The translations under genes were made by a program, and so were the position numbers. A stretch of DNA of 47,693 bases from a virus. The notes under the pieces were generated by a model, which worked only from the letters and a program-made list of their open reading frames with translations, ran no database searches and was not told where the DNA came from. The stretch's first letter is position 1. Each line of letters begins with the position of its first letter. The stretch spans positions 1 through 47,693 of IMG/VR virus record IMGVR_UViG_3300032193_000397; one strand, written 5' to 3'. Of this stretch, positions 1 through 47,693 are shown piece after piece.

Positions 1-2820
1 GAAGCTGCAAGAGCATATCAAAATTCATATAAAAATGCTATAGAATCTGGTAAGTCACCTGCTCAAGCAGCACAGAAAGCAAAGGCAAATATAAACAAAC
101 TGTTTAAAAAAGGTCAGATCATTCCTCAACCTGCTGGTGGTGGTCTTAGTGCTACTGGTGGAGCCAGAGCAAGTGGAAGATTTGGTGGTGTTTTCAGAAG
201 AGGATTTAGGAGAGCAGGAAGCCGTCTTCAGACCAGGATCATGGGTCGTGGTGCTCGACTTGCTACTAGAAGATTTGGTGCTGCTGCATCTAGGTTTGCA
301 AGTAAGATCAAAATTCCGATCATCGGTCCACTCATCATGGGTATCAACACCTATATGGAGACTGGTAGACTTGATAGAGCATTGTTTAGTGCTGGTGGTG
401 CTGCTCTTGGTGGTCTCCTTGGAAATCTTATTCCTATTCCAATTCTTGGATCAATCATAGGAACATTGGCAGGTGAATATGTTGGTGATATTTTCTTTGA
501 ATTAATTAGAGGTGGTGGTATATCTGCTGTTGGTGCAAAACTGAAACGTGATATGATGAAGGTCATTAATGGCATTACAATATTTAAAGACTGGATGTTA
601 AAGGGTATATCTAATATACAAAATTATAATGATGGAAAACCAAAAATCCCAGGTAAAATCGAGTGGGAGTTCGTTGGTCGAAAACTAACCATACCTTTAC
701 AGTGGTTAGGTATTCCTGAAGAAGGATTTAAACTTGGTGGTTGGGCGACGTTACTAAACCCATTTAATCTTAACATAGGGAAAAAATTTGATATTTTAAG
801 ACAATCATTCTTTAAGTCTAGTATGACTGCTAGTCCAAAAGATGAAAGGATTAATAAGGCATCAGGAAGTGCTGGTGATGATGGTCCTACTGGTGGTGGT
901 AGTGGTAATAACAATGGTAATAATAAGAGAGGAACTAGTGATCAAGATGATCCCAATGGTTCTGGAGGAAACAAACCACAAAAACGTACCCTAACAAAAG
1001 GTGGTGGTATAAAAAGTCTTCCATCTGGATCTGGAAACATCACCGCAGTTCCGTTTGATGACCCCAACTTTAGTCCTGGAACGACAAGGAAAAAAGATAC
1101 TATGATTTACTTGCACTGGACTGCAGGAAACTATAATAGTGCAAGTCCAACTTGGGGATATCACACAATCTTTACAGGTGACGGTGGTATAGTTAGAAAC
1201 AAATCTTATGATGCAAGAGGACAACATACTGAAGGAAAGAATAGCAACTCAGTTGGTCTGTCTCTTGCTGCAATGGCTGGTGCTACGGGTGTTAATGACT
1301 TTGGTTCCCAACCAGTTACTCATGAACAATTAAATCAAATGGCTGCTGAGGCGGCAAGACTTGCTGTTAAGTGGGGGTGGGAAGAAGGTGATATTGATAG
1401 AAATGTCTGGACACATGCTGAAGCAGGTTCTGGTTTAGATCCAAGAGGTCTAAGTGGTCATTTAGATATGAATGGTGATGGAAAACCTGACAACTATGGC
1501 ATGTTCAATCGTGCTTCTAATGAACCAATGCATAGATGGGACTTATATGTGGTCAAAGAAGGTGGAGAACCTGGAAGTGGTGGTCCTATTCTTCGTGATA
1601 TGATTAAAAAGCACTACAGAAACTTCAAGGCAGAGTTATCTGGTAAAGAACCTCCTGAAGGTGATGATCAAAATAATGCTAGAGGAGATAGTGATCAGGA
1701 TGATCCCAAGAAAGCTGGAACACAACCTAAGATAGATAAGAATTTATCAGATCAATCTGGTGGATTGGGAGATTCTGATACAACTCCAGGACCATTTACT
1801 CCTCCAACACCCAAGAATGATGTAGATCCATATACACCACCAGATGATATGTCAATGAAAGATTTTGATCCTTCAGCATATGTGAAAGGAACTAAAACTA
1901 GTGAAGAATTGACTTTACATGGTAAAGCATATTATGTTAGATATGAAATGCAAGGAAACAATGCTATTGTTAAGCAAGTCAATAAGAGACTTGCTGGTAA
2001 TTGGTGGTTTGGTGAAAAACTAGGACCAGTTGATCCAACAAGCACAGAGTTCAAACAACTTCTAGAAAGTAAAGGTTTGAAGGATACTATTACTAAACAA
2101 ACAAATCTTGAACTTAAAAAAGTCAAGGTACATGATGATATTGAAAAGTTTTATCTGTATGATAAATCATACCAGGAGCATTATCAATATTGGTTAGAAA
2201 AATATAAAGATGGAGAGATAAGTTTTGAAAAAGCAAAGCAATTGGCAGCAACTGCTGCAAAGAATGCTGCTCTTATGGATATGAAAAAAGATGCAAGAGG
2301 TAATAATGTAATAGATACATCGGATGGAGCACAGACTAAAATTATTGATAAGATAGATGATGATGTGAGAGATGATATGTATGCGGATACTAGACCTCCA
2401 GATACTAAACCTCCAGATACTAAACCTACACCATCACCAAAATCTACTTCAACATCATCTAGTGGAGGTGGTGGTGCATTTACAGATATATTTGCTGGAG
2501 CAAGATCTCGTCAACAGACCAAAAAAGCAACATTCTCCTCCTCCTATATTGCAAAAAAACCTAGAGTAATTCCAAAGTCAAGTTCTTCACAATCTTCTTC
2601 TTCCTCTTCAAGTTCACCTTTTAATAATTTTCTTGCACCACCATCAGATAAAAACATTATTGTTCCCGACAAACTAAATAAGGATATTGCTCTGAAGAAT
2701 AAAGCTGACTATGAGGAAGAAGGGCAGAAAACACTTATCATAAACAGACCAGTTATAGTAAATGCTAATGCTGGATCTGATTCACAACCTATGCTTAAAC
2801 CAAATCTCTATTATTCATAA
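1..2820 (+). CDS. Large tail protein (tape-measure-like?) with embedded N-acetylmuramoyl-L-alanine amidase domain; 5' end missing
   Basis: The frame is open from base 1, so the gene enters from the left and only its last 939 codons are visible; the ATG at 241 is probably internal. A basic Gly/Ala/Arg-rich stretch is followed by strongly hydrophobic segments (around bases 380-520), as in tape-measure proteins. Bases about 1080-1560 encode an amidase (PGRP/amidase_2-like) domain. Candidate zinc ligands are the His in LHWTAG (codon at 1114), the His in WTHAEAG (codon at 1414) and the Asp in RWDL (codon at 1540). Low-complexity linkers surround it, including a Ser-rich run near 2580-2630. It likely cleaves peptidoglycan during DNA entry. 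The next gene starts on the following base and is gp27-like, which places this in the baseplate/tube operon. The enzymatic domain is well supported; the tape-measure role is inferred from hydrophobic segments and position. Confidence 0.75.
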   Translation, partial: EAARAYQNSYKNAIESGKSPAQAAQKAKANINKLFKKGQIIPQPAGGGLSATGGARASGRFGGVFRRGFRRAGSRLQTRIMGRGARLATRRFGAAASRFASKIKIPIIGPLIMGINTYMETGRLDRALFSAGGAALGGLLGNLIPIPILGSIIGTLAGEYVGDIFFELIRGGGISAVGAKLKRDMMKVINGITIFKDWMLKGISNIQNYNDGKPKIPGKIEWEFVGRKLTIPLQWLGIPEEGFKLGGWATLLNPFNLNIGKKFDILRQSFFKSSMTASPKDERINKASGSAGDDGPTGGGSGNNNGNNKRGTSDQDDPNGSGGNKPQKRTLTKGGGIKSLPSGSGNITAVPFDDPNFSPGTTRKKDTMIYLHWTAGNYNSASPTWGYHTIFTGDGGIVRNKSYDARGQHTEGKNSNSVGLSLAAMAGATGVNDFGSQPVTHEQLNQMAAEAARLAVKWGWEEGDIDRNVWTHAEAGSGLDPRGLSGHLDMNGDGKPDNYGMFNRASNEPMHRWDLYVVKEGGEPGSGGPILRDMIKKHYRNFKAELSGKEPPEGDDQNNARGDSDQDDPKKAGTQPKIDKNLSDQSGGLGDSDTTPGPFTPPTPKNDVDPYTPPDDMSMKDFDPSAYVKGTKTSEELTLHGKAYYVRYEMQGNNAIVKQVNKRLAGNWWFGEKLGPVDPTSTEFKQLLESKGLKDTITKQTNLELKKVKVHDDIEKFYLYDKSYQEHYQYWLEKYKDGEISFEKAKQLAATAAKNAALMDMKKDARGNNVIDTSDGAQTKIIDKIDDDVRDDMYADTRPPDTKPPDTKPTPSPKSTSTSSSGGGGAFTDIFAGARSRQQTKKATFSSSYIAKKPRVIPKSSSSQSSSSSSSSPFNNFLAPPSDKNIIVPDKLNKDIALKNKADYEEEGQKTLIINRPVIVNANAGSDSQPMLKPNLYYS

Positions 2821-4122
2821 ATGTCAAACGAAGCATTACTAGTAGAAAATGTAACGACTTTTACTATCTTCTCCAACTATGGAGAAGATCTTAGTTTACT
2901 TGGAGAAGGTGCTTTTTCTCATATATTAATATTTCAAAGCATATATGATCACTCTGTTAGAGGAAAGTTCACTATGTTTGATACTGGTGTAAGGAATGAA
3001 GATTCTGAAGATACTTTATCCGCTGAAGACGATACGAATTTTTGTTTGACTGTTGGTGAAAAAGTTGAACTTGTAGTTCAAGATGAGAGGCAACAAACAT
3101 TAGAATTTACTGGTGGATCAGCATTTTTGATATCCGAAATTAGATCAGCATCATCCGACACTATGAAAGAATTTCATGAAGTTGAAATGTGTATGCCAGA
3201 TTTTATAAAAAATGATCTGGAAGAAAATTTTGTTATAACCAGGTTCGATCAAAAAGTAAGTGATACTGTTAACGAAGTCCTTACTCCAATCACGGAAAGA
3301 GGAATTGCTGTTGATCCAACGGTAACAGAATTGCCAGTAAAAGGAAATACAGAAAGACCTCTTGACTTTGTTACATCACTAGCTCCTAAAGCACAATCAG
3401 AAAAGTTTCCCGATTCTGCTGGATATCTTTTATTTGATACTTATAATGGACTCAACTTTAGATCTATTGATGTTATGTTCAGTCAAGAACCCAAGAGAAG
3501 AATGATATTGACTGAGACTCCAAAACTTCCTGTGGGTTATAGTAATAAAATTTTATCAGTTGAATTTAAAAATGAATTGAATGTTCATGATTCTTTAAAG
3601 TATGGTGCATTCCAGAAAACTAGAATGAGAACATTTGATCCTAAGACCAATCAATATACTCAAACAGAACATGTTGCTGAGGATCTTTATCAAGGTGATA
3701 ATAATTTATCTGAAAGTTCACCTAAAGTTGCTGAACATTTAGGAATCTCAGAATCAACCACTAGAGTACTGAGTGCCCAACGGGATACTGGTATTCAACC
3801 TGCTGGACCAGCATTAGAAGAACAACTTAAAAGTGCTGAAGAACAAAGTTTTAATGTTGATGAAGTTCCACAACTCGCAACAAAGAGATATTATCAATCT
3901 CGCATATTTTCGGCAAATATTAAGACATACGGTGACTTTCAGATATTTCCTGGTGATGTGATACATTGTGACTTTCCAGAAATTGGTGCCAAACAAACCA
4001 AGAAAAGTATTTCACAGTCAAAATCTGGAAAATACCTAGTAGCAGACGTGGCACATTTAGTGTGTCCAGAAGGATGCTACACCAAGCTAAATATAATCAG
4101 AGATTCTGTTGTTTGCTCGTAA
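2821..4122 (+). CDS. Baseplate hub protein, gp27-like
   Basis: A 433-residue protein whose ATG directly abuts the preceding TAA. The C-terminal part (GDVIHCDFPEIG, then KSGKYLVADVAHLV and GCYTKLNIIRDSV) has the pattern of gp27 and gpD-type tail hub proteins: a beta-barrel strand around a P/GD motif, then a YLV..V.H strand and a T.LNIIRDSV end. T4 gp27 forms the trimeric ring at the end of the tail tube and carries the gp5 spike. Here a gp5-like gene follows two positions downstream, which supports the call. The middle is acidic with no recognised motif. No strong Shine-Dalgarno sequence is visible, so translation is probably coupled to the upstream gene. The family is recognised by pattern, not by search. 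Confidence 0.75.
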   Translation: MSNEALLVENVTTFTIFSNYGEDLSLLGEGAFSHILIFQSIYDHSVRGKFTMFDTGVRNEDSEDTLSAEDDTNFCLTVGEKVELVVQDERQQTLEFTGGSAFLISEIRSASSDTMKEFHEVEMCMPDFIKNDLEENFVITRFDQKVSDTVNEVLTPITERGIAVDPTVTELPVKGNTERPLDFVTSLAPKAQSEKFPDSAGYLLFDTYNGLNFRSIDVMFSQEPKRRMILTETPKLPVGYSNKILSVEFKNELNVHDSLKYGAFQKTRMRTFDPKTNQYTQTEHVAEDLYQGDNNLSESSPKVAEHLGISESTTRVLSAQRDTGIQPAGPALEEQLKSAEEQSFNVDEVPQLATKRYYQSRIFSANIKTYGDFQIFPGDVIHCDFPEIGAKQTKKSISQSKSGKYLVADVAHLVCPEGCYTKLNIIRDSVVCS

Positions 4123-4127
4123 ACAAA

Positions 4128-4355
4128 ATGGAAAACATCGAAGCCCATATTGAAAAGGATAAAGAAATCCTTCAAGATCCAACCACCTCTCCACAGCAAC
4201 GTCGTCATGTAGAAGAAGAACTACATGAGTTAGAAGTGTATGTTGAGAACCACAAAGAAGAGATTGAGGCAGGAGATCATCACGATCCCTCACCTCTTGA
4301 ACTTTATTGTGAGGTAGAACCAGGTGCTCCTGAGTGTAAAGTACATGACAATTGA
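4128..4355 (+). CDS. cp12: CP12-like Calvin-cycle regulator
   Basis: A 75-residue acidic protein. I chose the ATG at 4128, 5 bases after the gp27-like stop, over an upstream in-frame start at 4062 that would overlap gp27 by 61 bases. The C-terminus (HDPSPLELYCEVEPGAPEC followed by KVHDN) matches the GAPDH-binding end of cyanobacterial CP12, with the diagnostic cysteine pair spaced by eight residues (C61 and C70). The N-terminal region, with SPQQRRHVEEEL, resembles picocyanobacterial CP12; the N-terminal cysteine pair of plant forms is absent. Host CP12 ties GAPDH and phosphoribulokinase into an inactive complex. Phage copies are thought to hold down the Calvin cycle so that NADPH flows to nucleotide synthesis. 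It is unusual to find it between two baseplate genes. Confidence 0.82.
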   Translation: MENIEAHIEKDKEILQDPTTSPQQRRHVEEELHELEVYVENHKEEIEAGDHHDPSPLELYCEVEPGAPECKVHDN

Positions 4356-4362
4356 GTAAGAT

Positions 4363-7300
4363 ATGGTCCGACAGGTTTCACAAAATCATACCAAAACTGG
4401 TGCTCCCAAAAACATAATGTATTGGTGGACTGGTCAAGTTGTTGACGAGTCTACTTGGGTTGGGAACGAAGTCCTTGAAAATCATCAAAAAGATGATGTA
4501 AAAGGTTACGGTAAACGATATCGCGTCAGAATATTCAGTAGAGACTCTGAGGTCAAAGTTGTCCCAGATGCTCAATTGGATATGGCAGATGTCGTTCTTC
4601 CTGTGACTGCAGGAACTGGGCATGGTGGTTATGGTGAAACTGTTTGCCTATCTCAAGGTTCATGGGTTACAGGATGGTTTTTGGATGGTGCCGAAGGAAG
4701 ACAACCAAGAATTTTAGGTTGTCTTCCAAACAATCCAAAAATTTCACTCTTTGGTGGAGATCCTGAAGAAGGATTTGTAAATAGATCTGGATATGAAGGA
4801 AAGACTGGACCAAAAGATGTTGCAGAGAAAGATATACAAACTGATCCAGCAGAAGGTGAAAACGAAAAACCAATTAACGAAAACAAATCTGCAGACGCAT
4901 CTGAACTAACTTCAAAAGAAAATCAACAAGCACAAGACGGAAAAGAAAAATCACCCAGAAAAAGATGTATTGAGTGTGAAGGTGGTGGTGGACCAGTAAA
5001 AGGTGTTCAAGGATTTATTCAAAGAGCACTCGCAACAATTAAAAGAATACAATCTCTTGCATCAACTGCTGTTGAAACTGCAAATAGCATCTTATCAAAC
5101 ATATCAAACATCACCAACATGGTTGCTGGTGCAGTTTCATCCATGTTTAAGATGATCGTTGGTAAGATGAGAGGTTTTATTCTCAACAAAATTAACAATG
5201 GTCTGAAAGATATTGGAGAACTGCTACCACCAAGTCTAAGACAAGCTTTCTCTGGTGGTGCATCACAAACTACTGACACTCTTGCTTGCGTGTTCCAAAA
5301 AGTTATGGACACTCTCTTCAGCATGGCAAAAGATATGTTCACCAGTTTGGTTGACAATTATGTCATGGCACCAATGTGTGCTGCTGAGAAGATGGTCGGT
5401 GACATGATTGGAAATATTCTTGGTGAGATTACTGGTGCTGTTGATAGTGCTGTAAGTGGCATTGCTGGTTTGGTTGGACAGGGAGCATCAATAGTAAGTT
5501 CAGCAATGTCTGTTCTTGATATGATTATAGGTCTTCTCAATTTCCTAAAATGTGATTCAACTCCAGACTGTGAGTATAAAGATGAGTGGAGTTTCTGGGA
5601 TGGATCTAGTGAGGCAGCTGCTGTCTCCGAGTTCCTTGGACAAAAAATGGATGAATTGTCCAAAGCAGTTCCTGGAGAACCAGGTCCAGAGTGTAATACA
5701 TCACAACTACCATGCGGACCACCAGGAATTTCTTTTGGTGGTGGAGGTGGACAAGGACTTGCTGGTAATCTAATGATGGCTGGTGGTCAAATTATGGGTG
5801 TTGACTTTAGTAGTTTTGGTAGTGGATACAAATATTCACCAACAATTAGTATCACCGATTCTTGCGGTAATGGTGGTGGAACTAAAATCGAACTCATTAC
5901 TCGGGATGCAAATGCTCCAGATAGACCAGCAGATACAAGTTTTAAAGAAGGAGATGATATTCAAATCGTAGGTGCTGTTGTAGTTCAACCTGGTTCTGGT
6001 TACTTAGATGAACCAGATGGATCTACAAATATTAGCAGACCAGAAGATTCTGTTTATAGAAATCCTGATGGTAAGTATGAAGTCAAAAAACCTGATGATG
6101 TAATTGAAATTCCATACAATCCTGAAGAGGAATATGATGGTAATCATCCAAGCATTGCATTACCAACGGATACTGAGGTTGAAGTATATGATCCTGATGG
6201 AAATGTAATTCAAGTTATTCAGGGTCAAGGACCAACAATTCCAATCAAAATTCCAAATGGAGGAACACTTACTGTTCCAACTCCTGATAATGTAATTAAA
6301 GGTGATGCTGGTATAGCAGATTTTACTGGAACTGCACCAGTAGATCCACCATTAAATGTTCCCTATACTAATGTAACCACTGGAACTGGTAATTGGGAAG
6401 GATTTCTTGGTGAAGATGTAAGACCAGAAGATAAGGCACGATGGGATGGTGGTAAATGGAGACTTATTCCAGCACCACGTGATAAAAGACCTATAGTTGG
6501 TGGAGTAAAATCAGATATTATACTAGATGCAGTGTATATTAGAAATCCTGGATTTAATTATAAGCAAGGTGATGTAATCGTTGTCGAAGGTGGTGGAGAA
6601 ATTGTAGATGGTAGATTTGTTAATGGTGGATCAGGAACAGGAACAGGAACTGGTGGATCTGGATCAGGAACTAGTGGATCTGGATCAGGAACAGCAACTG
6701 GTGGAACAGGATCGGGAACAGGAACTGGTGATTCAAATCGTTTCTTTTCTACTCCGAGTGGAAAACAAAGAAAATCAGATACTGGTCTAGTATTAGTCCC
6801 AGTTTTTAATGGTGTTGGTCAACTTACTGAGGTTATAATTCAGGATCCTGGTTCAACCTTTAGTTCATATCCAGATATCTACATTAGATCAACAACAGGT
6901 ATTAATGCAGAGATTTTACCCATCTTTAAACTTAGAACTGATGAAGATCCAGACGAAAATGCAAGAAATCTTTCTGGTAATAGAATCATTACAGTTGATG
7001 ATTGCGTTGGAAGATTAGTTATTGGTTATGTGAATGGACAACCATATTATGGACCATATCATAAACATAAAGGAAGGAAGATGGTTGGAAGATTCCACAG
7101 TCCAACAAAACATGCATATATTTACGATACACCAGAAGAAAGTTTAAGAGATGCATATGCAAAGCCAACAGCAGCAGTTGGTAGAAGTGTTGCTCCTCCT
7201 CCAGTTCTTGATGAAGAAGTAGAGTCTCCAGATGGTGCAGTTGTAGAAGAAACACAGACATCTACTGTGATACAACCTACACCAACTCCAACACCTGCTC

Positions 7301-7413
7301 CAGCACCCACTCAAACACCAACACCTGCTCCAAGACCAACACCTACTCCAACTCCACCACCATCTAGTGGAGGAAGTTCTGGATCTGGTGGAGGAGGCGG
7401 ATACGGGTACTAA
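4363..7413 (+). CDS. gp5-like baseplate spike/hub protein lacking a visible lysozyme domain
   Basis: A 1,016-residue protein. Residues about 15-130 look like the OB-fold N-terminal domain of gp5/VgrG-type spikes (YWWTGQVVD, YRVRIFSRD, DAQLDMADVVLPVT, then WVTGWFLDG and PRILGCLPN). A charged linker with CIECEGGGG follows, then a helical region rich in I/M/A/S (about 210-400). Beta-rich modules come next (YSPTISITDSCGNGGGTKI, and later AVYIRNPGFNYKQGD and EVIIQDPGSTFSSYPDIYI), separated by a pure Gly/Thr/Ser linker near residues 755-790. A YVNGQPYYGPYHKHKGRKM and HAYIYDT motif follows, and the protein ends in a Pro/Thr stretch and a Gly-rich tail. No T4-lysozyme catalytic pattern was found. It should sit at the tail tip with the gp27-like hub. 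Confidence 0.72.
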   Translation: MVRQVSQNHTKTGAPKNIMYWWTGQVVDESTWVGNEVLENHQKDDVKGYGKRYRVRIFSRDSEVKVVPDAQLDMADVVLPVTAGTGHGGYGETVCLSQGSWVTGWFLDGAEGRQPRILGCLPNNPKISLFGGDPEEGFVNRSGYEGKTGPKDVAEKDIQTDPAEGENEKPINENKSADASELTSKENQQAQDGKEKSPRKRCIECEGGGGPVKGVQGFIQRALATIKRIQSLASTAVETANSILSNISNITNMVAGAVSSMFKMIVGKMRGFILNKINNGLKDIGELLPPSLRQAFSGGASQTTDTLACVFQKVMDTLFSMAKDMFTSLVDNYVMAPMCAAEKMVGDMIGNILGEITGAVDSAVSGIAGLVGQGASIVSSAMSVLDMIIGLLNFLKCDSTPDCEYKDEWSFWDGSSEAAAVSEFLGQKMDELSKAVPGEPGPECNTSQLPCGPPGISFGGGGGQGLAGNLMMAGGQIMGVDFSSFGSGYKYSPTISITDSCGNGGGTKIELITRDANAPDRPADTSFKEGDDIQIVGAVVVQPGSGYLDEPDGSTNISRPEDSVYRNPDGKYEVKKPDDVIEIPYNPEEEYDGNHPSIALPTDTEVEVYDPDGNVIQVIQGQGPTIPIKIPNGGTLTVPTPDNVIKGDAGIADFTGTAPVDPPLNVPYTNVTTGTGNWEGFLGEDVRPEDKARWDGGKWRLIPAPRDKRPIVGGVKSDIILDAVYIRNPGFNYKQGDVIVVEGGGEIVDGRFVNGGSGTGTGTGGSGSGTSGSGSGTATGGTGSGTGTGDSNRFFSTPSGKQRKSDTGLVLVPVFNGVGQLTEVIIQDPGSTFSSYPDIYIRSTTGINAEILPIFKLRTDEDPDENARNLSGNRIITVDDCVGRLVIGYVNGQPYYGPYHKHKGRKMVGRFHSPTKHAYIYDTPEESLRDAYAKPTAAVGRSVAPPPVLDEEVESPDGAVVEETQTSTVIQPTPTPTPAPAPTQTPTPAPRPTPTPTPPPSSGGSSGSGGGGGYGY

Positions 7414-7416
7414 ATA
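7410..7416 (+). promoter_or_regulatory. Candidate late promoter CTAAATA
   Basis: CTAAATA overlaps the stop of the gp5-like gene and lies 17 bases before the next ATG. It matches the T4-type late -10 element (TATAAATA) in the relaxed form I recall for cyanophages. The same motif recurs at most larger gaps in the structural block. Confidence 0.45.
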
Positions 7417-7432
7417 AAAATAAAACCATAGC

Positions 7433-8026
7433 ATGTCAAAGTCAAATTCATTAAAGCACTTTCAAGTAAGAAAATCTAATCCTCAGGGTGAGATGTTACT
7501 TGGAACTCAGTGTGCAGACGGAGTTGTAACTGGATGTGGATTTGAAGCCTTCCATCCCTTGCATTATATGCACATGGATAATGATGGGAATAGAGCAGGA
7601 TGGACATCTTTCAGAAATCCTGGCGTATTCCAAGTCAAATGTGGTGACTCTGTAAATGGTAGAGATCCTGGAATTGATATTCATTGCCTAAACGGTGATA
7701 TAAACTTGACAGCAGACAATGGTCGTATTAGACTAGTTGCTAGGGATATTGATATCCTGGCAAATGGTGAAACGACTGGAAGAGGTCATGTTAAGATTGA
7801 AGCAAACCAAGATATCAAACTTAAAGCAGATGGATCTTTTGATTTAAAAGCAGAAGCTGGATACAGGTTATACACACCACACGTAGGAAAAATTATTGCA
7901 AATACTGAAATGAAAATAGTAGCAAACTTTGTTAAAGGATTATCATGTGCATCTAAAGCTCTTGCAGGCAAAACTGATCCACTAAATGTCACTGACTTCA
8001 CCACACTTTCATCTTATACTGCTTAA
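7433..8026 (+). CDS. Beta-helical baseplate/spike-type structural protein
   Basis: A 197-residue protein. From about residue 80 it consists of short alternating strands (IDIHCLNGDINLTADNGRI, RLVARDIDILANG, HVKIEANQDIKLKADGS, FDLKAEAGYRLY), the pattern of the triple-stranded beta-prism of gp5 and VgrG C-termini. Since the upstream gp5-like protein ends in low-complexity sequence instead of such a prism, this gene may encode the needle as a separate polypeptide. It has its own candidate late promoter overlapping the previous stop. Alternatively it is a generic virion structural protein; no enzymatic motif is visible. Confidence 0.6.
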   Translation: MSKSNSLKHFQVRKSNPQGEMLLGTQCADGVVTGCGFEAFHPLHYMHMDNDGNRAGWTSFRNPGVFQVKCGDSVNGRDPGIDIHCLNGDINLTADNGRIRLVARDIDILANGETTGRGHVKIEANQDIKLKADGSFDLKAEAGYRLYTPHVGKIIANTEMKIVANFVKGLSCASKALAGKTDPLNVTDFTTLSSYTA

Positions 8027-8031
8027 AAATT

Positions 8032-8808
8032 ATGTCCTGGTCATTTGATGATTTAACTATACAACATCAACTTAATGTTGGTTTAGGTGTTGTTCCATTC
8101 TTCGGTTTGGGACCTGCACGTGTTCGTGGTGCTGCATTTATTGAAGGACCATTGAATGTTGGTACACCCTTTGCAATTAATATGGGTGCTGTCAATATTG
8201 GTCCTTTGATTAATCCAGATGCTCCAGTACCATTCATTCCTGGAGGTTTCTGCTATGGACCACCAGCAAATCCATTCTCACTTGCTGTTATAGGAAGTGT
8301 AGGAGTTCTTGGTGATGTCAACATTGCAACTAATGTTATCATTGGTGGTAATTTATTTGTTCAAGGTCAAGTTGTAGGAAGTTGCTTCGGACACATTCTT
8401 GCAGCAAAGAAAAACTTCGACATTCCTCATCCATCAAAAGATGGATGGAGATTAAGACATACTTGTCCTGAAGGTCCTACCAACGATGTATACATACGTG
8501 GCAGAATTACCAATCAGAAAGAAATTAATCTTCCCTCATATTGGAAAGACTTTGTTGATGTCAGAAGCATTACAGTAAATCTAACTCCAATAGGATCTCA
8601 TCAACACGTTATGGTAAAACGTATTGATGAAAGTAAAATCTATCTACAATCAAATGGTGGAATGCCAATCGATTGTTTCTATCACATCTATGCTGAACGC
8701 AAAGATGGTGAAAAACTAATTGCCGAATACCCAGGTGAGTCACCAGCAGACTACCCAGGTGACAACAGTGGATATTCAATTGCTGGATATAACTACGACG
8801 TTCGATAA
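8032..8808 (+). CDS. Fibre-type virion structural protein (paralogue of the next gene)
   Basis: A 258-residue protein. The N-terminal half is hydrophobic, Gly/Pro-rich and irregular, ending in a stretch (VGVLGDVNIATNVIIGGNLFVQG, shown here only as composition: V/I/G/N) typical of fibre shafts. The C-terminal about 130 residues form a domain shared with the following gene: K.FDIPHPSKDGWRLRHTC, EGP..DVYIRGRIT, LPSYWKDFVDVRSITVNLTP, DCFYHIYAERKDG and a YPG-rich end. I know similar HP/RLRH/EGPEAGVY modules from phage fibre and adhesin C-termini. The start is the first ATG, 5 bases after the preceding stop. The exact role in the virion is not recognisable. Confidence 0.6.
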   Translation: MSWSFDDLTIQHQLNVGLGVVPFFGLGPARVRGAAFIEGPLNVGTPFAINMGAVNIGPLINPDAPVPFIPGGFCYGPPANPFSLAVIGSVGVLGDVNIATNVIIGGNLFVQGQVVGSCFGHILAAKKNFDIPHPSKDGWRLRHTCPEGPTNDVYIRGRITNQKEINLPSYWKDFVDVRSITVNLTPIGSHQHVMVKRIDESKIYLQSNGGMPIDCFYHIYAERKDGEKLIAEYPGESPADYPGDNSGYSIAGYNYDVR

Positions 8809-8819
8809 GGAGATTTATT

Positions 8820-9440
8820 ATGTCATTTGTACCAGGAGAAAATACCAGTAAAAATTGTGATGCACCAGTTGTTGGTGTTCCTCATCCAAGCTATGACTAT
8901 ATTCTAAGATCAACTACTGGAGATAATGAGTATCCACCAGAAGCTTGTCCACCATATTTGCAAGTAAACGGAAAGTTTGATAACCTTCAGGTTACTGCTA
9001 ACGTAACTGCAGCAACATTTAATGGTGCAATTAATGTCCAGTCTTGGAAAGGATTTGATATTAAGCACCCCAATAAGGATAATCATCGTCTGAGACACAT
9101 CTGTCTAGAAGGACCAGAAGCAGGTGTTTATATTCGGGGCAGACTTACTGGAAATAATACAATTAAGTTGCCAGAATATTGGGATGGACTTATAGATCCA
9201 GAATCAATTACTGTTTCTCTTACACAGATTGGATATTCTCAAGATCTCATTGTTGAAGGTATTGAATGGGGTAAGATTGTGAAAGTGAAGTCAGGTAATG
9301 GAACTTCAATTGATTGTTACTATACCATTCAAGCATCAAGAGTTGATGGTGAACCACTGATCGTGGAGTATGAGGGTGAGACACCAGCAGAGTACCCAGG
9401 CAGCAAGGACCAGTTCTCCATCTCTGGATTTGACTATTGA
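8820..9440 (+). CDS. Fibre-type virion structural protein (paralogue of the preceding gene)
   Basis: A 206-residue protein with a strong Shine-Dalgarno (AAGGAG) overlapping the stop of its paralogue. After a different N-terminus comes a short shaft-like segment, then the same C-terminal domain: KGFDIKHPNKDNHRLRHIC, EGPEAGVYIRGRLTG, LPEYWDGLIDPESITVSLTQ, IDCYYTIQASRVDGEPL and an AEYPGS end. The pair probably arose by duplication with N-terminal divergence and may form alternative or heteromeric tips. The stop codon lies inside the -35 box of the next promoter, so this gene ends the baseplate transcription unit. Confidence 0.6.
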   Translation: MSFVPGENTSKNCDAPVVGVPHPSYDYILRSTTGDNEYPPEACPPYLQVNGKFDNLQVTANVTAATFNGAINVQSWKGFDIKHPNKDNHRLRHICLEGPEAGVYIRGRLTGNNTIKLPEYWDGLIDPESITVSLTQIGYSQDLIVEGIEWGKIVKVKSGNGTSIDCYYTIQASRVDGEPLIVEYEGETPAEYPGSKDQFSISGFDY

Positions 9441-9465
9441 CACGGGTCCCTGGTCCTGCTATAAT
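9437..9465 (+). promoter_or_regulatory. Consensus sigma70-type promoter with extended -10
   Basis: TTGACA at 9437-9442, a 17-base spacer, then TATAAT at 9460-9465 preceded by TGC. All twelve core bases match the bacterial consensus, with an added TGn extension. It should fire on host RNA polymerase early in infection. Transcription would start near 9472, so the following gene must begin at 9489, not at the in-frame GTG at 9468. Confidence 0.85.
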
Positions 9466-9488
9466 ACGTGGGTAAACAAGGGAACACC

Positions 9489-9677
9489 ATGGAAGAGTAC
9501 GTTGATTCAGTCCTCATCGACATGAGCAAGAGGCAGTTCAAGTTGTTCTCCACTCAAGGTGACGAAAAAGTTGTTGATTGTGAGACTTATGATCAGTTCA
9601 TGAGTGTCTTCAAACTTGTTCGTGACAAAGTTGATGAAGAAATGATTTTTTATACCAAACCAAATGTTGCAGCATGA
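9489..9677 (+). CDS. Small hypothetical protein upstream of cpeT
   Basis: A 62-residue protein starting MEEYVDSVLIDMSKRQ. I chose ATG 9489 because it follows an AAGGGAAC leader and lies just downstream of the expected transcription start; an in-frame GTG at 9468 would fall at or before that start. Acidic/basic mixed composition with alternating short strands (RQFKLFSTQGDEKVVD) and a helix (YDQFMSVFKLVRDKVDEE). It overlaps the cpeT-like gene by four bases (ATGA), so the two are co-translated. Function not recognised. Confidence 0.7.
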   Translation: MEEYVDSVLIDMSKRQFKLFSTQGDEKVVDCETYDQFMSVFKLVRDKVDEEMIFYTKPNVAA

Positions 9678-10135
9678 TTGAAGAGTTTATCTCTAAACTG
9701 ACAGGAAAATATAATAACCTTAAGCAAGCACAATCAAGTCCCCGAGATCATGCCCACGTTCACATTCGTTGGGAGAATCTTGGGGACAATAAAATGACCA
9801 TCAAACAATGGTATGAACATGAAGGAGAAGCAAATCCATATCGTGCTCGTTGCCACAAAGTTCTACAAAAAGATGATACAATCATCGTAGAAAATTGGGG
9901 AACGGATTGGACTCGTAGCCCAGCATTTGATATGGGATTTACTATAATAGATACCTATTACAAAGGTGGTCTGATTTATCCAGACCCAATCATTCGTGGT
10001 ACGTCTCTTAAAAGTTTCGTAGAATTTGACGGAAAATTTTATCGTAGTATGGATCAGGGTTGGAAGGATGGTAAACTTGAGTGGGGATCGTTGACCTATT
10101 ATGAACTCCAAAAGGAAATCGGGTTTAATATCTAA
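9674..10135 (+). CDS. cpeT: CpeT/CpcT-family phycobilin lyase homologue
   Basis: A 153-residue protein matching the CpeT family along its length: a QA.SSPRDHAHVHIRWENL opening (the family's QA..P..yAHIHI), KQWYEHEGEANPYRARCHKV (family QaYdyd..PYRqRvh), IIVENWGTDW, an FDMGF strand in place of the usual GC.M.F, and SMDQGWKDGKLEWGS at the end. CpeT/CpcT proteins attach phycobilins to phycobiliproteins; several cyanophages carry a shortened version whose activity is less clear. It is translationally coupled to the preceding small gene and driven by a consensus host-type promoter, unlike its late structural neighbours. It points to a phycobilisome- or phycoerythrin-containing host. Confidence 0.8.
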   Translation: MIEEFISKLTGKYNNLKQAQSSPRDHAHVHIRWENLGDNKMTIKQWYEHEGEANPYRARCHKVLQKDDTIIVENWGTDWTRSPAFDMGFTIIDTYYKGGLIYPDPIIRGTSLKSFVEFDGKFYRSMDQGWKDGKLEWGSLTYYELQKEIGFNI

Positions 10136-10188
10136 AAATCGGGCAAAAAAATTCCCAAAAAAATTTCACGAAAAAGGTTTTTCAAAAA

Positions 10189-10383
10189 ATGAGACCAGAA
10201 ACACGTAAATCAATGGAAATGCTTTTCACTGCAAAGTGGAACTTGCCAAAAGCAGCAAAACATGCTAACCTTACTAACAAGGAGATGAAAATAACCTTCA
10301 ATGAGTATTGTGCTTTTCATCCACCAACTTGGCAATTAGATGACACTACTGAATTACTATCAAATCCCATCACAAATTCCTAA
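10189..10383 (+). CDS. Small helix-turn-helix-like hypothetical protein
   Basis: A 64-residue basic protein beginning MRPETRKSMEML. The middle (WNLPKAAKHANLTNKEMKITF) reads as two short helices with a turn and could be a minimal helix-turn-helix, followed by YCAFHPPTW. I recall similar short proteins in other cyanophages but no assigned function. It sits 53 bases after cpeT in an A-rich leader with AAAGG about 10 bases before the start, and its last 44 bases overlap the start of the oxygenase gene in another frame. Confidence 0.6.
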   Translation: MRPETRKSMEMLFTAKWNLPKAAKHANLTNKEMKITFNEYCAFHPPTWQLDDTTELLSNPITNS

Positions 10384-10903
10384 AATCATTTGTGATGAAA
10401 TTATCAAACAGTATCAAGATGATTTAACTGACGCTGAAGTTGGTGATACAATTGAAACTAAAAGAGTAGATGCAAAACTAAGGTTGTCTAATGTAACTTG
10501 GATTAACAATGATAATTGGATTGCTGGAATGATGTCGCATTTTGTGTTAAGTGCGAATAAACATTATTTTCGTTTTGATATTGACGGATATAGAAAAGAA
10601 ATTCAATTTGCACGATATGGTAAAGGTGATTTCTATACCTGGCACATAGATTCAGATACTGAAATTTTATCTGAAGATTTCACTAGAAAATTAAGTGTTG
10701 TAATGTGCTTATCATCAAAAGATGACTATGAAGGTGGTGAATTTGAACTTTTTTATCCAGCATCCCAATTTAAACATTCCTTTAAACTTGATTATGGTGA
10801 TGTAGTCATATTTCCATCAATCATACAACACAGAGTTAAAAAGGTAAAATCTGGAGAAAGATTCTCTTTAGTTGGTTGGATGGGAGGACCACCATTCAAA
10901 TAA
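10340..10903 (+). CDS. 2OG-Fe(II) oxygenase (prolyl-4-hydroxylase-like)
   Basis: A 187-residue single-domain protein. The double-stranded beta-helix signature is complete: H102-x-D104 (WHIDSD), distal H164 (IQHRV) and 2-oxoglutarate-binding R174 in SGERFSLVGW; YEGGEFELF and DYGDVVIFPS are the expected intervening strands. This resembles PiuC/P4H-type enzymes, which hydroxylate protein or small-molecule substrates using O2, Fe(II) and 2OG. The ATG at 10340 overlaps the previous gene; no better start lies downstream. It is the first of eight such genes in the window and lies apart from the main clusters, just before the tRNAs. Confidence 0.85.
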   Translation: MTLLNYYQIPSQIPKIICDEIIKQYQDDLTDAEVGDTIETKRVDAKLRLSNVTWINNDNWIAGMMSHFVLSANKHYFRFDIDGYRKEIQFARYGKGDFYTWHIDSDTEILSEDFTRKLSVVMCLSSKDDYEGGEFELFYPASQFKHSFKLDYGDVVIFPSIIQHRVKKVKSGERFSLVGWMGGPPFK

Positions 10904-10910
10904 CACATTT

Positions 10911-10998
10911 GCAGGTGAGACTAGGTAGTCAGAGATGTTTTATAAACATTTTGCACCAGATTAGTGCCTTTGAGATGGTTCAATTCCATCCACCTGTA
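10911..10998 (+). tRNA. tRNA-like element, class II shape, apparent anticodon UAU, atypical D arm
   Basis: The acceptor arms are GCAGGTG (10911-10917) and CACCTGT (10991-10997), with a G-U at the end. A good T arm (GATGG, TTCAATT, CCATC at 10974-10990) and an anticodon arm (GATGT/ACATT, loop TTTATAA, anticodon TAT at 10941-10943) are present. There is a long variable arm with a GCAC/GTGC stem. The D region is only 16 bases with a GAC/GTC stem, shorter than normal. UAU would read AUA (Ile), but a long variable arm is not expected for tRNA-Ile, so identity is uncertain. No CCA is encoded. It could be a degenerate or divergent tRNA. Confidence 0.5.
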
Positions 10999-11002
10999 CT
11001 TT

Positions 11003-11087
11003 GCGAGTATGGCGGAATCGGTAGACGCACCAGACTTAAAATCTGTTGACCATTACGGTCGTGGGAGTTCAAGTCTCCCTACTCGCA
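11003..11087 (+). tRNA. tRNA-Leu (anticodon UAA)
   Basis: An 85-base class II tRNA. Acceptor GCGAGTA pairs with TACTCGC, discriminator A at 11087. The D arm is GCG/CGC around a GAATCGGTAGA-type loop; the anticodon loop is CTTAAAA with TAA at 11037-11039. The variable arm has a GACC/GGTC stem, and the T arm is GGGAG, TTCAAGT, CTCCC. CCA is not encoded. It would serve UUA codons, which are frequent in this AT-rich phage. Confidence 0.95.
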
Positions 11088-11097
11088 CTATAATTAT

Positions 11098-11121
11098 ATT
11101 CCTAAATAGACCTATAGGAAT
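11098..11121 (+). promoter_or_regulatory. Candidate late promoter CTAAATA inside an inverted repeat
   Basis: CTAAATA lies at 11102-11108, 28 bases before the 1,853-residue structural gene. It overlaps the left arm of a 7-bp inverted repeat (ATTCCTA 11098-11104, TAGGAAT 11115-11121). The hairpin is too weak and lacks a T-run to be a convincing terminator for the tRNAs. Confidence 0.4.
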
Positions 11122-11136
11122 TTAACGCTTAATAAG

Positions 11137-14100
11137 ATGGGTCTTAGTCGTCTGGATAATTTTCTAAAGAGCACCAAGGGTGAGATTCTTTATGTAGATC
11201 CCTCAAGTCTCGATTCTACGGATAGTATCGAGAATAAAGGTAACTCTTTAGCAAGACCGTTTAAAACAATTCAAAGAGCACTGCTAGAGGCAGCTCGTTT
11301 CTCCTATCAAGCAGGAGCAAATAATGATAGATTTGGTAGAACTACCATTCTACTCTATCCTGGTGAGCACATAGTAGATAATAGACCAGGATGGATACCA
11401 ATTCAAGATCAAGTGGCAAATACCTACAGACTTAGGTCTGGTACTACTTCCGATGACTTCCCACCACTTGATGTCAACAGCAATTTTGACCTAGACAGCC
11501 CTAATAACGCACTATACAAAATTAATAGTGTTCATGGTGGTGTTATCATTCCTAGAGGTACATCACTTGTAGGTCTTGACCTTAGAAAGACCAAAATTAT
11601 TCCTAAGTATGTTCCCAATCCAGAAAACGACCAAATTGAAAGATCGGCCATTTTCCGTCTAACTGGTGCTTGTTATATGTGGCAGTTCTCCATCTTTGAT
11701 GGTGATCAAACTGGAACTGTATATAAAGACTATACAACTAACTCATTTGTTCCTAACTTCTCACACCATAAACTTACTTGTTTTGAATATGCTGATGGTG
11801 TAAATCCAGTATCTATTAATGATGACTTCTTAGTCTATAATGATGAAGATACTGACCTTGATATGTACTATCAGAAGGTTGGTTTTGCATATGGCAAACC
11901 TTCTGGAAGAGAAGTTTCTCCTGACTATCCTTCTAGCGTTTTAGACATTGAACCAAAGGTTGATGAATACCGTATTGTTGGTTCTACTGGTGCTGAAGTT
12001 GGTATTACCAGCATCAAGTCAGGTGACGGACTTATTACATCAACAGAAATTACAGTTACATTAGAGAATGAAGTAGAAGGTCTTGACGTAAATACCCCGA
12101 TTCGTATTGAAGGTATTCCTGATGCAGGATATGATGGTCAGTATGCTGTATTTGAAGTTCTATCAACCACAGAGATTAAGTATCAAGTATCTGTTCCACC
12201 AGATAATCCACTACCAGCATCAACTTCTGGTGCAACACTGAATATCTCTGTTGACACTGTTACCTCTGCATCACCATATATCTTTAACATCTCTCTGAGA
12301 TCTGTATTTGGTATGTGTGGTCTCCATGCTGATGGTAACAAGGCAACTGGATTTAAATCCATGGTCCTAGCTCAATTTACGGGTATTGGACTTCAGAAGG
12401 ATGATAATGCCTTTGTGAAGTATAATACAACCACTGGATTGTATGAAGGAACTCTTGCTGCAGGTAATGAGAATATTCACACAGATTCTCAAGCAAGATT
12501 CAAACCATCATATGAGAACCATCATATTAAGTGTAGTAACAATTCACTTTTACAGATCGTTTCAGTCTTCGCAATTGGTTTCAACAATCACTTCCTATTA
12601 GAGTCTGGTGGTGATGCTTCTATCACAAACTCAAACTCTAACTTTGGTGCTAAAGCTCTTGTTTCTAGAGGTTTCAGACCTGATGCATTCCCAAGAGATG
12701 ACATTGGTTACATTTCACATGTAATTTCACCAAAAGAAATTGAATCTGCAGAGGGAGGCATTGAATTCTTAGGTATTGATGTTGGCGTTTCTACTGCTGT
12801 AGGTATTGCAACAACCAGTAAACTTTTCTTATATGACGAAAAGAACTTTGATATTCCACCATCAACAGTCATTGATGGATATCGTATTGGTTCTAACAAA
12901 AATGAAGCACTAAAAGTTCTTCTTGCAAAAGGAAACGAAATTACAACTTATCACTCTAAAGTTGTAATGCCTAGCACTGAAGGTACTTCAAATGAAAAGA
13001 TATCTGAAAAAATCCATAAAGTTAAACAGTCTCTAGGTTTAAATGTTATTTCATCAAATACACTTACTTTAGATGAAAATCACACTTTCCTAAATGGTGA
13101 AACAGTTAGAGTTATCAGTGAAAATGGTGGATTACCTGATGGTGTTGAAGAAGAAAGAGTATATTATGTAATTACAACCGCAATTTCTCCTAATCCAGCA
13201 CTCACTTCAAAGCAAATAAAACTTGCTGCGACTCTAAATGATGCTAACAATGATGTTCCTATCAATATCAATAATACTGGTGGTATTCTTAGTATTGTAA
13301 GTAGAGTATCCGATAAATCTGCTGGAGATCTTGGACACCCAATTCAATGGGATGCAACACAAACTCAGTGGTATATCAATGTATCTACTGGCAGCACTGA
13401 TGCAAGTATCTACAATCAATTGTATACAAGAGGTGTTGCGGAACTGGGTGAAACAACTCCAAGAACATTTGTACTCAGAAAACCAACTGATAGAAATGTT
13501 GAAGGAAGCATCTATAAGGTTCGTTATGTTCTACCAAAGGATTCTCCAACATTAGGAAGACCTCCTGTTGATGGATTTATTTTACAAGAATCAAATAATG
13601 TTGATGGTGCCACTAATGCTGAAGTTGAAAAGTATCTGAATTTTGATAGTCAAACATTATCAAATTCAACTGAGTTTAGAAACTTTAGATTCATTGCAGA
13701 TGCTGATTGGTCTTCTCTCGATAATAAGGCAACTATTAGAACAGAACTTCCACACAATTTGACGGCAGGTTCTCAAATAGAAATCACTAATGTCATTAGT
13801 GGATTCAATACTACAGGAAAAGCAAATCAAGGATTTAATGGAACATTTACTGTTGATAGTATTGAGAGTAGAAAACAGTTTAAAGTTAGTGTTGCAACAA
13901 ATCCTGGTGACTTTACAAGTGATACTTCTGTTCGTAATCAAAGTCTTCCAAAATTCAAGAAGAAAAAGCACGAAGGAACTTTCGTTGTTTACAAGTCGGA
14001 AGAAATTCAAAGATATGTACAAAATGAGCAAGATGGTGTCTATCATCTAACTGTTGTCAATTCATCAAATACACCAAATGTTTCACCATTTACTGGTGTA

Positions 14101-16698
14101 AAACTGTCACAACCTCTTGATAATCTATATCCAGAATATGACAGAGATAATCCAAACTCTGATCCAAATCCTGCAAGATGTTTTGCTGTTTCAGATCCAA
14201 TCGGTAAAGTTGTTGTTAATGATCCAGAGAAGAGTATTACAAAAGAAACAGTAATTTCTGCTCTAGAAAATTATGGTATTGGTATTGGTGTTACTGATAT
14301 TCTTTCTGAGGATCCAGTAGATGCTCTCAGACACACAATCTTCACCAATCATGATCACGGATTAAACAGAGTTGTTGAAGTTGAAGTTGTAGATCCTGGA
14401 ACAAGCTATGGAACTGGAATTGGAATCACCGAAAACCTCTATAATGCACAACTAGTTGGATTTGCTGGATCAGTTACTGGTGCAAATGCAACAGCAAAAG
14501 TACAAGTTTCATCTGCAGGTACACTTGCTAGTGTTCAAATTCTTGACGGTGGTTCTGCATATGCTATCGGACATACCATGTCTGTTGTTGGTATTTCTAC
14601 AACAAGTGGACATATTCCAGGTTCTGTAAGAGTAACTAGAGTTTATAGTAACATTGGTGATTCATTCACATTAGAGAGAATTTCTGATCTTTATGGCGAT
14701 TATAATACCACATATGAGATTAATGATATTAGTGATGGTGTAATTAATGAATTTGATGTAATATCTTCAACGGCAGTTGGTATTGGTTCAACAATTGGTG
14801 GAGTTGGTTCTGCAAATGCATCAGATGCGTTTGGTTACTTAAACGGACCATCATTCAGTATTACTGCGTCCGACTTTACTCCAGCAACAGGTATTGCTAC
14901 ATTCACCACAGGTATTAATCCACACGGATTACAGGTTAATGATAAGATTGTTATTGGTGGTAATACTGGAGATAGTGAACACTTTAATGGATCATTCTTG
15001 ATTCAAAGAGTTGATTCTCTCAATGACATTGTTGTCAATGTTGGAGTATCTACGTTAGCATCAATTAATGCTGCTGGATCTCCTAGATTATATCCAACCA
15101 CTTTAGGTTCTAAAGGTGGAGAAATTACAATAGGTAATGAAAGTTTCAGTAGCAGACTTTCAATTCCATATGGTAATCTTTATGGAAGTCTTGCACTTGC
15201 AATGTCAAAACTTGATACGGATATGAATGTCACTGATCTAGACGATCTAGACCTAGAAATTGGTGATTATATTCTTATTGATAGTGAAGTCATGAGAGTG
15301 AAGCAATCTGTAACTGGAAATCCAGTTAAGGTTTATAGAGGTCTCTTAGGAACACAAGCAGAAGAACACGTCAACGGATCAGCATTTAGAAGAATTGATG
15401 CAAAACCAATTGAATTTAGAAGGCATTCTATTATTCGTGCTTCTGGTCATACATTTGAATATCTTGGTTATGGTCCTGGTAACTACTCTACCGCATTCCC
15501 AGATCGTCATGATCGTCAACTAAGTGCAGCAGAGGAAGTTCTTTCGCAGTCATTTACTGAAGAAGGTGGATTTGTTGTTTATACTGGCATGAACAGTGAT
15601 GGTGATTTCTATATCTCCAATAAGAGAGTTATCACTACTGCAGGTGATGAAGAAACATTCTCCACACCACGTCCAAGATTTAGAGGTGAAACCAAAGAAG
15701 TTCCTGATACTAAACTTGGTTTTAATGTGATCAAGGCATCTGAAGTCAATGTCTCCGATGCTTTAAGAGTTGATGGTGGCGAAGATAAGACAACTATTTC
15801 ACAGTTTGACGGACCACTTCTAGTCAACAACAAACTCACTGTTACTTCAAACAAAGGACTAGAATCACCAAGTCTATTCTTACAAGGTGAAGAAACAGTT
15901 TCAAGAAAGTATACTGTGGGTGTTACTCAACCAGCATCTTCTGTTGAACTTGTTGGAGAGGATGCAGGAAACCCAGGTGATATTATCTTTAACGGAAACC
16001 CATTTAGAGGACAAAATGCTGGTTGGGTATATACCACTGATAATGATTGGTATCCTTTCGGTGGTATTTCCAATAAGACAGACATCTTTGAAATTGGTGG
16101 ATATTTCATCGGTACATTTACTGGTGATGGATCTGGTCTAACTGATGTGTCTGATATCTGGGCAATTGATGCAACAGGTATTCACACCACTCGTAATGTA
16201 GGTTTTGGTACTACAAACAGTTCCAAACCAGACGTTGCCATGTACGTTCAAGGCAATGCAGAAATCAGAGGCACCATGAAGGTGTTTGAAATCATTGAAA
16301 ATACTACTTTAGATAATGCTACTGTCCTTGGTATTGGTACTACAATGGTTAATGCTGACCTAGATAGATCTTCTATCTACTACTACACACAAGATGCTGG
16401 TGCTAACTGGGCAATAAACATGAGAGGACGTGCAGGACTTGCACTGACAGACTTCCTAGAGGTCAGTGAATCTATTACTGTTGCCGTAACCACGAAACAA
16501 GGTCCGACACCATATTATAACGATGAAGTTTATATTGATGACATAAGAATGTCTCCAAGATATTATGGTTCATTGACTATAAATACTGGAAACGCAAACA
16601 GTTTAGATCTATATACCTATGTGTTGGTCAGGAAATTTAATACTGGAGATCCAGTGACTGACTTTGATGTTCTATATTCTCAATCACAATATCAGTAA
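11137..16698 (+). CDS. Very large virion structural protein (1,853 residues), beta-helix N-terminus
   Basis: The N-terminus (MGLSRLDNFLKS, ILYVDPSSLDSTDSIENKGN, LARPFKTIQRALLEAARFS, TTILLYPGEHIVDNRPG) is a signature I recognise from giant cyanophage structural proteins. The YVDP..GN...RPFKTIQ.AL and ILLYPGEH pattern resembles pectate-lyase-type parallel beta-helices. The remainder is beta-rich with Gly/Asn/Thr turns and Ig-like segments. The C-terminal third has the GTFTGDGSGLTD motif that recurs in other fibre genes here. A role in fibres, whiskers or the baseplate periphery is likely, but which cannot be told from sequence. A candidate late promoter precedes it; no clear Shine-Dalgarno is present. 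Confidence 0.75.
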   Translation: MGLSRLDNFLKSTKGEILYVDPSSLDSTDSIENKGNSLARPFKTIQRALLEAARFSYQAGANNDRFGRTTILLYPGEHIVDNRPGWIPIQDQVANTYRLRSGTTSDDFPPLDVNSNFDLDSPNNALYKINSVHGGVIIPRGTSLVGLDLRKTKIIPKYVPNPENDQIERSAIFRLTGACYMWQFSIFDGDQTGTVYKDYTTNSFVPNFSHHKLTCFEYADGVNPVSINDDFLVYNDEDTDLDMYYQKVGFAYGKPSGREVSPDYPSSVLDIEPKVDEYRIVGSTGAEVGITSIKSGDGLITSTEITVTLENEVEGLDVNTPIRIEGIPDAGYDGQYAVFEVLSTTEIKYQVSVPPDNPLPASTSGATLNISVDTVTSASPYIFNISLRSVFGMCGLHADGNKATGFKSMVLAQFTGIGLQKDDNAFVKYNTTTGLYEGTLAAGNENIHTDSQARFKPSYENHHIKCSNNSLLQIVSVFAIGFNNHFLLESGGDASITNSNSNFGAKALVSRGFRPDAFPRDDIGYISHVISPKEIESAEGGIEFLGIDVGVSTAVGIATTSKLFLYDEKNFDIPPSTVIDGYRIGSNKNEALKVLLAKGNEITTYHSKVVMPSTEGTSNEKISEKIHKVKQSLGLNVISSNTLTLDENHTFLNGETVRVISENGGLPDGVEEERVYYVITTAISPNPALTSKQIKLAATLNDANNDVPININNTGGILSIVSRVSDKSAGDLGHPIQWDATQTQWYINVSTGSTDASIYNQLYTRGVAELGETTPRTFVLRKPTDRNVEGSIYKVRYVLPKDSPTLGRPPVDGFILQESNNVDGATNAEVEKYLNFDSQTLSNSTEFRNFRFIADADWSSLDNKATIRTELPHNLTAGSQIEITNVISGFNTTGKANQGFNGTFTVDSIESRKQFKVSVATNPGDFTSDTSVRNQSLPKFKKKKHEGTFVVYKSEEIQRYVQNEQDGVYHLTVVNSSNTPNVSPFTGVKLSQPLDNLYPEYDRDNPNSDPNPARCFAVSDPIGKVVVNDPEKSITKETVISALENYGIGIGVTDILSEDPVDALRHTIFTNHDHGLNRVVEVEVVDPGTSYGTGIGITENLYNAQLVGFAGSVTGANATAKVQVSSAGTLASVQILDGGSAYAIGHTMSVVGISTTSGHIPGSVRVTRVYSNIGDSFTLERISDLYGDYNTTYEINDISDGVINEFDVISSTAVGIGSTIGGVGSANASDAFGYLNGPSFSITASDFTPATGIATFTTGINPHGLQVNDKIVIGGNTGDSEHFNGSFLIQRVDSLNDIVVNVGVSTLASINAAGSPRLYPTTLGSKGGEITIGNESFSSRLSIPYGNLYGSLALAMSKLDTDMNVTDLDDLDLEIGDYILIDSEVMRVKQSVTGNPVKVYRGLLGTQAEEHVNGSAFRRIDAKPIEFRRHSIIRASGHTFEYLGYGPGNYSTAFPDRHDRQLSAAEEVLSQSFTEEGGFVVYTGMNSDGDFYISNKRVITTAGDEETFSTPRPRFRGETKEVPDTKLGFNVIKASEVNVSDALRVDGGEDKTTISQFDGPLLVNNKLTVTSNKGLESPSLFLQGEETVSRKYTVGVTQPASSVELVGEDAGNPGDIIFNGNPFRGQNAGWVYTTDNDWYPFGGISNKTDIFEIGGYFIGTFTGDGSGLTDVSDIWAIDATGIHTTRNVGFGTTNSSKPDVAMYVQGNAEIRGTMKVFEIIENTTLDNATVLGIGTTMVNADLDRSSIYYYTQDAGANWAINMRGRAGLALTDFLEVSESITVAVTTKQGPTPYYNDEVYIDDIRMSPRYYGSLTINTGNANSLDLYTYVLVRKFNTGDPVTDFDVLYSQSQYQ

Positions 16699-16718
16699 AA
16701 TATCGGAGGATTTGATAA

Positions 16719-19700
16719 ATGCCTTTAATTGGTGCTCAGGGTCCTGGATCTAATATATCATGGCGAGGTAATCTTGACGAATACCCAGATGAGTTTATTT
16801 TTCCACCAGAAAATGGTGGTGATGGATCGGGAGTATTACCAGGACTAGCTTATACTTCTAGTCCTGTAACTGTAACAGGCATTAACTATAAAGCATTATT
16901 TGTTGCAACTCTAAATGAACCTCTATTTGCATTAAATGCTGGTGTTGGAGTATCGGTTAGAGTTACTCCATATATTGAAGAAACCGATTCCTACGGAACA
17001 GTAGGAGACTTTGTAGATGCTTCCGATTCCCAAAATAATCCTGTTATTATCCGTAATAAAGATAAAGTTGAACTTGAAGTACTCACTCTGTCAGCAAATG
17101 TTGTTGGTAGAGATGCATTTAATGTCATTTATGGTATAGGTGTAACCATCGGTAAAAGAACTGGAGATGGTTGGACTGTTAAGACAAGAGAACTTGATGA
17201 TGATCCAGACTTTTTTGATTTTACCGATCTAGATAATCTAGAGATCAATACTTTACAAGGTAGTGACGTTGTTACTGTCACTGGTATTGATGATATAATT
17301 GGTGTAGACGTTTTTATTGTAGGAAATGGAGAATTAAGAATAAATGGTGGATCTTGGACACAAACCGCCAAGATTTTTGATGGAGATACATTACAATTAA
17401 GAAATACAACTTCTAATTTTTATAATACTTCAGTAACAACTCTTGTCCAACTTGGCATTTTCCAAGCAAATTGGAATATTACAACAAGACTTGCAGATAC
17501 ATCTATTGATCCATTTACATTTACTGATGTTGTTGATGTAGATCTTTCCACAGTTCATGAAAGTAATATAATTACTATTAGTGGTGCTGATGAAAACTTA
17601 AATGGAAACAATCCACTACCTATAACCTTCACTTCACCCAATTCTTCTGAATATAGAATTACTAGAGGTGGTTCTGTAGTACAAGAATATACAACTGCTT
17701 CGACTAATACTTGTAATAATGGTGATACAATTCAAATTAAGCAGACAGCATCTAGTAGTTACAGTACAACAACTGATGCGACACTAACTGTTGCTAATCA
17801 ATCAGACACATATTCAGTAACAACTAGACCAAGACCAATTGATACAATTCCATCTGCTTTTGTATTTACTGATCAAACAAACGTATTAAGAAACGAATTA
17901 ATTTACAGTAATATCATTACTCTAAATGGTATGACCACTGGAGACGGTGCAAATATATTTGATGAGGGAACTGCCAGCATTGCTGCAGATTCAGCAGTAG
18001 AGGCAAAATTTAAAGTTACTAGAGGTGGCACTGTAGTACAAGATTGGACTAGTGGCACATTTGGTGTTAGACAAGGTGATCAAATACAACTTAGATTGTT
18101 ATCCGCAACAACATCGCAGGGAACAAGAAGTGCTACCTTCACTGTATCTGGAACAAATACTTTTAGTGTTATTGCTGGAGTTCCTGGATCTACATCAGAC
18201 ACATGGAATGTAACTTCAAAAGCAAGAGATTGTGGAATTACTGCATTCTCCCTTACTGATGTACCGCAAGGAACATCAACACTAGTTCCTGGTCAACAAG
18301 CACAAACAGAATTTACAGTTGGTGGAAGTTTTGAATTTGACTGTAACATTACTGCAACTACATCTAATACTAACTCATATCTTAAGAAAAAGGGAACAAA
18401 TGTCCAAGGTACAACACTAAATGATTTAAAACAAGGTGATATTGTCGAAATTTACATGACAACTCCTTATTATTGTTCTACAAGATCGACAACAATATCA
18501 TTATCAGCAGCTTTTGCAACATCTGGATCTAACCAAAGTGATGTGTGGACAATATCACCTCCAGCACCACCATTACCAACATTAAATCTAACTGCTTCAA
18601 ATTTAAATCCACCATTTGTGTTCCCTGATGGTGGAAGTACAACAATTAATTACGAATATACTCATGTTACAAATAGTGCAGTAACTTCTAAACAAACTCC
18701 TGCTTCTTCTGGTGGTAGTGCTTTTACTGATCTGACTAGTATTACTCCTACGACTCTTGCTGATCAGACAAAAACTGGCAGTAAAAATGTAACGAATTTA
18801 ATAAATGGTCAGACTAAATTTGAACTAACTGTCTCTAATTGTACTGGAAGTACAACAGATACAATTAATGTTATTGTTGGAACTCCACCATCACCAACAT
18901 TATTCTTCTGTGCAACCAGTTCACTTTCCGATACTTGCTCTAAACAAGTTAGTATAAAGAGAAACAATAGTAAAAAAATATATTGGTCTTCAACTAACGC
19001 AGTTAAAGTTCAAGCAATACAAGGAACTGGATTTAGCACTGGAAATAAACAATCTGGAAATGACACTGTAACACCTGCAACTGATGGTGAAGTTTACATT
19101 GCAAGAGCAGTTGGTGCTGGATCAAATCCAGATGAAGTAGATAAATCCATTACATTTAACTTTAGTCCATCAGTAACTCTTACTGCCAATCCAACAAGTA
19201 TTATCACTGGTCAAAGCACAAAACTATCTTGGAACATTGTTGATGCTGATCAAATAACTTCTTCTTCTGGACAGGATTTTACCAATGTTGCCTCTACATC
19301 TTCCACTACAACAACTTCTTCTTCATCTTCAACAACCATAACGGGATCTACTATAACAGTTACAGATCAGTCATATACAATAGATGGAGTAACATATCCC
19401 GTTAGAGGTAGATTATGGGTTCCTACAAGTGTAACAAATAGTTCTGTTGATGCAGTCGTTGCCTATCCTGGAACACTTTCACTGGACACATCAGCATCAG
19501 CAACCACAATATTAACTTCCGCAAATACGATGGTATCTCTTTTAAAGGGAGATGATATAGCAATCAATGACAAAATTATTTTTGGTGTAGCATATCCACA
19601 AGATGGAATAACCCCAGCACAAAATATAAATCTTTTAAGTCAAGCAGATTTAAACAGTTTTGAGTTTGGTGACAATTTACCTTATGCTAGAGCTGCCTTA

Positions 19701-21908
19701 CTATGGGTAAAGAATAATTTAAACACTTACCTGTCATCTAATAATCTGTCCAAAACAAGAGATAAAGTCTACATGTTTGGACATTCTCAAGGTGGATCAT
19801 TAGTACATAAACTGAATACCTTAGAAACAACAGATGGTGTCATTGCAAATGCTCCTGGACCAATTCGTTTAGATATAACTTGTTCAGCACAGGAAAGTAA
19901 TGGATTAGTTGGAAATAATCAATCATTGGATGCAAATAATATAACATGTCAAAAGATGTTTGATGCCTTTGGGTCTGCAACGACCGCACAAGAGTATAAA
20001 GATGTTTCATTATTATACAATTATGTAACTGGTCATAAAGCAAAGATAACATATTTACAATCACTTGATGATACTACTGGAGGAACAGGTTCAACTGGTC
20101 AAGTAACTTGGATGAATGATCTTACCAGTGCTATGACATCAAATAGTCAAAATTATGAGTATATTACTGCTCCAACAGGTGGACATGATGGATTTTATAA
20201 ACCCCAAAATACAGATTTCCATGCAGCAATTCAAAATGTAGTTGGTAGTACTTATAGTGCCTCTCAAAAAACCAGCGCTGGCACGACTTCTAGTGGAAAT
20301 GCTCAATCAGGAAATAAAAATGTTACACCTTCAACAAGTGGAACTTTCACTTATACAATGACCGTTAGAAATAGTAGAACTGGTGAAACTGATCAAGATG
20401 ATGCTACAGTAAAAGTAACTAATGATACGACGGTTGATAATTATAATATGAATCCATCGTCTAAAACTAATGTAAATCGTGGATCCGCACATGAATCTCA
20501 ACCACAGTTCGTCTCTTCTCCACAAAATTCAGTTCATGGTTTGTCTCCTAATGTTACTGTAACTGCAACTATCAGTGGTGGTGGTGCTAAATTCTTGGAT
20601 GGGACTACTTCAAAATCTGGAGTGAAGAACGGTACTTCTTGTAGTAGTTTAAGAATTAAGATGAATGCATCTAATTCTTTCAACACCCAAAAAACAGCCA
20701 CAATGAATATTGGTGGTGTTCAGAGAACATTTAAAGTAAAAACATTAGATTGTACAGTTTCAAATGGTACATTCAGTCTCGGTGGTTGTACTTTAAAAAC
20801 TAGACAATTTAAATCTACCAATGGTGTTGGTGGTAATAGACAAGGTGTGATTGGTGTTAGTGGATGCTCTGGAACTACTGGTGGAAATAGAGAAAAAGTT
20901 ACTAAGGGTACTATTGATAGATTTGCTAATGATAGAGAACAAAATAGCACATTTACTTTACCAACTGGAACTTCTACCGTAGAAGCAAAAGGAATTGCTG
21001 GTGGTGGTGGAGGTGGTAAACAGAATACCAGTGATGAGGGTGCTGGTGGTGGAGGAGGCGGTGGTGCCTTCAAAATTGAATGGAATAATGCAGAAGGTGG
21101 TGATGTAATTAAATTCTTTGCTGGTAGAGGAGGTAAAGGAGCAACTACTGCAGGACAGTGGGATGATAAAGAAAGACCATATCCTGGTGGAAGTGGTCAA
21201 GATTCTTGGGTTGAAATTAAAGGTAAAAATATCTCCCAAAGAATACGTTCTGAAGGTGGTGAAGCTGGTGATGAAAAAAATGGTGGTGTAGGTGGAAAAG
21301 GTGCAGGTGGTCTACCTGGACAACCTACCTCATGGTTTGGTGGAAATGGTGGCCAAGGTTCAGGGAGAAGAGGTGATGAAGGTGGTCATGGTGGAGGTGC
21401 TGGCAGAATATATGCTAGTGAACCAGAAAACAGTTCAAATGAATGTCAAAATGGTGTAGCAGATCCTGGATCTCAACGGTGTAGTCAAGGTGGACCAGGA
21501 CAAGGATCACAGTTCAATGGAAACTGTAGTGGAAGCAACAGACAAGAGAAAGGAACACAAGAAGGTGCTAGAGGAAACCAATGGGGTGGTGGTGGATCTG
21601 GTGGTGGATGTGGTAATGGTGGAGGTGATGGTGGTGCTGGTGCTGTCGCAATCGTTTATACTATTCAGTACACCAAATATAATAAAACTGATGTGTTCAA
21701 GAGAATTAACAGAGCATTTTGGGACAAGAGAAACTATCCAGCAACTCAATCTCAAATGACAAATTGGTATAATAACTTTAAAGACAAACCACAAAATTAT
21801 CCAACATTAGGTTCTCTCTATAATGCTATTGTTGCTGCACTTGGCACAGGAACTAAAGCAACTGGTGTAACTGACAACTGTGGTAATGCATATCCGAAGT
21901 ATAAATAG
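16719..21908 (+). CDS. Giant adhesin (1,729 residues): Ig-like repeats, inserted alpha/beta-hydrolase, Gly-rich domain
   Basis: A GGAGG Shine-Dalgarno precedes ATG 16719. After an N-terminal domain come about four related Ig-like repeats of 100-130 residues, each with a W.V/ITTR..D....F.FTD start (residues about 150, 250, 364, 495). Around residues 825-1250 an Ig-like domain (LTANPTSIITGQSTKLSWNI ... NVTPSTSGTFTYTMTVRN) is split by an alpha/beta-hydrolase-type domain with nucleophile S1023 in GHSQGG, acid D1117 or D1118 in QSLDD, and H1156 in GGHDGF. Residues about 1425-1645 are glycine-rich (many GGGG runs), as in polyglycine adhesin tips. A small C-terminal domain with YNNFKDKPQNYPTLG ends it. 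Likely a receptor-binding or surface-degrading fibre; the hydrolase's substrate (ester, polysaccharide acyl group, lipid) is unknown. Confidence 0.75.
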   Translation: MPLIGAQGPGSNISWRGNLDEYPDEFIFPPENGGDGSGVLPGLAYTSSPVTVTGINYKALFVATLNEPLFALNAGVGVSVRVTPYIEETDSYGTVGDFVDASDSQNNPVIIRNKDKVELEVLTLSANVVGRDAFNVIYGIGVTIGKRTGDGWTVKTRELDDDPDFFDFTDLDNLEINTLQGSDVVTVTGIDDIIGVDVFIVGNGELRINGGSWTQTAKIFDGDTLQLRNTTSNFYNTSVTTLVQLGIFQANWNITTRLADTSIDPFTFTDVVDVDLSTVHESNIITISGADENLNGNNPLPITFTSPNSSEYRITRGGSVVQEYTTASTNTCNNGDTIQIKQTASSSYSTTTDATLTVANQSDTYSVTTRPRPIDTIPSAFVFTDQTNVLRNELIYSNIITLNGMTTGDGANIFDEGTASIAADSAVEAKFKVTRGGTVVQDWTSGTFGVRQGDQIQLRLLSATTSQGTRSATFTVSGTNTFSVIAGVPGSTSDTWNVTSKARDCGITAFSLTDVPQGTSTLVPGQQAQTEFTVGGSFEFDCNITATTSNTNSYLKKKGTNVQGTTLNDLKQGDIVEIYMTTPYYCSTRSTTISLSAAFATSGSNQSDVWTISPPAPPLPTLNLTASNLNPPFVFPDGGSTTINYEYTHVTNSAVTSKQTPASSGGSAFTDLTSITPTTLADQTKTGSKNVTNLINGQTKFELTVSNCTGSTTDTINVIVGTPPSPTLFFCATSSLSDTCSKQVSIKRNNSKKIYWSSTNAVKVQAIQGTGFSTGNKQSGNDTVTPATDGEVYIARAVGAGSNPDEVDKSITFNFSPSVTLTANPTSIITGQSTKLSWNIVDADQITSSSGQDFTNVASTSSTTTTSSSSSTTITGSTITVTDQSYTIDGVTYPVRGRLWVPTSVTNSSVDAVVAYPGTLSLDTSASATTILTSANTMVSLLKGDDIAINDKIIFGVAYPQDGITPAQNINLLSQADLNSFEFGDNLPYARAALLWVKNNLNTYLSSNNLSKTRDKVYMFGHSQGGSLVHKLNTLETTDGVIANAPGPIRLDITCSAQESNGLVGNNQSLDANNITCQKMFDAFGSATTAQEYKDVSLLYNYVTGHKAKITYLQSLDDTTGGTGSTGQVTWMNDLTSAMTSNSQNYEYITAPTGGHDGFYKPQNTDFHAAIQNVVGSTYSASQKTSAGTTSSGNAQSGNKNVTPSTSGTFTYTMTVRNSRTGETDQDDATVKVTNDTTVDNYNMNPSSKTNVNRGSAHESQPQFVSSPQNSVHGLSPNVTVTATISGGGAKFLDGTTSKSGVKNGTSCSSLRIKMNASNSFNTQKTATMNIGGVQRTFKVKTLDCTVSNGTFSLGGCTLKTRQFKSTNGVGGNRQGVIGVSGCSGTTGGNREKVTKGTIDRFANDREQNSTFTLPTGTSTVEAKGIAGGGGGGKQNTSDEGAGGGGGGGAFKIEWNNAEGGDVIKFFAGRGGKGATTAGQWDDKERPYPGGSGQDSWVEIKGKNISQRIRSEGGEAGDEKNGGVGGKGAGGLPGQPTSWFGGNGGQGSGRRGDEGGHGGGAGRIYASEPENSSNECQNGVADPGSQRCSQGGPGQGSQFNGNCSGSNRQEKGTQEGARGNQWGGGGSGGGCGNGGGDGGAGAVAIVYTIQYTKYNKTDVFKRINRAFWDKRNYPATQSQMTNWYNNFKDKPQNYPTLGSLYNAIVAALGTGTKATGVTDNCGNAYPKYK
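21900..21907 (+). promoter_or_regulatory. Late promoter TATAAATA
   Basis: An exact match to the T4 late promoter core, overlapping the stop codon of the giant adhesin and 45 bases before the next ATG. Downstream a GGGG/CCCC pair (near 21926-21943) could form a small hairpin just before the AGGAG ribosome binding site. Confidence 0.65.
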
Positions 21909-21951
21909 AACTAGTAAAAAATCGGGGGGATAGTGAACCCCAGGAGTATCA

Positions 21952-24933
21952 ATGGGAATTAACAAGAATTTTGTCGTTCGCAACGGTCTTGAAGTTGCGG
22001 ACACCTTGTTATATGCTAATGATGAAACTAATCGTGTTGGTATTAACTCAGGAACACCTGAGTTTGAATTAGATGTTATTGGTGATGCTTCTATTGATGG
22101 TGGATTGTTTTCACCAGTGTCAAGTGGTGGAACTAGTGGTGTAAGTGGTCAATATTTACAATCAACTGGAGATAAGTGGAGATGGGAATCATTTCCTATC
22201 TCTAGACAACAAGAAAGAATTACACTTACTGCAGGACAAACAAGAGTTCCTGCTACAGGAAATTTTCCATCATTTTTACTAACTGAAACTGCACTGACAA
22301 GTGTATTCATCGATGGTGTAAAACTCACCGAGGGTGATTATGTCATCAATGCAGGTGGTGGATCAATCACACTCTTTGCTGCTGCATTTGGTGGAGAAGA
22401 AATTGAGATTATTGCCCATGGTGCTGCTGGTGTAGGAGCAGGAAACACTGGTATCCTTGGTGTTTCTGTTAGAAAGGCAGGTATTGATAGTGGAACTGCT
22501 GGAAGAATTCAAATCCTCGACTTCGTTGGTCTAGGTGTTACATTAGATGGAACATCAGGTCTGGTTACAGCATACATTGATTCTGGTGGTCTAACTGATG
22601 TTGTTAGTGATCCATCACCACAACTTGGTGGATACTTAGATCTAAACAATAGAGGTATTGCGGGTGTAGGTGTCATTACCGCAACAGAATTCCATGGTGA
22701 TGGTTCTAATATCACTGGCATCTCTACACTCAATATCACTGGATATGGTGTTGGATTAGGTGGTGGAGCAAACGTTGCAGGATTATTTGGTAAAGTAAAT
22801 AATGATGCTTCTGTTGGTATTTTCACCGATACTGCTGCTGTTGGTCTTGGTACAACAAATCCAAGATTCCAAACAGAAATTGGTTCTGTAGGTGCTGCTG
22901 GAACACAACTATGGGTCAATGGTGATGCAAGAGTAACTGGCATCTTAACAATAGGAACTTCAAGTATTACACTTGATGGAAGATTAGATGAAATTAGAAT
23001 TGGAACAGCATTAACATTGTCTTCCAGAGGTGATGCAAGATATAGTGGTATTATTACAGCACCTGGATTTGATGGTGACTTAGTTGGTCAGCATAAAATT
23101 TATACCGCTGGTGTTGTTGATAGTAATGATTATACACTTGCAATGTTCCTTGATCCAACTCAAGGTGGTCATACATATGCAAGATACGATCTAAGAGAGA
23201 AATTACAATATAATCCATCTACTAATCAACTGTCTGTTGCTGGTGTTACTAGTACACGTGGATTACAAGTAACTGGAGTTTCTACATTTACAGAGTCTGT
23301 AAACTTTGAAAGAAATGTTCAATTTGGAAATAATGATCAATTAATCTTTGGTGCAGGTAATGACCTAAGAATTTACTTTGATGGTACAAATAGTTACATC
23401 CAAGATCAAGGTGATGGTGGTCTCAACATTGATGCAAACCCATATGTCTCGATTGGACAATATGGAGTAGATAGAGAGATGGCATCCTTCAGAGTGGGTG
23501 CTGGTGTAAGTCTCTTCTATAACAACTCTAAGAAGTTTGAAACTACTGATAGAGGTATTGATGTAACTGGTAACACTGCGACTGATACATTACAAGTAAC
23601 TGGTGTTTCTACTTTCTATGATGATGTTTCTCTTGGTTATAATAATAAATTAACCTTTGGTGCAGTTAATGATTTTGAAATCTATCATGATGGTTCCAAT
23701 GGTTACATTGACAATGTTATAGGTGAATTATACATTAGAGACACTAACGCAGCTGGTACGAATAGAATCTTTATTCAACCAAAAGCTGGTGAAAACGCAA
23801 TTATTGCAAGAGAAGATGGCAATGTAGAACTCTATTATGATGACTCTAAGAAGTTTGAAACTACTGGTGCTGGTGTAACTATTACTGGTATTGCAACTGC
23901 CACATCATTCTCTGGATCAGGTATTGGTCTGACTGGAACGGTTGATGTTGTAGATGGAACCTATGGTGGTTCTACTGTATCACCACAGATTACTGTTGCC
24001 GATGGAAGAATTACTGGTATCACTGCAACTCTCATCTCTAGTGGAGGTGGAGGTGGTGGCACCGAAGTCATCATTGAGGATAATGATAGTCTTGTAGGTA
24101 CTGCAGGAACAATTAACTTTGGTTCTGGTCTTTCTGTAACTTCTGCATCTGCAGGTGTTGTTACTGTAACTTCTGGAATCAATACTGCAAACTTAAATGC
24201 TGATACTCTGAATGTCTCTGGTCTTTCTACATTCCAAGATGATATCACTGTAAATGGAGGAAATCTTACTTTCACTTCACAAGGTGATCAACTTAAATTT
24301 ACTACTGCGGCATCTAATCCTGCTTCTGGTGGTTGTATTGAAATTCAGACTAGTGCTACAAGCACCGCAACAATTAGTGGAAATGCAAATCAATTAAAAA
24401 TTTATAATGATGACAATTCATCAAACTCTATTGATTTAAGATCAGCAACATATTCTCTTCTTGATGACAATACAGATTATTATCTACTCTTTTATCAAGG
24501 TTCATGTAAACTCTATCATCCTGCTACTGCGGGTGGTATTCTTGATCAGAAGTTTGAAACCACTGCTGCTGGTATTAATGTAACTGGTGCAGTAAATGTA
24601 TCTGGAATTTCTTCTGCAACTGCAGAATCAGGAACATTTACTGCTTCTGCGGGTGTTGCATACACTGCGAATACATACGGTAGAAATGATTTTGTGACTG
24701 CAGAATATACACTATACTTCTCACATTCAAGTGGTATTCAATCACAGAAAGTTCTTGTCATGGATGATGGAACAAATGCATATGCTCAAGAATATGCAAT
24801 CATGTTCAATAATGATCTTCTAGTTTCTGTGGGTGCAACAGTCAGATCTGGTAATGTAGAACTTGAGTGGACACCTGAAACTGGAGTAAATGGAACTATT
24901 ACTTATAGATACACTAGGGAGACAATGATCTGA
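21952..24933 (+). CDS. Tail-fibre-type protein with repeated FGAGND-IYHDG modules
   Basis: A 993-residue beta-rich protein starting MGINKNFVVRNGLEVADTLL, a start I associate with cyanophage fibre proteins. A module of about 100 residues recurs from residue about 440: LQVTGVSTF, then LIFGAGNDLRIYFDGTNSYI or LTFGAVNDFEIYHDGSNGYI, an internal region, then LYYDDSKKFETT..G..VTG. At least two copies are full, with partial ones beyond residue 780. The motif FHGDGSNITGIS near residue 245 recurs in neighbouring fibre genes. Probably a trimeric fibre shaft with variable tip. It overlaps the subtilase gene by one base (TGATG). Confidence 0.72.
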   Translation: MGINKNFVVRNGLEVADTLLYANDETNRVGINSGTPEFELDVIGDASIDGGLFSPVSSGGTSGVSGQYLQSTGDKWRWESFPISRQQERITLTAGQTRVPATGNFPSFLLTETALTSVFIDGVKLTEGDYVINAGGGSITLFAAAFGGEEIEIIAHGAAGVGAGNTGILGVSVRKAGIDSGTAGRIQILDFVGLGVTLDGTSGLVTAYIDSGGLTDVVSDPSPQLGGYLDLNNRGIAGVGVITATEFHGDGSNITGISTLNITGYGVGLGGGANVAGLFGKVNNDASVGIFTDTAAVGLGTTNPRFQTEIGSVGAAGTQLWVNGDARVTGILTIGTSSITLDGRLDEIRIGTALTLSSRGDARYSGIITAPGFDGDLVGQHKIYTAGVVDSNDYTLAMFLDPTQGGHTYARYDLREKLQYNPSTNQLSVAGVTSTRGLQVTGVSTFTESVNFERNVQFGNNDQLIFGAGNDLRIYFDGTNSYIQDQGDGGLNIDANPYVSIGQYGVDREMASFRVGAGVSLFYNNSKKFETTDRGIDVTGNTATDTLQVTGVSTFYDDVSLGYNNKLTFGAVNDFEIYHDGSNGYIDNVIGELYIRDTNAAGTNRIFIQPKAGENAIIAREDGNVELYYDDSKKFETTGAGVTITGIATATSFSGSGIGLTGTVDVVDGTYGGSTVSPQITVADGRITGITATLISSGGGGGGTEVIIEDNDSLVGTAGTINFGSGLSVTSASAGVVTVTSGINTANLNADTLNVSGLSTFQDDITVNGGNLTFTSQGDQLKFTTAASNPASGGCIEIQTSATSTATISGNANQLKIYNDDNSSNSIDLRSATYSLLDDNTDYYLLFYQGSCKLYHPATAGGILDQKFETTAAGINVTGAVNVSGISSATAESGTFTASAGVAYTANTYGRNDFVTAEYTLYFSHSSGIQSQKVLVMDDGTNAYAQEYAIMFNNDLLVSVGATVRSGNVELEWTPETGVNGTITYRYTRETMI

Positions 24934-27590
24934 TGAAGAGATACGAATTAGCCGTTACAAGTCCAGAATATTGGTCTGAGATTCATGATGCGTTAATTGT
25001 TGATTCTAATCAAGATGGTATTCCTGATAGACAAGTTACATGTACTGATTCTAAAGATCATAGTGCTGTTCGTGGAACTTATGAATTAACCGAAGAGGAG
25101 GCAGCAGAGATTGCTGCCCATCCTCATGTTAAATGGATAGAATTATCACCAGTTGATAATCCAGATTCATATCCAAAACCACAACCTGCTACAAAAAGAT
25201 TTAAGAAGAACGTAAAGTTTTATCGTGATGTACTTTCTGCAGGTATACCTGCAACTAGTCCCACTTCTGCCGAACTAGATAGATCTACTTATGGTGTAGC
25301 AAGACCAACTGTTAGGAAAAGTGGTACATTTTTCTCAGATAATAGTGGCACTGTTGCGTCTCAACTAGGTGATGTTTCATATACTCTTACTGGAAAAAAT
25401 GTAGATGTTGTTATTCAGGATTCTGGAGTTTTACAGTATCATCCAGAGTTTATGGATGCAAATGGTCAGTCAAGAGTAAGAGATATTATTCTTGATGGTC
25501 CATATCATATTGATCCCGATTACTTTATTTCTAATGGATATACAACTACAAGAGCAGACGGTAGAGTAACAGGAAGAGAAGCAGAATCTAGAGGATGGTG
25601 GACAAATAGTTCTAACAGATCTGCACAGTTTCAATCAGAAGGAACTATTTCAGTATCATCAAACTATACTGAAGCAAGATCTATGGGTGCATCTTTAGAT
25701 GGAACTAATAGTTTAACAAGTGGACATGGAACTGCTTGTGCATCATTAGCAGCAGGTAAAAACTTTGGTAATGCTTTTGAAGCAAATATCTGGAATATGC
25801 CTGGTATTAGTGACAATGTTAGCATGTCACCAGGAACAAATTATGATGCAATGAAAATATGGCATCGTTTAAAACCAGTTAATTCGGAAACTGGTAAAAA
25901 GAATCCCACCGTTATCAATGGAAGTTGGGGATATCAAGCGGGATTTCAATCTACTGATACCGTAAATTATAAGTTTAGAGGAACGACAGGTTCATTTATT
26001 GGAAATGCATCAGTAACAGATCAAGTTACTGCGATGAAAGATGGTCTTAATAATCAAATTAGTGGTGCGTACAGATCTTGGTCAACTTCCTCACGTTCTA
26101 ATTCGACTGAAGCTGCTGGTAATGAAATGATGTTAGAAGGTGTCATTTATGTTACTTCAGCAGGTAATAATAACCAAAGACTTGGTATTGGTAAAGATGA
26201 CCCTGATCGTTTAAACTATATGGATGATGATTGGTTCGACAGTACTGATCCTAGAGATGAATTTCCTATAGGAACTGTCCCAACCAATCATAGAGATTTC
26301 CTTCATCCAACAGGTATTGGATTTGATGAGTCAAAAGATTTTCATCCTGTTGTTGCCGTTGGTGCATTAGAAGATACATTAACAACTGCTGGTGCAGAAT
26401 ATCAAGCATCATATTCAAATAATGGTCCTGGTGTTGACATCTGGGCACCTGCTGATGAAACTTTGGCTGCTGGTGGAGTTTTCTCTAATGGTGGATATGA
26501 TGATTATGAAAGATATGATGATTCTAGATTTTATGATGCTTCTTTCAATGGAACTTCTGCTGCATCTCCAGTTGCATGTGGTTTAGTTGCACTGTTTTTA
26601 GAAGCAAACCCAACTGCTGATTCTAGAGCAGTTCATAATTGGTTGAGAGATCATGGATCAACTCTTTTAGAAACAACTAGTAGCACCACAGTTGGAGATG
26701 GTTTCCTTGATCAAGAGAACGATGATACAACTACTGCATATTGGACTGGTGTTTATAACTTAAGAGGTGCTGAACCAAAAGTTACTTACAATCCTTATGC
26801 TAGTGATAATGATTCATCTCTAAGTCTTTCGGATGATCAATATAGTATTGACCGATCACTTACTGGTATAACTACAACTGGACTTGTAATGCATCTTGAT
26901 GGTCCATCTGGATTTACTACTGATTTAAGTGGCAGTGATAATCTACCAACTTTATATAATGATAATTCATATAATGGAGTATCATATCAGATGTTTCAAG
27001 GACCAATAGAATTTTCTAATCAAGGTGGTCTTGAACTTTCTGCTGGTCTAAACATAACTGGTGGTTCATTTGCAATAGAAGCATGGATTTATCTTTTAGG
27101 AAATGCTAATGGTGGTGGATATGGGCAGGTTGTATGTCAAGATGTTGGTATTGGTGATGGGCAAGGATGGCAATGGAGAATAGGTGATGCTCCAAATAAT
27201 CAACAAGACATGGTGTATTGGACTTCTTCATCAAGAAGTTCCGCAGTTGATCTCTCATCCGCACCAACTTCAATTCCTCTAAATGAATGGAGTCAAGTCG
27301 CAATTACTTATGATGGAACTGATATTAGAATGTATTTGAATGGTGTCCAAGATTTTATTCATACACCAGCATCTTCATTATATGGAAGCACTGCTGAGAT
27401 AGCTATAGGAAGATTTGCTGACAGTCCTTTTGCTAGTAATTATAGATTAAATGCTAGATATGGTGCTGTTCGTCTTTATAATCAGTTCTTAACTAGTGAT
27501 CAAATTAGAAGACATTATGACTTACAAAAAGTTCGTTTTGTTGATAATGCATATTTGAGTTTTGAAGGAATAAACATATCATACTCATAA
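24933..27590 (+). CDS. Virion-associated subtilisin-like (S8) serine protease with C-terminal LamG-like domain
   Basis: An 885-residue protein. Residues 1-85 resemble a short propeptide/inhibitor-like fold (ELAVTSPEYW, ELTEEEAAEIAAHPHVKWIE). The catalytic domain follows with D163 (VVIQDSGV), H265 (GHGTACASLAAG), oxyanion N412 (TSAGNN) and nucleophile S542 (NGTSAASPVACGLVALFL), all in subtilase order. Residues about 650-880 form a concanavalin/LamG-like domain (FAIEAWIYL, NEWSQVAITYDGTDIRMYLN, IAIGRF). No signal peptide. ATG 24933 overlaps the upstream fibre stop, so it is made with fibre proteins. It may process fibres, degrade host surface protein or mature itself; which is inference. Confidence 0.85.
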   Translation: MKRYELAVTSPEYWSEIHDALIVDSNQDGIPDRQVTCTDSKDHSAVRGTYELTEEEAAEIAAHPHVKWIELSPVDNPDSYPKPQPATKRFKKNVKFYRDVLSAGIPATSPTSAELDRSTYGVARPTVRKSGTFFSDNSGTVASQLGDVSYTLTGKNVDVVIQDSGVLQYHPEFMDANGQSRVRDIILDGPYHIDPDYFISNGYTTTRADGRVTGREAESRGWWTNSSNRSAQFQSEGTISVSSNYTEARSMGASLDGTNSLTSGHGTACASLAAGKNFGNAFEANIWNMPGISDNVSMSPGTNYDAMKIWHRLKPVNSETGKKNPTVINGSWGYQAGFQSTDTVNYKFRGTTGSFIGNASVTDQVTAMKDGLNNQISGAYRSWSTSSRSNSTEAAGNEMMLEGVIYVTSAGNNNQRLGIGKDDPDRLNYMDDDWFDSTDPRDEFPIGTVPTNHRDFLHPTGIGFDESKDFHPVVAVGALEDTLTTAGAEYQASYSNNGPGVDIWAPADETLAAGGVFSNGGYDDYERYDDSRFYDASFNGTSAASPVACGLVALFLEANPTADSRAVHNWLRDHGSTLLETTSSTTVGDGFLDQENDDTTTAYWTGVYNLRGAEPKVTYNPYASDNDSSLSLSDDQYSIDRSLTGITTTGLVMHLDGPSGFTTDLSGSDNLPTLYNDNSYNGVSYQMFQGPIEFSNQGGLELSAGLNITGGSFAIEAWIYLLGNANGGGYGQVVCQDVGIGDGQGWQWRIGDAPNNQQDMVYWTSSSRSSAVDLSSAPTSIPLNEWSQVAITYDGTDIRMYLNGVQDFIHTPASSLYGSTAEIAIGRFADSPFASNYRLNARYGAVRLYNQFLTSDQIRRHYDLQKVRFVDNAYLSFEGINISYS

Positions 27591-27593
27591 ATA
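27587..27593 (+). promoter_or_regulatory. Late promoter ATAAATA
   Basis: ATAAATA, preceded by C, overlaps the stop of the protease gene and lies 14 bases before the ATG at 27608. Its closeness to the start would give an almost leaderless message, or it serves the genes beyond. Confidence 0.45.
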
Positions 27594-27607
27594 ACTAAAA
27601 AAGACTC

Positions 27608-27952
27608 ATGGCAGATAAGAATTTTGGTGTAAAGAAGATAGAACTTATTGGTTCTTCTGGAATACCAAATCTAACAAGTCCTACTAATCTAAATCTAAAC
27701 GCAAACACTGTTGCGATTAGTACAGATGTTTCGATTGGAGGTAAAGTTCAATCGGATATTATTGTTGGTACTGGATATTCTGTAGGTGTCGGTAGCACTC
27801 AACCGCAGCAAGCATTAGATGTAACTGGTGATATTTTAGTAACTGGTGGTATTAGCACTAATGGAATTGGTACAGCAGTTTCTTTAAACGTTGTTGGAAA
27901 TGATTTAGTCATTACTGTTGGATCTTTATCTACAACACTTACCTTGGGATAA
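27608..27952 (+). CDS. Short fibre-type structural protein
   Basis: A 114-residue protein beginning MADKNFGVKKIELIGSSGIP. It has the repeated short V/I/G/T strands of fibre shafts (VGVGSTQPQQALDVTGDILV, GGISTNGIGTAVSLNVVG). The ALDVTGDILVTGGIS motif resembles the N-terminal parts of longer fibre proteins here. It may be a stand-alone connector or a remnant of a larger fibre. It has late promoters on both sides. Confidence 0.62.
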   Translation: MADKNFGVKKIELIGSSGIPNLTSPTNLNLNANTVAISTDVSIGGKVQSDIIVGTGYSVGVGSTQPQQALDVTGDILVTGGISTNGIGTAVSLNVVGNDLVITVGSLSTTLTLG

Positions 27953-27977
27953 ATAGGAGATTGTGAGAAACTAAATA
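27949..27977 (+). promoter_or_regulatory. Two tandem candidate late promoters (ATAAATA and CTAAATA)
   Basis: ATAAATA at 27949-27955 overlaps the stop of the short fibre gene; CTAAATA at 27971-27977 follows 15 bases later. Both precede the 1,018-residue fibre gene at 28012. A CTCTTAAGAG palindrome (27978-27987) lies right after the second. Confidence 0.5.
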
Positions 27978-28011
27978 CTCTTAAGAGATCCACCTAGCTA
28001 GGGAATAGTAG

Positions 28012-31000
28012 ATGACTAGAAATAGTAGAGAACTATCTCAATTTGCGTCTTTCGTTGAAGTCAGAGATGCAAACCAAAATATAGGACTGACAACATCCCT
28101 AGTCATGCTAGGTGGTGTTGGTATCGGTAGTACAGTCGGTGATTATCTAACAGAACGAACGTCAAGAGGTTCTAATGCCAACGACTCACTAATCAACTTT
28201 AACGAGTCTTATTTGCTGGATGATGTTTATATTGAAGGAAACTTAAACGTTGATAATGGATCTAGTGCTTCTATCACTGGTTTTGGTGCTACATTCCCTA
28301 AGTTAAACGTAGGTGGACTAACAACAACTAGGGATCTTGTAGTAGTTGGTGTTACAACACTTGCCCGTGATACTGGATTTGGAACAGTATATGTTGGTCA
28401 AGAAACTGTTACTATCAATGGATCACAAAACGGTTCAACTGGAACTAATGCTAACATTGGTATTGCAGTTACTGGTCCTGGTGGTACACCAATAGGATCT
28501 GCCGATGATGATAGTTCGGTACATGGTTTAGTTGTTATTGATAATCAAGGTGCTGGAGATCCTCAAAAAGATGTAGCACTATATGTTGCAGGTAGAGTTC
28601 ACTTCAATGGTGGTGATCCTTTACTTACAGATCCAACAAATGGTGGTGAAACTGGACTTGGAACTGAATTTGTTGTTGTTCCAAAGTCACTCTTCTATGA
28701 CAGAGTAACTGTTGTTGAAGGAATTGATATTGTTAAAGCAAATAGTGCAAGTATCGGTGCTTCATTTAGAGTTCTTAATCCAGACTTCCAGAATAAGTCT
28801 GGTGAAACTGATGAACTAGGGCAACCAGCAATTTACACAAATGGTGGTCTTCAGGTTGATGCAAATACAGGTATCGGTCTATCACTTACTGTTGGTCACT
28901 CAATAAATCTTGGATTTGATTCCAATGAGTTTACACCACAGAACGAGATTTATTCTCCTATTGATATAAAAGCTTCTTTAGTTTCTATCGGAATTAGTGA
29001 TGCTGATCCTAGATATGATGCTAGTTTTAATGATGGACTCACTCAGGTTGACACTAATGCCTGCACATTCACCGATATACTTCCATCATATGCTGAAGGT
29101 AGACCTCACAATAATGTTGGTAAAGATACTTCACGTTGGGAGAACGGTTATTTTCATAATTTATTCGTTGGTCCTCTTGGATCAGATAGTATAGCAGAAT
29201 TTGAAAATGTAAATGTTGGAAATGGTGCTACTATTGCGTTCTTAAGTGTTGCTGGAGATGGTGGAACTGATCCAGATGAAATTTACCTAGATGTTGGTCT
29301 TGGTAAAGCAAACTTTCAAAGTATTGATGCCCAAGGTGCTTTCTTCTTCTCTGGAATTGCAACATTCCAAGGTGTTGTAAACATCATTAGTGATACATTT
29401 AACAATGCATTCGTTGCTACTGCTTTCCAAGCAAACAACGTAGATCTTTATGAACAAAATCAAAGTAACAGTACAAATCCTGAGTTCTTCTATCCAGCAA
29501 TGGCAAATGCTGGTATCTCTCAGACTGATGCTGGAGGAAGATTATTCGTCAATCAAGGTTTCTACTTAGATGCGTTTAGTACAAGTCTATTTGTATCTAA
29601 CAATCTGAATGTTCTTGGTACTGCAATCAATGCAACAGAGGCAGAACCTGATTTAAGATTTGATTTACTCAATTATGGAGTATCATATCTAAACGTTGCT
29701 TCATCTGCACAACATATTGACATAGGTCTGGGTCAGCAAGCAGGATCTATCACTTCCATAAGAAGTGAAGATACAGAAGTTAGCAGACTAATTCTATCAC
29801 AAAATGAAATTAAAGCAAGTGATAGGCAAGTAAATATCACTCTTGATAGCACAACATCTACAGCATTTGCAGGATTTGTTCAAATTGGTGGTACTCACAT
29901 CAAGTGTGATCAAAATGATATTGATATTGCAGATACACCACTAAATGCACAACTCTTCAAACAGGCACCAAATGTTCTTATCGGTGCTAATGATCTTGGT
30001 ATTGCTACTCTCAGAAATAATATCACTGAACTTACTGGTTTCTTAAGACTTGGCAAGAATGTCATTCAATCATCCGATGGATTTACAGCAATTACTGTTG
30101 GATTAGCTGGAACATTTACTCAAACAGAAGGTGATCTAATCGTTGGTGGTAATGATATTCAGACTGGATTTGGTATCACTAACATCACAATGGTTGGTGA
30201 TAGTAAAACTATTTTCTATGGTGATATTGAAATTCGTGGAAATGAAATCCTATCATCAGATGGCAGTGTTAATATCTTGATGCTTGATAATCAAGAACTA
30301 ACAAGTTTCACTGGTGATATTAGAGTTGAAGGTAATGATATTCAAGCAGGTACTGGTGATACGAATATCACCATGATTGCAAATAATAATACTATATTTG
30401 CTGGTGCAATTCAAGTAGGTGATAATGAAATCCGTTCAAGTGATGGTCAACCAAACATCACATTGGATAGTGATGTAAAAACAACTGTTAGTGGTGATTT
30501 ACAGGTAGGTACAGGCACAATGCGTGCTGGTGATGGAACTATCTGTATTGAAATGGAAGGTGGAACTGGTGATGTTGGAATTACGAGTGATCTAACTGCT
30601 AACAGTGCATTCTTTAATGGTCTTGAGGCAAGACTAAATGTTCAAGATGTCAACATTAGAGATAATCTTCTGACACTTGGTCTCATTGAAGATCCACTCA
30701 ATGAAGGTACACTTATTCCACCTAATGTAGCAGCAGGAAATACTGGCGATGCTGGTATTTTGATGGCACGTTATGATGTTGGTCTCTCAACTCATAGGTA
30801 TGCTGGTATTTTCTATGATCAATCTGAAGGAAGAGTTGCAATTCGCACAGATGTAGAAATCGATCCTGGAACTGGTGAAGTTGGAAGAGATCGTTATGTC
30901 CTACCTCAAGGACTTCCATCAGAGTTAGAACTATCAAATCTCTACATTAACATAGACAATACTATTGGAATCACTACAATCTTTGAAGCAGGGACTGTTG

Positions 31001-31068
31001 ACACTGGTGAAGAAGTTAAAAATGTTCTAAATGTTGTAAATGTTGAGATTGATGGAGGATTCTATTGA
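28012..31068 (+). CDS. Tail-fibre-type protein with about 33-residue tandem repeats
   Basis: A 1,018-residue protein starting MTRNSRELSQFASFVEVRD. The middle is fibre-like. Residues about 620-850 hold roughly six tandem copies of a 33-34 residue motif with consensus GDI.VGGNDIQSSDG..NITM followed by N..TIFAG. The regular spacing predicts a beta-helical or triple-stranded shaft. The C-terminus (DNLLTLGLIEDP, GDAGILMARYDVGLSTHRYA, FYDQSEGRVAIRTD) resembles tips of other long fibres. It ends the large adhesion block, directly before an inverted repeat and an early promoter. Confidence 0.7.
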   Translation: MTRNSRELSQFASFVEVRDANQNIGLTTSLVMLGGVGIGSTVGDYLTERTSRGSNANDSLINFNESYLLDDVYIEGNLNVDNGSSASITGFGATFPKLNVGGLTTTRDLVVVGVTTLARDTGFGTVYVGQETVTINGSQNGSTGTNANIGIAVTGPGGTPIGSADDDSSVHGLVVIDNQGAGDPQKDVALYVAGRVHFNGGDPLLTDPTNGGETGLGTEFVVVPKSLFYDRVTVVEGIDIVKANSASIGASFRVLNPDFQNKSGETDELGQPAIYTNGGLQVDANTGIGLSLTVGHSINLGFDSNEFTPQNEIYSPIDIKASLVSIGISDADPRYDASFNDGLTQVDTNACTFTDILPSYAEGRPHNNVGKDTSRWENGYFHNLFVGPLGSDSIAEFENVNVGNGATIAFLSVAGDGGTDPDEIYLDVGLGKANFQSIDAQGAFFFSGIATFQGVVNIISDTFNNAFVATAFQANNVDLYEQNQSNSTNPEFFYPAMANAGISQTDAGGRLFVNQGFYLDAFSTSLFVSNNLNVLGTAINATEAEPDLRFDLLNYGVSYLNVASSAQHIDIGLGQQAGSITSIRSEDTEVSRLILSQNEIKASDRQVNITLDSTTSTAFAGFVQIGGTHIKCDQNDIDIADTPLNAQLFKQAPNVLIGANDLGIATLRNNITELTGFLRLGKNVIQSSDGFTAITVGLAGTFTQTEGDLIVGGNDIQTGFGITNITMVGDSKTIFYGDIEIRGNEILSSDGSVNILMLDNQELTSFTGDIRVEGNDIQAGTGDTNITMIANNNTIFAGAIQVGDNEIRSSDGQPNITLDSDVKTTVSGDLQVGTGTMRAGDGTICIEMEGGTGDVGITSDLTANSAFFNGLEARLNVQDVNIRDNLLTLGLIEDPLNEGTLIPPNVAAGNTGDAGILMARYDVGLSTHRYAGIFYDQSEGRVAIRTDVEIDPGTGEVGRDRYVLPQGLPSELELSNLYINIDNTIGITTIFEAGTVDTGEEVKNVLNVVNVEIDGGFY

Positions 31069-31071
31069 CAA

Positions 31072-31109
31072 GATCCCTAATCATGTGTAGAATATCTCTG
31101 TTAGGGATC
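31072..31109 (+). terminator. 9-bp perfect inverted repeat after the structural block
   Basis: GATCCCTAA (31072-31080) pairs with TTAGGGATC (31101-31109) around a 20-base loop, starting 4 bases after the fibre stop. It is followed by AAAAGG, not a T-run, so it is either a weak terminator, an RNA end-stabilising hairpin or a protein-binding palindrome. Confidence 0.4.
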
Positions 31110-31122
31110 AAAAGGAAGGTTC

Positions 31123-31151
31123 TTGACAACTCTGAGACTTATCTATATAAT
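31123..31151 (+). promoter_or_regulatory. Consensus sigma70-type promoter
   Basis: TTGACA at 31123-31128, a 17-base spacer, TATAAT at 31146-31151: a full consensus match. It drives the small gene at 31180, which has AAAGGAG at 31166-31172. Confidence 0.85.
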
Positions 31152-31179
31152 GCTAAGACACTAGTAAAGGAGTATTTTC

Positions 31180-31344
31180 ATGGACCCATCTGAAATTTCA
31201 TTACAAACACCATCAAAATCCTTTGAATATGAGAAAATTTCGAGGGATATTGATAAGATTGAAGATATTGAGGGTCTACGAACAATGCTTAAGTCATATG
31301 TAAAATTATATTTCAAACAACAAGAGACGATCAAAATGATCTGA
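31180..31344 (+). CDS. Small hypothetical protein (54 residues)
   Basis: ATG 31180 follows AAAGGAG at a 7-base gap and a perfect sigma70 promoter, so it is very likely expressed. The sequence (MDPSEISLQTPSKSFEYEKI, then SRDIDKIEDIEGLRTMLKSY and VKLYFKQQETIKMI) is a compact helical protein. I recall similar short genes next to uvsW/uvsY in T4-like phages, but cannot name it. A terminator-like hairpin follows 26 bases later, which makes it a one-gene transcription unit. Confidence 0.8.
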   Translation: MDPSEISLQTPSKSFEYEKISRDIDKIEDIEGLRTMLKSYVKLYFKQQETIKMI

Positions 31345-31370
31345 TAGGACCAGTTTGAGAACTGTCACAG

Positions 31371-31404
31371 GCACCTTGACTTTCGGGTCAGGGTGCTTTA
31401 TATT
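31371..31404 (+). terminator. Terminator hairpin interleaved with a promoter
   Basis: GCACCTTGAC (31371-31380) pairs with GTCAGGGTGC (31387-31396; one G-U) around a 6-base loop, followed by TTTATATT: an intrinsic terminator for the small gene upstream. The same bases hold a promoter for the helicase: TTGACT at 31376-31381, a 17-base spacer, TATATT at 31399-31404. The -35 lies in the left arm and the -10 in the T-rich tail. Confidence 0.7.
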
Positions 31405-31427
31405 ATATTCATCGATACGAAAACCAC

Positions 31428-32675
31428 TTGACCATCTCTCTTCGTCCTCATCAGCAACGTGCATGTGATGCTATGCTGAAGCATGATCTTGGTCAAATTA
31501 TTGTTCCGACTGGTGGTGGTAAGACTATCACCATGATTCAAGATACTATTACAACTCATAATGCAATCAACAGTGGCACCACTACTGTTGTTGTTGCTCC
31601 TCGTATTCTTCTCGCTGAGCAACTTTGCAGTGAGTTTCTGGAACTGATTGACACCAAGAATGTCCATGTGATGCACGTTCACAGTGGTGAAACTCACCAC
31701 TTCAGCAGCACCAAAGCAGACCAAATTCACATGTTTGCTAATGTTGCTCGGACTGCTGGTGATTCTTGTATTATCTTCACCACTTATCACTCCCTGCACA
31801 AAGTTCAGCAGGCAGATATTGAAGTCAATACCATTTACTTTGATGAATCTCATAACTCTGTCACCCGTAACTTCTTTCCTGCTACTGAGCACTTCAGCAA
31901 TGCTGCTGATCGTTGCTATTTCTTTACTGCGACTCCGAAACACTCTGCTACGGTGATGAAACCTGGCATGAATGATCGTGAGGTCTATGGTGATGTGATC
32001 TGTCAGGTTCCTGCACCTGAACTTATCAACAACGGTTTCATCATTCCTCCTAAGGTTGTTGTCAACGAACTGGACAATGCTGATCTGTTTGCTGATGTTC
32101 CTGCACGGGATTCTGCTCACCTGATCAAGACTATTGACGAGACTGGTGCTGACAAAGCACTGATCTGCTCCAAGTCTACGAAGAACATTGTCAACCTGAT
32201 TGGTCAGTCTGACTTTACTTTCCAACTAGAGATCCGCGGATATTCTTACATGTATATCACTGCCAAGACTGGTGCTGTGATTGATGGTCGCAAGGTCAAT
32301 CGTGAGGTTTTCTTTGAGACTTTGAGTGCATGGGGCAAAGACAATGAGAAGAAGTTTGTTGTTCTGCACCACAGCATCCTGTCTGAAGGTATCAACGTTT
32401 CTGGTCTTAATGCTGTGATCTTTATGCGGTCCATGGACTACATTGGTATCAGTCAGACCATCGGACGTGTGATCCGTCTGCATAAAGATGATGCTGAAGG
32501 TCTTCGCAATGGCAGCATCATTCCTGGTAAACTTGATCAGTATACCAAGTCTTTCGGTCTGGTTTGTGTTCCTACCTACAACAAAGTTGGTATTCAAACA
32601 GCTCAAAAGATCCAAACTGTTGTTGACATTGTGTTTGAGCAAGGTGGTGCTGCTGTTTCTACAATCAAGAGGTGA
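31428..32675 (+). CDS. uvsW: Superfamily 2 DNA helicase, UvsW-like
   Basis: A 415-residue helicase with a TTG start at 31428; no in-frame ATG fits better, and N-terminal LRPHQQRACDAM is the expected Q-like motif. Walker A is PTGGGKT (27-33), motif II DESH (139-142), motif III FFTATP, and motif VI QTIGRVIRLH (near 342). T4 UvsW is about 500 residues and resolves branched recombination/replication intermediates and R-loops; this protein lacks most of its N-terminal extension, so UvsW is the best but not the only fit. Codons look richer in C/G third bases than the structural genes. It is expressed from the promoter fused to the upstream terminator. Confidence 0.75.
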   Translation: MTISLRPHQQRACDAMLKHDLGQIIVPTGGGKTITMIQDTITTHNAINSGTTTVVVAPRILLAEQLCSEFLELIDTKNVHVMHVHSGETHHFSSTKADQIHMFANVARTAGDSCIIFTTYHSLHKVQQADIEVNTIYFDESHNSVTRNFFPATEHFSNAADRCYFFTATPKHSATVMKPGMNDREVYGDVICQVPAPELINNGFIIPPKVVVNELDNADLFADVPARDSAHLIKTIDETGADKALICSKSTKNIVNLIGQSDFTFQLEIRGYSYMYITAKTGAVIDGRKVNREVFFETLSAWGKDNEKKFVVLHHSILSEGINVSGLNAVIFMRSMDYIGISQTIGRVIRLHKDDAEGLRNGSIIPGKLDQYTKSFGLVCVPTYNKVGIQTAQKIQTVVDIVFEQGGAAVSTIKR

Positions 32676-32678
32676 TCT

Positions 32679-32906
32679 ATGAAGTATACATATACTAACT
32701 CATCAGTATTAGAACCTGATTTTCGCAATCAATACTGCTCAGATGATGGAAATTTTGTTGTGATTCCGATGGCAGGTAAGAAAGAAAACTACACCACCAT
32801 TATTGAAGGAAAACCAACAGGGAAAATATATCGTAAGTTTGACACAGCATTGACAGCAGTGTTAAAATTACAAAAAAGATACCTCAAGAAGACAAAAAGG
32901 AAATAG
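32679..32906 (+). CDS. Small basic hypothetical protein
   Basis: A 75-residue protein (MKYTYTNSSVLEPDFRNQYC start) with a very basic, helical C-terminus (LKLQKRYLKKTKRK) that could bind nucleic acid. It follows the helicase stop by three bases, with GAGGTGAT as ribosome binding site, and precedes the first oxygenase of the cluster by one base. Function not recognised. Confidence 0.65.
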   Translation: MKYTYTNSSVLEPDFRNQYCSDDGNFVVIPMAGKKENYTTIIEGKPTGKIYRKFDTALTAVLKLQKRYLKKTKRK

Positions 32907-32907
32907 T

Positions 32908-33579
32908 ATGACACATTACGGAATTTATGGTGAACCACCACAAGGAAATGAAGAGTACATAATTCCAATGTTTTCTACTCCTCTTATGCATCTTAAAGTG
33001 GAGGATTGGGAAGAAAAGAAAAAAGCTCTACTCGAAATGTATGAGAAGAGAAAGTCTGATAAATCTAAATTTAAAGTTGCTACAGGAAGTAAAACAAGTT
33101 TAGATGTAGAAACAGATTATCATCATAATTATGATACGGGATATGCCTATGATGAAGACATCATGGAAATTTTCCAATCAGAATTAGAAGCACTTGCTGA
33201 TACATTTGAATGTAGTGTAGAAGTTTGCACTACATGGTTTGAAAAGGCATCAACCACTAAGTTTCATCAGGTTCATAATCATGGATGTCAAGGATTCAGT
33301 GCTGTATGTTTCATTCAGTTTGATCCGAAGCATCATACACCAACTGTTTTTATGAATCCTAATCTAGCAGATGTTGAAACTTGTAATATTGTTCCACCAG
33401 GAATTAGAGAAGGATCACTGATATTTTTCCCATCATATGTTTTGCACTACACTGCACCAAATCAAAGTGATGTAGATAGAATTATTCTCTCATTTAATGT
33501 CAATGCAGAATACGAGCATTTTACATTTGCAGAAGAAAATGCTCAAGGACCTGGTGAATATAGTACCACCGATGTCTAA
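32908..33579 (+). CDS. 2OG-Fe(II) oxygenase-like protein, HxH variant
   Basis: A 223-residue protein starting MTHYGIYGEPPQGNEEYIIP. The core has H123-x-H125 (VHNHG), distal H180 in FFPSYVLHYTAP and R191 in DRIILSFNV. The His in place of the usual Asp is seen in the phage/bacterial group with H.H....SGVYY motifs, which I believe are still 2OG-type folds. First member of four consecutive oxygenase-type genes; overlaps the next by eight bases. Confidence 0.72.
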   Translation: MTHYGIYGEPPQGNEEYIIPMFSTPLMHLKVEDWEEKKKALLEMYEKRKSDKSKFKVATGSKTSLDVETDYHHNYDTGYAYDEDIMEIFQSELEALADTFECSVEVCTTWFEKASTTKFHQVHNHGCQGFSAVCFIQFDPKHHTPTVFMNPNLADVETCNIVPPGIREGSLIFFPSYVLHYTAPNQSDVDRIILSFNVNAEYEHFTFAEENAQGPGEYSTTDV

Positions 33580-34135
33580 GTCATTTGTTCTTAGAAACTT
33601 TTTGTTTCAAGATGATGTAAAAGAACTGAATCAATGGACTCTTGATAACTGCCATCAAGAGTTCTTTGAAGACGCTAACATGGACCCTGATAATTCTGGA
33701 ACAAGATTTACAACTCGATTTCCAAATGAATCAGTTGCTCCACATATAAATTATCCTGATGCTGCACACATTGTCAGGCAAAGAATTGTAAATTACTTTG
33801 ATCTGGATGGATACAAAAGTCCACCATCATATAGTCATGGGATTGTAAATGGTATTGGATATTCTGGTGGAAGAATAGAAAATCACATTGATCCTACATA
33901 CTATCCAGATACGAAGACAATCCACTTTAATGCTATTACACAGCAAGCAGATAGGGGTGGACATACTATCATTGGTGGTGTAGAATATAATGACCTAGAT
34001 GCTACAGATCTTCTGATCTATCAAGTGTCTGAGGTTCATCATGAGGTCACAGTAACTGAAGGTAATACTCCTAGAATACTATGGGTGTTTGGTTTTTGTT
34101 TGGATGATAAGAAAATAGGAGAGATATTTTTATGA
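33572..34135 (+). CDS. 2OG-Fe(II) oxygenase (P4H-like)
   Basis: A 187-residue protein; ATG 33572 (MSKSFVLRNFLFQDD) chosen over an upstream in-frame start because it gives a normal short overlap and a folded N-terminus. H105-x-D107 (ENHIDPT), distal H156 or H157 (EVHHEVTV) and R168 (TPRILWVFGF) make a complete metal and cosubstrate site. Substrate unknown. It overlaps the next gene by ATGA. Confidence 0.75.
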   Translation: MSKSFVLRNFLFQDDVKELNQWTLDNCHQEFFEDANMDPDNSGTRFTTRFPNESVAPHINYPDAAHIVRQRIVNYFDLDGYKSPPSYSHGIVNGIGYSGGRIENHIDPTYYPDTKTIHFNAITQQADRGGHTIIGGVEYNDLDATDLLIYQVSEVHHEVTVTEGNTPRILWVFGFCLDDKKIGEIFL

Positions 34136-34863
34136 GAGATTTAAGCAAAGATCCAACACTATTTGAGACTAATGATTTCTCAAATATGAATATCATTGAG
34201 TTCGTTGATGGTGACAAAGTATCCAACATTTACTGGATGGATGACTTCTATAAACGACCTGATGATGTATATAATTACTTGCTTTCGATTGAACCACCAC
34301 TGTGGAAAGTAGGACCAGAATGGGATTTAGGTAGAGGAACTCTCAATACAAAATACTTTGAAGATCGTAGACATATGATGAAGCATCCTGGTATATGCTC
34401 ATTGTATGATAAGGTTGCGGATATTTGTGATCAAGATCCATTAGATGATGAGATTGTAACTAACTTTACAAGATTTTCTAAAGTTAAACAAAACCCATAC
34501 GATAGTCATTTTTGGTGGCCTCATCATGACGGAGGATATAATGGTATTTGTTATCTCTCGAAGAAAAATGAGATAGGAACAAATTTATATAAACCAAAAA
34601 TTACTGATGATCCTGATGTACTACCTTTGGATGAAAATGGTGGTGTGAGAGATGAACATGCTATCCCATGGACACCCAAAAATCTATGGGAAATCATAAT
34701 TAGATTTCGTTCAAAGTTCAATCGGTTTGTGATGTTTGAAGGATCATATTACTATCACAGTATGGATCTAACTGGTAGAAATTATTTTGCAGATCATTAT
34801 AGTGATGCCGAATTTAGAATCAATCAAGTATTTTTCTTCAAAAATCCGAGGGCACTAAAATAA
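34132..34863 (+). CDS. 2OG oxygenase-like protein (DUF6445-type)
   Basis: A 243-residue protein. WWPHHDGGYNGICYLS gives H131-x-D133; FNRFVMFEGSYYYHSMD gives distal H209, and FRINQVFFF gives R229. This HHD...YHSM...R.NQVFF pattern is one I associate with DUF6445, a 2OG-oxygenase-like family common in marine phages. Overlaps both neighbours (ATGA before, TAATG after), so the four genes are one translational unit. Confidence 0.7.
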   Translation: MRDLSKDPTLFETNDFSNMNIIEFVDGDKVSNIYWMDDFYKRPDDVYNYLLSIEPPLWKVGPEWDLGRGTLNTKYFEDRRHMMKHPGICSLYDKVADICDQDPLDDEIVTNFTRFSKVKQNPYDSHFWWPHHDGGYNGICYLSKKNEIGTNLYKPKITDDPDVLPLDENGGVRDEHAIPWTPKNLWEIIIRFRSKFNRFVMFEGSYYYHSMDLTGRNYFADHYSDAEFRINQVFFFKNPRALK

Positions 34864-35522
34864 TGGAGCATAAATTTAGACCTGATATAAATCCAAATGA
34901 AGATAATTTTTATCCTCTAAATGTAGAAAATAGAAACAGAATTGATCTGTTCACGACTCCATTTTATGGTTACAATCTAGACTTTAATAATCAGGAGATT
35001 GTTGATGAGTGTTTTGAACTAAAAGATAAATATCCCAATGGAGTTAGTAAGTCTAACTTTGGTGGTGGTTGGCAAAGTCAAGTATATGAACTGGCACGAA
35101 TTAGAAGAGAAGTTACACCTGCTATTCAAAATCTTGCTAGAAATGTAGTTGATTTAGCAAATGATATGCTAGAAGATTGTGGATCTGTGGTTAGAGTTGG
35201 TGATGATCAGATTGGTTGGTGGATTAACATCAACAAAGGAATGGGATATAATGTCTATCATACACATCCTGGTTGCACAGTGATTGGAATTTATTATCCA
35301 ATGATTCCTGATGATCTTGAAGAGAATGAGGGAAACTTAACTATTCTTAGATCTGATCCATCAAATCATAATGCTGCATTTGCTGATATTCAGAATTGGT
35401 GTGAATTTGTAATCAAACCTAAAGTGGGTAGTTTATATTTGATGCCATCCACAGTTGGTCATTATGTGACACCACATTTTAGTGATCAAGAGAGAATATC
35501 TATTGCATTTAATGTTGGATAA
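34863..35522 (+). CDS. 2OG-Fe(II) oxygenase-like protein, HxH variant
   Basis: A 219-residue protein. YHTHPGCTVIGIYYP gives H133-x-H135, PSTVGHYVTPH gives distal H200, and QERISIAFNVG gives R211. The form is the same as the 32908 gene (H.H and a C-terminal R.S.AFN), so the two are probably distant paralogues. A late promoter-like ATAAATA overlaps its stop. Confidence 0.72.
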   Translation: MEHKFRPDINPNEDNFYPLNVENRNRIDLFTTPFYGYNLDFNNQEIVDECFELKDKYPNGVSKSNFGGGWQSQVYELARIRREVTPAIQNLARNVVDLANDMLEDCGSVVRVGDDQIGWWININKGMGYNVYHTHPGCTVIGIYYPMIPDDLEENEGNLTILRSDPSNHNAAFADIQNWCEFVIKPKVGSLYLMPSTVGHYVTPHFSDQERISIAFNVG

Positions 35523-35525
35523 ATA
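35519..35525 (+). promoter_or_regulatory. Candidate late promoter ATAAATA before the collar-fibre pair
   Basis: ATAAATA, preceded by G, overlaps the stop of the oxygenase and lies 34 bases before the tail-collar gene at 35560. This gives the fibres their own late transcription. Confidence 0.45.
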
Positions 35526-35559
35526 ATACACGTCATTTGTAGTTAGTAATTGGTATAAT

Positions 35560-36096
35560 ATGTCTATTCTTCAAGCAAGTGGTATACAATTTGGTTCTGA
35601 CAACACTATCTTAAACTCTAAGTATGGAATTATTCCTCAAAATAGTGTAGCAGTATTTTATCAGGCATCAGCACCAAATGGTTGGGCGCAAGTTAATACA
35701 CATAATAATAAAGCACTTAGAGTTGTAAGTGGAACTGGTGGAGGATTTGGTTCTGGTGGAACTGCTGGTCCTGGTGGACAACCATTTTCCACCATTTTTC
35801 CAACAAGTGTTAGACCAATTAGTGGAACTGTAACTGCTGCTGGTAGTGTGGGAGATACAACATTAACTACGCAACAAATTCCTGGACACACACATAATGC
35901 TGGTTCTCAAGTAACAGTTAGTCCAGGATCTCCTGGTATTGGTGGACGTGCTGTAAATACTAATGCACCAGCAACATCACCAACTGGTGGTGGTCAAGCA
36001 CATACTCACCCATTTACTGGTGCTTCATCACCATTTAGTGGAACTATGGACCTGAGAGTTCAATATATTGATGTCATTCTCTGCCGTTTCCAGTGA
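35560..36096 (+). CDS. Tail-collar-type fibre protein
   Basis: A 178-residue protein: MSILQASGIQFGSD start, then AVFYQASAPNGWAQ (the collar-domain start also seen in phage tail fibres) and ALRVVSGTGGG. Two HxH motifs follow, IPGHTHNAG and QAHTHPFTG, and a VQYIDVILCRF end. HxH motifs bind iron in the T4 long-fibre tip, so metal binding is plausible here. A short Gly/Ser/Pro loop separates the two motifs, where the next gene carries a huge insert. Confidence 0.78.
   Translation: MSILQASGIQFGSDNTILNSKYGIIPQNSVAVFYQASAPNGWAQVNTHNNKALRVVSGTGGGFGSGGTAGPGGQPFSTIFPTSVRPISGTVTAAGSVGDTTLTTQQIPGHTHNAGSQVTVSPGSPGIGGRAVNTNAPATSPTGGGQAHTHPFTGASSPFSGTMDLRVQYIDVILCRFQ
35956..36008 (+). repeat. 53-bp identical repeat, copy 1 (collar genes)
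   Basis: From AATACTAATGCACC to CATACTCA, identical over 53 bases to 37236-37288. It encodes NTNAPATSPTGGGQAHTH. A second identical 27-base block lies at 35851-35877 and 36384-36410. The blocks flank the variable segment. Confidence 0.9.
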
Positions 36097-36104
36097 GGTT
36101 ATAA

Positions 36105-37379
36105 ATGTCAATTTTACAAGCAGATGGTATTGAATTTGGTAATGGAACTATATTAGATTCCTTTTACGGAATCGTTCCTCAAAGTTCTGTGATGGTGTTT
36201 TATCAAGCATCAGCACCAACTGGATGGACACAAGATACTACTGACAATGATAAAGCACTTAGAGTTGTAGATAATACTCTTCCTTTAACTGGAGGATCTT
36301 CTGGAGGATCACTTGCACTTTCATCAGTATGGAATGGTACTGGTGCCAGTGGTCCAGCAACATCAGTAACTGATGGAACTGTAGGAGATACAACATTAAC
36401 TACGCAACAACTACCAGCACACACTCATAATACTGGAAGTAATCCTGGTACATATACATCATCCGCAGGTTCTTCACCATTTAGAACAGATAACAGACAA
36501 CCACGTGGATATAATGTCAGGGCAATAACTAGAGCAAGTGTAAGTCAAAGAGTCATTATTAACTTTAGACAACCAGTAAGTGTAAGACAACCTCGTAATT
36601 ATAGACAAGAACAAAGACAAAGAGTTCCACTCAGACAGAGACAACCCAGGAACCAAAGAGTTAGATATGATACAAGATCTAGAGCACCATTTACCTTTAG
36701 ACAACCAAGAAGTTTCCGTGCTGATGTAAGATCTAGAGGACCATTTAGCTTCCGTGCTGATACAGGAAGAAGTAGAAGACCAATTCCATTTAGTTTCCGT
36801 GCTGGTATTAGAAATAATGATAGAGAACCAAGAAGAAGAGGTGGACGAAGAAGAAGGAATGATAGATTCCCAAGAAGAGCAGTAAGAAGACAACCCAGAA
36901 ATGGTGCAAATAGACAAAGAAGACAGGTTAGACAACCTAGATCTGCTAGACAGAGAAGACAATTTAGACAACCTAGAAACACTAGAGTACCACTTAACGC
37001 TAGACAGAGAAGACAGTTTAGACAGAGGCAACCAAGAACATTCAGAGTGAGATATTCATTCAGACAAAGAAATGCTTTCCGAGTGAGTATTCCATTCAGA
37101 GTGTCAGTTTCTCAAAGAAATCCTGCATCTTATAGACAACCAAGAGCATATCGTACAACACAAAGATACCCACAGGTAACAAGTATAAGAGTTTCCACAA
37201 GAACTTTAACTCCTGGTGGTACTATTAGAGGAAGTAATACTAATGCACCAGCAACATCACCAACTGGTGGTGGTCAAGCACATACTCATCCATTTACAGC
37301 ATCACCAGCATCATTTACTGTTCCTTTAGCACCATTGAGAGTACGATACATCGATGTGATTGTTTGCAGTTTGGATTGA
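36105..37379 (+). CDS. Tail-collar-type fibre protein with arginine-rich, lysine-free insert
   Basis: A 424-residue paralogue of the preceding protein with the same collar frame: MSILQADGIEFGNG, VFYQASAPTGWTQ, LPAHTHNTG and QAHTHPFTA, RVRYIDVIVCSLD. Between the HxH motifs, residues about 127-366 are an insert in which I count roughly 74 Arg, no Lys and few acidic residues. It is built from degenerate units such as RQPR, QRRQFRQPR, PFSFRAD and SFRQR. Arg is mostly AGA. It may form an extended, highly positive fibre tip, perhaps binding the anionic lipopolysaccharide of the host. It resembles short-period repeats I have seen in marine phage fibres, but Arg enrichment of this degree is unfamiliar. 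Confidence 0.8.
   Translation: MSILQADGIEFGNGTILDSFYGIVPQSSVMVFYQASAPTGWTQDTTDNDKALRVVDNTLPLTGGSSGGSLALSSVWNGTGASGPATSVTDGTVGDTTLTTQQLPAHTHNTGSNPGTYTSSAGSSPFRTDNRQPRGYNVRAITRASVSQRVIINFRQPVSVRQPRNYRQEQRQRVPLRQRQPRNQRVRYDTRSRAPFTFRQPRSFRADVRSRGPFSFRADTGRSRRPIPFSFRAGIRNNDREPRRRGGRRRRNDRFPRRAVRRQPRNGANRQRRQVRQPRSARQRRQFRQPRNTRVPLNARQRRQFRQRQPRTFRVRYSFRQRNAFRVSIPFRVSVSQRNPASYRQPRAYRTTQRYPQVTSIRVSTRTLTPGGTIRGSNTNAPATSPTGGGQAHTHPFTASPASFTVPLAPLRVRYIDVIVCSLD
37236..37288 (+). repeat. 53-bp identical repeat, copy 2 (collar genes)
   Basis: Partner of 35956-36008, at the downstream border of the arginine-rich insert. The shared borders would allow homologous exchange of the central segment. Confidence 0.9.
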
Positions 37380-37396
37380 TCGTGCTATAATAAATA
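37363..37396 (+). promoter_or_regulatory. Candidate promoter with extended -10, overlapping late motif AATAAATA
   Basis: TTTGCA at 37363-37368, a 17-base spacer, TATAAT at 37386-37391 preceded by TGC; directly overlapping is AATAAATA at 37389-37396. It could serve both early (sigma70) and late (phage sigma) transcription of the gene at 37416. Confidence 0.5.
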
Positions 37397-37415
37397 ATAC
37401 ACTGAATTTCATCTT

Positions 37416-37802
37416 ATGACTAAAGCATCTGGTAAGTGGTGTCCTCTTATTAAAAAGGATTGTGTTGAACATAAGTGTGCTTGGTACACACATATTGTAG
37501 GTTCAGATCCTAATACTGGAAATCCAGTAGATCATTGGTCTTGTGCAATACAATGGATGCCAATGTTAATGATTGAGAATAGTCAACAACAAAGATCTAC
37601 CAGTTCTGCTGTTGAATCATTCCGTAATGAAATGGTGAAGGCAAATGACAGTAATCAACAAATGTTAGATGCTGTTGGTAACATGTATCTTGATATGTGT
37701 GAAGCACAAGGTGTTAATGTTTCTGAATACATTGAACAGATTGAAGGTATAGATAATACAGAAGAAAACTTACTACCCGAGTCCGACGAGGAGCAACAAT
37801 GA
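37416..37802 (+). CDS. Cysteine-motif hypothetical protein
   Basis: A 128-residue protein. The N-terminus (KWCPLIKKDCVEHKCAWY, then DHWSCAIQWMP) has four cysteines in a CxxxxxxC, C and C pattern that could bind zinc or an iron-sulphur cluster. The C-terminal half is helical and acidic. Its stop overlaps the start of the coiled-coil gene (ATGA). I recall similar proteins in cyanophages but no function. Confidence 0.65.
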   Translation: MTKASGKWCPLIKKDCVEHKCAWYTHIVGSDPNTGNPVDHWSCAIQWMPMLMIENSQQQRSTSSAVESFRNEMVKANDSNQQMLDAVGNMYLDMCEAQGVNVSEYIEQIEGIDNTEENLLPESDEEQQ

Positions 37803-39145
37803 GAATTTCTATTATCCCAGAAGATAAAAAAATTATTGTAGATGGTAAGACTGTTGATCTTGAGGATGATGCACCTTGGGGTTTTGATGATGAAACTATC
37901 CATGCAATTCAGTGGAAAGACGGTAGAGGTTCATTGGAATATGAAGATATTCCTGGAGAAGATCCTGTACCAAATAAAATTTTTGGTGAAGACGAATTTG
38001 ATTCTATCATTCAACCATACCTAGATTATTTTAATTCCTTCCTTACACTCTATGAGCAAAAAGAACTTGCTGCTGCAATAGCAGAGGAAGAAAATCTTGC
38101 TGCTCAGATTGAAGAATTGAATCTAGATAAACTAGAAAAAGAAGCACAACTTGTTATCATTGAAGATCTTCAGAGACAAAATAAAGAACTTCGTGAAGAG
38201 AGAGAAGAACTTTATACTGCAAAAGATAAAGCAGAGCAAGCAAAAATTTATGAGCAACACACTGCTAGATTAGAACTTGAAAGAGAAAAAACAGCAAGAG
38301 AAGCAGAAAGAGTAGGACTCGAAGCAACAAAAGCTGATGAATTTTTTGCTGCTAAATCTCTAGAACTTTCTAAAAAGTATGATGATCTATATCATGACTT
38401 TGAGAAAGAGAAGGAAGCATTTATTGAAGAGAGAAAGCAGTATAATGAATTACTTCAAATGGAACGTGATAAAGTAGATCGTGAAATTGAAGATAGTGAA
38501 AAGAGTATTCTTCTAGAGGATAAAGAAAGGGCCCGAAGAGAAGAAGTTCTTGAAAAAACAAGGATGCTTGATGATGAAGAACTTGAAATTTCTAAGTTAG
38601 AACTTGAGATGCAAAAACAAGCAGTTGAAGCAGGTTGGAAAGAAGCACAATATGCAGTAGAACAAGTTAATGCTGAAAGAGAAAAGATGCTTCTCGAACT
38701 TGAATATGAAAAGAAACTAATGAAATCAGAAGTTGACAATCAGATGAACATTGTTATGAGAGCACATGAAGAGGTTCTTCAAAAGATGGACAATGAGCAG
38801 ACATATGATGAACTTGATGATGCACTAGAAAGAGAATTTGAAAGAGCAGAATTGGAGTATAGGGAAACTCAAAGAGCAAGACTTCTTGACTCATATAAGG
38901 CAGAAAACACTGATCCTACTGAACTATCTAAACTTGCAGGTGAAAGTCTAGAAAGACAAGAACTTGAGAGTGGTCAAGAGTATTCAGTCAATGACATTTT
39001 GTCAATGATGGATGAGATTGATCCAGAAAAACTATACTCTACTCTTACAGATCAAGAACGAGGAGATGGAACTGAAATACCTTTAGATAAGGCAGTTAAA
39101 TGGTTTGCTGCACTGAAAGAAGTTCTAGACAAAAACGATAAGTGA
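37799..39145 (+). CDS. Long coiled-coil protein, possible fibre-assembly factor
   Basis: A 448-residue protein. The N-terminus (MRISIIPEDKKIIVDGKTVD, IHAIQWKDGRGSLEY) matches the opening of phage tail-fibre-assembly type proteins (h.IQW..G.G..EY). From about residue 80 to 400 it is a near-continuous, highly charged Glu/Lys coiled coil. This may be a fibre chaperone or a structural rod. It lies right after the collar fibres, which fits a role in their folding. No enzymatic motif is visible. Confidence 0.6.
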   Translation: MRISIIPEDKKIIVDGKTVDLEDDAPWGFDDETIHAIQWKDGRGSLEYEDIPGEDPVPNKIFGEDEFDSIIQPYLDYFNSFLTLYEQKELAAAIAEEENLAAQIEELNLDKLEKEAQLVIIEDLQRQNKELREEREELYTAKDKAEQAKIYEQHTARLELEREKTAREAERVGLEATKADEFFAAKSLELSKKYDDLYHDFEKEKEAFIEERKQYNELLQMERDKVDREIEDSEKSILLEDKERARREEVLEKTRMLDDEELEISKLELEMQKQAVEAGWKEAQYAVEQVNAEREKMLLELEYEKKLMKSEVDNQMNIVMRAHEEVLQKMDNEQTYDELDDALEREFERAELEYRETQRARLLDSYKAENTDPTELSKLAGESLERQELESGQEYSVNDILSMMDEIDPEKLYSTLTDQERGDGTEIPLDKAVKWFAALKEVLDKNDK

Positions 39146-39151
39146 TGACAT

Positions 39152-40513
39152 ATGAAACTTGAATTATTGAAGAACAACTATATGGTTGTTCCTGGTTTTA
39201 TTGATCTAGATTATGCTAAAAGACTAGAAAAAGAGTTTATCATAACAGACGCACAGTTTGAGTTTGATGGTGATGAACAAGCACCAAACTCTGCGTCATG
39301 TTTTATGTTTCATCCTGCTGTAGAGTTGTTATGTAATAAAACTAGTGAAGTTAGTGAACTTATTGGTGAAACTGTTCTACCAACATACACTTATTCTAGG
39401 ATATATCATCAAGATAGTGTTCTCGCAAGGCACACAGATCGTCCCTCTTGTGAAATATCAATGACGGTGCATCTTGGTGGTGATAAACCATGGGCAATTT
39501 GGATTGAGACACCAGAAAAAGAAAAGAAATGCGTCACCTTAAATCCTGGTGACGCTATGTTATACTTGGGTTGTATTGCTCCACATTGGAGAACTAAATT
39601 TGAAGGTGAACATTATGCACAAATCTTTCTACATTATGTGAGAAGTAGGGGATTATATGGTTGTACTTATTTTGATAAAATACCAACAGAGGCAATCGAA
39701 GATCATGAAGCACTGAGAAAGGAGTATGAAACAATGAGAAACAAATTTGAACACGCAAGTCCTAAAGCAATTCTTCCTAGAAAATATAGAGAACTTGAAG
39801 AGTCTTCAATAGATTTTGTCCCAGAAGATGATAAAAATGAAGGTTACGTTGACTTTGATAATGTCGTTGTAGCAAATAGTAAGTATGAAAAGTTTCTGAA
39901 GAAGAAAGAAACACCAGAAATTCAAACGAAAGTGAAAAACTTAAGTTCTTTGGGTTTGGAACATTTTATCTGGCATGAAAGTGAATTTATTGATCCAGAT
40001 TTTTGTGATAAACTCCTAGAAGAATATGCACCAACTAATTACTGGGAGAAGACACTAACTGGTAGTGGGCATGATCCTGGAGCAAGAAAGTGTGAGTTCA
40101 TTCCTATTTCTGATCAAGGTGTAATTGAAGAGGCAAATGAACAAGATAGAAGAGAGATGGATAATTATCTCTTTGGTATCGTAAAAGATATTATTGCTCA
40201 ATATCAAGAACGGCATCCAGAATTTGATTTGGAGATTCAAGAAGACAGTGGATATGAACTGTTGAAGTATGAAGTTGGTGACTTTTATATTCAGCACAGT
40301 GATTCTTTTAAGGAGCAACCTAGAGCATTGACTGTCATTATGTCAATGAATGATGGTTATGAAGGTGGTGAAGTCGCACTATTCAATCGTGAATTGGTAT
40401 ACAAACTCGGTGCTGGTGATGTATTAGTTTTCCCATCCAATTTCATGTATCCACATGAGATTATGCCTGTAACTGAAGGAACTAGATACTCTATCATCAC
40501 TTGGGTTGTATGA
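39152..40513 (+). CDS. Double 2OG-Fe(II) oxygenase (two domains fused)
   Basis: A 453-residue protein with two oxygenase domains. The first has H94-x-D96 (ARHTDRPSCEIS) and distal H145 (APHWRTKFEGEHYAQIF). The second has H382-x-D384 (IQHSDSF), H435 (YPHEIMPV) and R445 (TRYSIITWV) with YEGGEVALF between. The second is the canonical P4H type; the first lacks a clear Arg at the cosubstrate position. A charged linker joins them. It overlaps the next oxygenase gene by ATGA. Confidence 0.8.
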   Translation: MKLELLKNNYMVVPGFIDLDYAKRLEKEFIITDAQFEFDGDEQAPNSASCFMFHPAVELLCNKTSEVSELIGETVLPTYTYSRIYHQDSVLARHTDRPSCEISMTVHLGGDKPWAIWIETPEKEKKCVTLNPGDAMLYLGCIAPHWRTKFEGEHYAQIFLHYVRSRGLYGCTYFDKIPTEAIEDHEALRKEYETMRNKFEHASPKAILPRKYRELEESSIDFVPEDDKNEGYVDFDNVVVANSKYEKFLKKKETPEIQTKVKNLSSLGLEHFIWHESEFIDPDFCDKLLEEYAPTNYWEKTLTGSGHDPGARKCEFIPISDQGVIEEANEQDRREMDNYLFGIVKDIIAQYQERHPEFDLEIQEDSGYELLKYEVGDFYIQHSDSFKEQPRALTVIMSMNDGYEGGEVALFNRELVYKLGAGDVLVFPSNFMYPHEIMPVTEGTRYSIITWVV

Positions 40514-41163
40514 AGCATAATGACTTTATTGATGTATATCCAGATGTTTTAGATAAACAGACATGTGATCGTATTATTCAATACTTTGAAGATAACTACA
40601 AGCATCCTGATGATCCTGATTCTAAAATAAAAACAGGATTAGGATGTGATGAAGGTGAATGTTTTCATCTTGGTCGTCATGATTATCAATGGTACTTGGA
40701 TTTTGACGATCCTTGTGCAAACCTTATTAGACAAGTAGTTGAACATTGTTGGGATTATTATGTTGAAAAGTATTGGGTTCTACCTCATATTAAGATGCAC
40801 TTTGAAGATGTAAAACTTCAGAAAACTCCACCAAGAGGTGGATTTCATGACTGGCATTGTGAGACAAATGATTTAAGTGTTGTTGACAGATCTTCTGTTT
40901 GGATGTTATATTTGAATGACATTCCCGAAGGTGAAGGTGAAACTGAGTTTCTTTGGCAAGGTCGTAGAGTACAACCAAAGGCAGGAACGATGTTAATTTG
41001 GCCAGCATTTTATACTCACGTTCATCGTGGAAATGCTGTTTATTCCTGTGATAAGTATATTGCAACTGGATGGGGTCTGTATTCATCAGACGCAGATGAT
41101 AAAAGACTTCCCAATTTTTATTGGGATGATGTAAATAGAAACTACACAGGAAAGAAAAACTAA
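40510..41163 (+). CDS. 2OG-Fe(II) oxygenase-like protein, HxE variant
   Basis: A 217-residue protein. I chose ATG 40510, overlapping the upstream stop, over a TTG at 40501. FHDWHCETND gives H116-x-E118 in place of HxD; the distal histidine is H170 or H172 (YTHVHRGNAVYSC) and K182 may take the place of the cosubstrate arginine (DKYIATGW). Glu in place of Asp can still hold iron but changes activity in some family members. Overlaps the next gene by TAATG. Confidence 0.7.
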   Translation: MKHNDFIDVYPDVLDKQTCDRIIQYFEDNYKHPDDPDSKIKTGLGCDEGECFHLGRHDYQWYLDFDDPCANLIRQVVEHCWDYYVEKYWVLPHIKMHFEDVKLQKTPPRGGFHDWHCETNDLSVVDRSSVWMLYLNDIPEGEGETEFLWQGRRVQPKAGTMLIWPAFYTHVHRGNAVYSCDKYIATGWGLYSSDADDKRLPNFYWDDVNRNYTGKKN

Positions 41164-41381
41164 TGGCACTATCTGATCAAGTTAAAGACGAACTAGACTC
41201 TGCTCAAGCACATTTGCGTGAGGCATTGGCATTTGCTGCAAGAAACGAAAAACCTTTTGTTGTTAAAGCATTGGGTGAAATGATTCATGCTGTGGATAAT
41301 CTCACAACAGCAGATGAGTTTATGGACACCATGCAAGAATTGATGAAGGAGCAAGAAGATGGACTATCAGATTTTCAATGA
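41163..41381 (+). CDS. Small helical hypothetical protein between oxygenase genes
   Basis: A 72-residue protein (MALSDQVKDELDSAQAHLRE...) that is almost entirely amphipathic helix and acidic at the end. It overlaps both neighbours (TAATG before; 23 bases after). It carries the AAGGAG ribosome binding site of the following oxygenase within its last codons. Possibly a subunit or chaperone; not recognised. Confidence 0.7.
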   Translation: MALSDQVKDELDSAQAHLREALAFAARNEKPFVVKALGEMIHAVDNLTTADEFMDTMQELMKEQEDGLSDFQ

Positions 41382-41952
41382 ACCATTTTTACATGTCATC
41401 ATAAAAGATACCTTTAATGAAGGTGAATTGGAACTAATTTGGAGAGAATTGACATTTCTTCTCGACAAATTAAATGGTCCAGATGGTTATGGTGGTGCTA
41501 AAATGGAAGATGGAACATATCTGACAGGATCGCAAGGTATGTCATTAGATTCACTCTATAGACAACGTGATGTTTCTGATATTCTAAACATAACTCATAA
41601 TTTTTTCTTTAATAATCAAGAATTTATTGATGATTTGGTTGATCATGATGAATACTGGAAGACATATAAACATTCTAATGAAGACTTTACCAAGGTCAGA
41701 AGATATGTTCCTGGTGATGGATATGATCCTCACTCAGACTACTGGGTTAATGTTATCACCAGCAGTACATTTTGTCGTGAGGAAGACAGTGGTGGAAACT
41801 TATACTTCCCAAGATATGATTTAGAGATTGAGACAAAAAACAATCAAACGGTTCTTTTTCCTGGATGGGTACAACACAGTGTGACAGATGTGATCGAACA
41901 TGAAAGATATGCTGTCACAAAATTTATCACATGCAGTGGTCGTGACAGTTGA
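41359..41952 (+). CDS. 2OG-Fe(II) oxygenase (P4H-like)
   Basis: A 197-residue protein. H125-x-D127 (DPHSDYWV), distal H173 (VQHSVTDV) and R183 (ERYAVTKFI) form a full site; EDSGGNLYFPRY is the strand before. The start is supported by AAGGAG upstream. It is the last oxygenase gene; the conserved early-promoter cassette of the following region begins 5 bases after its stop. Confidence 0.78.
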   Translation: MDYQIFNEPFLHVIIKDTFNEGELELIWRELTFLLDKLNGPDGYGGAKMEDGTYLTGSQGMSLDSLYRQRDVSDILNITHNFFFNNQEFIDDLVDHDEYWKTYKHSNEDFTKVRRYVPGDGYDPHSDYWVNVITSSTFCREEDSGGNLYFPRYDLEIETKNNQTVLFPGWVQHSVTDVIEHERYAVTKFITCSGRDS

Positions 41953-41956
41953 GAGA

Positions 41957-42015
41957 GTGTCCACCATTCTCCCCATGGCACTAAAAATCATGTATATTAA
42001 AAGAGTCAAAGGAAC
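41957..42015 (+). promoter_or_regulatory. Early promoter cassette A: GTGTCCAC box, -10 and AGAGTCAAAGGAAC leader
   Basis: GTGTCCAC at 41957-41964, TATATT at 41993-41998, AGAGTCAAAGGAAC at 42002-42015, then ATG 42022. No good -35 is seen at 17 bases, which suggests dependence on the upstream box. The leader is identical to those at 46301 and 46940. Confidence 0.6.
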
Positions 42016-42021
42016 AACGGC

Positions 42022-42396
42022 ATGACCACTCAGACATTTTCTGACTACGTTGCAACGCAAGATGCACGGAACACGATTGAATTGAACGTGCGTAAGTACA
42101 CTTTGATGCTGTGTGATGCGTTGCTTGATAACTTCAAAGGTAAGAACAATCGTAGGTCTGATGACTACAAGTTCTACATTGAGAGTGGACGTAAGTATCA
42201 CAAAATCATCATGGAGACTGGTGCTGGTTCCCGTAGTGTTCACGCCTTTGTTGATAAAAAGACTGGTGATGTTTACAAAGCAGCATCATTCAAAGCACCC
42301 GCAAAAGGTATTCGTTTCAATCTTTGCATCATTAGTGACCGTGAATGGTTGCTTGCCAATGCAGATTGGGCAGGTGGTTATCTGTATATGAAATGA
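42022..42396 (+). CDS. Hypothetical early protein
   Basis: A 124-residue protein starting MTTQTFSDYVATQDARNTIE. The C-terminal half (SRSVHAFVDKKTGDVYKAAS, KAPAKGIRFNLC) has a small beta-sheet-like pattern that I recall from conserved cyanophage early proteins of unknown function. It is expressed from promoter cassette A with AAAGGAA as ribosome binding site. No catalytic motif was recognised. Confidence 0.7.
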   Translation: MTTQTFSDYVATQDARNTIELNVRKYTLMLCDALLDNFKGKNNRRSDDYKFYIESGRKYHKIIMETGAGSRSVHAFVDKKTGDVYKAASFKAPAKGIRFNLCIISDREWLLANADWAGGYLYMK

Positions 42397-42404
42397 GGAA
42401 AAAA

Positions 42405-42587
42405 ATGAAACTTAATCATCATCAATGGAAACTTGTCTTCGATGCTGTTCGCAAACAACAGGTGAACAGTATCGTTGATGGGGAAAGTTACAAAGAATAT
42501 GATGCAATTCTTACTGAATTGTGGGATCTAGCATATTCTGAAACATATGCCAACATTCAAATGGTAGAAGACCTTGCAAACTCCTGA
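42405..42587 (+). CDS. Small hypothetical early protein
   Basis: A 60-residue helical protein. ATG 42405 (MKLNHHQWKLVFDAVRKQQV) was chosen because TGAGGA lies 7 bases upstream and overlaps the previous stop; longer in-frame starts would overlap the preceding gene. Contains WDLAYSETYANIQMVEDLA near the end. Not recognised. Confidence 0.6.
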   Translation: MKLNHHQWKLVFDAVRKQQVNSIVDGESYKEYDAILTELWDLAYSETYANIQMVEDLANS

Positions 42588-42795
42588 CAAGGTTAAGAAA
42601 GAATACGAAAAGTGGTTTACAGACACATTCTGTGAACTATGTGAGTATGATGATGGGGCAGAGGTTCTTCAGCACTGTATGAACCATGCCATCGCAAACC
42701 TCACATCATGGCATCTCAAAGAATTACAGTCTCTGAGTGACATGCAGTCTATCACCGAAAAAACTTTCTCCAAACAAAACGATGCACCTGATTGA
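42574..42795 (+). CDS. Small hypothetical early protein, probable TTG start
   Basis: A 73-residue frame, QTPDKVKKEYEKWFTDTFCE onwards, with a pair of cysteines (FCELC). No ATG fits; TTG 42574 lies within the end of the upstream gene behind an AGAAG motif. Overlaps both neighbours by 14 bases. Acidic, helical, function unknown. Confidence 0.5.
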   Translation: MQTPDKVKKEYEKWFTDTFCELCEYDDGAEVLQHCMNHAIANLTSWHLKELQSLSDMQSITEKTFSKQNDAPD

Positions 42796-43333
42796 TTCTC
42801 TGGAAACAAAAACTGACTGGGGTAAGATCTTCGGTGTTGTAGATTCACTCTACAATGACAAAGGATTCACCTCCAATGCTGACAACTTTGCCCGTGCAAC
42901 TGCTGTAGAGAAAGCAATCGCAAGTTTCTCAGATCTTGAACGTGTGGATCAAACTGGGTATGATTTTGTCTTTGGTGATACTAAAGTAGAACTGAAGATG
43001 GGTAAGAATTTGTTCTACAAACGTAAGGACATTCATGCCACTAAAAAGTTTAAGGTCAAGTCTTTCCTGAGTGAGAAGAAGACTGTCGAAGATTTCAAGC
43101 AACTGAAAACTTTCGACTACATGATGGTGATTGATCTTACTGCACGTCGTGTGGTGATTGTTGATGACGAGAAAGCACGATCTCTCTACACTGATGGTGC
43201 TGACGGTGCTATGATTGAACTCAAACTCGGTGACTATTACGAGTGTGATCTGGGTGACTTTGATGTCATTGAACCACCCACATCTTTGTCTAAGGCTATC
43301 AACAAAGCAATCGAGGGTTATCTTGACTTCTAA
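42782..43333 (+). CDS. PD-(D/E)XK-nuclease-like early protein
   Basis: A 183-residue protein. ATG 42782 (MHLIDSLETKTDWGKIFGVV) overlaps the upstream stop; an earlier in-frame start would overlap more. GYDFVFGDTKVELKMG places D61, E70 and K72 in the order of a PD-(D/E)XK core, and a helix with E43 precedes it. YMMVIDLTARRVVIVDDEKA could be the following strands. An early host-DNA nuclease or Holliday-junction-type enzyme is possible; the fold is inferred from the short motif only. Confidence 0.55.
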   Translation: MHLIDSLETKTDWGKIFGVVDSLYNDKGFTSNADNFARATAVEKAIASFSDLERVDQTGYDFVFGDTKVELKMGKNLFYKRKDIHATKKFKVKSFLSEKKTVEDFKQLKTFDYMMVIDLTARRVVIVDDEKARSLYTDGADGAMIELKLGDYYECDLGDFDVIEPPTSLSKAINKAIEGYLDF

Positions 43334-43427
43334 AGAAAAACTGCTGTTTGTATCATCATTCGTCTGGTTTCTTCATTGGGGAACACATTTAACATCAACT
43401 ATTATTGAAGCAATGATCAAGATGTGA
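43323..43427 (+). CDS. Possible 34-residue membrane peptide
   Basis: Starts at TTG 43323, overlapping the nuclease-like stop. LLFVSSFVWFLHWGTHLTST is one hydrophobic segment long enough to cross a membrane, flanked by K residues. It precedes the next promoter. Short and non-ATG, so it could be spurious. Confidence 0.4.
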   Translation: MTSKEKLLFVSSFVWFLHWGTHLTSTIIEAMIKM

Positions 43428-43438
43428 CAGTTGACAAG

Positions 43439-43481
43439 GTGCCCACTCTGCCCTGACTCTGCCCTCACTCTGCCCTATACT
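43439..43481 (+). promoter_or_regulatory. Early promoter with three 11-bp tandem repeats
   Basis: GTGCCCAC at 43439-43446 (a variant of the GTGTCCAC box) and TATACT at 43476-43481, with CTGACT at a 17-base gap as a weak -35. ACTCTGCCCT recurs at 43445, 43456 and 43467 with exact 11-base spacing, about one helical turn. TTGACA at 43431 is too far from the -10 to act with it. Confidence 0.55.
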
Positions 43482-43501
43482 GACTTCAGTCACAAGAAAA
43501 C

Positions 43502-44386
43502 ATGCAAAACAAACATCAAGAGCATCCTGAAGACACCATTCTGACTGGTGATCTTTCTGCCATCAATCTACTCTACAATTTCACACATGCTAGTGTGAAG
43601 ATGGATGGTATTGCTATTGTTTGGGGCAAAGATCCTGCCACTGGCACATTCTTTGTTGGCAATAAAGCAGTTTTCAATAAGAAAAAGATCCGTATTGCTC
43701 ACTCTCATGAGGAAATTGACTTCTTCTATGAAGATGAGATGGCAGAGATTCTGCATCTTGCTTACAACTTCCTTCCTCGCACTGATAGAATCTTCCAAGG
43801 TGATTTCTTGGGTTGGGGTGCAGGAACTATCTTCACTCAGAATACTATCACTTATGAGTTTCCAGAAGTTGTAACTCAAAAGTTCATTGTTGCACCTCAT
43901 ACAGAATACTTTGCAGAGAATGATCTGCGTGATGCTGTAGCATCTCCACTTAAAGAGCATTTTGATGATAATCAAAAAGTCAAGTGGGTGCAACCTTGTG
44001 TTGATTGGATGAGGAGTCCTGAAACACCACAAATTGACACCACTGATGTCAATTTTCTGGACAAACGTACAGCAGATTGCTGTAAGAAAATCATCAATGC
44101 TTTCATCCGTGAGGGTAAAGAACTCACCTATGAATTGCTGACGCTGGTGTTTGATTGTCCCAGACTTGCTGGTCTTTATCTCACTGTGATCGAGATGAAA
44201 GAGGATCTGATGGATAGTCTCAAGATCACAAACTGTCCCAAATCTTTCATTGGTTCTCTGCAAATCAAGCAGGAAGGGTTCACTATTGCTGATGAATCTG
44301 GTCAAATTGTTAAACTTGTAGACCGTGAGATTTTCTCCATGAACAACTTTAACATGCCCAAACGGTGGCAGACACCTGGACGGTGA
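43502..44386 (+). CDS. KxDG nucleotidyltransferase/ligase-superfamily protein (DUF6267-like)
   Basis: A 294-residue protein. HPEDTILTGDLSAINLLYNF, then ASVKMDGIAIVWG, gives motif I with nucleotidyl-lysine candidate K33 (KMDG). Later FFVGNKAVFNKKKI, IFQGDFLG and, near the end, EGFTIADESGQIVKLVDREI resemble motifs III to V of ATP-dependent DNA/RNA ligases. I recall phage proteins of the DUF6267 type with this order. It may adenylylate nucleic acid or repair RNA; activity unproven. A 295-residue antisense frame overlaps it but lacks such motifs. Confidence 0.68.
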   Translation: MQNKHQEHPEDTILTGDLSAINLLYNFTHASVKMDGIAIVWGKDPATGTFFVGNKAVFNKKKIRIAHSHEEIDFFYEDEMAEILHLAYNFLPRTDRIFQGDFLGWGAGTIFTQNTITYEFPEVVTQKFIVAPHTEYFAENDLRDAVASPLKEHFDDNQKVKWVQPCVDWMRSPETPQIDTTDVNFLDKRTADCCKKIINAFIREGKELTYELLTLVFDCPRLAGLYLTVIEMKEDLMDSLKITNCPKSFIGSLQIKQEGFTIADESGQIVKLVDREIFSMNNFNMPKRWQTPGR

Positions 44387-44393
44387 AACAAGT

Positions 44394-44451
44394 GGCACAG
44401 AGACCCTTGTAGGTGCCTCTCTGTGCCTTATACTATAGAAGTCAAAGGGAC
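44394..44451 (+). promoter_or_regulatory. Hairpin fused to an early promoter and leader
   Basis: GGCACAGAGA (44394-44403) pairs perfectly with TCTCTGTGCC (44418-44427) around 14 bases, then TTATACTATAG. TATACT at 44429-44434 is the -10; AGTCAAAGGGAC (44440-44451) is the shared leader. The hairpin can terminate the upstream message while the same tail starts the next. Confidence 0.6.
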
Positions 44452-44456
44452 ACACA

Positions 44457-44642
44457 ATGATTCTCTCTCAAGCATCCTGCGTTAAGACACGTCAACGTAT
44501 GTGGGTCGGTCGGAAGACTGATAACGGTCCACAAATTGGATACGGTGATCAACCAACACAACTCGAAACTGAGTGGATTGCTGGTGTTTATGCTGAAAAG
44601 TATGCAGCAGAAGCAAAAGCAAAGATTCCATCTTTTGAGTGA
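44457..44642 (+). CDS. Small hypothetical early protein
   Basis: A 61-residue protein (MILSQASCVKTRQRMWVGRK start, ending in an Ala/Lys-rich helix). Behind the leader AAAGGGAC. Not recognised. Confidence 0.65.
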   Translation: MILSQASCVKTRQRMWVGRKTDNGPQIGYGDQPTQLETEWIAGVYAEKYAAEAKAKIPSFE

Positions 44643-44679
44643 TCTTCACTCTCACATTTTCATCTAATTCTTCTTCATC

Positions 44680-45114
44680 ATGGGCACTCGTTCTCGCATT
44701 GGTATTCAACTCGCAGACGATTCTATCCTGTCAATCTATCAACATTGGGATGGTTATCCTTCCTGGACTGGTCGCATCCTGAACACACATTACAACACCA
44801 AAGAGAAAGTTTCTGAACTGATTGATGGTGGTGATTGTTCATCTGTCTGGACAAAAGATCGTTGGACTGGTAAGCAACTTGCTCCATATGTGATTGAGAA
44901 TAAAGAAGCAGAAGAATATGGTCCACAATACTATGCACAACGTGGTGAGGATTGTCCTCCTCGTCTTGATAAGAATGTAAAACAATTCATCGAAGATGGT
45001 GAAGAGTATGGATACATTTACCGCAATGGTGAATGGGTCTGCTATAATACTCGCAGTTGGGATGATAACTTCGGAAAGAAAGAAGTTATCCCTGAAGGTG
45101 CTCTTGCTTGCTAA
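44680..45114 (+). CDS. Conserved phage protein of the MGTRSRIGI type
   Basis: A 144-residue protein. MGTRSRIGIQLADDSILSIY, QHWDGYPSWTGRILNTHYNT and VSELIDGGDCSSV match a family of phage and bacterial proteins (HWDGYP..G..L..HY......LI..GD.S) of unknown function. Starts 37 bases after the previous stop with no clear ribosome binding site. An aromatic, acidic C-terminus follows. Confidence 0.75.
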   Translation: MGTRSRIGIQLADDSILSIYQHWDGYPSWTGRILNTHYNTKEKVSELIDGGDCSSVWTKDRWTGKQLAPYVIENKEAEEYGPQYYAQRGEDCPPRLDKNVKQFIEDGEEYGYIYRNGEWVCYNTRSWDDNFGKKEVIPEGALAC

Positions 45115-45120
45115 ATTACA

Positions 45121-45420
45121 ATGTGTTATCCTACCATTCAAACACCTATGGACTACAATTCAATGACTTACGCTCAACAACGTCGTGAACGTCTAAATGA
45201 TGTCATCTTTGACTATATTTCAGACGAAGAAACATCAATGGAAGAACTGTTTGATGATATTATTGCAGAGGTCCGTGGTAGTCATGAATACTTTGCAAGA
45301 TATGAGAAAAAGTGTTCAATGCTGCTTGATAAGTTAAATGCAGTCACAGAAGCAAATGGTGCAGACTGGGAAGATTTCTGGAATAATAGTGATGATGAAC
45401 TTTCGTCGTCGGATTGCTGA
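45121..45420 (+). CDS. Acidic hypothetical protein
   Basis: A 99-residue, strongly acidic, helical protein. ATG 45121 follows the previous stop by six bases; an internal ATG at 45148 (MDYNSMTYAQQRRERLNDVI) is an equal candidate. Ends by overlapping the deaminase start (TGATG). Could mimic DNA, but nothing specific supports this. Confidence 0.6.
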   Translation: MCYPTIQTPMDYNSMTYAQQRRERLNDVIFDYISDEETSMEELFDDIIAEVRGSHEYFARYEKKCSMLLDKLNAVTEANGADWEDFWNNSDDELSSSDC

Positions 45421-45806
45421 TGGAAAGTCTATTCAAACTTGCAACTGAGATCGCAGCATCATCACCATCTAAAAAGAAGGTTGGTGCTGTGTTACTCAAA
45501 AAGAACAGGGTTATCACTTGTGCTACCAACAATGAGAAGAAAACTCATCCAACTCAAGCACATTGGGCGCAGAAAGTGGGAAGACCTTGTAAGATCTATC
45601 TTCATGCAGAATTGTCTGCCTTAATTAAAGCAAAAGAGGAAGGAGATAAGATCGTCGTTGCACGTTTGGGTGGACACAATCAGGATGAATTAAGAATGGC
45701 AAGACCTTGCCCAGTTTGTGAGGCATATCTCAGAGATTGTGGCATCAAAGATGTATACTACTCTGTGACAAATAACAAATGGTCTTATGAACATTGGGAG
45801 GATTGA
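45420..45806 (+). CDS. Cytidine/deoxycytidylate deaminase-family protein
   Basis: A 128-residue zinc deaminase. H62-A-E64 (LHAELSALIK) and C97/C100 (PCPVCEAYLRDCGIKDVYYS) give the full zinc site and proton shuttle. ATG 45420 overlaps the upstream stop; a TTG at 45414 is less likely. T4 dCMP deaminase is longer, with extra zinc and allosteric parts; this one is minimal, so the substrate (dCMP, cytidine or other base) is uncertain. It would supply dUMP for thymidylate in the dTMP pathway if it is dCMP deaminase. Confidence 0.8.
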   Translation: MESLFKLATEIAASSPSKKKVGAVLLKKNRVITCATNNEKKTHPTQAHWAQKVGRPCKIYLHAELSALIKAKEEGDKIVVARLGGHNQDELRMARPCPVCEAYLRDCGIKDVYYSVTNNKWSYEHWED

Positions 45807-45809
45807 TTG

Positions 45810-46133
45810 ATGGCAACTTGGAAAGCAAATGTATTTGTAAACTCAAGAGTTGGACAAATTACAACAACAGTTGAAGCAGCATCTTTTAGTGGTGCTGAAC
45901 AACAAATCTATGCAAAGCATGGTGATGTTCAACAAATCATCAATTTGAGACAAGTTTCGGATGGAGGTTCTCTACTCTCTGATGCTGGAGATATGGGAGG
46001 TTGGTTTATACTTGGTTGCATAGTTTTTGCAACTTGGTTGATCATGGAGTTCTGGTGGATTATTGTACCTGTCGCAGCAATTTGTGGTCTTGGTTGGATC
46101 GCAATGAAAACAGAGCACCTGTGGAACAAATAA
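45810..46133 (+). CDS. Small membrane protein with two TM segments
   Basis: A 107-residue protein starting MATWKANVFVNSRVGQITTT. A polar N-terminal half (VEAASFSGAEQQIYAKHGDV) resembles a small phage domain with tandem strands. GWFILGCIVFATWLIMEF and WIIVPVAAICGLGWIAMK are two closely spaced hydrophobic helices with a short turn, as in holin-like or inner-membrane phage proteins. Follows the deaminase by three bases. No lysis partner is nearby, so holin is only one option. Confidence 0.65.
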   Translation: MATWKANVFVNSRVGQITTTVEAASFSGAEQQIYAKHGDVQQIINLRQVSDGGSLLSDAGDMGGWFILGCIVFATWLIMEFWWIIVPVAAICGLGWIAMKTEHLWNK

Positions 46134-46236
46134 ACTGTTTTTTCTATAGTTTGATTGTCGGGGACGATCTGATGCCCATCTCAGGTTAAAATACAAGAAA
46201 ATCAGTTTATGTTACCCTGAGATCCCTTGCTAGCAC

Positions 46237-46314
46237 TAGTGGACACTTGGTCAAAGTGTCCACTATCGGTTGATCTGGACCCGTTTTCCTGTATTCTATA
46301 AGAGTCAAAGGAAC
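46237..46314 (+). promoter_or_regulatory. Early promoter cassette B with 12-bp palindrome
   Basis: TAGTGGACACTT (46237-46248) and AAGTGTCCACTA (46254-46265) form a perfect inverted repeat with a 5-base centre; it contains GTGTCCAC (46257-46264). TTGATC at 46270-46275, a 16-base spacer, TATTCT at 46292-46297, and AGAGTCAAAGGAAC at 46301-46314 follow. No T-run comes after the hairpin, so an operator is likelier than a terminator. The rest of the 46134-46321 gap has only an 8-bp inverted repeat (46177-46184 with 46216-46223) and no gene. Confidence 0.6.
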
Positions 46315-46321
46315 GGAACCC

Positions 46322-46561
46322 ATGCGAGACTTCATCTGTGTTTATTTTGGCAAGGATTGGGCAATCAATGCCCGCGGATTCTCCAGTGCCAGACAGGCAG
46401 AATCTCATGGCAAATATATGATGCCTGTTCCTGGATGTTTCGGGTTTGTTGTTATTGAAGAGGATATAGATTGCTGGATTGTAGATTGGGATCGCAGCAT
46501 GTTATCAGGTAAAGAGACAGTAACTCAAGACAATCTCGGTAACTTTGCAATCTCCTTCTGA
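46322..46561 (+). CDS. Small hypothetical early protein
   Basis: A 79-residue protein starting MRDFICVYFGKDWAINARGF. Mixed beta/alpha, with four Cys/Trp-rich short segments (CFGFVVIEEDIDCWIVDWD). Overlaps the HEXXH gene by one base (TGATG), so the two are made together from cassette B. Not recognised. Confidence 0.68.
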   Translation: MRDFICVYFGKDWAINARGFSSARQAESHGKYMMPVPGCFGFVVIEEDIDCWIVDWDRSMLSGKETVTQDNLGNFAISF

Positions 46562-46893
46562 TGTTATTCACTTCTGGCAAATCTAAGCACACTCATCTCA
46601 CTCAAAGTGTGTTCGAGTTCTTTACAACCAAATATGAGATTGACAGTGACGTTGAGGTTTATCACACTGACCTAAGTGATGATAATGCCTTCGGATTCAC
46701 TGAGGTTAATGGTGATGAGCAATTTGTTCAGATTCACAATGATCTGAATGAAAAGGACTATATCACCACATTGCTGCACGAATTGGTTCACGTTGTTCAA
46801 AACGAAAATGGACAATTTGATGATGAAGAGAGAGAAAATGAAGCATATACTTTAGAGCAGGTTCTTTACAACAACTATTGTGCCAGTCGCTAA
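46561..46893 (+). CDS. Minimal HEXXH metallopeptidase-like protein
   Basis: A 110-residue protein. TTLLHELVHVVQNENGQF gives H73-E74-x-x-H77, and DDEERENEAY supplies possible third ligands E90, E92 or E94. This resembles the catalytic helix region of SprT-like/gluzincin peptidases, shortened to the core. It could cut a host or phage protein early in infection, or be a non-catalytic zinc protein. Transcribed from cassette B. Confidence 0.68.
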   Translation: MLFTSGKSKHTHLTQSVFEFFTTKYEIDSDVEVYHTDLSDDNAFGFTEVNGDEQFVQIHNDLNEKDYITTLLHELVHVVQNENGQFDDEERENEAYTLEQVLYNNYCASR

Positions 46894-46894
46894 G

Positions 46895-46953
46895 GTGTCC
46901 ACTTTTGGTTGATCTGCTCTCGTTTTCGTGTATTCTATAAGAGTCAAAGGAAC
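46895..46953 (+). promoter_or_regulatory. Early promoter cassette C
   Basis: GTGTCCAC at 46895-46902, TTGATC at 46909-46914, a 16-base spacer, TATTCT at 46931-46936, AGAGTCAAAGGAAC at 46940-46953. From the GGTTGATC to the ATG it is nearly identical to cassette B, but the left arm of the palindrome is missing. Confidence 0.65.
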
Positions 46954-46960
46954 GCAACCC

Positions 46961-47125
46961 ATGCAACCTTATCCACTTGGCATCGACAACCCCATCAAAA
47001 TCAAAGCAGTTTGGGGTTCACATAAGTGGGCAATCTATTGGAAGGATGACTTCACTAAGATTGCTACATTCAACTCTGAGTTTCAAGCATACGAAGCACG
47101 TCGTTCCATCATCGAATCTCTTTGA
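46961..47125 (+). CDS. Small hypothetical early protein
   Basis: A 54-residue protein, MQPYPLGIDNPIKIKAVWGS onwards, ending EARRSIIESL. ATG 46961 follows AAAGGAAC; an upstream in-frame start at 46928 would lie inside the promoter. Small beta/alpha composition. Not recognised. Confidence 0.68.
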   Translation: MQPYPLGIDNPIKIKAVWGSHKWAIYWKDDFTKIATFNSEFQAYEARRSIIESL

Positions 47126-47127
47126 TC

Positions 47128-47268
47128 ATGAAAGTTTTTGCTCTGATTGTCATTGCCATTCTGTTCTGGAGTAGTGATGATGCCCGCAAATTTACTGCTG
47201 ACGGTCTCAACAATGCAGCAGAGATTATCAGTCCTGATACTCCCAACAAGATCAACATTTCATTCTGA
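47128..47268 (+). CDS. Small membrane or secreted peptide
   Basis: A 46-residue protein: MKVFALIVIAILFW is a hydrophobic N-terminal segment (signal anchor or short TM), followed by a polar part with NNAAEIISPD. Starts two bases after the previous stop and overlaps the next ATG by one base. Confidence 0.6.
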   Translation: MKVFALIVIAILFWSSDDARKFTADGLNNAAEIISPDTPNKINISF

Positions 47269-47444
47269 TGCAAACAATGTTTAACTCTGCTCTCAAGACT
47301 CTCCCTAGTTACATCAAATCTACCGATGCTGATTGGGGTATGGTTTATGATTACATGGAGTCAATGTGTGGTGATCTAAAAGATTATCATTGGGAAGAAG
47401 TTGCTCAAGTCTATCGACAATTCATCAACGATTCTCGTTACTGA
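47268..47444 (+). CDS. Small acidic hypothetical protein
   Basis: A 58-residue protein, MQTMFNSALKTLPSYIKSTD onwards, with W/Y-rich DYHWEEVAQVYRQFIND. ATG 47268 overlaps the previous stop (TGATG); a second ATG lies three codons on. Not recognised. Confidence 0.6.
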   Translation: MQTMFNSALKTLPSYIKSTDADWGMVYDYMESMCGDLKDYHWEEVAQVYRQFINDSRY

Positions 47445-47445
47445 T

Positions 47446-47634
47446 ATGGAAACAACGACTGCAACTTACAAGATCGAAGTAACAACAGATGAGGGACATT
47501 TATCATTCCTCAAAGTGATGCCAACCAAACCAAAAACACACAAAGGAGTTAAATCACAGAACACAAAGTTATCAAAATGGGTAGAAAAACAATACCCTAA
47601 CTTTACTTCCTACGACATTTCTCTTCTCAACTGA
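47446..47634 (+). CDS. Small hypothetical protein
   Basis: A 62-residue protein, METTTATYKIEVTTDEGHLS onwards, basic in the middle. ATG 47446 follows the previous stop by one base; an in-frame start at 47401 would overlap the preceding gene. Not recognised. Confidence 0.6.
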   Translation: METTTATYKIEVTTDEGHLSFLKVMPTKPKTHKGVKSQNTKLSKWVEKQYPNFTSYDISLLN

Positions 47635-47693
47635 TGAACTACACTCTCCAACAACTGAAAGATCGAGTCAACACTCTCATCGAACAACAGGGA
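47634..47693 (+). CDS. Start of a further small gene, cut by the window end
   Basis: ATG 47634 overlaps the preceding stop (TGATG), then MNYTLQQLKDRVNTLIEQQG runs off the end. Helical, polar; no more can be said. Confidence 0.5.
   Translation, partial: MNYTLQQLKDRVNTLIEQQG

Follow-up and report, generated by a model that had tools for sequence, protein, structure and literature searches.

Does a tRNA-like element that combines the isoleucine anticodon UAU with a long variable arm and a reduced D region encode a working tRNA, and, if so, which codon would it serve? This question is raised by an 88-nt element at positions 10911-10998 of a 47.7-kb virus record (hereafter the window, that is, the whole stretch of DNA analyzed), whose best named match is Synechococcus phage S-SCSM1 (83.7% identity over 7.2 kb). 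The earlier note on this DNA had proposed three readings of the element: a decayed tRNA, a novel decoding variant or a tRNA mimic. The features of the locus are the following, with the evidence for each in brackets:

10340..10903, + strand: 2OG-Fe(II) oxygenase gene, 7 nt upstream of the element, used as marker of the gene slot (gene analysis)
10911..10998, + strand: whole compact-D, long-variable-arm tRNA-Ile(UAU) gene (fold, covariation, covariance-model match)
10911..10917, + strand: acceptor stem, 5' side, with G1 in a G.U pair with position 72 (fold and covariation)
10919..10930, + strand: compact D arm, GACT / AGGT loop / AGTC, whose stem covaries (fold and family comparison)
10932..10938, + strand: anticodon helix, 5' side, with the five usual pairs and two more (fold and covariation)
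10939..10945, + strand: anticodon loop UUUAUAA, with the anticodon UAU at 10941-10943 (sequence, fold, alignment)
10946..10952, + strand: anticodon helix, 3' side (fold and covariation)
10953..10967, + strand: variable hairpin GCAC / CAGATTA / GTGC, with conserved loop (alignment and covariation)
10968..10973, + strand: conserved linker CTTTGA joining the variable and T arms (alignment)
10974..10990, + strand: T arm GATGG / TTCAATT / CCATC (fold and covariation)
10991..10997, + strand: acceptor stem, 3' side (fold and covariation)
10998..10998, + strand: discriminator A73, with CCA not encoded in the window copy (sequence; A in 115/115 family members)
11003..11088, + strand: ordinary tRNA-Leu(UAA), 4 nt downstream of the element (ARAGORN, Rfam tRNA model)

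Structure of the element and of its family

The element of the window is real and not decayed. It folds at -27.6 kcal/mol (z = -3.97), and none of 200 shuffled sequences folded as well. The fold comprises a 7-bp acceptor stem, a 5-bp T stem, the anticodon stem and a 4-bp variable stem, confirming the good acceptor, T and anticodon arms that the earlier note had described. Its coordinates and the rest of its anatomy (UAU, long variable arm, reduced D region) were also correct, the D region being a 4-bp stem with a 4-nt AGGT loop. Scans of positions 10850-11200 for promoters and terminators found none.

Standard tools did not recognize the element. ARAGORN found only the tRNA-Leu(UAA) at 11003-11088 in the window, as did the Rfam tRNA model even with E-values up to 10, and Rfam at a loose threshold returned nothing for the element beyond weak matches to unrelated families. 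At the gathering score of RF00005 (29 bits), the copies in the window and in four other loci (L035, L036, L045 and L183) were missed, together with the relative found in S-CRM01 (locus L228). ARAGORN named 55 of the 66 rows of our family alignment (A2, see below), each as tRNA-Ile(tat), with the window copy among the 11 missed. Since the standard covariance model misses the compact-D core, lists of phage tRNAs drawn from such models are likely incomplete.

We compared these results with a family covariance model built from 31 sequences, from which the window and its near twins (L009, L010 and L051) were excluded. The window copy scored 105.8 bits (E = 1.6e-29) with no broken pair, and the neighboring tRNA-Leu scored 31.1 bits. 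Across 40 other loci, scores ranged from 101 to 108 bits for copies of the D-motif type, several of which are in the model by construction, from 37 to 55 bits for other complete UAU tRNAs with a long variable arm, and up to 38.2 bits for the remaining tRNAs. Two relatives outside the model, from Sinorhizobium phage Phosso and locus L291, reached 86.7 and 69.8 bits, respectively. Covariance models had been proposed in the earlier note as a check on the element: the Rfam tRNA model misses it and the independent family model finds it.

The element belongs to a family united by its anticodon (UAU) and by its layout: the acceptor/T branch is 7/5, the D stem has 4 bp and closes on an NGGT loop of 4 nt, the anticodon helix has 7 pairs, and the loop of the variable arm is almost always CAGATTA. 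BLAST detected it in the phages S-SKS1 (84%) and S-SRM01 (81%), with no annotated feature beneath; ARAGORN calls both copies tRNA-Ile(tat). Scanning IMG/VR with the D-arm motif yielded at least 120 stretches. The collected loci contain 124 occurrences of this motif, 117 of them with at least 6 of 7 acceptor pairs, and one of these (L081) is unrelated. After removal of duplicates, the D-motif set consisted of 65 distinct sequences, including one Nostoc copy; L042, L044, L048 and L150 (contig end), L098 and L120 (truncated copies) and L082 and L081 (unrelated) were excluded. The anticodon was not required in the search for the D motif, and among 65 unique sequences, L081 still included, TTATA was present in 64, the exception being the unrelated L081.

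In alignment A2 (66 rows, 65 distinct sequences), standard pairs occupied 99.6% of 1782 cells, and changes on both sides were observed in 15 pairs (266 cells). None of 500 shuffles reached these values of pairing or of two-sided change, and slid controls were 41-45% paired. The D stem is invariant in A2 because it served as search key. We therefore analyzed two further scans in which the letters of the D stem were free except for one excluded base, and in which GGT, the UAU loop and the variable loop were fixed (61 and 41 stretches). Among the 73 distinct contexts obtained, 67 presented a D stem of 4 bp with NGGT as its loop and six did not. All of these stems differed from GACT/AGTC: GAAC/GTTC was found 35 times, GTGT/ACAC 29 times, and GCAT/ATGC, GCAC/GTGC and GAAT/ATTC once each. 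The maintenance of a pairing D stem in differing letters indicates that the compact D arm is real.

A structural scan of all collected loci, requiring NGGT and the UAU loop, defined 115 distinct members, the window included. A73 was found in all 115, G1.U72 in 106 and an encoded CCA in 65; some of the loci had been selected for the hairpin or the D arm, such that these counts are not natural frequencies. The G1.U72 pair was likewise found in 63 of the 65 distinct D-motif sequences. We rejected this pair as a special mark of the family, as it also occurs in other phage tRNAs, such as Glu(ttc) (42/66, in loci chosen in the same way). The cloverleaf is that of a tRNA: the acceptor, D, anticodon and T helices show compensatory changes, and a standard T loop, A73 and a 7-nt anticodon loop with U33 are present. 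In 7/115 members the T loop begins with ATCG instead of TTCR while the stems are intact (ATCGTTA, ATCGTAA and ATCGATA; e.g., L067:1179-1266). UAU followed by A37 is the pattern of the family, and some tRNAs that carry the same variable hairpin on a normal D arm body present G37 (L309, L310, L312 and L313). For the compact-D architecture, our literature search, which covered mostly titles and the openings of abstracts and had most subscription journals outside its scope, returned no recognizable description of such a phage tRNA.

Gene slot and distribution

The oxygenase gene upstream of the element allowed us to compare the same slot across relatives. In S-SCSM1, whose flanking DNA aligns closely with the window on both sides, the slot contains an ordinary class I tRNA-Ile(UAU) (176535-176606). 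Two other loci, L013 and L014, were found through their oxygenase proteins (77 and 67% identical). The tRNA-Ile(UAU) in their slot combines a normal D arm with a long variable arm, and the GCACCAGATTAGTGC hairpin of this arm is the one present in the window. The slot is thus occupied by three different tRNA bodies that all have the UAU anticodon, which points to AUA decoding as the function that has been kept. The novel decoding variant was the best of the three readings offered in the earlier note. In addition, three of ten loci inspected (L045, L053 and L037) harbor arrays of 22 to 27 tRNAs each that include the compact tRNA.

The same tRNA design recurs in many environmental viruses, and the window is itself from a cyanobacterial virus. 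Isolates with the element include S-SKS1, S-SRM01 and Sinorhizobium phage Phosso, as well as S-CRM01 with another D arm. In a collection of genomes from 84,980 species, the D motif matched 71 stretches, of which only two were family members, both in Nostoc. Searching 386 genomes of the same phylum as Nostoc gave a single match, the Nostoc genome already known. Across 53 genomes of the genus, the full score (104 bits) was reached in two, and two others scored at the level of ordinary tRNAs (30.8 and 26.7 bits). The Nostoc copy had no match in the plasmid collection searched. On this evidence, the compact tRNA is mainly a phage tRNA.

Several loci present particular arrangements. S-CRM01 contains a full long-variable-arm tRNA-Ile(UAU) with the other D arm, followed by a 5'-truncated family remnant (L228:504-650); the remnant (609-646) matches positions 43-80 of the family model with 26.3 bits. 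At L098:4411-4530, the compact tRNA ends after the anticodon arm and a tRNA-Met(cat) follows directly; the sequence in L120 is identical. An HNH endonuclease ORF (L183:544-990) lies near the Nostoc copy. Motifs resembling HNH were enriched near the compact tRNA, being found within 1 kb of 13/181 compact-D places as against 4/462 control windows; from this comparison, made with control windows, we claim no homing.

Probable decoding of AUA and the variable hairpin

In most bacteria, AUA is read by a CAU tRNA modified with lysidine, and a plain UAU anticodon risks misreading AUG. We consider it likely that the element functions as a phage tRNA-Ile and reads AUA through UAU, given the conservation of the tRNA, the compensatory changes in its helices, the conserved anticodon and A73 and the UAU tRNAs in the same slot of relatives. 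With a UAU anticodon reading AUA, the lysidine route through tRNA-Ile(CAU) would be unneeded. The compact tRNA would be cut from a joint transcript with the neighboring tRNA-Leu, would receive its CCA from a host enzyme in the case of the window copy, would be charged by the host IleRS and would serve AUA codons in phage genes. Its D loop of 4 nt contains GG and is similar to that of tRNA-Sec; this suggests that formation of the elbow is still possible, the GG probably still docking on the T loop as in tRNA-Sec.

Passages of PMC9976931 name the discriminator and the anticodon as the identity signals of tRNA-Ile, and both signals, A73 and UAU, are present in the element. The reference list of the same review includes work on the recognition of UAU by the IleRS of lactic acid bacteria. 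We searched 12 records that carry the compact or a related long-variable-arm UAU tRNA, the window's own record not being among them, and found no TilS (PF01171) and no class I synthetase (PF00133) above cut-off, with matches below cut-off in two records for TilS and in one for the synthetase. In such carriers, charging would therefore depend on the host, and the host IleRS may not accept U34. To our knowledge, a long variable arm is no known feature of bacterial tRNA-Ile, and this arm could block IleRS or invite LeuRS.

AUA represents 140 of the 813 isoleucine codons (17%) in 24 ORFs of the window. We analyzed the residues aligned with AUA codons in related phages. In S-SRM01, 67 AUA codons have an aligned position in both S-SM2 and S-SSM5, and at 22 of these sites the two relatives agree without using AUA: 15 encode Ile, two Leu, two Val and one each Glu, Thr and Met. 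When the window was compared with S-SCSM1, shared AUA codons excluded (84 sites), Ile (25), Val (19) and Leu (17) led; relative to S-SM2, Ile was found at 7/22 sites. These alignments support AUA being read as isoleucine in the carrier S-SRM01 and, more weakly, in the window. Regarding codon usage in other phages, a table for cyanophage S-CREM1 gives AUA values of 16.6 and 2.5, in columns that we take as phage and host, and TAT seems to be a type of phage tRNA absent from the host (passages of PMC9964418). Some phages use CAU with lysidine instead, according to passages of PMC13191261.

We further analyzed the variable hairpin. Its loop played no part in the choice of the 65 distinct D-motif sequences, of which 61 present CAGATTA, three CCGATTA and one CAGATCA, while the variable stem changes with compensation. 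The 115 members, partly chosen for the hairpin, give 100, 14 and 1, respectively. Scanning for GCACCAGATTAGTGC and the T loop with the anticodon left free yielded 67 stretches representing 50 distinct 110-nt contexts, and the anticodon of the best-paired loop was UAU in all 50. Tested on UAU tRNAs with a normal D arm, sought regardless of their variable arm, C[A/C]GAT[T/C]A was found in 43 of 106 occurrences among the matches listed, up to 15 further loci being left out of this count. Other normal-D UAU tRNAs (L330, L346, L348, L362, L320, L382 and L400) present differing variable loops with a common GAT core; these variants could reveal which bases of the loop matter. The class II tRNAs of the same loci (Leu, Ser and Tyr) presented no comparable common loop word: the commonest 7-mer was found in 10 of 59 distinct genes for Ser (tga) and 9 of 45 for Leu (tag), as against 93 of 104 for Ile(tat), whose genes had in part been selected for it; counts from these loci are not natural frequencies.

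The conserved variable hairpin probably serves as the binding site of a protein. It is possible, if doubtful, that the CAGATTA hairpin is an identity tag for a dedicated partner, such as a wobble-modifying enzyme or a host factor, such that UAU reads AUA without misreading AUG, and that this tag moved between, or was kept in, different tRNA bodies, the compact-D body being a new tRNA architecture. Such a tag would represent a further bacterial solution for AUA, in addition to lysidine and an adapted IleRS. UAU tRNAs occur on many phage contigs, and a good share of them have a hairpin that our scan found with no other anticodon (50/50). This poses a testable question: what binds the hairpin, and by which means is misreading avoided?

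Alternatively, the tRNA might read AUA while its odd body was selected for escaping host defenses that cut tRNAs, an account that is compatible with our main reading but that we hold to be unlikely. Phage tRNAs evading tRNA-targeting defenses have been reported (PMC10264068 and PMC11555353), and ordinary, normal-D and compact bodies do occur in one slot. A word search of PMC10264068, as far as the searched text extends, gave no mention of isoleucine, UAU or variable. The presence of the same CAGATTA loop in different bodies, however, argues for a binder and not only for escape. We also know of no defense cutting tRNA-Ile in these hosts, which counts against this account.

It seems improbable that the element is a tRNA-shaped regulatory or decoy RNA acting outside translation, as proposed for the allo-tRNA(UAU) of soil bacteria. 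Its core is unusual, and allo-tRNA(UAU) is described as unusable for translation in E. coli in passages of PMC7609411. However, other tRNA-Ile(UAU) genes occupy the same slot in relatives, members of the family lie inside long tRNA arrays and the branch is 7/5 and not 8/4. The tRNA mimic of the earlier note is not supported: the anticodon loop, A73 and the T loop are tRNA-like, CCA is encoded in 65/115 members of our partly selected loci and relatives have other tRNA-Ile(UAU) genes at this place.

Charging with another amino acid, which would render AUA ambiguous, is less probable still. A long variable arm together with A73 would suit leucine, nematode nev-tRNA-Ile(UAU) takes Leu in vitro (passages of PMC4300185) and Leu occupies 17 of the 84 sites at which the window was compared with S-SCSM1. 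The AUA sites of S-SRM01 are nevertheless mostly Ile (15/22, against two Leu), and AUA is used freely in the window. Finally, a tRNA gene decaying on its way out would agree with the failure of ARAGORN and Rfam to detect the element and with the broken family copies in L098, in L120 and beside the S-CRM01 gene, but it is scarcely credible in view of compensatory helix changes, with the anticodon and A73 conserved in 115 distinct sequences, stems that covary over 65 distinct sequences, a D stem in six matching versions and a window copy with no broken pair relative to the family model.

Comparison with known tRNAs

Among the closest counterparts of the element are other phage tRNAs. The class I tRNA-Ile(UAU) of S-SCSM1 (176535-176606) shares its slot, UAU, G1.U72 and A73 but presents a short variable loop and a normal D arm, and scores 61.7 bits with Rfam. 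The tRNA-Ile(UAU) at L013:3564-3656 shares the slot, UAU and the GCACCAGATTAGTGC hairpin and differs by its normal D arm (61.3 bits with Rfam). The tRNA-Ile(tat) of Sinorhizobium phage Phosso (PV764938, 383344-383436), annotated as tRNA-Ile, closely matches the element in its compact layout and has an identical variable loop (family-model score of 86.7 bits), whereas, as read by eye, it presents a 5-nt D loop, C1-G72 and an encoded CCA.

The nematode nev-tRNA-Ile(UAU) is also a tRNA-Ile(UAU) with a variable arm; it differs in being eukaryotic, in its tRNA-Leu-like variable arm and in being charged with Leu in vitro (passages of PMC4300185). Allo-tRNA(UAU) shares the anticodon, departs from the usual cloverleaf and is common in soil and sediment metagenomes, but its acceptor branch is 8/4, whereas covariation makes that of the compact family 7/5, which sets the two apart on the description of allo-tRNA given in passages of PMC7609411. 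We rejected an allo-tRNA assignment (8/4 or 9/3): an eighth acceptor pair is possible in only 7/115 members, and the first pair of the T stem is kept in 115/115 and changed on both sides in 47.

The anticodon of tRNA-Sec is UCA. The anticodon here is UAU, and we rejected an assignment to tRNA-Sec on this ground and for the absence of a 6-bp D stem, as a fifth pair would join position 8 (A in 88, G in 27) with position 21 (A in 115/115). The likeness to tRNA-Sec resides in the 4-base D loop and the long variable arm (passages of PMC7609411). Relative to the 6-bp D stem and 13-bp acceptor branch of bacterial tRNA-Sec, however, the compact tRNA combines a 4-bp D stem with a 7/5 branch and UAU.
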